Made by a program: the position numbers and the translations under genes
Notes under the pieces: model-generated
The model's database searches: none
Told to the model about the DNA's origin: nothing
What the model saw: only the letters and a program-made list of their open reading frames with translations
Source of the DNA: Bacteroidales bacterium
GTDB taxonomy: Bacteria; Bacteroidota; Bacteroidia; Bacteroidales; JAAYJT01
Reading direction: 5' to 3'
Assembly: GCA_030684735.1 (NCBI GenBank)
Contig: JAUXXY010000190.1
Span: forward strand, 1-33,476
Length of the DNA stretch: 33,476 nucleotides
Shown: in pieces, positions 1 to 33,476 of the stretch
Layout of the letters: each line of letters opens with the position of its first letter
How positions within the stretch are numbered: position 1 is the stretch's first letter

Positions 1-838
1 CGCTCGTTTTCAATGCTTTAAAAGCAGTATCTACCTGCCATCGTTCTTTGTATATTGATTGAGCCTCATCGGGTTTATTGAATGAAACAAAGATCTGAAG
101 TTCGGGAACCCCGTGTTTGTTTTTGACTTTTGAAGCCGAAAGATAGCAAAGCTGACCATTGACATTTACAATATTTCGGCAGAACCCATACTGGTTGATC
201 TTTAGGTGGTTAAATAGCCATGAAGCTTTGACTCGATGACCGTTTCTTGGAATGATAACCCAAAAATTCTCACGAATGCGAATGTGGTATCGTATTCGAT
301 TGAGGTTGAGATAACCCAACCAATGATCTCCAACAAACTCTCTGTCAGCTAGCAGGCAATCAATGCTGAGAATGCCAAACAGGTCAATGTATCGCTGCAT
401 GAGTTCAATACGTTCGGCAGTGGATGAATTGCCAAATTTTGGCATCATCTTAAACAGAATGGGAAAGGCAACACCTTGATAAACAACAGCAAGAACCAGA
501 ACATTGATGTTTGTTGCTCCAAACTTCCAATTAGTTCTATCTAATGCCAGGCGGTAAGGTGGTTTATGCGGTAACAAGGCGAACACAAAGCGGGCAATAA
601 GGCTGGTATCCAGCAGATACTCTGACATGAACCGTTGTATTCTGCGAAGAGAAGAATCAACCCTGACGTCTGTATCAAAACTGGTTGCAAGCTTTTCAAA
701 ACAAACAGTCTGAACTTTGCAAAGAGCACAGATAAATAAGCCAAAGAACTTTATTCGGGCCAGATTCATACTGTCCCCGAAAACTTGCGATAATGTAAAG
801 AATAAAATGCTACTTTTACTTTCAAATCTGGTGTTCAT
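1..838 (-). CDS. IS4-type DDE transposase, 3' end beyond window
   Basis: The minus strand reads without a stop from an ATG at 838 to the left edge. The translation looks like an IS4-superfamily transposase: a hydrophobic N-terminal part, LALDRTNWKFG (first catalytic Asp), LLADREFVGDHW (second Asp), and IYKERWQVDTAFKALK near the edge. The last matches the IS4 signature Y-x2-R-x3-E-x6-K, except that the glutamate position is Asp in this copy. The frame stays open about 60 bases upstream of the ATG, to a TGA near 900, so an alternative upstream start is possible; the ATG has no clear ribosome site. The enzyme would move its own insertion sequence by cut and paste. Only one end of the element can lie in the window and I could not place a terminal inverted repeat, so element borders and activity are open. 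Confidence in the family is high; IS4 subgroup not determined. Confidence 0.85.
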   Translation of the reverse strand, partial: MNTRFESKSSILFFTLSQVFGDSMNLARIKFFGLFICALCKVQTVCFEKLATSFDTDVRVDSSLRRIQRFMSEYLLDTSLIARFVFALLPHKPPYRLALDRTNWKFGATNINVLVLAVVYQGVAFPILFKMMPKFGNSSTAERIELMQRYIDLFGILSIDCLLADREFVGDHWLGYLNLNRIRYHIRIRENFWVIIPRNGHRVKASWLFNHLKINQYGFCRNIVNVNGQLCYLSASKVKNKHGVPELQIFVSFNKPDEAQSIYKERWQVDTAFKALKTS

Positions 839-1141
839 GTATCTTGGTGTTAGATGTGGGAATTTATCATCTAAGATACTGAATACCAGATTATTAAATC
901 ATTATTTTCAAATAAGTTATCACCAAGTTATTAACATATATTATTGATTGTCAATTTGTTATAATTTTTGTCATGTACTAAGCATAGATTGTTAAAAAAC
1001 ACTACAAAGATAAAACAAAACTGAAAAATATTTTACACCATTCTCTTCAAAGATTAAAAAAAAATATCCTATCTGGAACGATAATTGTTTCTCCAAATGA
1101 TTAACTTGCCATGTTATTGAAATCAATAAAATATAACTGTT
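839..1141. other. AT-rich gap with presumed IS right end
   Basis: About 300 bases lie between the transposase start and the macroglobulin gene. The stretch is very AT-rich. It must contain the outer end of the insertion sequence and the promoter of the macroglobulin gene, but I see no convincing inverted repeat, target duplication or TAnnTTTG box. A possible 76-residue plus-strand reading at 717-947 lies mostly over the transposase and is not supported as a gene. Confidence 0.5.
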
Positions 1142-4100
1142 ATGAAATTGAAGTTGGTTTTCATTATCGGTGCGTTTGCCGCGGTAGTCATAGCCTTTGC
1201 ATCTGGAAACTCCCCGCAAAAATCTAGTACAATAAATAGTAAATCCTTTGAAGGCAGATGGGTAAAGGCAGACTCGCTCAAGAAAGCCGGCATGCCTCAA
1301 GCTGCCTTGCCGGTGGTTGAAGCAATAATTGCGGATGCCCGAAAAGCCAAGGCCCAACCTACAATGATCAAGGCCATCATCTACAAAATGGCCTTATGGT
1401 CGGAGTATGAACAGGATTACCCAGAAAAAAGCATCTCCCTGCTTGATGCGGAGATTCAACAGGCAGATATGCCCTCTTACTCGATCTTGCACAGCCTGCA
1501 GGGAGAGATGTATTGGCGTTATTTTGAACAAAACCGCTACCGCGTATTCGACCGTACAGCCCTCGTCTCTACTCCGGGCAACGATATCAAAACCTGGGAT
1601 GCACGCGCCATCCTTCAAAAGGCTTCAGAGCATTTTCAGGAATCGCTCAAGGACAGCGATGAACTGAAAAAGACCGATGTAGGCGATTTATATGCCATCA
1701 TTGAGAAAAAGGAAGAATCCAGGCGTTACCGTCCCACTCTCTTCGATCTGCTGGCTCACCGTACTTTGGATTTCTACATGCAGGAAGAACCCTATTCCAT
1801 GCCCGCTTTAAAAAGCTTTGTCCTTGACAAGGAGATATATTTTGACGAAGCCAATGCTTTTGCCAACCTTGAGCTTGAAAAGCCAGGAGATGGTATCTTT
1901 ATCTATCATGCAATGGAAGTATTTAGACAAATTACAGGGTTACATTTGAGCCGTAAGGAGCCTTTTGCCCTGGTAGATGTGGAACTAAAAAGACTCTCGT
2001 ATGTAAGGCAAAAAAGCATCCTGGGCGATAAAGACATCCTTTACATACAAGCCCTCGAACGGCTCGAAACAAAATATCAAAACCAACCGGTTTTCGCTGA
2101 CATTGCTTTTGCCCTGGCTTCCGAACTTGAACGCCTGGGTAATAACTACGACCCTTTTACTAAACCCGAAACCCGTTTGTTGCTTACAAAAGCCAAAGAA
2201 AAATGCGAAACAGTCCTCCGCCTATTTCCCGATGAGCCGGCTACCAAAAACTGCCGCATCCTCCTGGATCGCCTTAATAAACCGGAGATAAACATCGAAA
2301 CTGAATATGTGAACCTGACCGGCCAGGCAATGAAAGCTTCTGTCGCATTCAAAAACATGGCAGTTGTGTATTTCCGGCTTCTGCGCATGGAACCAGGGCA
2401 GGAACGTAGGCTCCGCGTGGGCAATCAACGCCCCGAAGACTTGCTTAAAACATACCTGGACTTGCCGGCCCTGAGGAAGTGGGAACAATACTTGCCCGAC
2501 GACGGCGACTTGCAGCTCCACCGCACCGAAATAGCAATATCATCATTATCTGCAGGCTACTACGTGTTGCTGGCTTCCCAAACACCTGAGTTTATTCCAA
2601 CTAACGAAACAATTGCATGGAGCGCATTCTGGGTCTCATCCATAGCTTTTGTGAACCGCGATCTGGGCAACGGTGCCTTGGAATACCGAGTGATGAACCG
2701 CGACAGCGGAAAACCCATGAAGAATGTCACAGCCACTACATATATCCGGCAATATGAACAAGCTACCCGCACCTATGAGTTGATACAGGGGCAAACTTAT
2801 ACCACCAACTGCGATGGCTATTTTTTCATTCCTCCTGCTGGCCGGCAGGAACGGTCGGCCAACTTCATCGTTGAATTTAAAACTCGCAACGACCGGCTGG
2901 TTACCGATAACTACTTTTACCAATACTGGCAAGAACCGGAAAAAAACCCAAAGCGTATCCAAACCCATTTATTCACCGACAGGGCTTTGTATCGCCCCGG
3001 ACAAATGGTTTACTACAAAGGCATCATGGTTGAGAGTGATGGAGAGACCCACCTGGCAATGAAAAATAAAAAAACATCGGTTATCCTGTACAATGTGAAC
3101 TATGAAAAAGTAACTGAGCAGTTTCACACCACCAACGAATTTGGATCATTCAACGGTAATTTTGCATTACCCAGCACCGGACTGACCGGCTATTACCAGA
3201 TAAATTCGCAGCATGGCAGTATGGGTTTCACCGTTGAAGAATATCGCCTGCCACGCTTCCAGGTAGTGTTCGACACCTTGCGCGAAAGCTATAAACTGGG
3301 CGAGATGGTTACAATAACAGGAGAAGCCAAGGCATACGCAGGCAATCCCATCGGTGGGGCCAATGTAACATACAGGGTAACACGGCAGGCTAGGTTCCCA
3401 TTCTGGAGCTACAGGTCAAGGCCTTACTTTCCTGCATCGCCTGAAGCAGAAATACTCAAAGGTGCAATAAAAACCAGCCCGGATGGTAAATTTAGCATCA
3501 CATTCCAGGCCATCGCCGATCCCAATATACCAAAAGAACACCAGCCTGTTTTTACTTACAACATCACAGCCGATGTCACTGATATTCAAGGCGAAACGCA
3601 AAGTGGGAACACCAGCATTGCCGCAGGGTACAAAGCCCTATTACTTGATGTGAACGTGGATAAAAATATGAACCGCGACACGTTTAAAGGGTTCATCATC
3701 AAGGCCACCAACCTTAACGGGCAACTTCAAGATGTAACAGGCGAAATAATCATTGAAAAGCTGATACAACCCCACCAAGTGTTTCGCGAAAGGCGTTGGG
3801 CACAATCCGACCGGTATGTGATAGAGCAACAAGCACATAACAAGCAATTCCCACACGATATGTATAAAGATGAAAAGAATCCTGAAAGCTGGGGCTGTGA
3901 GAAAGTTGTGCTGAAGACAAGTTTTAAAACCGGTAACACACAATCCCAGTTCCCTGGAGATTTTTACAGATGGGAACCCGGAGCTTACCGGTTGGTTCTG
4001 AAAACCAAGGATACTTTTGGCGAAACTGTTGAACACACAAGGCATTTCACGCTTTTCAACCCTGCTGGCAAACAAATGCCTGCCCGCGAAATATGGTGGA

Positions 4101-7100
4101 TGGTTCCCATTACCACCAAGGGCCAGCCTGGCGATAAAGCACAGGTGATGATCGGCTCGTCGCTAAACCTTATTGTACTCATGGAGGTTGAGTTAAAAGG
4201 TAAAATCATTGAAACCAGGAAGATACGCTTAAAACAAAACACACAACTCATTGAGGTTCCTGTTATAAAAGAACATAGAGGCAATTTTCGAATCCTCTTC
4301 ACCTCGGTAGCGTTAAATCGTTCATTCACCGAAGAGATTATCGTGGAAGTGCCACGAACAGACAGGCAACTCAACATCAAGCTAGAAACCATGCGATCGA
4401 AGCTTGAGCCGGGCAGCAAGGAGGAATGGAGCTTCCTGATTACCGATGGCGAAAATAAACCAGCCATCGCGGAACTGTTGGCTGGTATGTATGATGCATC
4501 GCTCGATGCCCTTATTCCCCATGCGTGGGCGTTGAATATATCCGAACGTGGATACCAACGGATGAACTGGACCTCACAACATGCTTTTGGTTTACGAAAA
4601 AGCAGATATTTTTCTTTTAGAACCCCACCTGCGCTAATTCCATATTTCCGCGAGTATGACCAGTTGCACTGGTTCGGGTTTAACCAGTTTGGCTATTATC
4701 GCTATGCCATGCACGACATGAAAGGGATGTTGCACACTATGCGGCCAGCCATGGCCCCTGAAGCGGAAGGCCCCCAAGGACAGGTAACGGAAGCAGGCGA
4801 AAACTTGGACGCTGGGGGACAGGCTGTTCCTTCGCCTGATATTCCAAACCAATCTTCTGTGGTTGAAATGCCGGCAATGATGCTTCGGCGCGATTTCAGG
4901 GAAACGGCATTCTTCTTCCCGCAGTTGGTTACGGATAAGACCGGAAATACCAAACTGCAATTTACATTACCTGAATCGTTCACGCGGTGGAAAATGATGG
5001 GCTTGGGACACAACAAAGACCTTAGAAAAGGAAGCATTGTTCAGGAATTTGTGTCGAGCCGCGAAGTGATGGTGGTCCCTAATGCACCTCGCTTTTTCCG
5101 CCAGGGCGATCAAACAATGTTCCAGGCTAAGGTGGTGAACACCACTGCCGAACCCATCAGCGCCATGGCCTTGCTCGAACTGTTCGATGCCGTGACAATG
5201 CATTCGGTGGATGAGCTTTACGGATTACAAAGCAAACCGATAGAAATAACTATTCCTGCCAACAGTGCAAGGGATGTGAGTTGGAATCTGATCGTTCCAG
5301 TTGATGGCCCTTATGCGTTGGTTTACAAGGTGAAAGCTGCGACTAACACACACAGCGACGGGGAGGAGAAAATGATTCCGGTGCTAACAAACCGCCAACT
5401 GGTCACCGAATCCATGCCATTATTTGTCAATAGCCAGGAAACGCGTTTGTTTACCATGACTAAGTTACTCGAGAGCAGCGAACCTTCCTCAACCCTCCGA
5501 CATCATCGGGTAACTCTCGAATTTACTACAAATCCTGTGTGGTATGCTGTACAGGCGCTTCCTTATCTGGCCGAGCCTCACTACCGCAGTGCCGATGCAC
5601 TATTCCACAGGTTCTATGCTAATCGCCTGGCTTCCTATATCCTTAATAGCAATCGAGAAATTGAAAGGATTTTTGAAGTGTGGCGCAAAACCCAGCCCGA
5701 CGCCCTTTTGGCGAACCTCGAAAAAAATCAGGAGCTGAAGAACATTGTGGTTGAAGAAACTCCCTGGCTGCGTGATGCACGCCTTGAATCGGAAAACAAG
5801 CGCAAAATAGCCCTGATGTTCGACCGTAACCAAATTGATCAGGAATTGCTACAAACCATTAAGGATCTGCTGCAGATGCAACTCGACAACGGGGGTTGGC
5901 CCTGGATGCCCGGTATGCCTGATAACCAATATATCACCCGCCAGATTGTGGCAGGGCTGGGGCGCCTGCGAACCCTCGGTGCCCTGAACCTTAGCGATTA
6001 TCCTGATCTTTCGGTTAGACTTAAAAAAGCAGTTTATTACCTCGACGAGCGCATGCTCGAAGAAAAAGATCGGCTGAGCATAAAGGCCGGGGAAAAACAC
6101 CTCTGTCATGGAGCCATTCAGTATTTATGGGCAAGAAGCTATTTTTCCGGCGATTATCCGTTTGGTGACAAACATGCACAAATGTTTGAATTCTGGACCG
6201 ATCAGGCATCAAAATATTGGCTTGAACAACCCATTTACATGCAAGGAATGATTGCACTGGCTTTGCAGCGCACTGGTAATGCCAACAAGGCACAACAAAT
6301 TTTAAGGTCCCTGAAAAACAAAGCGCTGTACAACACTGAGATGGGAATGTATTGGCGCGATCTGCAACCAGGGTATTACTGGTACCAGGCTCCCATCGAA
6401 GCACAAGCCCTGCTGATCGAAGCATTTGCTATTGTTGCTAAAGATTTCGATTCGGTTCAAAAAATGCAGCAGTGGCTGGTGAAGCAAAAACAAACCCAGG
6501 CATGGAAAACCAACCGGGCTACTGCCGAAGCAATCTATGCCATCCTAATGCATGGAAAGCCGTTGCTGGCTCCGAACAAGGATATAACTGTTACTATCGG
6601 TGGCATAACAATCGATCCGGCGAAAGACCCTGCTATCAGTGAGGAAGCCGGAACAGGGTATTTCAGAATATCATGGAACCGTAGTGAGATTACTTCCGAT
6701 ATGGCCATGATTACAGTGAATAACAAAGGCAAATCCATTGGATGGGGAGGACTCTACTGGCAGTATTTTGAACAACTCGACCGCATCACCCCACATGAAA
6801 CGCCGTTAAAACTCAGCAGGAGCATAATGCGCGAAAAATTAACCCGATCGGGAACCGTGTTAGAAAAAGTAAATGACACTACACCATTAAAAGTTGGGGA
6901 TAAAATGGTTTTACGTATCGAACTTCGCGTGGACCGCGACATGGAATATATACACATGAAAGACTTACGCGCACCGGCATTCGAGCCAATCAATCAGATA
7001 TCGCAATATCATTATCAGGGTGGATTGAGTTATTACGAAAATCCACGCGATGTGGCCGCACATTACTTCTTCCAGTACCTTCCAAAAGGCACCTGGGTGT

Positions 7101-7228
7101 TTGAATACCCGGTTTTTGTAACCCAATCCGGAAACTTTTCATCAGGCATCACCACCATCGAGTGTTTGTATGCACCGGAATTTAAAGCACATAGCGAAGG
7201 CATACGCATCAACATACAAAAACAGTGA
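1142..7228 (+). CDS. Alpha-2-macroglobulin family protein, thioester motif lost
   Basis: A 2028-residue exported protein. Residues 1-22 are a signal peptide without a lipobox Cys. Residues 25-600 are a helical and beta N-terminal part. A macroglobulin MG2 motif is at 612-621 (TDRALYRPGQ), followed by further beta-sandwich domains. A flexible Ala/Pro/Glu/Gly-rich linker lies at about 1193-1245. The A2M core starts near 1250 (TAFFFPQLVTDKTGN), and a helical TED-like domain contains NGGWPWMPG near 1582. Bacterial macroglobulins trap proteases in the periplasm, often through a Cys-Gln thioester. Here the equivalent site, within LPYLAEPHYRSADALFHR, reads Ser-Ala-Asp-Ala at 1483-1486 where thioester members have Cys-x-Glu-Gln. 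No covalent trap should form, as in the known thioester-less YfaS-type class. No pbpC gene is adjacent. The family is certain; role as protease inhibitor or as an envelope structural/transport protein is inference. Confidence 0.93.
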   Translation: MKLKLVFIIGAFAAVVIAFASGNSPQKSSTINSKSFEGRWVKADSLKKAGMPQAALPVVEAIIADARKAKAQPTMIKAIIYKMALWSEYEQDYPEKSISLLDAEIQQADMPSYSILHSLQGEMYWRYFEQNRYRVFDRTALVSTPGNDIKTWDARAILQKASEHFQESLKDSDELKKTDVGDLYAIIEKKEESRRYRPTLFDLLAHRTLDFYMQEEPYSMPALKSFVLDKEIYFDEANAFANLELEKPGDGIFIYHAMEVFRQITGLHLSRKEPFALVDVELKRLSYVRQKSILGDKDILYIQALERLETKYQNQPVFADIAFALASELERLGNNYDPFTKPETRLLLTKAKEKCETVLRLFPDEPATKNCRILLDRLNKPEINIETEYVNLTGQAMKASVAFKNMAVVYFRLLRMEPGQERRLRVGNQRPEDLLKTYLDLPALRKWEQYLPDDGDLQLHRTEIAISSLSAGYYVLLASQTPEFIPTNETIAWSAFWVSSIAFVNRDLGNGALEYRVMNRDSGKPMKNVTATTYIRQYEQATRTYELIQGQTYTTNCDGYFFIPPAGRQERSANFIVEFKTRNDRLVTDNYFYQYWQEPEKNPKRIQTHLFTDRALYRPGQMVYYKGIMVESDGETHLAMKNKKTSVILYNVNYEKVTEQFHTTNEFGSFNGNFALPSTGLTGYYQINSQHGSMGFTVEEYRLPRFQVVFDTLRESYKLGEMVTITGEAKAYAGNPIGGANVTYRVTRQARFPFWSYRSRPYFPASPEAEILKGAIKTSPDGKFSITFQAIADPNIPKEHQPVFTYNITADVTDIQGETQSGNTSIAAGYKALLLDVNVDKNMNRDTFKGFIIKATNLNGQLQDVTGEIIIEKLIQPHQVFRERRWAQSDRYVIEQQAHNKQFPHDMYKDEKNPESWGCEKVVLKTSFKTGNTQSQFPGDFYRWEPGAYRLVLKTKDTFGETVEHTRHFTLFNPAGKQMPAREIWWMVPITTKGQPGDKAQVMIGSSLNLIVLMEVELKGKIIETRKIRLKQNTQLIEVPVIKEHRGNFRILFTSVALNRSFTEEIIVEVPRTDRQLNIKLETMRSKLEPGSKEEWSFLITDGENKPAIAELLAGMYDASLDALIPHAWALNISERGYQRMNWTSQHAFGLRKSRYFSFRTPPALIPYFREYDQLHWFGFNQFGYYRYAMHDMKGMLHTMRPAMAPEAEGPQGQVTEAGENLDAGGQAVPSPDIPNQSSVVEMPAMMLRRDFRETAFFFPQLVTDKTGNTKLQFTLPESFTRWKMMGLGHNKDLRKGSIVQEFVSSREVMVVPNAPRFFRQGDQTMFQAKVVNTTAEPISAMALLELFDAVTMHSVDELYGLQSKPIEITIPANSARDVSWNLIVPVDGPYALVYKVKAATNTHSDGEEKMIPVLTNRQLVTESMPLFVNSQETRLFTMTKLLESSEPSSTLRHHRVTLEFTTNPVWYAVQALPYLAEPHYRSADALFHRFYANRLASYILNSNREIERIFEVWRKTQPDALLANLEKNQELKNIVVEETPWLRDARLESENKRKIALMFDRNQIDQELLQTIKDLLQMQLDNGGWPWMPGMPDNQYITRQIVAGLGRLRTLGALNLSDYPDLSVRLKKAVYYLDERMLEEKDRLSIKAGEKHLCHGAIQYLWARSYFSGDYPFGDKHAQMFEFWTDQASKYWLEQPIYMQGMIALALQRTGNANKAQQILRSLKNKALYNTEMGMYWRDLQPGYYWYQAPIEAQALLIEAFAIVAKDFDSVQKMQQWLVKQKQTQAWKTNRATAEAIYAILMHGKPLLAPNKDITVTIGGITIDPAKDPAISEEAGTGYFRISWNRSEITSDMAMITVNNKGKSIGWGGLYWQYFEQLDRITPHETPLKLSRSIMREKLTRSGTVLEKVNDTTPLKVGDKMVLRIELRVDRDMEYIHMKDLRAPAFEPINQISQYHYQGGLSYYENPRDVAAHYFFQYLPKGTWVFEYPVFVTQSGNFSSGITTIECLYAPEFKAHSEGIRINIQKQ

Positions 7229-7398
7229 TTTACACATCTTCGCTGTTAATAAATATGAAAAACATACCCAATGTAGGGGTTTGGCCACGTGATTTGCTTT
7301 ATGATTGTTGCTATTAGGGTGATGTTAAACCTAATTTAGCACATTAAGAATGCTTCAGCCTCCTACGTCGGCTTCTTGCCTGCCGGCAAGGCAAGCCC

Positions 7399-7440
7399 AA
7401 TGACGTCATTGCGAGGAGGAACGACGAAGCAATCTATACA
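7399..7440. repeat. Half copy of a dispersed REP-like element
   Basis: In the gap between two converging genes, CGTCATTGCGAGG at 7404-7416 and GAAGCAATCT at 7426-7435 match the left half of the fuller element at 23657-23682. The left edge forms a perfect 12-base palindrome AATGACGTCATT (7399-7410), as if two element ends were joined. No matching right arm follows. A GC-rich hairpin-like stretch (around 7376-7396, with GCCGGC at its centre) sits just before it. Such non-coding repeats are common in Bacteroidota genomes; function unknown. Confidence 0.65.
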
Positions 7441-7480
7441 CCATTCGATGCTTAACTTAACAAAAGGGTTGCAAGGAATA

Positions 7481-8134
7481 TTAACGCGAAGGCAGCAGGT
7501 ACAGAAAGATGGCAAAGAAATGGCAGATACTGCCTCCCAGCACAAAAAGATGCCATATTACATGGCTAAAGCGATATTTGCGCCACAAATAGAAAATTAC
7601 GCCCAGCGAGTAAGACAATCCCCCTGCCAATAGCCAATAGATCGCACCGGCAGGTACGTTTTGAACCAGAGGCCCCAAGGCAATAATAATGATCCAACCC
7701 ATTCCGATATACAACAAGGTTCCTATGATCCTTAGCTTGTCGGAGTAGAAAAATATTTTGAACAGCACCCCGGCTATGGCCAACCCCCAGATGATACCGA
7801 ACAGTGTCCAACCCCAGGGGCCACGAAGAGGCACCAGGCAAAAAGGGGTATATGTCCCCGCAATAAGCATGAAGATGGAGGCATGATCAAAAAGGTTAAA
7901 GAATTTTTTGGTTTTCTTTCTCTGGATGGCATGGAAGAGCGTGCTTGACATATAAAGTATAATCAAGCTGGCGCCATAGATTGAAAAACTCACGATTTGC
8001 CAGGTATCGCCATTGCGGATGGCTGCGAAAACGATCAGCAGCACCAGGGCTGCTATACTCAGCAAAACTCCTATGCCATGAGTGATGCTATTAAAAATTT
8101 CGTGTAAATAAAGTACCCAGCGGCGGCGTTCCAT
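7481..8134 (-). CDS. trhA: Hemolysin III / PAQR-family membrane protein
   Basis: A 217-residue seven-helix membrane protein of the hemolysin III (YqfA/TrhA, PAQR) family, of normal length. The start motif EIFNSITHGIG, the block SSTLFHAIQRKK...LFDHASIFMLIAGTYTPF and the C-terminal HVIWHLFVLGGSICHFF supply the conserved Ser, His and Asp residues that bind zinc in PAQR proteins. The E. coli member is involved in membrane-energetics homeostasis; the hemolysin name comes from heterologous expression of the Bacillus cereus protein, so a toxin role should not be assumed. It points toward the macroglobulin gene and stands alone, between that gene and a divergent transglutaminase unit. I chose the ATG at 8134 because the first residues already match the family N terminus. 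The 180-base gap upstream is shared with the divergent gene. Confidence 0.92.
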   Translation of the reverse strand: MERRRWVLYLHEIFNSITHGIGVLLSIAALVLLIVFAAIRNGDTWQIVSFSIYGASLIILYMSSTLFHAIQRKKTKKFFNLFDHASIFMLIAGTYTPFCLVPLRGPWGWTLFGIIWGLAIAGVLFKIFFYSDKLRIIGTLLYIGMGWIIIIALGPLVQNVPAGAIYWLLAGGLSYSLGVIFYLWRKYRFSHVIWHLFVLGGSICHFFAIFLYLLPSR

Positions 8135-8285
8135 ATAGTCTCCAATTTGATAAGCAAAGATGTAAAAGTAAACATTAGGTTTACAGCTAATCTAAACTCT
8201 GAAATTACCTGTGTATTGCTTGCCTAAAGTAGTTTTTTCTTTGAAGTAATTTATAGTGAGGTTGGCCACGTTTTATACATCACCA

Positions 8286-8315
8286 TTGTTTCATCTGGCA
8301 ATTTCATTACTTTTA
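8286..8315 (+). promoter_or_regulatory. Bacteroidota-type promoter for the DUF3857 pair
   Basis: TTG at 8286-8288, a 19-base spacer and TACTTTTA at 8308-8315 match the Bacteroidota sigma-ABfr pattern (TTG, about 19 bases, TAnnTTTG) with one mismatch in the last base. Transcription would begin near 8321, which lies after the ATG-like start at 8315 and before the ATG at 8351. This supports the later start for the following gene. Confidence 0.6.
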
Positions 8316-8350
8316 TGCCCCTAATCACAACACACAAAATCAGATTTGAT

Positions 8351-10300
8351 ATGAGAAAGATTGCATCAATGCTCTTGCTTTTACTAATCAGCTTGGCCCT
8401 CAAGGCCAACCCCACGCAGGGCCTGATTAATAATTCGGGAAATGCTCAAGACTACCCTGGAAGCAACCTGCTGATTCTCTTCGACAGCACCGAAGTAGAT
8501 GTCAAGGACACAGGTTTAGGCTATTTTCACATGCATCAATTGATTAAAATTCTGACTAAACAAGGTGCGCTTGAAAAACGTGTGATTTGTATTGACTATG
8601 ACCCGCTATCAGCAGATGTTGAATTTAAAATGGTGAAAATTTACCGGAAAGACGGTACCATCCAAGAACTCGACCTGGCCAATGTGCTTGATTATGTGGC
8701 CCCCGCGAGGGCGATCTACTGGGGCGCAAGCGAAAAAATGATTGAGATAGGCAGGCTTGAACCGGGTGATGCCATAGAGATCAGATATTTTAAAAAGGGA
8801 TTTACCTATGCATTGCTTATGCAGGATGATGAAGATAGATTTATTCCACCCATGAGAGGTCATTATTACGATATTGTTCCCTTTTGGAGCAGCGAGCCAA
8901 TACTCAAAAAAGTTTATGTTGCCAAGCTGCCACCCAACAAACCACTGCAATTCGAGTTTTATAATGGCACTTGCAGTGCCTCCGTTAGGTTTGAAAACGG
9001 GAAGCATGTTTACTCATTTACCCAAGAAGATATCCTTCCGTTGAAACGCGAACCAAATATGGTTGATCCGTTTGATGTAGCGCCTAAATTATTGCTCACA
9101 ACCAGCCCCGATTGGGAGGCAAAGTCAAGGTGGTTTTACGGTGTGAATGAGGATTATGGGAGCTTCGAACCTACTCCTGAAACCGTTGCTTTTGTGAGAG
9201 AGTTGCTCAATGAAGCTAAAACAGAGATGGATAGCGTTTCAGTACTCACTCATTGGGTTGCCGATAATATGCGTTACTCGGGTATTTCGATGGGGCCCGG
9301 CGAAGGTTTTACCTTACATAATACAGGGATGAATTTCCGCGACCGCTGTGGGGTATGTAAAGATAAGGCTGCATTACTCATCTCTTTCTTGCGGATAGCC
9401 GGCTTCGAATCTTATGCCGCCATGACTATGGCCGGTTCGCGCATCGAAGATATCCCAGCCGACCATTTCAACCACAGTGTCACGGTGGTGAAGCTGTCGG
9501 ATGGAAAATATCACCTACTCGACCCCACTTGGGTGCCTTTTGTGCGAGAATTGTGGTCGAGTGCCGAACAACAGCAACACTACCTGATGGGACTTCCCGA
9601 AGGCGCTGACCTGATGGCTACACCCATCTCGCCACCCGATAATCATTATCTCAGGATAAATGGAACCTCTGAACTGAAACCTGATGGAACCCTGGTAGGC
9701 GAGCTAACAGTTGAGGCTGAAGGCCAGACAGACGCTGCCATCCGTGGCATGTTCACACGCGATTACAAGTCGCAGTGGGATAGAAGTGTGGAAGCAGAAC
9801 TATTGAGGGTATATCCAAAGGCACAAATTCTTTCAATGGATTATGGCGACCCCATTGACTATATGGCTGGGCCCATCAATCTGAAAATCAACTATCAGAT
9901 TCCAGGATTTGCGTTTGCGGGAGCCAGGGAATTGTTTTTTGTGCCGTTGTTGTCGGGTAACTTCATGAGCCGGGCCATGGGGCACCTCTCATTGAATACC
10001 GATCTGGCTGAACGCAAATATGCCTTCCGCGACCGTTGCAGTCGCCTGGTTCAGTTAAACGAAACAATCACTCTGCCACAAGAGTATGAAGTCGTGCTTC
10101 CCATGCAGCAGCTTGTGCATAACGGACAGGCCGCATCCTATAAAGGGGGCTTTGTTAAACAAGGCAATACACTAGTGATTAACCAGGAAGTGATACTTGG
10201 TAAAAGGGTGTATGAACCCGAAGACTGGCCTGAGGTAAGAGCCGCTGTGCAAGCCCACAAAAACATGGCTGAGATGCCAGTGATTCTGAAGAAATTATAA
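8351..10300 (+). CDS. Exported DUF3857/transglutaminase-like protein, intact triad
   Basis: From the ATG at 8351 the protein has 649 residues and begins with a clean signal peptide (MRKIASMLLLLLISLALKAN). An in-frame ATG at 8315 would add 12 residues before it but falls upstream of the predicted transcription start. The first 250 residues are the beta-rich DUF3857 domain. A transglutaminase/cysteine-protease-like core follows: Cys336 in CGVCKDKAALL, His375 in DHFNHSV and Asp391 in HLLDPTW form a complete triad. The C-terminal 200 residues are a beta-rich domain usual in this family. It should act in the periplasm or at the cell surface; whether it cross-links, cleaves or deamidates is unknown for the family. 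The next gene, a paralogue, starts 26 bases after its stop, so the two are almost certainly co-transcribed. Confidence 0.9.
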   Translation: MRKIASMLLLLLISLALKANPTQGLINNSGNAQDYPGSNLLILFDSTEVDVKDTGLGYFHMHQLIKILTKQGALEKRVICIDYDPLSADVEFKMVKIYRKDGTIQELDLANVLDYVAPARAIYWGASEKMIEIGRLEPGDAIEIRYFKKGFTYALLMQDDEDRFIPPMRGHYYDIVPFWSSEPILKKVYVAKLPPNKPLQFEFYNGTCSASVRFENGKHVYSFTQEDILPLKREPNMVDPFDVAPKLLLTTSPDWEAKSRWFYGVNEDYGSFEPTPETVAFVRELLNEAKTEMDSVSVLTHWVADNMRYSGISMGPGEGFTLHNTGMNFRDRCGVCKDKAALLISFLRIAGFESYAAMTMAGSRIEDIPADHFNHSVTVVKLSDGKYHLLDPTWVPFVRELWSSAEQQQHYLMGLPEGADLMATPISPPDNHYLRINGTSELKPDGTLVGELTVEAEGQTDAAIRGMFTRDYKSQWDRSVEAELLRVYPKAQILSMDYGDPIDYMAGPINLKINYQIPGFAFAGARELFFVPLLSGNFMSRAMGHLSLNTDLAERKYAFRDRCSRLVQLNETITLPQEYEVVLPMQQLVHNGQAASYKGGFVKQGNTLVINQEVILGKRVYEPEDWPEVRAAVQAHKNMAEMPVILKKL

Positions 10301-10326
10301 GGGTTTCATCAATAAAAAAAGAAGAC

Positions 10327-12153
10327 ATGAAAAGATATATTTTGCTGATAATCCTGACATTATCATTAAGTGTACCACTTTTTGCCCAGTACGAAAATGC
10401 CGATGCCATTTATGAAAAAATCATTCACGAATATACCCTGAACAAAGATGGCAGCACCGTTTACAGGGAGTTCAAACAGTTGAAGTTGTTGAGCTACGTA
10501 TCGTTCAACAGGATGTATGGTGAAACATTTATTGTTTATAATCCTCATTACCAGGATTTAAGCATCCATGAATCCTATACTGTTATGGCTAATGGCTTAA
10601 AAGTTCAGGCACCGGCTAATTCGTTTAATGAGGTTTTGCCCCGTAGTGCGGCCCAATCAGCAACCTTCAATCATCTGCGCGAGATGGTGGTAACACACAT
10701 AGCCACCGAAATCGGCGCCACCATCTTTCTCGATTACAGCCTTGCGACAAAAAATGGTTTCTGGCCTGCCCTGATGGGCAATGTTCTGATGCGAGAATCG
10801 TCGCCCATCCGCGAAATGGAGATAAGGGTAAAGATACCCAGCGGTGCAAAGCTTAACTACAAGTTGTTCAACAGTGAAGCCAAGCCCGTCGTCCAATCGA
10901 AGGGTGCAGATCGTGTTTATATATGGACGTTTACCAATATACATGCTTCGCTGAAAGAACCCTATACAGGAAAATATCAGGCTTTTGTTCCCCGCCTCGT
11001 ATTCAGCACCTCTGATAATATTTCAGTTATGATCCGTTGGATAGCTCAGCAACCCGCCTTCGATTTTGAGTTGACTGATAAAATACGTAGCAAAGTAGAT
11101 AAAATGGCAACAGAACAACCTGACGAAATGAAACTGCTGCTTGCCATTCAAAAAGAAGTAGCACAGCAAATAGTTTTCGATAGGGTTGAGCCAATCTATG
11201 TTGGGTTCAGGGCGCGAAAACCTGTGGCAGTTTATGACAGCAATGGAGGCACCCAGCTCGAAAAATCAATACTTCTGGCTGCCATGCTACGCCATGCGCG
11301 CTTTAATGCTACCCCGCTGTTGGCCGGACCGAAGGCATTGTTTGATGTAAAACTTGCCAACCTGCTGTTGTTAGATGAGGTGGTCATATTGGTTCAAACC
11401 AAAAACAATGGAAGAATTTACCTTTCTGCCACATCATCCGAAAAACAAAGCCTTGACCTCAAATACTCCGATGCCATATTTATTCCACTATCAAGGGACA
11501 AAAACATCTTGCCCATCACCCCCATGACAGCTGTTAATGAGATTACCCTCTGCGGAAAATTTTCATTAGATGCCAGCCTTAAACTTACAGGGAGTATGAC
11601 CGCCGAACTTACCGGAGCGCTCAATCCTTTCCTGGCCCTGCAGGAAAACAACAAAAGTGCAGCGGGAACAATCACCGGTGGCATCTTTGCCAAAGGAGAT
11701 GAGGCCACTAAAGTGGTGAGTAGTACTAAAGATAAATCTGTTGTGAACTTTTTGGTTGAGAAAGAGAACCTGATTAAAAAGGGCAGCGGATATTACCACT
11801 GGGAGCTTCCTGCAATGAACCTCGCCTTCGAAAGCTGGAACATCAGCTACCTGACGGGCAGCAGAACTGATCCCATCACAATTCCCTACACCATCACCGA
11901 GAAATATGAATACACCATTGAACTTCCCGAGGATTATGAAATCATCAACCAAAAGTTTGAGAAGAGCCTGAGCAGCGTAGCCGGTTTTGTGAATATTTCA
12001 ATCCTTCCCTCAGGGAATCATCTGCACATCAAACGGGTAATCAAGATAGATCAGAAAATCATATCGGCGGATGATTACGCTGGTTTCCGGGACATAATAA
12101 ATGCCTGGCTCGACCGCAATCACCGGATCATTGTGTTTCGTAGAACGGAATGA
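10327..12153 (+). CDS. DUF3857 protein with dead transglutaminase core
   Basis: A 608-residue exported paralogue of the preceding gene, with a signal peptide ending near FAQYENAD. The N-terminal half is DUF3857. The transglutaminase fold remains recognisable in the block TQLEKSILLAAMLRHA, but aligned by eye the catalytic Cys is Gln310, the His is Glu351 and the Asp is Ala368. All three catalytic positions are therefore lost, so this is a likely pseudoenzyme. Length and reading frame are intact, without stops, so selection still acts on it; it may bind the same substrate, or serve as partner or regulator of its active neighbour. It follows that gene by 26 bases and probably shares its promoter. 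Downstream it converges on acpS with a 95-base gap in which I see no strong terminator. The alignment is mine and uncomputed, so the residue pairs carry some uncertainty. Confidence 0.85.
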   Translation: MKRYILLIILTLSLSVPLFAQYENADAIYEKIIHEYTLNKDGSTVYREFKQLKLLSYVSFNRMYGETFIVYNPHYQDLSIHESYTVMANGLKVQAPANSFNEVLPRSAAQSATFNHLREMVVTHIATEIGATIFLDYSLATKNGFWPALMGNVLMRESSPIREMEIRVKIPSGAKLNYKLFNSEAKPVVQSKGADRVYIWTFTNIHASLKEPYTGKYQAFVPRLVFSTSDNISVMIRWIAQQPAFDFELTDKIRSKVDKMATEQPDEMKLLLAIQKEVAQQIVFDRVEPIYVGFRARKPVAVYDSNGGTQLEKSILLAAMLRHARFNATPLLAGPKALFDVKLANLLLLDEVVILVQTKNNGRIYLSATSSEKQSLDLKYSDAIFIPLSRDKNILPITPMTAVNEITLCGKFSLDASLKLTGSMTAELTGALNPFLALQENNKSAAGTITGGIFAKGDEATKVVSSTKDKSVVNFLVEKENLIKKGSGYYHWELPAMNLAFESWNISYLTGSRTDPITIPYTITEKYEYTIELPEDYEIINQKFEKSLSSVAGFVNISILPSGNHLHIKRVIKIDQKIISADDYAGFRDIINAWLDRNHRIIVFRRTE

Positions 12154-12248
12154 CTTCTGTCAATGCGTGGTTCCGCTTAAGCGATGCTCCAGCTGAAATA
12201 TTTTATAGGTGCCTCGTAAGAGTGGATATTCGAAATAAAATGTCTGTT

Positions 12249-12623
12249 TTATTTTTCGATGATGACAATCGCATTCACCATATCGCGGATATGCGAAAGC
12301 GACACCTGTATGTTGATAATATTGGTTTCAGCAACAAAAGCGCGCGTTTTACCGGATAAGACAATGATGGGTTTGCCCAGGTGATCGTTTGTGACCTCAA
12401 TTTCGTTGAATTGTAACCCATCGCGCCAGCCTGTGCCAATGGCTTTTAGAAAGGCTTCTTTGGCAGCAAAACGAGCAGCATAATGTTGGGCTTTGTTTTT
12501 CCTGGATTCGCAGTAGATGATTTCCCCAGGAGTAAAAAGCCTTTCCTTCAGCCCTGAATTACTCTCAAGTTGTTTCTCAATGCGACCTACTTCAATGATA
12601 TCTGTGCCTATTCCGAAGATCAA
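12249..12623 (-). CDS. acpS: Holo-[acyl-carrier-protein] synthase
   Basis: A 124-residue protein of the usual AcpS length. It transfers the 4'-phosphopantetheine group of coenzyme A to a serine of apo-acyl carrier protein, activating it for fatty acid synthesis. The N terminus MIFGIGTDIIEVGRIE carries the magnesium-binding Asp8, and RFAAKEAFLKAIG carries the second metal ligand Glu56 and the CoA-site lysine. It lies 47 bases downstream of kbl on the same strand, so the two may form one transcript, though no pathway link is obvious. Its stop faces the stop of the upstream plus-strand unit. Family assignment is secure. Confidence 0.96.
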   Translation of the reverse strand: MIFGIGTDIIEVGRIEKQLESNSGLKERLFTPGEIIYCESRKNKAQHYAARFAAKEAFLKAIGTGWRDGLQFNEIEVTNDHLGKPIIVLSGKTRAFVAETNIINIQVSLSHIRDMVNAIVIIEK

Positions 12624-12670
12624 TGGACTGTGGTTTTATGCTGCAAGATAAGAAAAAAAATAATGAGCGC

Positions 12671-13870
12671 TTAAATTGCACCCAAAGCCTTGCCTACTTT
12701 AATAAATTTTTCAATGGCGAAGTCAATGTTTTCTTTCGTGTGTGCGGCACTTAACTGCACCCTGATCCTCGACTTGCCTTTTGGAACCACCGGATAGTAA
12801 AAGCCGATGACATAGATGCCTTCGAGCAGGAGTTGGTTGGCAAAATCCTGCGAGAGCTGGGCATCGTTTGGTAAATGCCCGAACAAAACAGGCACAATCG
12901 GATGGGTTCCCGGGACAATTTTAAATCCAGCCTCTTCCATTCCCTTTCGAAAATGTTTTGTGTTTTCTTCCAGTTTATCGCGCAGTTGTGTAGTTTCGGT
13001 AAGGATATTCAGCACCTCGATCGTAGCACCTGCAATTCCGGGAGCAAGAGAATTGGAGAAGAGATAAGGACGCGAACGCTGGCGCAGTAAGTCAATGATT
13101 TCTTTGTGGCCCGAGATGCAGCCCCCCGAAGCACCGCCCAATGCCTTGCCGAAGGTGGTAGTGATGAGATCAACGCGCCCCAGTGCATTGCAATATTCGT
13201 GCGTACCGCGCCCATTAGTCCCTATAAAACCGGTGGCGTGCGAGTCGTCAATCATCACCAGGGCATCGTATTTATCGGCCAGGTCGCATATTTTATCTAC
13301 CTGGGCAATGATGCCGTCCATTGAGAATACACCATCTGTAACAATCATTTTATATTTGGCACCGGAAGCTTCTTTCAGTTTTTCTTCCAGGTCGGCCATA
13401 TCATTGTTCAAATACCTGAAGCGTTGTGCTTTGCAAAGCCTTACCCCATCAATAACGGAGGCGTGGTTCAGTTCGTCGCTGATGATGGCACTTTCCGGGC
13501 CTAACAAGGGTTCGAAAACCCCCCCATTAGCATCAAAAGCTGAAGAAAAAAGGATGGTGTCTTCGGTGCCGAGGAATGCGCTTAGCTTTTCCTCCAACTG
13601 TTTATGAACTAATTGTGTGCCGCAGATAAATCGAACCGATGCCATACCAAAGCCCCATTTAAAATAGGCATAATTACCCGCAGCCATCACCCGCGGATCA
13701 TTGCACAGCCCCAAGTAGTTGTTTGCGCAAAAGTTAAGTACATCGAGCCCAAGGCTCGTTTTGACATGCACACCTTGTGGAGTCATCAATATGCGTTCGG
13801 TTTTATAAAGCCCGTCGGCCTTGATTCTGTCAAGTTCGAGTTTGAGAAACTCCTGAAATTTTCCGTACAT
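12671..13870 (-). CDS. kbl: Glycine C-acetyltransferase (2-amino-3-ketobutyrate CoA ligase)
   Basis: A 399-residue PLP enzyme of the alpha-oxoamine synthase family. Kbl splits 2-amino-3-oxobutyrate with CoA into glycine and acetyl-CoA, the second step of threonine breakdown. The N terminus [20 protein letters not shown] followed by [12 protein letters not shown] is typical of Kbl. The PLP lysine is Lys242 in [14 protein letters not shown], two residues from the E. coli position. The relatives BioF, serine palmitoyltransferase and HemA share the fold, but the N terminus and the full-length match favour Kbl. The usual partner threonine dehydrogenase (tdh) is not in the window. A TACCTTTG box lies 40 bases upstream. 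acpS follows downstream. Confidence 0.93.
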
Positions 13871-13909
13871 AATATTTTCTTTTTATACTGCCTGTTTATA
13901 TTCGGGGTA

Positions 13910-13917
13910 CAAAGGTA
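13910..13917 (-). promoter_or_regulatory. -7 box upstream of kbl
   Basis: On the minus strand this reads TACCTTTG, a perfect match to the Bacteroidota TAnnTTTG -7 element, with its near end 40 bases before the kbl ATG at 13870. A TTG at the canonical 19-base spacing was not found, so only the -7 half is supported. Confidence 0.5.
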
Positions 13918-14201
13918 CGGAATGAGATGAGGTGATAAAATTCAAAGGCACTAAAGTCCTATGAATTTGAAAGAAAAGCACAGTAAAATTAAATTTATGG
14001 CGATCGTATTCGATATTATGTCGTATATCTGGCGATTAAAAACACCATTATGATAAAAAGAGAGTTACAGGATAAGATTCAGAAAAAAATGTTTTCGGGG
14101 AAAACCATTTTTTTGTTTGGTCCCCGGCAAGTAGGAAAGACTACTTTGCTGAAGAAATTGCATCCCCTAACCTGGACAAGCCAGAACCAAACAGGAATAA
14201 T

Positions 14202-14638
14202 AGCAAATAGCAAAATGCAAAATTTATGAGCAAACTTTCGGATGATTTGTCGGACCGTTTTTTGAATTTTGCGGTCAATATCATTAATCTTGAAAGTCCA
14301 TTAGGTATAACCCCGATTTAGGGAATGTTGCTTTTCACCTTTTAGGTTTGTGAAAAGCATACATTTCCTTAATCGTTGAGCGAGAATCGCTCAATTTGGG
14401 TAAAACATATTCAGGGCGTCATATTTACGGGCAACTTTTTCGCGCCGGAACATCTACTGGTGCTAATCATGAAGAAGCGAGAGCAGGGGAAAGCAGGGCG
14501 GATTTCATTCATAAGATGCAGGTAGTATTAAAAGAGCTCCGTGAGGCGCATTACTGGATTAAACTTATTGTAGCAGTACAATTAATTCTTTCTGAAAATC
14601 AAAAATTGGAAAATGAATTTGCAATTTGCAATTTGATA
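14202..14638 (+). mobile_element. Four-helix-bundle (IVP-like) unit with inverted heptamer ends
   Basis: The four-helix-bundle gene is bounded on the left by three near-identical heptamers (AGCAAAT, AGCAAAA, TGCAAAA at 14202-14222) and on the right by the same word inverted (TTTGCAA at 14618-14624 and 14625-14631, then TTTGAT). It sits between the two halves of an ATPase gene, so the unit appears to have been inserted. No transposase is encoded. The heptamer arrays may be the ends of the moving unit or a sequence associated with this gene family; the exact insertion borders are not resolved. Confidence 0.5.
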
Positions 14639-14641
14639 TAA
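14226..14641 (+). pseudogene. Four-helix-bundle protein (S23/IVP family), interrupted
   Basis: The ATG at 14226 opens 26 codons (MSKLSDDLSDRFLNFAVNII...LESPL). After a gap, 14396-14641 encodes GKTYSGRHIYGQLFRAGTST and ...ESRADFIHKMQVVLKELREA. Joined at 14303/14399 they reconstruct a normal four-helix-bundle protein of about 106 residues, the family of the 23S rRNA intervening-sequence proteins, with its signature RHIxGQLxRAGTS and ESRxDFIHK blocks. The join is broken by about 95 bases that introduce a stop and shift the frame by two. The C-terminal residues EFAICNLI are encoded by the right-hand heptamer repeats. A TTG at 14396 could in theory start a shortened protein, but this is unlikely to be functional. 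Confidence 0.75.
14301..14402. repeat. Small two-hairpin element inside the IVP gene
   Basis: About 95 bases interrupt the four-helix-bundle gene between imperfect direct repeats TTAGGTA (14301-14307) and TTGGGTA (14396-14402), which may be a target duplication. The insert has a long inverted repeat with a perfect 10-base core (TGCTTTTCAC 14329-14338 and GTGAAAAGCA 14350-14359), extended outward with a few mismatches to about 25 bases. A second, perfect hairpin follows (TTGAGCG 14376-14382 and CGCTCAA 14388-14394). It encodes nothing and fits a MITE-like non-autonomous element. Confidence 0.6.
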
Positions 14642-15069
14642 CGTTTTTAAGGATAAACTAAAAAATATTTTGCCATTTTTGGTTAGAATATTGATGATAA
14701 GACACTAATGCCGACATCACAATCTGGATGAATGCGGATAATACTGAGGACAGGGAGATGTTAAACAACATCAGCAGTACAAGGGCACTGCAATTATTCC
14801 CTGTAGGGTCTTTGGCTATTATAGATGAAGCACAAAGGCTTGAAAATTGGCTGCTTTTAAATTCAAATGAAAGTCAAAACAAGGCCAACAATACAACGAC
14901 ATTTTTTCAAAAGCATACCTCCATGCTGAAACCTCAATTATTGATCGTGAAAGTTTCCGGGAATTCCTGAAATTATAGAACAGTAGTTGAGTTATTTGAT
15001 TTGATAATATTTACTGTTTTGACAATGAGCCTATTTAACCCTTGACGCCTCCCGCATCCACTCATTCTG

Positions 15070-15077
15070 TAACTTTG
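15070..15077 (+). promoter_or_regulatory. -7 box upstream of mnmA
   Basis: TAACTTTG matches the Bacteroidota TAnnTTTG element exactly and lies 20 bases before the ATG at 15098. The predicted transcription start would leave a short leader, consistent with starting at 15098 or 15101. No TTG at the ideal spacing was seen. Confidence 0.5.
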
Positions 15078-15097
15078 CATCCTCAAAGAATGAATTG

Positions 15098-16165
15098 ATG
15101 ATGAACATCGCCGCACTGGTTTCGGGAGGGGTGGATAGCTCGGTAACCATTCCGCTGTTGAAGGAACAAGGACTGGAGCCGGTAATCTTTTATATTAAAA
15201 TTGGCATGGAAGACAAGGCCGGTTTTATGGATTGCCCTTCGGAAGAGGATATTGAGATAGTTATCTGGATAGCCCGGAAATATGGCTGCCGCATGGAAAT
15301 AGTTGATTTACAGAAGGATTATTGGGAAAGCGTGGTGGCTTACACACTCGATGCCGTGAAAAAAGGACTGACTCCCAATCCCGATGTGATGTGCAACTTG
15401 ATGATCAAGTTTGGCGTATTTAACGACCGCTATGGCAATGATTTTGACCGTATCAGTACAGGACATTATGCGGGCAGGGTGGAGCAGCATGCAAAAGTAT
15501 TTTTAGGAACCGCCCGCGATCATGTGAAGGATCAAACCTATTTCCTAGGCCGGATTACGGCGACACAAATGAAAAAACTGATGTTTCCGCTTGAGAAGCT
15601 GATGAAACGAGAAGTACGCGAAATGGCTCATAAGATGAAACTTCCTAGTGCCGCCCGCCGCGACAGCCAGGGAATATGCTTTTTGGGCAAGATCAACTAC
15701 AACGATTTTATACGTCGTTATGTGGGAGAAAAGGAAGGTAGTATCATTGAACTGGAAACCGGAAAAATCCTGGGCCAGCATAAAGGCTATTGGTTTCATA
15801 CCATTGGTCAACGCAAAGGCTTAGGCCTGGGACAAGGCCCCTGGTTTGTGGTAAAAAAGGATGCGCAGGAAAACATCATTTATGTTTCAAATGGCTATGA
15901 CCCACAAAGCCAATATAGCAATCAGGTTACGTTACTCGACTTTCGGTTTATCACAGAAGACCCCTGGGCCGGTTCTCAGGAAAAACATCCGGTTACATTT
16001 AAAATACGCCATACACCCGAGTTCACTCAGGGTGTGATGGAGCAGCAAGGCAACACTTACCTCATTCATTCGGAGGCACCCATTGCCGGCCTCGCCCCTG
16101 GACAATTCGGAGTGGTTTACGACACCCAAAAAAAGATTTGCATAGGCAGCGGGGTGATAGGGTGA
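15098..16165 (+). CDS. mnmA: tRNA-specific 2-thiouridylase MnmA
   Basis: MnmA activates U34 of Lys, Glu and Gln tRNAs with ATP and transfers sulfur to give 2-thiouridine, which stabilises wobble pairing. Of two adjacent ATGs (15098 and 15101) I give the first; a TTG at 15095 would add one residue. The 355-residue product has the PP-loop SGGVDSS at 9-15, the catalytic Cys99 in NPDVMCN and the partner Cys194 in [10 protein letters not shown], followed by the central and C-terminal beta-barrel domains. The compact N terminus, with [20 protein letters not shown], is the variant common in Bacteroidota. It is intact, stands alone and converges on the ATPase gene with a 24-base gap. Assignment is secure. 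Confidence 0.95.
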
Positions 16166-16189
16166 GAGTATGATTTACTTTTATCATGG

Positions 16190-17338
16190 TTAGCTATGTT
16201 GATGCAACCAGCGTGAAAAGTAAACGTCATAAACAGCATAGAATTTTTTACCCTCTTCATTGTGATCAATATAGATCATCTGTTTTTCAAGCAATGCTTC
16301 AAGAGATCGGGAAACTGCTGAAGCGCTTACCAACGCATGGTCCATTATAAACCGCCCGGCCATAGGCATAAAGACCGGCTGTTCTAACGCAATGGCTTTC
16401 AAAAAATTCCATTGCTGGCGCGGAATCATGTTGCGGTAAGAAAAGAATAATGGCTCATACTCATTCAAAATCTGTATGCAGGCATCTTTCACGTCATTCA
16501 GGGAGATGCTGGAAGAAACCGCATTACCGAAAAGGCGATTACTTAAATGTTGGGTATAAAAGGTGTGCCTTCCGGTCCATTCCAAAATATAATCTAATGC
16601 CTCGTTGGTGAGTACAATGTTTTGGTTATTAAAATGGGTAAGGATAAAAGCGGAATAATCATCCCTGCTGATGCGATTGAGTTGCATGTACTGGGTCATT
16701 CCAAAGAAAGGTTTTTTGGCGGAACCAAACATCTCAGTTAACAGATGCTGTTGACTGCCAGCGAATATAAACGTTACATCAGTGAGTGACTGCATGATGC
16801 TTCTTAGCAATGACTCGGTATTTGTTTCAGGATATAAAGCAATCTGTTGAAACTCATCCAAGGCAATAAAAACCTGTTTATTCAGGCCTGTCAGCATTCT
16901 GAAAAGATCAATCAGCGAAGCTTCTTCTTGTTCTTTATTTGCTGATGTAATAATTACTTCTGGTTGTCCGCTTAGGGTGTTGAATGTGATAACCGGCCGC
17001 AGTGATTTTATCATATCAATTAATTGTTTTCCCCAGGCTTTTTGCTTCGGTGCTGATTGCCACAAAGCAGTAGCCAATGCATTGATCAGATCTTTGCGCT
17101 CAACAGTAGTTTGCAAGTCGCAATAGATACATATTGCTTCTTCATCGGGGATTTGATAAAAAACATGATGAATAAGTGCTGTTTTACCAAGCCTTCGAAT
17201 AGAAATCAGTAAAACATGCCTTCCGTTGCGAAGCGCATTCAACAAATTATGCGTTTCCGACTCACGGTTACAGAACAGGGCAGGGTCTTGATAACCACTG
17301 ATAAGAAATGGATTACTTCTTTTAATCATAAGTTTCAT
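16190..17338 (-). CDS. AAA-family ATPase of the archaeal-ATPase type
   Basis: From the ATG at 17338 the product has 382 residues. Walker A is SIRRLGKTALIHH, Walker B is VFIALDEFQQI, and a GSQQHLLTEMF sensor-like block follows; the C-terminal 120 residues look like a winged-helix domain. This matches the large family of single-gene AAA proteins (ATPase_AAA_2 type) that begin NPFLISGY...CNRESET. The open frame extends to an ATG at 17431, but the family similarity starts after residue 35 of that longer form, and a promoter box plus a perfect palindrome lie between the two ATGs, so 17338 (or 17329) is the better start. The cellular role of this family is unknown; many members are associated with accessory regions. 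The gene is intact, unlike the related ATPase remnant 2 kb upstream. Confidence 0.85.
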   Translation of the reverse strand: MKLMIKRSNPFLISGYQDPALFCNRESETHNLLNALRNGRHVLLISIRRLGKTALIHHVFYQIPDEEAICIYCDLQTTVERKDLINALATALWQSAPKQKAWGKQLIDMIKSLRPVITFNTLSGQPEVIITSANKEQEEASLIDLFRMLTGLNKQVFIALDEFQQIALYPETNTESLLRSIMQSLTDVTFIFAGSQQHLLTEMFGSAKKPFFGMTQYMQLNRISRDDYSAFILTHFNNQNIVLTNEALDYILEWTGRHTFYTQHLSNRLFGNAVSSSISLNDVKDACIQILNEYEPLFFSYRNMIPRQQWNFLKAIALEQPVFMPMAGRFIMDHALVSASAVSRSLEALLEKQMIYIDHNEEGKKFYAVYDVYFSRWLHQHS

Positions 17339-17371
17339 TTTTGCATTACGCAAAATGCGTAATGCAAAAAT
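17337..17371. promoter_or_regulatory. Perfect 16-base palindrome at the ATPase gene start
   Basis: Arms at 17337-17352 and 17356-17371 are perfectly complementary (core TTGCATTACGCA and TGCGTAATGCAA) around a 3-base AAA loop. On the minus strand, TATTTTTG (17372-17365), a TAnnTTTG match, overlaps the outer edge, so transcription would begin inside the palindrome and the ATG at 17338 follows directly. It could be an operator for self-repression or an RNA hairpin over the start codon. Confidence 0.6.
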
Positions 17372-17431
17372 AATAATATTTTTTACCTTAAACGATTCGT
17401 AGAAGGAAAATAATTCGTTGTACGAAATCAT

Positions 17432-17767
17432 ACTGCTTAATAACAGCGGTTTAGCCTTAATAATTCTTGATACCCCATGGGTAATTTAAAAACATGGTTT
17501 TGGTTGTTTCTATGGATAGGAAGCCCCACGGGCTTAGGAAATGTTGTTCAGCGTAGGAGAAAAATTTCAATAGAAAAAAATGCCAATGTGGGTTTTTTTC
17601 CCGTAGGGAATGAAAGCTAATCACGAAGTTTCGGGATAATTTTTATTAGGGCGGCCTACCAGTCGAATCCGCCCGCTGGCGGAATAAGAAGGGGTTAGCC
17701 TGCATTATTTTAGCACATTATAGAGATTTTAAAATAAGAAGGTTAAAATTTTCTTCTTTTTATTCAC
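17432..17767. other. Non-coding repeat-like block
   Basis: No gene is visible. The stretch 17510-17620 has repeated GTAGG/CCCGTAGGGAATG-like words and TTAGGAAATGTTG (17534-17546), which differs by one base from 14318-14330 in the hairpin element. At 17668-17683 a hairpin TCCGCC-CGCT-GGCGGA is present. This looks like debris of dispersed non-coding elements; there is no open frame of interest. Confidence 0.4.
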
Positions 17768-17838
17768 ACAACTAAAAAATTAGTTGTACTATTGCATAAT
17801 ATTCAACTAAAAATATAGTTATTGTGCTATAAAATTAG
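17768..17838. promoter_or_regulatory. Three CTA-N6-TAG dyads, probable BlaI operators
   Basis: Three dyads share the same half-sites and spacing: CTA 17772-17774 / TAG 17781-17783 (inside the longer ACAACTAA...TTAGTTGT, 17768-17787); CTA 17807 / TAG 17816-17818 (AACTA...TAGTT, 17805-17820); and CTA 17827 / TAG 17836-17838. The centres are 35 and 20 bases apart. They lie 70-140 bases before the blaI ATG, and BlaI-family dimers bind dyads in their own promoter, so self-repression is the natural reading. That BlaI binds here is inference. Confidence 0.6.
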
Positions 17839-17904
17839 TTTATTGAACCGGTCAGTTGTTTGTAGTGGCCGAACGAACATTAATCTATCGTATAAAAAAG
17901 AATC

Positions 17905-18291
17905 ATGAAAGAACTCACAAAAGCCGAAGAGCAGGTGATGCAGGTGCTATGGAAGTTGGGCAAGGGCTTTGTAAATGACCTGCTTGAGTATTTTGATGAA
18001 CCCAAACCTGCTTACACCACTGTTTCGACCGTCATCAGGATTTTGGAAAAAAAGGGTTTTGTAAACCATAAAGCTTACGGCAAAACCCATGAGTATTTTC
18101 CAACTATTACAAAGAAGCAATATGCTGGCTCCATATTTAGCAACCTGCTTAGCAATTACTTTGGGAATTCATACCCATCATTGGCTTCGTTTCTTACCCG
18201 CGAAGAAAACCTGAGCCTTGAAGACCTGGAAGTAATGCGTAAGATCATGGATAAGGAAATTGACAAACAAAAATCCAACACTAATGAATAA
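17905..18291 (+). CDS. blaI: BlaI/MecI-family transcriptional repressor
   Basis: A 128-residue winged-helix protein of the BlaI/MecI/CopY (Penicillinase_R) family. The N-terminal DNA-binding domain starts LTKAEEQVMQVLWKLGKGFV, the recognition-helix region is AYTTVSTVIRILEKKGFV, and HKAYGKTHEYFP forms the wing. The C-terminal part is the dimerisation helix region, in which the sensor peptidase cleaves related proteins. Its stop overlaps the start of the M56 peptidase gene by 8 bases, so the two are translated together, the standard BlaI-BlaR1 arrangement. Three matching dyads lie upstream. No beta-lactamase gene is adjacent, so the signal and targets are unknown; in Bacteroidota such pairs often control genes unrelated to beta-lactams. 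The gene symbol reflects family only. Confidence 0.93.
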   Translation: MKELTKAEEQVMQVLWKLGKGFVNDLLEYFDEPKPAYTTVSTVIRILEKKGFVNHKAYGKTHEYFPTITKKQYAGSIFSNLLSNYFGNSYPSLASFLTREENLSLEDLEVMRKIMDKEIDKQKSNTNE

Positions 18292-19561
18292 CTTTAGTAA
18301 TTGGCTAATTTATTCAGCCTTGGCACTGGTGTTTTTCTACGGCATTTATCTTCTATTCATGCGCAGGCTGGAATTATTAAAAACAAGCAGGCTTTACCTG
18401 CTGGCTACCATTATAATGGCTGTGCTGATACCCCTGCCATGGCAAAAATTAGCAGGAAGCGCCAGGGAAGTTGTGGCCACATTCAACCTTCATGTGTTCA
18501 CGGTTTTGTCACCTTCAATAGAAATACAAACCAACCAGGGCTTTAGTTGGGCGGATTTTATATTCACAACCTACTTTTTTGTGGCGATTTTCTTGTTTGC
18601 ATTTTTCCTATATTCAAATATACGCATATACTTGATGATTCGCCGCCTGGAAAAAATTCGGACAAATGGCGTAATGATTCTGTTAGCTGATCACGATGTT
18701 CTACCTTTTTCATGGTTTGGCAAGATAGTGATAAGCCGGAAGGATTTTAACAGCGGGCGTTTTGAAACCATACTTTCGCACGAGAGGACTCATATCCGCC
18801 AGTACCACTTCATTGATTTGCTTATTGTGGAGGTATTAACCATCCTGCATTGGTTCAACCCGGCCATTTGGATGTACAGGCATTCTATCCGAAGCATTCA
18901 TGAATATCTCGCAGACAGGGAAATTATCCGATCGGGCTTCCAGGCCATTGATTATCAGCGTATTCTTGCCGGATTGTCGGGATTTGTACCGGCAGGTGTA
19001 TTGACAAATAACATGAACCATTCACTTCTTAAAAACAGATTTATTATGATGACAAAAACAAAACCAGGAAAATTGGCACAAGTAAGGCTGTTTTCGGCCA
19101 TGATTGTTGCCTTGTTGGTCGGGTGCAGCGTTTTTATCGCCGCATGCCAAAGTCAGAATAAAATGGTGAAATCTCCAATCGAGTTGGACAATTCGATAAG
19201 CGTGACCACTCAGAAACAAGGAGATACAATGACATCTGTAACTTCCGGAGATAGTATAATTGTTGTTGACGAATCGCCCACTTTCCTAGGGGGCGAGGGC
19301 GCGCGTATTAAATATTTAATAGACAATATCCGCTATCCTGAAACAGCCAGGCTGAAAGGTGTTCAAGGCGTTATCTTTGTCTCCTTTGTGGTTGAAGCAG
19401 ACGGTGCGATTACCAACATAAAAATTCTCAGAGGTATCGGGAGTGGTTGCGACGAAGAAGCCGTAAGGGTTGTCAGCAAAATGCCAAAATGGAACCCGGG
19501 TAAGCTGAGAGGTCAACCTGTCAGGGTTCAGTTTGTTATGCCATTTAAGTTTAGTTTGTGA
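18284..19561 (+). CDS. BlaR1-type M56 peptidase fused to TonB C-terminal domain
   Basis: From the ATG at 18284 (overlapping the blaI stop) the protein has 425 residues; the open frame begins slightly earlier, at 18260. Membrane segments lie near 5-27, 37-55, 85-112 and 267-287. The zinc motif HERTH is at 166-170, with the downstream EYLADRE block typical of BlaR1/MecR1 peptidases. These proteins sense a signal outside and cut the BlaI repressor inside. Instead of the beta-lactam-binding domain of BlaR1, residues about 325-425 are a TonB C-terminal domain (PTFLGGEGARIKYLIDNIRYPE; GVIFVSFVVEADG). The expected topology places the zinc site on the cytoplasmic side and the TonB domain in the periplasm, where it could contact an outer-membrane receptor. 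M56-TonB fusions are known in Bacteroidota; the signal they sense is not. No truncation is evident. Confidence 0.9.
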   Translation: MNNFSNWLIYSALALVFFYGIYLLFMRRLELLKTSRLYLLATIIMAVLIPLPWQKLAGSAREVVATFNLHVFTVLSPSIEIQTNQGFSWADFIFTTYFFVAIFLFAFFLYSNIRIYLMIRRLEKIRTNGVMILLADHDVLPFSWFGKIVISRKDFNSGRFETILSHERTHIRQYHFIDLLIVEVLTILHWFNPAIWMYRHSIRSIHEYLADREIIRSGFQAIDYQRILAGLSGFVPAGVLTNNMNHSLLKNRFIMMTKTKPGKLAQVRLFSAMIVALLVGCSVFIAACQSQNKMVKSPIELDNSISVTTQKQGDTMTSVTSGDSIIVVDESPTFLGGEGARIKYLIDNIRYPETARLKGVQGVIFVSFVVEADGAITNIKILRGIGSGCDEEAVRVVSKMPKWNPGKLRGQPVRVQFVMPFKFSL

Positions 19562-19589
19562 ATAAGTAGGTTAGAATTTTGATCATAAA

Positions 19590-19710
19590 TCGCTGAGTCG
19601 CGAAGTTGCTAAAATTAATATGAATGCTCATCACAGAAGCACGAAGATAAGGGAGTTTCGCGGAGAAATTCTCGGTGGTTCTCTATTCTCTCCGTATCTC
19701 CGTGGTTTAT
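19590..19710. repeat. Dispersed-repeat-like non-coding stretch
   Basis: In the 247-base gap after the peptidase gene, phrases such as GAGTCGCGAAG, ACAGAAGCACGAAG, TTTCGCGGAGAAA and CTCCGTATCTCCGTGG follow each other. They resemble the low-complexity dispersed repeats seen in intergenic regions of Bacteroidota. I have no second copy in the window, so this is a weak call. Confidence 0.3.
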
Positions 19711-19808
19711 AAAATCCTTTCTTATGCTGCTGAGCAGTTACTTTTTTAGTGAACTGTTTATAATATGCCCAAGCTGTAAAATGTCATTAATATAACAAGC
19801 AAAATACG

Positions 19809-20282
19809 ATGAAATTCGTTTTAATCGGCTTGGCTATGATGCTAAGCTTTCACCTGACAGCTCAAAATAATACCAGGCGACTTAACCGGCATAAAGAAAA
19901 CCATCAGGCGCATGGGCGATGGATATATTATTATGGTGATAGTGTTGGGAAGATACAATGTGCCGGGCGCTACAAAAACGGGATACCTGTGGGGCGGTGG
20001 ATGACGTATTATGAAGATGGAAGTAAATATGTAAGGACCCGCCACTTTAAAGAACGCGCCAGGGAAGTGCGGTTCCATCCCAATGGCAAATTGGAGAAAA
20101 AAGGTTGGTCAAAACTTATGTTGGACGATCCTTCGGGCATTCGCTACTATTGGCATGGCAAATGGAAACTGTATGACGAGAATGGCAAGCTGTATCGCAT
20201 AGTGCTTTTCAGCGAAGGGAGGGTAATAGATGTAATTAAAAACCTCGATCCCGAAAAAGAAGGGATAGAGATGACGAAATAA
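19809..20282 (+). CDS. Small exported MORN-like repeat protein
   Basis: A 157-residue protein with a signal peptide (MKFVLIGLAMMLSFHLTAQ) followed by three to four repeats of the type GRWIYYYGDS, GRWMTYYEDGSKY, VRFHPNGKLEKKG and GKWKLYDENGKLY. These are the aromatic/Gly-rich strands of the MORN/YwqK-like family, common as secreted or surface proteins in Bacteroidota. Some databases call YwqK an antitoxin, but no toxin gene is nearby, so that name should not be carried over. It stands alone, convergent with pgk (18-base gap). Function unknown; binding to membrane or other proteins is the usual guess for such repeats. Confidence 0.75.
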   Translation: MKFVLIGLAMMLSFHLTAQNNTRRLNRHKENHQAHGRWIYYYGDSVGKIQCAGRYKNGIPVGRWMTYYEDGSKYVRTRHFKERAREVRFHPNGKLEKKGWSKLMLDDPSGIRYYWHGKWKLYDENGKLYRIVLFSEGRVIDVIKNLDPEKEGIEMTK

Positions 20283-20300
20283 AGCCAACAAACCGACAGC

Positions 20301-21494
20301 TTATCCTTCGATCGCTGCCACACCCGGAAGTGTTTTACCTTCAATAAACTCGAGCATAGCACCGCCACCCGTTGAAACATAGCTCACCTTGTCGGCCAGT
20401 TTGAATTTGTTAATTGCTGCCACCGAATCACCGCCGCCCACCAGCGAAAAAGCGCCTGTCTCACTACTGGCTGTAGCGATGGCCAATGCAATATCCCTGG
20501 TTCCTGTGGCAAAGTTGTCCATCTCGAAAACGCCCATGGGTCCATTCCAAAGTATGGTTTTCGACGATTTAATTATTTTCCTGAATTCGGTAATTGATTC
20601 GGGTCCAATATCTAAACCCATCCAGCCATCGGGAATTTTATCTGATGCACACAATTTTTTTTCTGCATCATTAGCAAAAGCATTGGCAATCATGACATCT
20701 GTTGGTAATATAAGATTCACACCAAAAGATTTTGCACCTTCGATGGTGTTTTTTGCCAGCTCGAGTAGGTCTTCTTCCACCATCGAACCGCCCACTTTTC
20801 CTCCCATGGCCTTGATGAAAGTAAACATCATCCCACCACCAATGATCAGGTTATCAACCTTGCTAAGCAAATAGTTGATTATCTGTATTTTGGTTGAAAC
20901 CTTGGCACCGCCTAATATTGCTGTAAAAGGCTTTTGTGCTTCTTTCATCACTTTGTTTAAACTGCCCACTTCACCAGCCATCAGGTAGCCAAATACTTTG
21001 TCGTTTGGGAAAAACTCAGCCAAAATGGTAGTGGAGGCATGTGCCCGGTGTGCAGTACCGAAAGCATCGTTTACATAAACATCGCCTAGTGCAGCAAGTT
21101 TTGCGGTAAAGTCGCGGTCGCCGGCTTCTTCTTCTTTATAGAACCTAAGGTTCTCAAGCAGAAGCACTTCCCCAGGTTTGAGGGCGGCAGCCTTTCTACC
21201 GGTTGATTCACTGATGCAATCATCGGCAAAATTAACTCGTACTTCCAGTTTCTCGGCCAGATAACTAACAAGATGCTGCAAAGAAAGCTTGTTTTCATGT
21301 CCTTTTTTCGGGCGGCCCAAGTGCGACATAAGGATGACCGAACCACCATCGCCCAAAATTTTCCGGATCGTGGGAATGGTTGCATCAATACGCGTGGTGT
21401 CGGTGATGCGTTGACCATCATCCAAAGGAACATTAAAATCAACCCGCACAAGTGCTCTTTTAGCAGCAAAATTATATTCGTCAACTGTTTTCAT
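20301..21494 (-). CDS. pgk: Phosphoglycerate kinase
   Basis: A 397-residue monomeric glycolytic enzyme that converts 1,3-bisphosphoglycerate and ADP into 3-phosphoglycerate and ATP. Signature blocks in order: [21 protein letters not shown] near the N terminus, [70 protein letters not shown] and the C-terminal [12 protein letters not shown] and [20 protein letters not shown]. Length and motifs are fully normal. A TATCTTTG -7 box lies about 60 bases upstream of the ATG at 21494. It is a single gene, not part of a glycolytic cluster here. Secure. Confidence 0.98.
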
Positions 21495-21555
21495 ATTAAA
21501 ATAAATTATTGTATATCAATTACATAAGTTGAATTATCGAATTCAAAATTTGCTG

Positions 21556-21563
21556 CAAAGATA
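21556..21563 (-). promoter_or_regulatory. -7 box upstream of pgk
   Basis: The minus strand reads TATCTTTG, an exact TAnnTTTG match, 62-69 bases before the pgk ATG. The leader would be about 55 bases, AT-rich. No TTG was found at the preferred spacing. Confidence 0.45.
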
Positions 21564-21643
21564 TAAAAGTTGGGTATAGATTCAGCTCAGGTGATCAGAT
21601 GCTCCTTGCATGTATATCCATGTATTTGCTTTCAAGAAATTTT

Positions 21644-21651
21644 TACCTTTG
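21644..21651 (+). promoter_or_regulatory. -7 box upstream of the transaminase gene
   Basis: TACCTTTG, an exact TAnnTTTG match, lies 20 bases before the ATG at 21672. A TTTG at 21625-21628 is upstream but at a 15-base spacing rather than about 19. The position argues that the open frame upstream of 21672 (to 21570) is not translated. Confidence 0.5.
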
Positions 21652-21671
21652 TGGTTACCCAGAACAACATC

Positions 21672-22832
21672 ATGATGGAAAACTATAAAGGCACAATCAC
21701 TTCGAAGCTTCCCAACGTTGGCACCTCAGTTTTTGCAATCATGTCAGGATTGGCCACCCGCCACAAGGCATTAAATCTGTCGCAGGGATTTCCCGATTTC
21801 CCGATTTCAGAAAAACTTATTTCGCTGGTTCACAAATATATGACCAAAGGATTCAACCAGTACGCTCCTATGCCGGGGGTGTTGGCATTACGGCAGGCCA
21901 TCGCGTCGAAGGTTAAAAAGCAATATGGGATTGAGTATGATCCTGAAACCGAGATTACAATTACAGCTGGAGCCACACAAGCCATTTACTCCATCATTGC
22001 AGCGTTAATCAGGCCTGAGGATGAGGCAATTGTGTTTGAACCGGCTTATGACAGTTATGCACCGGCCGTGAAGCTCAACGGCGGTTTGGTAAAATATGCC
22101 CAACTCACTGCGCCAAATTTCTCGATTGATTGGAAAAGCTTCCCGGCACTTATTTCGAGCCGTACGCGCCTAATCATTATCAATTCGCCACATAATCCAA
22201 CCGGCAGTGTGCTGAAACCCAAAGATATAGCCGAACTTAAAAGGATTACCCAAAACCGCGATATCGTCATCCTTAGCGACGAAGTGTATGAACATTTGAT
22301 TTTTGATAATATTCCACACGAGAGCATTTGCCGGTACCCCGAAATTGCCAGCAAGAGCTTTGTGGTGGGTTCGTTCGGCAAAACCTTTCATGCTACTGGT
22401 TGGAAAACGGGCTTTGTGCTTGCTCCGTCCAATTTAACAGCCGAACTGCGTAAAACACATCAGTTCGTCGTTTTTGCATCAAACACCCCAATTCAACACG
22501 GCATAGCCGAATTCATAGATAACGAAGAAAATTACAATTATCTTTCAATGTTTTACCAGGCAAAGCGAGACATGTTTCTCGAACTGATTGCTCCTTCAAA
22601 GTTCAAACCCCTGAAATGCAGTGGAACCTATTTCCAGGTGCTCGACTATAGCGCCATTAGCGACGAAAAAGAAATGGATTTTGCCGTAAGGCTCACAAAA
22701 GAGCACAAAATTGCTTCGGTACCCGTTTCATCATTCTATCATAAAAACAACGACTATAAGCACCTGCGCTTTTGTTTTGCCAAAACGGAAGAAACCCTTA
22801 AGAAAGCTGCCCAAATTCTATGCAAGATCTGA
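21672..22832 (+). CDS. Class I aminotransferase, methionine/glutamine transaminase-like
   Basis: From the ATG at 21672 the product has 386 residues; an upstream frame from 21570 lacks family similarity and precedes the promoter box. It is a fold-type I PLP aminotransferase of the YbdL/kynurenine-oxoglutarate transaminase (glutamine transaminase K) group: LPNVGTSVFAIMSGLAT, LNLSQGFPDFP, NQYAPMPGVLALRQAIA, NSPHNPTGSVL, SDEVYEHLIFD, and the PLP lysine Lys237 in GSFGKTFHATGWKTGF. These enzymes transaminate methionine, glutamine or aromatic amino acids with 2-oxo acids. The downstream omega-amidase starts 13 bases before this stop, giving a coupled pair: the transaminase makes 2-oxoglutaramate (from Gln) and the amidase hydrolyses it, pulling 2-oxo-acid salvage, for example of methionine, to completion. 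Substrate is inferred from family and neighbour. Confidence 0.9.
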   Translation: MMENYKGTITSKLPNVGTSVFAIMSGLATRHKALNLSQGFPDFPISEKLISLVHKYMTKGFNQYAPMPGVLALRQAIASKVKKQYGIEYDPETEITITAGATQAIYSIIAALIRPEDEAIVFEPAYDSYAPAVKLNGGLVKYAQLTAPNFSIDWKSFPALISSRTRLIIINSPHNPTGSVLKPKDIAELKRITQNRDIVILSDEVYEHLIFDNIPHESICRYPEIASKSFVVGSFGKTFHATGWKTGFVLAPSNLTAELRKTHQFVVFASNTPIQHGIAEFIDNEENYNYLSMFYQAKRDMFLELIAPSKFKPLKCSGTYFQVLDYSAISDEKEMDFAVRLTKEHKIASVPVSSFYHKNNDYKHLRFCFAKTEETLKKAAQILCKI

Positions 22833-23626
22833 GCATAACGCTGATTCAGAGTGCGTTGCATTGGAGAAGTTCTTTAGCGAACCAGCAACAATTCGAAAAG
22901 GCATTTAAAAGAATTAATGGTAAAACCGATTTGGTGATTCTACCCGAAATGTTCACCACGGGATTTGCCATGCATCCCGAAGGCTTATCGGAATCCATAG
23001 ACGGCCCAACAACCCAATGGCTGAAAACTCAAGCCAAGCGATTGGATGCTGCCATGATGGGTAGCTTCATTGTCCAGGAGGAAGGAAATTATTTTAATCG
23101 TTTGGTTTTTATAAAACCTGATGGGCACATGCAGTATTACGATAAGAAGCATCTTTTTAGGATGGCAGGCGAGAACAAGCAATATCAATCAGGTGATAAA
23201 AAGCTGGTAGTCAATTATAAAGGTTGGAATATCCTTCCCTTGATTTGCTACGACCTTCGTTTTCCGGTGTGGAGTCGAAACAGACTTGTTAAAGAACAGT
23301 TTGAATATGATTTGATGGTAGTGATTGCCAACTGGCCGAAAAAAAGAAGCCATGCATGGAAAACCCTACTAATGGCAAGGGCTATTGAGAACCAAGCTTT
23401 TGTGGCAGGAGTAAACCGTATTGGGAGCGACGATAATGGGATTGCCTACAGTGGCGATTCGATGGTGATTGATCCTTGGGGAACACCCATATCGGTAGCC
23501 CCGGCTAATCAACAACATATTAAAACAATCGCTATTTCAAAGAAAAAACTCGATGAAATCAGGAATAATTTTGCCGTAAGCCTCGATTGGGACGACTTTA
23601 TGATAAAAGCCACTCAACGAAGTTAA
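22820..23626 (+). CDS. Omega-amidase (YafV/Nit2-type, nitrilase superfamily)
   Basis: A 268-residue carbon-nitrogen hydrolase. The Glu-Lys-Cys triad is Glu43 (LVILPEMFTTGF), Lys109 (QYYDKKHLF) and Cys143 (ILPLICYDLRFP). YafV/Nit2 enzymes hydrolyse 2-oxoglutaramate and 2-oxosuccinamate, the toxic by-products of glutamine and asparagine transamination; PEMFTTGFAMHPE and the length match YafV rather than true nitrilases. The ATG lies inside the end of the transaminase gene (13-base overlap in another frame), a sign of translational coupling. Downstream there is only a short gap before a MITE-like repeat. Confidence 0.92.
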   Translation: MQDLSITLIQSALHWRSSLANQQQFEKAFKRINGKTDLVILPEMFTTGFAMHPEGLSESIDGPTTQWLKTQAKRLDAAMMGSFIVQEEGNYFNRLVFIKPDGHMQYYDKKHLFRMAGENKQYQSGDKKLVVNYKGWNILPLICYDLRFPVWSRNRLVKEQFEYDLMVVIANWPKKRSHAWKTLLMARAIENQAFVAGVNRIGSDDNGIAYSGDSMVIDPWGTPISVAPANQQHIKTIAISKKKLDEIRNNFAVSLDWDDFMIKATQRS

Positions 23627-23634
23627 ATGTCATT

Positions 23635-23765
23635 ATCCTGAATCCGTGAAGGTATTCGTCATTGCGAGGCACGAAGCAATCTCTCCGATTATAAAGGGAT
23701 TGCTTCGGTCGCTGCTCTCCCTTACAATGACGGTGAGTTTATAATTTCATTCACGGATTAAGGAT
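23635..23765. repeat. MITE-like element with nested inverted repeats
   Basis: Outer 16-base inverted repeats ATCCTGAATCCGTGAA (23635-23650) and its complement at 23750-23765 match at 15 of 16 positions. Inside, CGTCATTGCGAGG (23657-23669) with CGAAGCAATCT is mirrored by ATTGCTTCG (23699-23707) and CAATGACG (23725-23732). The inner left arm recurs at 7404-7435. At about 131 bases and non-coding, this fits a dispersed palindromic element. Its end lies 57 bases before the ATG of the next gene. Confidence 0.7.
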
Positions 23766-23821
23766 TATTTTAATAATTGAGCCCACATTTTACGTTATCC
23801 GATGAACCAATATTAGCAACA

Positions 23822-24313
23822 ATGCGAGGCGACCCACAACTTTATCATTTGCTTGATGAATTGAAAATCACCTTCGATTATTACGAGCATCCACCAGTGC
23901 CCACTGTAGAGGAGGCGGCTATTTATTGGAAAGACATCAGCGCCACACACTGCAAAAACTTATTCTTTCGCAATCACAAAGGAAACCGTCACTACCTGGT
24001 GGTGTTCGAATATACGAATACATTGGCCATTAAAGACCTGGAGGGCATGCTCAGACAAGGGAAGCTCACCTTTGCCTCGCCCGAAAGGATGATGCGATTT
24101 TTGGGTGTCGAGCCCGGGTCGGTTACTCCTCTTGGTCTCATCCACGATATAGCCCGTCATGTGCACCTATTTCTTGATGAAAACCTCCGACATTCCGAAA
24201 AAATCAGTTTCCATCCATGCATTAATACGGCATCATTGGTGCTTACCTATTCCGGTTTTCTCCGGTTTCTGAAATATACAGGCCAAACTTTTGAATATGT
24301 GAAACTATATTGA
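23822..24313 (+). CDS. ProX/YbaK-type aminoacyl-tRNA editing protein
   Basis: From the ATG at 23822 the product has 163 residues; the open frame reaches back to a TTG at 23777, but that start lies right behind the repeat element and the family begins at MRGDPQLYHLLDELKI. It is a free-standing YbaK/ProX editing domain (prolyl-tRNA editing, ProXp group): LKITFDYYEHPPVPTVEEA, CKNLFFRNHKGNRHYLVV, PERMMRFLGVEPGSVTPLGLIHD and the C-terminal FHPCINTASLVL. These proteins deacylate mischarged tRNA such as Ala-tRNA(Pro) and act in trans to the synthetase. No tRNA synthetase gene is in the window. Length is normal, frame intact. The exact tRNA substrate cannot be told from sequence alone. Confidence 0.88.
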   Translation: MRGDPQLYHLLDELKITFDYYEHPPVPTVEEAAIYWKDISATHCKNLFFRNHKGNRHYLVVFEYTNTLAIKDLEGMLRQGKLTFASPERMMRFLGVEPGSVTPLGLIHDIARHVHLFLDENLRHSEKISFHPCINTASLVLTYSGFLRFLKYTGQTFEYVKLY

Positions 24314-24361
24314 TGACTAACAGGTTTGCCTTTAGCAGTTGTTTTGCGAAATGCTTCTCAA

Positions 24362-24820
24362 TTATTTAACCCACTCAAACATCCTGTAGGATTCATCCCC
24401 CATCTCTAAGGCCCCGTAAACTTTCTGAGCTTGTTTATTGGTATGAAAAACATACAAGCGCATTCCTTTCAAATTTTCGTTTCGGAGCACCGATTCTTTC
24501 ACATGGTTATACAAGGCTTTGAAAACCCCTTTTCCTCTCCATTTGGGTTCGACCCACAACGATTGTAACCACACAAAGGCACCATTTCGCCAGTCGCTCC
24601 ATTCGTAGGTAGTGAGCATGCATCCAATCACTTCATCACCTGCCTGGGCAACGTAATAATAGCCTTTAGCGGGGTCATCAAATACCGCATTCACACCATT
24701 TTGCAAAACGATTGGGTTAAGCATCAAATTCTCAGTTTCAAGGGCCATCTTTAACTGGAACGAGGCAATCAGGCTGCTTTCTGAAGCCACGGCTTCTCTG
24801 ATATAAAAAGGTTTCGACAT
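24362..24820 (-). CDS. GNAT-family N-acetyltransferase
   Basis: A 152-residue member of the GNAT superfamily. The acetyl-CoA-binding motif A is LWVEPKWRGKGVFKALYNHV (around residues 90-108, with R-G-K-G), followed by LRLYVFHTNKQAQKVYGALE-like motif B. The acceptor substrate cannot be predicted. It is on the minus strand, convergent with the tRNA editing gene, 48 bases away. The remains of a secreted-protein gene lie immediately upstream. The ATG at 24820 fits the family start MSKPFYIREAVASE. Confidence 0.88.
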   Translation of the reverse strand: MSKPFYIREAVASESSLIASFQLKMALETENLMLNPIVLQNGVNAVFDDPAKGYYYVAQAGDEVIGCMLTTYEWSDWRNGAFVWLQSLWVEPKWRGKGVFKALYNHVKESVLRNENLKGMRLYVFHTNKQAQKVYGALEMGDESYRMFEWVK

Positions 24821-24918
24821 ATTAATGGGTTGATTAGGTGTTTCAATGAACCGGCCAACAGCCAGCCATACTTACCTTCTTGCTACTACGGTTCAGATTT
24901 CCATTACATGGCTTGCTT

Positions 24919-25065
24919 TCACACGGAGTAAATGGTAACTGCACCCGTCGAATATTGCACCAGGTCGGTGAGTGTCCAACATATTCCTGTTCCTGGCGAA
25001 ATATACTGGCCATGAACAAGCAAGTTGGCACAAAATAAGGCCAACACTATTAAAGTACGCCTCAT
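24919..25065 (-). pseudogene. 5' relic of a secreted beta-helix-type protein
   Basis: An ATG at 25065 opens 48 codons: a signal peptide MRRTLIVLALFCANLLVHGQ followed by YISPGTGICWTLTDLVQYS and a stop. The phrase SPGTG-x-x-WTLxDLV, with an adjacent signal peptide, is the typical start of large secreted Bacteroidota proteins with parallel beta-helix and T9SS domains. No continuation is found before the acetyltransferase gene 100 bases on, so this seems to be the truncated head of such a gene. A perfect -7 box (TACCTTTG, minus strand) stands 35 bases upstream. It is below the size usually called; a functional short peptide is possible but less likely. Confidence 0.5.
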
Positions 25066-25099
25066 AATTCGCTATTTTTGCATGTTATTTTACAGCAAA

Positions 25100-25107
25100 C
25101 AAAGGTA
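25100..25107 (-). promoter_or_regulatory. -7 box of the relic gene
   Basis: The minus strand reads TACCTTTG, an exact TAnnTTTG match, its near end 35 bases before the ATG at 25065. The promoter seems to have survived the loss of most of its gene. It lies divergent to, and 22 bases from, the start of the amidotransferase gene. Confidence 0.45.
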
Positions 25108-25128
25108 GCCATTTAATCCAAACGCATT

Positions 25129-27030
25129 GTGAGTGATGCCATAAAGCACGAATGCGGCATAGCCCTCATTCGTCTATTTAAGCCCCTTGAGTATTATCAA
25201 TCACGCTATGGCACTGCCTTCTACGGGCTTAACAAACTGCACTTGCTCATGGAAAAGCAACACAACCGTGGGCAGGATGGTGCGGGCATTGCCAACATTA
25301 AGTTCGATCTCGAGCCGGGCGAGAGATACATTAGCCGCTTGCATTCGGCTACCGATTCGCCGGTGAATGATATTTTCCTGCAAGTGTTCGACAATATCAA
25401 CCGTATCAATGAGAAACATCCCGACCGCTTGCGCGACGTAAACTGGCTAAAACACAACCTCGACTTCACGGGTGAGCTCTTCTTGGGACATCTGCGCTAC
25501 GGAACTTACGGCAAAAATGTGTTAAACAACCTACACCCAGTGATTCGGGAGAACAATTGGAAAACCAAAAACCTGGTGCTGGCAGGTAATTTCAACCTCA
25601 CAAATGTGGCTGAGATGTTCAATAAGTTAGTTGAATTGGGACAATATCCCCTTGAAACTTCTGATACGGTGACCATACTGGAAAAAATCGGGCATTTTCT
25701 CGACGAAGAAAATGAGGTTTTATACCGGCGTTTCAAGGCCGAAGGTTGGATAAAAAAAGAAATCAGCCAGCACATTGCCGACAATCTCGATATTGCTAAA
25801 ATTATCGAACGTGCATCAGCACATTGGGATGGAGGATATGCCATTGCCGGAATGTTGGGCCACGGGGATGCCTTTGCTTTTCGCGATCCCCATGGCATCA
25901 GGCCTGTTTTTTATTACCATGATGACGAAGTCATGGTGATAACTTCTGAACGGCCAGCCATTCAAACCGCTTTTAATGTACCTGTTGAATCGGTGAAAGA
26001 AATCAAGCCCGGCCACGCACTCATTATCAAGAAAAACGGTGAAGTTGGTGAGTTTTTGTGTTCTCAACCCGGCCAAACCAGGTCTTGCTCGTTCGAACGC
26101 ATATATTTTTCAAGGGGTACAGATGCTGATATCTATAAGGAGCGCAAAAAGCTCGGAGCATACCTTGCGCCAGCCATCCTTGAAACGGTTAACTATGATT
26201 TTGCCAACACAGTGTTTTCCTATATTCCTAACACGGCAGCAGTTGCTTTTTACGGGCTTCTCGAAGAGTTGAACTCCTTTTGCAACAATGTGAAGAAAGA
26301 ACGCCTGTTGCGCGAAAAAGATAATCTCTCAGAAGAAATTATCAAGGATATTTTATTACTATCCCCCCGTATGGAAAAAGTAGCAGTGAAGGATATCAAA
26401 CTGCGGACTTTCATCACCCAGGATACCGGCCGCGACGACTTGGTTGCACATGTGTATGATGTAACTTATGGCATCATCCGCCAGGGTTTAGATAGCCTTG
26501 TAGTACTTGACGATTCTATAGTGCGCGGCACTACCCTTCGCCAAAGCATTATCCGCATTCTCGATCGTATCGGACCAAAACATATTGTCATCGCCTCATC
26601 GGCCCCCCAAATCCGTTACCCAGATTGCTATGGCATTGACATGGCCAAACTTGGCGATTTTATTGCCTTCAATGCCGCCATCGGTCTGTTGAAAGAAACA
26701 CGCCAGAGCCAAGTCATCAACGAGGTGTATATGAAATGCAAGAAACAGGAGCACATTCCCAAGGAAGATATGGTTAACTATGTGAAAGAAATTTACAAAC
26801 CATTTACTGCAACACAAATTGCAGAAAAGATAGCCCGGTTGGTCAGGCCTAAGGATGTAAAAGCCAATGTATCCATTATTTTTAATTCTATCGAAAATCT
26901 TCACCAAGCCTGTCCCAACCACAAAGGTGATTGGTATTTCACAGGAGATTATCCCACTCCTGGGGGAAACAAGGTGGTTAACAGCTCTTTTATTAACTAC
27001 ATCGAGGGCAAAGATCAAAGGGCATACTAA
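25129..27030 (+). CDS. PurF-family amidophosphoribosyltransferase
   Basis: A 633-residue glutamine amidotransferase/phosphoribosyltransferase. Its relatives make phosphoribosylamine from PRPP and glutamine, the first step of purine synthesis. The start codon is GTG (25129); an 8-residue leader MSDAIKHE precedes Cys9 in CGIALIRLF, the expected N-terminal nucleophile after self-processing. HNRGQDGAGI, LGHLRYGTYG and AGNFNLTN belong to the glutaminase domain, FRDPHGIRPVFYY to the domain junction, and VVLDDSIVRGTTLRQSI is the PRPP-binding loop. Insertions make it about 130-160 residues longer than E. coli or Bacillus PurF, and the C-terminal tail ends YFTGDYPTPGGNKVV. This long form occurs in Bacteroidota beside a standard PurF in some genomes, so purF proper or a second paralogue are both possible. 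No other purine genes are adjacent. Confidence 0.9.
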   Translation: MSDAIKHECGIALIRLFKPLEYYQSRYGTAFYGLNKLHLLMEKQHNRGQDGAGIANIKFDLEPGERYISRLHSATDSPVNDIFLQVFDNINRINEKHPDRLRDVNWLKHNLDFTGELFLGHLRYGTYGKNVLNNLHPVIRENNWKTKNLVLAGNFNLTNVAEMFNKLVELGQYPLETSDTVTILEKIGHFLDEENEVLYRRFKAEGWIKKEISQHIADNLDIAKIIERASAHWDGGYAIAGMLGHGDAFAFRDPHGIRPVFYYHDDEVMVITSERPAIQTAFNVPVESVKEIKPGHALIIKKNGEVGEFLCSQPGQTRSCSFERIYFSRGTDADIYKERKKLGAYLAPAILETVNYDFANTVFSYIPNTAAVAFYGLLEELNSFCNNVKKERLLREKDNLSEEIIKDILLLSPRMEKVAVKDIKLRTFITQDTGRDDLVAHVYDVTYGIIRQGLDSLVVLDDSIVRGTTLRQSIIRILDRIGPKHIVIASSAPQIRYPDCYGIDMAKLGDFIAFNAAIGLLKETRQSQVINEVYMKCKKQEHIPKEDMVNYVKEIYKPFTATQIAEKIARLVRPKDVKANVSIIFNSIENLHQACPNHKGDWYFTGDYPTPGGNKVVNSSFINYIEGKDQRAY

Positions 27031-27077
27031 TCGCAGCCACCAACATGTCGTTGGTGTTGAAACCAGAGATAACAGGT

Positions 27078-27473
27078 TTATAGGATTGCTGAAGCGATCC
27101 GGGTGGCAGTTTCGACAAACTCTGCAGTTGAAAATGAGAGCTTGGCCTTTCTGAAATCAATATCATAAATCTCGTTGATCGGAACCAGGTGAATGTGTGC
27201 ATGAGCCACCTCAAGGCCAATAACAGCAACCCCTACCTTCTTGCATGGTATTGCTTTGCCGAGGGCTAAAGCCACTTGTCGAGCAAACAAGAAAAGATCG
27301 GCGTATTGCGTTTCTTCCATATCAAACAAATAATCTATCTCAGCCTTTGGAATGACCAAGGTGTGCCCCATAGCCAACGGATTGATATCAAGAAATGCCA
27401 GGAATTTTTCGGTTTCGGCCACCTTATAGCAGGGAATTTCGCCGCTTACGATTCTTGAAAATATAGTTGCCAT
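27078..27473 (-). CDS. HIT-family protein (HinT-like)
   Basis: A 131-residue histidine-triad protein. The motif HAHIHLVP near residues 89-96 gives the HxHxHxx nucleotide-binding and catalytic histidines, and the N terminus IFSRIVSGEIPCYKVAET and GHTLVIPK are typical of HinT-like nucleoside phosphoramidases or AMP-lysine hydrolases. It begins 13 bases after the greA stop on the same strand, so the two are one operon, a pairing seen in many Bacteroidota. It converges on the amidotransferase gene (47-base gap). The physiological substrate is not known. Confidence 0.94.
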   Translation of the reverse strand: MATIFSRIVSGEIPCYKVAETEKFLAFLDINPLAMGHTLVIPKAEIDYLFDMEETQYADLFLFARQVALALGKAIPCKKVGVAVIGLEVAHAHIHLVPINEIYDIDFRKAKLSFSTAEFVETATRIASAIL

Positions 27474-27486
27474 GATATTCGATGTT

Positions 27487-27963
27487 TTATTTACGGTTGA
27501 TTTCTATAATCTCAAAAGTTAATTTGCCTGCCGGCACGGAAATTTCTGCCAATTCGCCGATACTTTTACCCAACAGACCTTTGGAAATAGGGCTGTTTAC
27601 CGATATTTTGCCAGCCTTGAGGTCAGCTTCATTTTCGGGTACAAGGGTATAGGTCATTACGGCATTGTTGTTTGTGTTTCGTATTTTAACGGTTGAAAAA
27701 ATAAGCACCTTGCTGCTGTCAATCTTCGACTCGTCAATAAGCCTCGCATTACGGAGTATTTCCTGTAGTTTCGAGATTTTTAACTCCAACATAGCCTGGG
27801 CATTTTTTGCAGCATCATACTCGGCATTTTCGCTCAAATCGCCCTTATCGCGCGCCTCTGCAATTTGTTGTGAAATCAGGGGCCTTTCAACACCTATGAG
27901 TTGATTTAATTCTTCCTGTAGTTTCTTTAAACCTACTTCTGTATAATAAACTGTCTCTGCCAT
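27487..27963 (-). CDS. greA: Transcription elongation factor GreA
   Basis: A 158-residue GreA of normal length. It enters the RNA polymerase secondary channel and stimulates cleavage of backtracked RNA, rescuing stalled complexes. The N-terminal antiparallel coiled coil contains YYTEVGLKKLQEELNQL and ARDKGDLSENAEYDAAK; the two acidic residues at its tip (within GDLSENAEY) position the catalytic magnesium. The C-terminal FKBP-like domain has NSPISKGLLGKSIGE. The HIT gene follows after 13 bases. Upstream lies the terminator of the PorV/PorQ-type gene, so greA should have its own promoter, which I could not place. Confidence 0.97.
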   Translation of the reverse strand: MAETVYYTEVGLKKLQEELNQLIGVERPLISQQIAEARDKGDLSENAEYDAAKNAQAMLELKISKLQEILRNARLIDESKIDSSKVLIFSTVKIRNTNNNAVMTYTLVPENEADLKAGKISVNSPISKGLLGKSIGELAEISVPAGKLTFEIIEINRK

Positions 27964-28001
27964 GGCGCATTAAAATATTTTTTTCTAATCAAATATGAGA
28001 A

Positions 28002-28024
28002 AAAGACCCCGAAACAGGGTCTTT
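28002..28024 (-). terminator. Intrinsic terminator after the PorV/PorQ-type gene
   Basis: AAAGACCC (28002-28009) and GGGTCTTT (28017-28024) form a perfect 8-base stem with a 7-base loop. Read on the minus strand it ends in a T run (complement of the A run at 28000-28004). It lies about 30 bases after the stop of the outer-membrane protein gene and before greA, so it separates the T9SS unit from greA-HIT. Confidence 0.85.
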
Positions 28025-28055
28025 ATAATGACTTACGATATGTAATCGTTTGCTG

Positions 28056-29114
28056 CTAAAAAGTTAATCGTGCACTGATGCTGTGAGTGCCAGCCCAAGG
28101 ATCTGTATCCCTGTATGAATAATCAACACCGAATACGCTGCCCTTTTCTTTGTTCAGGGGCACCTGCACGGTGATACCGGCACTCGGCCCGGTGTAGGCC
28201 GTAGTACGGTCGCCCTTCTTCGTGATACCTTCTTCATATGTATAGCCTGCCCGCACCATTAGGTAATTGCGCAAAGCATATTCAAGACCACCCGAAAATT
28301 GGTCTTTCAGGAACGAATTGGATGTGAAGTTTCCTGCGAGCGTAATGGTGTGGTTTTCCGAGATAAGGAAATCATAGGCGGCTCCGATGATAAGTTGAGA
28401 GGGTAGTTCAAAATCGGCCGAACGCTGCTCCACCGTAAACTGGCTTTCCTGTCCGGGTAGAAAAGAACGGATTGACAAGCCATCGCCCGAGAATTGCATG
28501 GTAGGGCCAATGTTTTTTAGGGTAATGCCAAAGGTGATATTCTCCATCTCGCCCGTAACATATTGAATTCCTGCATCAATGGCTATGCCTTGAGCGCTGA
28601 CATCAGCAATTGATTCGCTAATTATTTTCAGGGTGAAACCCCCATAGATGCTATTCGAGAAAGCCTTGGCATAGGACAACCCAAGGTTCATATAGCTGGG
28701 TGCAAAAGTTCCGATTCCGCCTGCGGGCAAATCTACGGTAGTAATAGGAATATCACCAAACTTCATACTCATGATACTCAACCCGAACACCCCTGTTTCG
28801 CCTATCCGCTGGGTAAGTCCAAATGAGCTGACTCCGATTTCAGAACCCTTGAGCCAATCGGTGTTAGAGAAAATCAACTCGGTGCTTTTGGTAAATGCAA
28901 TACCTGCCACGTTGCCATACATGGCTTCGAGGCCCCGGATTCTGGAAGTGTTGGCGCCACCCCATCCCGAGCTACGGGCCCAGGGGTTGATAAGTAATTC
29001 TGATGCTCCTGCTTGTCCCGACCGGTCTTTGTTGCCTGCAAACAGGTCATTTACCGGAAACAGGAACATTGAAACCAGGATTCCTGTGATGAGATATTTA
29101 TGTAAGCTCTTCAT
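28056..29114 (-). CDS. PorV/PorQ-family outer-membrane beta-barrel (T9SS)
   Basis: A 352-residue exported protein with signal peptide MKSLHKYLITGILVSMFLF. The rest is amphipathic beta strands with many Gly and aromatic girdle residues, closing with the C-terminal motif SISARLTF (aromatic last residue), a barrel-assembly signal. ELLINPWARSSGWGGANTS and GLEAMYGNVAGIAF are the opening pattern of the PorV/PorQ family, whose members shuttle or anchor T9SS cargo at the surface. It lies 52 bases after a giant gene with a T9SS sorting domain on the same strand, and is followed by a strong terminator, so the two are probably co-transcribed. Whether it is PorV itself or a paralogue dedicated to that cargo cannot be decided here. 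Confidence 0.88.
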   Translation of the reverse strand: MKSLHKYLITGILVSMFLFPVNDLFAGNKDRSGQAGASELLINPWARSSGWGGANTSRIRGLEAMYGNVAGIAFTKSTELIFSNTDWLKGSEIGVSSFGLTQRIGETGVFGLSIMSMKFGDIPITTVDLPAGGIGTFAPSYMNLGLSYAKAFSNSIYGGFTLKIISESIADVSAQGIAIDAGIQYVTGEMENITFGITLKNIGPTMQFSGDGLSIRSFLPGQESQFTVEQRSADFELPSQLIIGAAYDFLISENHTITLAGNFTSNSFLKDQFSGGLEYALRNYLMVRAGYTYEEGITKKGDRTTAYTGPSAGITVQVPLNKEKGSVFGVDYSYRDTDPWAGTHSISARLTF

Positions 29115-29166
29115 ATTGTTTCTTTTATTGTATTTAACAATGATTTATCACTGACAAGTTGATGCA

Positions 29167-32100
29167 TCAGAACGAATTCAAGTCAATTGGCCTAAGCGCC
29201 CCAAACCATTTCACCGTCTTTTCACCAATACCATCGGCTTTCACATGAATGATATACAATCCGCCGGAAATGGGAATGCCTGCATAATTTTTAAGATCCC
29301 AATCAATAGAAGTAAGTTCGTTGCCCCCGGCATCAGCAATAAACTGTGAGTCTTTTGTGAACTGCCTGATGAGGGTTCCGCCCACGCTATAAATAGACAC
29401 CGTGCATTTACTCGGAAGGTTAATAATCTTTACCCGGTTATCCAACTGATTGGTTTCGTATGAATTATAAGCATAATAAGGATTAGGTACCACACTAATA
29501 ATATCAAGTTCTGTTTGGGCTTTAACGAAATCATTCTTTAGGGTGGCAATACTGTCGGTGCTGAATGTGTACATCGGCCAGTTTCTGTTCACCGTATCTG
29601 ATGCCAAATATTGTGCGTCAGTCGGACGATTTGAATAATCACGGGCATAAGGTTTAGCTATTCTGATGCGGATAATGGCTTCGTTTGAAAGCCACTGCTG
29701 GTTGGGAACGGCAAGAGGAATATTCACCCACATTGCCGTAGCCCAAATCAGGCGTTTAACAACCACGCTGCCTTTTTCGAGATACCATCGCAGGTATCGT
29801 CCGGCATCATAGGCCGGTGCATTACGGTTAAGGCCTGGTGCCGCTGTAGCAATGGTTTTCGACGACATCACGTACACATAATGCATACCACCAAAAACAA
29901 TAGATCCATCATCTCTCCACCCCCTCGATGTCGGGTTCCATTTCATATCGCGCCCGTTCTCGGTGATGAGCGATGAATTTTCGCCAAACATGATATTCAG
30001 GCGCTCTCCGGTTTCAATGTTGATGGCATATCCGGGAAACCAACCCATACCGGTAGGATAAAGATAGTTCGGATCGTCCGGATTATTGCTGCGCAGGGCA
30101 CCAATAGCGGCAGGGGTTCCGTTTTTATCAACCGAGGGCGCATTCCTTACGGCAAATTTTGCCGTATTGTTTTGAGATAAACTAAGCACAGCGCAAAGTT
30201 CAATTACAACAGCTCGTGTCCATTTCGACTTATCAGGTGTGAGCACAATGTCAACACTGGCCAGGTCGCGCATGAGGTTGAAGTTCTTGTTCAGTACACC
30301 CGGCACTAGTTCTGACCTGGCAAGGGCATCCTGACCTTCATAAGCGGCCATCTGGAATGGGGTCCAGCTTCCACCTTTCACTCCACCTAATTCTACTAAT
30401 TCTACCTCTATTACTTTTTCAAATACAGCATTGGGGTCAAATGGCTTGCTTACTGCTCCAACAGCTTTCATGTCCCAGTCAGTATTTGCGAGCACATTAT
30501 CCCTATCGTAGGTGGTGCCCGAACGTATCCAGTTGAAAGGGCCACCCCCGTCAATGTTCGGAACTCCACGCAGCCATTGCTTCGAACTATCCGCATAGAT
30601 GATGCTCGACTCTATAAAAGAATTATTGTCGGCAATAATTTCCCACACCGCGTTTTGAACGGTTCCGTCCCAGGTTTTCCCAACTTCATGAGGTCCGGGT
30701 TGAAACACCTGCTTCATGGTTATGGAGAAACCCTGCTCAAGGAAAAGCTGCTCATTTTCAAAAAAGATGCTTTTTGACGATCTGATTACCTGTTTGGTTG
30801 TATTGTCAATGAGCTTCCAGGTCGAAACCATCATACCTGCCGTGTCACCACCAGGGATGATGGTTGAACTGCTTGTGATTCGATGTTTCTTCTGCCAATA
30901 CATCGAGTCAAATCGCACGGTAAAGCTACCTTTTTTAACATTGAGCGGGTCAATCACTTTGATAGTGAGAGGGCCGCGGCCTTTCTTATAAGTGGGTTGG
31001 TATGCAATCGGATAGTTAGGATGACCAACAAACATCAGCGAATCGGCAGGAGGTTTACTCATAATCAGGTCAATGGTTGCTTTCGTCAAGTCAAGGAGAT
31101 TGCCACCGTTGCCTTGTCCTTGTATACGCGTGATTTCAACCCCGTCGCCATATTTCGACTTGGCATTGATTGAGCCAACAATTTTATGGGGGATGGCAGT
31201 ATAATTCTTGATATTATTACGACCCGACAGGAAAACCTTCTTTTGCCCGTACAGCGACTGAACGCCAGGCTCCTGTGCTTGCGGGTCAGCCGTGTATTTT
31301 TCATACTGATTATGTCCGTAAGCCAAAGCCAGGTAATAATATTGTTTGTGATTGACAAGTGCCTGATTTGTAAAGGCATCCAGGGTTACTTTAAATGAAT
31401 GATTGATGCCTTCATTGCGTCCGATGACCTCCAACCTAGGAACACTGGCCGCCAATGATTGGTCGTACAGGTGGTTAATAAGGGTGGTTACATTGTTTTT
31501 AACATCGCATTGGAAAACCAACCTCGACAGATCGGGATTTCTGATGTCGCCCACACTTACCGATGCAGACTTGAGTTGGTATATTTGGTAGCCCTCAAAC
31601 TTGTAATATCTGTCATAGCGGACGGTATCGGTTTTGATGGTTACCACCATGGTGTCGGACCCTGGGCGAATGGGCTTGAGGATGGTTGTTTTTTTCAGGA
31701 AGAAATCGGGAATATTGTAATCAAATTCGCTGTATTCTTCGTTGAAGTTGTTTCCTGCATCGTTCCATTTGCGGTTCGAGATGTAAACGATCAACTCCTG
31801 GTCTAATTCGCGAAAAGTCAGGTCGGGAGCGTTAGGGCCGTTCACTACCTGGAAACAGTTATCGAACATAGCCTGGCACTTGTCGTCGGTAACACGCAAG
31901 AGTTCAACCGAAGCAAAAGGGCCGCCAGCGGTAGCGCGCGCCCAGGGAATACCCACGGTGATATAGTTTACAGCGCCCGGCTTAAGTGTAAATGGGCCGG
32001 CTGATTGCAGGAAACGACGGTCATTGGCTGGATTATTCGATGTTTCTTCGGTCCAGTAGGCAGGACTCACAGGTATAAAATTGGTGCCCCAGAAGCAGGG

Positions 32101-33476
32101 GTCACTATCGCCGGGGAAAAGAAAATCGGTGGGCGGGCCAAAACCTCCGGTTAGCGGGTGTCCCAATCCGCCATAGATCATCTTGGTGCCATCTTTCCAG
32201 ATACCCCGCAGGTAGTTGTAATAGTCAATAGCTACGACTGGGTCGGTCATGAATGCCGGCAATCCGGTACTATTATTAAAATAAGTAAACCGGCGCATCC
32301 CAAAACGTTCGTTGTTGGCAATGCCATCACCAAAGTTTACCCCATTGATGGCTGTAGGAAAAGCCGCTTTAATTTCTTCACAATTTTTCAAGTTGCCCGC
32401 CACGTCGTATGCCGAAGGAAGATCCTTGTTGTAGTAAGGTTCGCCAGGCGCAATGGGATCCATATAGGGCCCCTGGAAAAAGTCAACTCCAATGGCTGGG
32501 GGTTGATTGCCATATGCCCATGCCTGGCCAAGGCCATCAGCGGGCAAACCATTGTAGCAATATCCTAATCCGCGCTTTACATCACAGCCGATATAGTCGT
32601 CATAAGCATATCCAAGGTCCGGGTCAACCCATTGACTAAAATATGTTTCCTGCAGTGTAAAGGTAGAACGGTTGATGATTTCATAACTGTAGAAAGTCAT
32701 GTTGTTGATTTCATCGTTGGTGCCAAACCCGAATGCCTGCCCCCGGATTTCCAGCCCAATGGCAGCGCCCTTGGTTTCGGTATGGATATTGCCCTTATCA
32801 TTAAACACCCACCATAAGGTTTGGTCGCCCTTGATAACCTGGTCCGAAAGAATCCCGTATTTCCAGTTATCCGGATCGTTGGGATAGTAATAGGCAGCAT
32901 CCATCGTCGGAGTTAGGGAGCGGCAAAGATCGCCCTTGAGATCGTAATAAGGATAGTCGCCAGCGAAAGGGTCGTACACCCCATCGCCATCCCTGTCGTA
33001 GAAAGGCGCAAGGTAATAGCTTTGCTTTTTCGATACATCGCCATGAGCAGGCCATTCCATGATGCTGGTAGGGATGGTATAACCGGGATAGGCTCCCTTA
33101 TCGTCATACCAGGCAAGAAATGCATTCACCTCGGGACGGGTCATCGGAAAATGTTTGTCATACTTGGCACAAGCTACCGCATCAACGGAAGCTGTACCAT
33201 CAATAGCCAGGGGGCCAGGCCAGTAATCGTTACCTACCTGGCGATAACGCAACGCTGCTAATTTTAGTTGGCCGTTTACATCGAGGCCACCAATCCATAG
33301 TGAAGCAGCAAACATTGACATCTTGCCCGATCCCTTGGGTATCTCGTATTGAGCACTCTCGAAGTCCCACCACATGTCGCCACCGGTGTTGATGCGTGTG
33401 CGGATGTTGTTTACATCAAGATATTTAAAGCCACCACCAGGTAAGCAACCAGCAGCCACTGCTTTGGTTTCGGTTT
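29167..33476 (-). CDS. Giant T9SS-secreted protein, N terminus beyond window
   Basis: The frame is open to the right edge (TETKAVAAGC at the edge), so the start and signal peptide are outside; a GTG at 33459 is inside the reading, not the start. At least 1436 residues are present. The N-terminal part contains LDVNNIRTRINTGGDMWWDF and SLWIGGLDVNGQLKLAALRY, a pattern found in large Bacteroidota surface proteins of unknown role. A calcium-site-like Asp-rich stretch FYDRDGDGVYDPFAGDYPYYD follows. The last about 100 residues form a type A T9SS sorting domain: VVPNPYYAYNSYE, KCTVSIYSVGGTLIRQF and GIPISGGLYIIHVKADG, ending in KTVKWFGALRPIDLNSF. It should cross the outer membrane by T9SS and be anchored or released. 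The PorV/PorQ-type gene 52 bases downstream is its likely partner. No stop or frameshift is seen. Confidence 0.88.
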   Translation of the reverse strand, partial: TETKAVAAGCLPGGGFKYLDVNNIRTRINTGGDMWWDFESAQYEIPKGSGKMSMFAASLWIGGLDVNGQLKLAALRYRQVGNDYWPGPLAIDGTASVDAVACAKYDKHFPMTRPEVNAFLAWYDDKGAYPGYTIPTSIMEWPAHGDVSKKQSYYLAPFYDRDGDGVYDPFAGDYPYYDLKGDLCRSLTPTMDAAYYYPNDPDNWKYGILSDQVIKGDQTLWWVFNDKGNIHTETKGAAIGLEIRGQAFGFGTNDEINNMTFYSYEIINRSTFTLQETYFSQWVDPDLGYAYDDYIGCDVKRGLGYCYNGLPADGLGQAWAYGNQPPAIGVDFFQGPYMDPIAPGEPYYNKDLPSAYDVAGNLKNCEEIKAAFPTAINGVNFGDGIANNERFGMRRFTYFNNSTGLPAFMTDPVVAIDYYNYLRGIWKDGTKMIYGGLGHPLTGGFGPPTDFLFPGDSDPCFWGTNFIPVSPAYWTEETSNNPANDRRFLQSAGPFTLKPGAVNYITVGIPWARATAGGPFASVELLRVTDDKCQAMFDNCFQVVNGPNAPDLTFRELDQELIVYISNRKWNDAGNNFNEEYSEFDYNIPDFFLKKTTILKPIRPGSDTMVVTIKTDTVRYDRYYKFEGYQIYQLKSASVSVGDIRNPDLSRLVFQCDVKNNVTTLINHLYDQSLAASVPRLEVIGRNEGINHSFKVTLDAFTNQALVNHKQYYYLALAYGHNQYEKYTADPQAQEPGVQSLYGQKKVFLSGRNNIKNYTAIPHKIVGSINAKSKYGDGVEITRIQGQGNGGNLLDLTKATIDLIMSKPPADSLMFVGHPNYPIAYQPTYKKGRGPLTIKVIDPLNVKKGSFTVRFDSMYWQKKHRITSSSTIIPGGDTAGMMVSTWKLIDNTTKQVIRSSKSIFFENEQLFLEQGFSITMKQVFQPGPHEVGKTWDGTVQNAVWEIIADNNSFIESSIIYADSSKQWLRGVPNIDGGGPFNWIRSGTTYDRDNVLANTDWDMKAVGAVSKPFDPNAVFEKVIEVELVELGGVKGGSWTPFQMAAYEGQDALARSELVPGVLNKNFNLMRDLASVDIVLTPDKSKWTRAVVIELCAVLSLSQNNTAKFAVRNAPSVDKNGTPAAIGALRSNNPDDPNYLYPTGMGWFPGYAINIETGERLNIMFGENSSLITENGRDMKWNPTSRGWRDDGSIVFGGMHYVYVMSSKTIATAAPGLNRNAPAYDAGRYLRWYLEKGSVVVKRLIWATAMWVNIPLAVPNQQWLSNEAIIRIRIAKPYARDYSNRPTDAQYLASDTVNRNWPMYTFSTDSIATLKNDFVKAQTELDIISVVPNPYYAYNSYETNQLDNRVKIINLPSKCTVSIYSVGGTLIRQFTKDSQFIADAGGNELTSIDWDLKNYAGIPISGGLYIIHVKADGIGEKTVKWFGALRPIDLNSF

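Follow-up and report, generated by a model that had tools for sequence, protein, structure and literature searches.

Intervening sequences (IVSs) of 23S rRNA genes that carry an S23/IVP gene are known from Leptospira and Coxiella, and the layout described for them is that of an IVP-family gene within a stem, i.e. between inverted and potentially stem-forming sequences (PMC4990558). Hypotheses listed for their origin include a mobile element and a remnant of transposition (PMC4990558). The locus described here, located in a 33,476-bp stretch of a Bacteroidales genome (contig JAUXXY010000190.1; hereafter the window is this whole stretch), resembles these systems in an IVP-family gene between putative inverted arms, which are weak in this copy, but differs in that the gene lies between transposon ends within a protein gene, not within rRNA. 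Our preferred reading, to which we assign a probability of about 0.85, is that an IVP-carrying, non-autonomous unit with characteristic left and right ends (LE and RE) inserted into a gene for an AAA_14/DUF4143-type ATPase, that a miniature inverted-repeat element (MITE) interrupted the IVP gene, and that the ATPase decayed further. All layers at the locus look inactive now.

The host gene is recognisable on both sides of the insert. Its codons 1-38, including Walker A (GPRQVGKTT), lie at 14050-14165 on the forward strand (as do all features below unless stated) according to profile and homologue matches, and codons 39-87, including Walker B (LAIIDEAQR), were placed at 14709-14847 by homologue alignment. 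When joined, the two parts score 40.6 bits against AAA_14 over profile positions 3-75 (cut-off 27 bits), whereas separately they score 25.2 and 14.7 bits, both under the cut-off; moreover, both are collinear with the single intact ORFs of 6 homologues of 373-377 residues from related genomes. The original prediction of an ATPase gene split by an IVP-carrying insert is thus borne out, the two parts fitting one family in the right order and not different families, a possibility that the prediction had itself raised. Both of the halves that it had named are real, yet the insert between them (14166-14708) extends beyond the IVP gene on both sides. Excision of this segment (CATCC|TGCC) returns the ATPase to a single frame and to the length of one homologue (L048), with a restored junction that reads ...LLKKLHPADITIWMNADN... 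where the counterpart in L048 reads ...LLKKVFKADDVLWLDGDE...; the alignment with L048 cut 3 bases further on, and the exact cut was read directly off the sequence against that alignment. Direct reading reveals neither target duplication nor base loss at the insertion site. A strict empty site was not found, and two genomes of the same genus are without a close ATPase match, and so it is the family homologues and the exact restoration of frame and length that point to an insertion.

Quite apart from the insertion, the ATPase gene is a relic: ~245 codons are gone between the Walker B part and the C-terminal remnant, and the latter is frameshifted and contains a TGA. Using intact homologues as tblastn queries, we located the final ~41 ATPase residues at 14847-14969, in another frame and with one in-frame TGA, and reading onwards extends this remnant to 14978, the gene's natural stop being 14976-14978. 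An intact DUF4143 C-terminal domain is not present in the relic, of which only the last ~41 codons remain in this part. The end originally proposed at 14978 is consequently the natural ATPase stop.

The inserted segment is a whole non-autonomous transposon unit of 543 bp (14166-14708), delimited by ends common to autonomous elements and by the restoration of frame and length on its removal. Its conserved termini are CCTAACCTGGACAAGCCAGAACCAAACAGG on the left and ...GATAAGACACTAA on the right; it possesses no terminal inverted repeats (TIRs), and there is a gene inside. LE (14166-14195), identified by its recurrence in other genomes, contains a small hairpin (CTGG-ACAAG-CCAG), and RE (14662-14708, AATATTTTGCCA..GATAAGACACTAA) is of the same kind as ends found elsewhere, folding only weakly in some copies. 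Adjacent to LE is the left arm (14196-14225), a short tandem repeat (GCAAATAGCAAAATGCAAA) that is weak in the window copy and longer in a copy on another contig of the same genome (C97), while the right arm (14615-14639), recognised by direct reading, is inverted relative to it and overlaps the final IVP codons. We assign the unit to an LE-RE family on the grounds that it possesses the LE and RE common to elements that encode a ~500-aa protein.

Elsewhere, the 30-base LE is followed by different sequences and then by a distant end like ATAAGATACTAA. Allowing up to 3 mismatches, the LE pattern was present in 7 of 99 genomes, including that of the window (and with 36 copies in G070), whereas a reversed control pattern gave 0 matches in the same search. 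The exact pattern occurs in at least 119 genome-contig stretches from many phyla, with record titles that name Bacteroidota, Chloroflexota, Desulfobacterota, Verrucomicrobia, Cloacimonadota, KSB1, Neomarinimicrobiota and Clostridia. Both S positions of the LE stem were left free in the pattern search, and they are complementary in all of the distinct matches (120/120; 115 C..G and 5 G..C), which shows covariation of the stem. On the basis of these sequence matches, the vehicle appears to be an unannotated insertion-sequence family spanning phyla. The LE pattern was not found in viral contigs, and a search there for related loci confirmed nothing. Non-autonomous LE-RE elements span 80-727 bp, several of the shortest amounting approximately to LE joined to RE, and the 156 left flanks collected are A/T rich and G poor, with no fixed target word found among them. 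At several loci (L124, L145, L137, L155, L187) repeats like CACAGAGGCACAGAG, CACAGATTACACAGATT and GGGAGTAGGAAGTA, familiar from environmental sequences, stand directly after LE, often as inverted pairs.

In one genome (G048) LE is succeeded by a start codon and METLTQTYTGKISNTLSCYDRIIF, interrupted by contig ends, and a search of 393 genomes of the order recovered complete ORFs of 500 residues. Four loci (L119, L121, L129 and L231) hold elements of ~1.6 kb that consist of LE, an ORF of 500-501 aa and RE, the first codon of the ORF lying ~50 bases in from the point where LE begins, and RE coming shortly after the stop. A 46%-identical protein, preceded by a recognisable LE and followed by ACTAA, is encoded on a plasmid of Paraburkholderia phytofirmans and annotated as an ArsR-family regulator; labels in the plasmid collection are either ArsR-type regulator or hypothetical protein. 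A distant member of the protein family (21% identical) occurs at L180, and none was found in phage records. Beyond a weak winged helix, the ~500-aa protein has no significant match in Pfam, NCBIfam, PHROGs or PDB. Its AlphaFold2 model (pLDDT 62, pTM 0.54) is poor outside the winged helix, and Foldseek recognises in it only MarR/ArsR-type winged helices, at the C-terminal end. A YDK..LR.E motif in the protein may resemble those of rolling-circle initiators. Given that it is encoded by the sole gene between the ends, we infer that the protein is the transposase. No gene for it was found in the window's own assembly (91% complete), so that the unit would be either stranded there or served from outside.

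The gene inside the 543-bp unit is an IVP gene, the 5' part of which (14226-14303; PF05635) has a frame that meets a stop codon within the MITE, and the 3' part of which (14399-14641) matches PF05635. The joined parts score 42.4 bits over profile positions 10-95, the 3' part alone 39.4 bits (cut-off 33.8 bits), and aligned relatives that cover the junction continue across it without an insert. The four-helix-bundle gene that had been proposed is therefore supported, as is the hairpin element inside it, the family motif being restored once that element is left out. PF05635 has 14 matches in the genome of the window, plus the partial copy on C97, versus 0 in 14 control genomes. The host of the window's IVP gene is the ATPase gene, and not a 23S rRNA gene. 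Arms were assessed as inverted similarity between the 250 bases upstream and the 250 bases downstream, with 100 shuffles per gene. Of the 38 non-duplicate IVP genes with sufficient flanking sequence, 32 exceed all 100 shuffles, a layout resembling that of 23S rRNA IVSs; the arms of the window copy are weak (5 of 100 shuffles are equally good). An earlier run, which included duplicate loci, gave a median arm score of 52 at IVP genes vs 22 at 83 other ORFs. Short tandem repeats in inverted arrays flank the majority of the IVP genes at L005-L018 and L243-L271, and the repeat unit varies from gene to gene.

Where the original prediction had a free-standing IVP gene landing in the ATPase, we find instead that the gene came as cargo, flanked by a pair of transposon ends. 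In this genome LE-RE ends enclose at least three IVP genes, in both orientations, and a fourth copy is at a contig end: LE adjoins the IVP genes of C252 (the contig of the window), C44 and C117, a variant LE adjoins the C97 copy, and overall 4 of the 5 LE copies seen in the genome adjoin an IVP gene. C44 and C117, which represent one IVP lineage, have common sequence from LE through IVP to RE and diverge directly after RE, indicating that the unit was copied as a whole. In the window the IVP gene is read in the direction away from LE, in C44 and C117 in the direction of LE, and consequently capture probably happened at least twice. In other genomes, none of 27 unique IVP loci has an LE within range, and IVP cargo was found in the window's own genome only.

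The 95-base insert in the IVP gene (14304-14398), identified from its fold and its dispersed copies, forms two hairpins in a three-way junction (-42.3 kcal/mol, z -6.5, with 0 of 200 shuffles equal). Its earlier description as a two-hairpin element holds for the stable fold, but the window copy is truncated, and the full form has a third hairpin. At least 8 relatives of 81-84% identity are present in another genome (G042), along with 57 matches to the MITE terminal repeat CCTAARTTGAGCGATT (one mismatch allowed). There, most full copies measure 140-190 bp and possess an additional hairpin on the 5' side as well as both terminal repeats (CCTAAG.../...TTTGGG), and 5-6-bp target duplications flank most intact copies. 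Of the two TIRs that define such an element, only that on the right (CCCAAATTGAGCGATT, 14385-14400, reverse strand, from a repeat search) survives in the window copy, and we class this copy as a remnant of a TIR-type MITE because one TIR is present here and both in the full G042 copies. The window copy begins at TTAGGTATAACCCCG, the sequence after the lost hairpin in full copies, at a point where an uninterrupted IVP gene would read TTAGGTAAAAC; slippage between two copies of TTAGGTA probably removed the 5' hairpin together with one duplication. In the window's own genome, a search for other copies yielded fragments at chance level only. In a further genome (G015), several contigs (L087, L089, L091, L093, L095, L099) break inside an insertion sequence with the terminal repeat CCTAAATTGAGCGATT. 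To judge from this same terminal repeat, that insertion sequence is probably the parent of the MITE; its transposase was not reached in G015, where the contigs end in terminal repeats.

The predicted order of three insertions is not established: each host must be older than its own insert, but nesting does not fix the order of the MITE insertion and the jump into the ATPase. On this point C97 gives a hint: it carries a near-identical IVP 5' part with a variant LE at a different site, and the contig ends within 1-2 bases of the point where the window's MITE starts. Since a chance contig end there is unlikely in a 543-bp unit, this coincidence suggests that C97 also carries the MITE, which would have entered before the IVP unit was copied. 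The LE in the first 300 bases of C97 (L040) holds ~25 extra bases (CCCCGAACACTGCGTTACGGGG...) that are able to pair.

In the history that we favour, the carrier of the IVP gene and its inverted tandem-repeat arms was a non-autonomous member of a family of insertion sequences whose asymmetric ends form hairpins (LE CCTAACSTGGACAAGCCASAACCAAACAGG, RE ...GATAAGRYACTAA). It entered the ATPase gene without target duplication or loss, and the ~500-aa protein of autonomous members would have mobilised it in trans, perhaps by recognising hairpins in single-stranded DNA in the manner of IS200/IS605. A MITE broke the IVP gene and later lost its own 5' hairpin, and the ATPase decayed further through internal deletion.

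A possible, though distinctly less probable, alternative is that the IVP gene and its inverted arms constitute a mobile unit of their own, which entered an LE-RE element already present in the ATPase. Most IVP loci indeed have arms without LE or RE (arms at 32 of 38, LE at 3), the two lineages differ in how the IVP gene is oriented with respect to LE, and many LE-RE elements hold arms but no IVP. However, the copies on C44 and C117 travelled, IVP gene included, as units that run from LE to RE, and C97 and C252 match each other from the LE side as far as into the IVP gene; these shared blocks imply that the whole unit was what moved, at least on the later occasions. The IVP gene may nevertheless have been captured in the first place by an insertion of its own into an LE-RE element.

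That the ATPase pieces were joined by recombination or repeat misassembly, without a single clean insertion, would be in keeping with the internal deletion and frameshift of the gene and with an assembly in 281 contigs, yet it is very improbable given that each junction falls exactly on an element end that other genomes also show and that removal restores frame and spacing. We regard it as similarly improbable that the 95-base hairpin, instead of being left over from a transposon, serves as a functional RNA such as a riboswitch, an sRNA or a ribozyme. Its very stable three-way fold invites such a reading, but an Rfam scan of the region gave chance-level matches only, with no family near its gathering score, and the dispersed copies have inverted-repeat ends and duplications, and the insertion breaks a reading frame.

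More tentatively, and at somewhat less than even odds, LE-RE ends with a ~500-aa winged-helix protein may represent an undescribed, cross-phylum insertion-sequence family that picks up IVP genes as cargo. If true, this would offer a direct route for the spread of the genes of 23S rRNA intervening sequences, and IVP copies bounded exactly by transposon ends would provide a testable vehicle for IVS/IVP movement. A literature search of partial coverage returned no description of free-standing IVP elements or of the LE-RE family, which ISfinder may list under another name.

Among described transposons, IS200/IS605 and their palindromic non-autonomous derivatives are similar in their asymmetric ends and possibly in hairpins near the tips, given the covarying LE stem but the weak RE fold of some copies, and they too lack target duplication, of which there is none at the ATPase site. 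They differ in that the LE-RE partner is a ~500-aa protein that has a winged helix at its C-terminal end and lacks a Pfam Y1 match (nor has it any Pfam, NCBIfam or PHROGs transposase match of the kind that would identify a Y1 HUH transposase, TnpA), and in the fixed target word, which is absent beside LE. Bacterial MITEs, e.g. BrickBuilt of Porphyromonas gingivalis, are likewise short and non-autonomous, some with internal tandem repeats (PMC4596501), whereas the 543-bp unit has a gene and no terminal inverted repeats; the 95-bp remnant belongs to another, inverted-repeat family. Finally, IStrons, which combine a group I intron with an insertion sequence (PMC4227781), also join a transposon to an RNA-folding element, but at this locus no intron or splicing was found, and an IVP stem would only be cut, not spliced.
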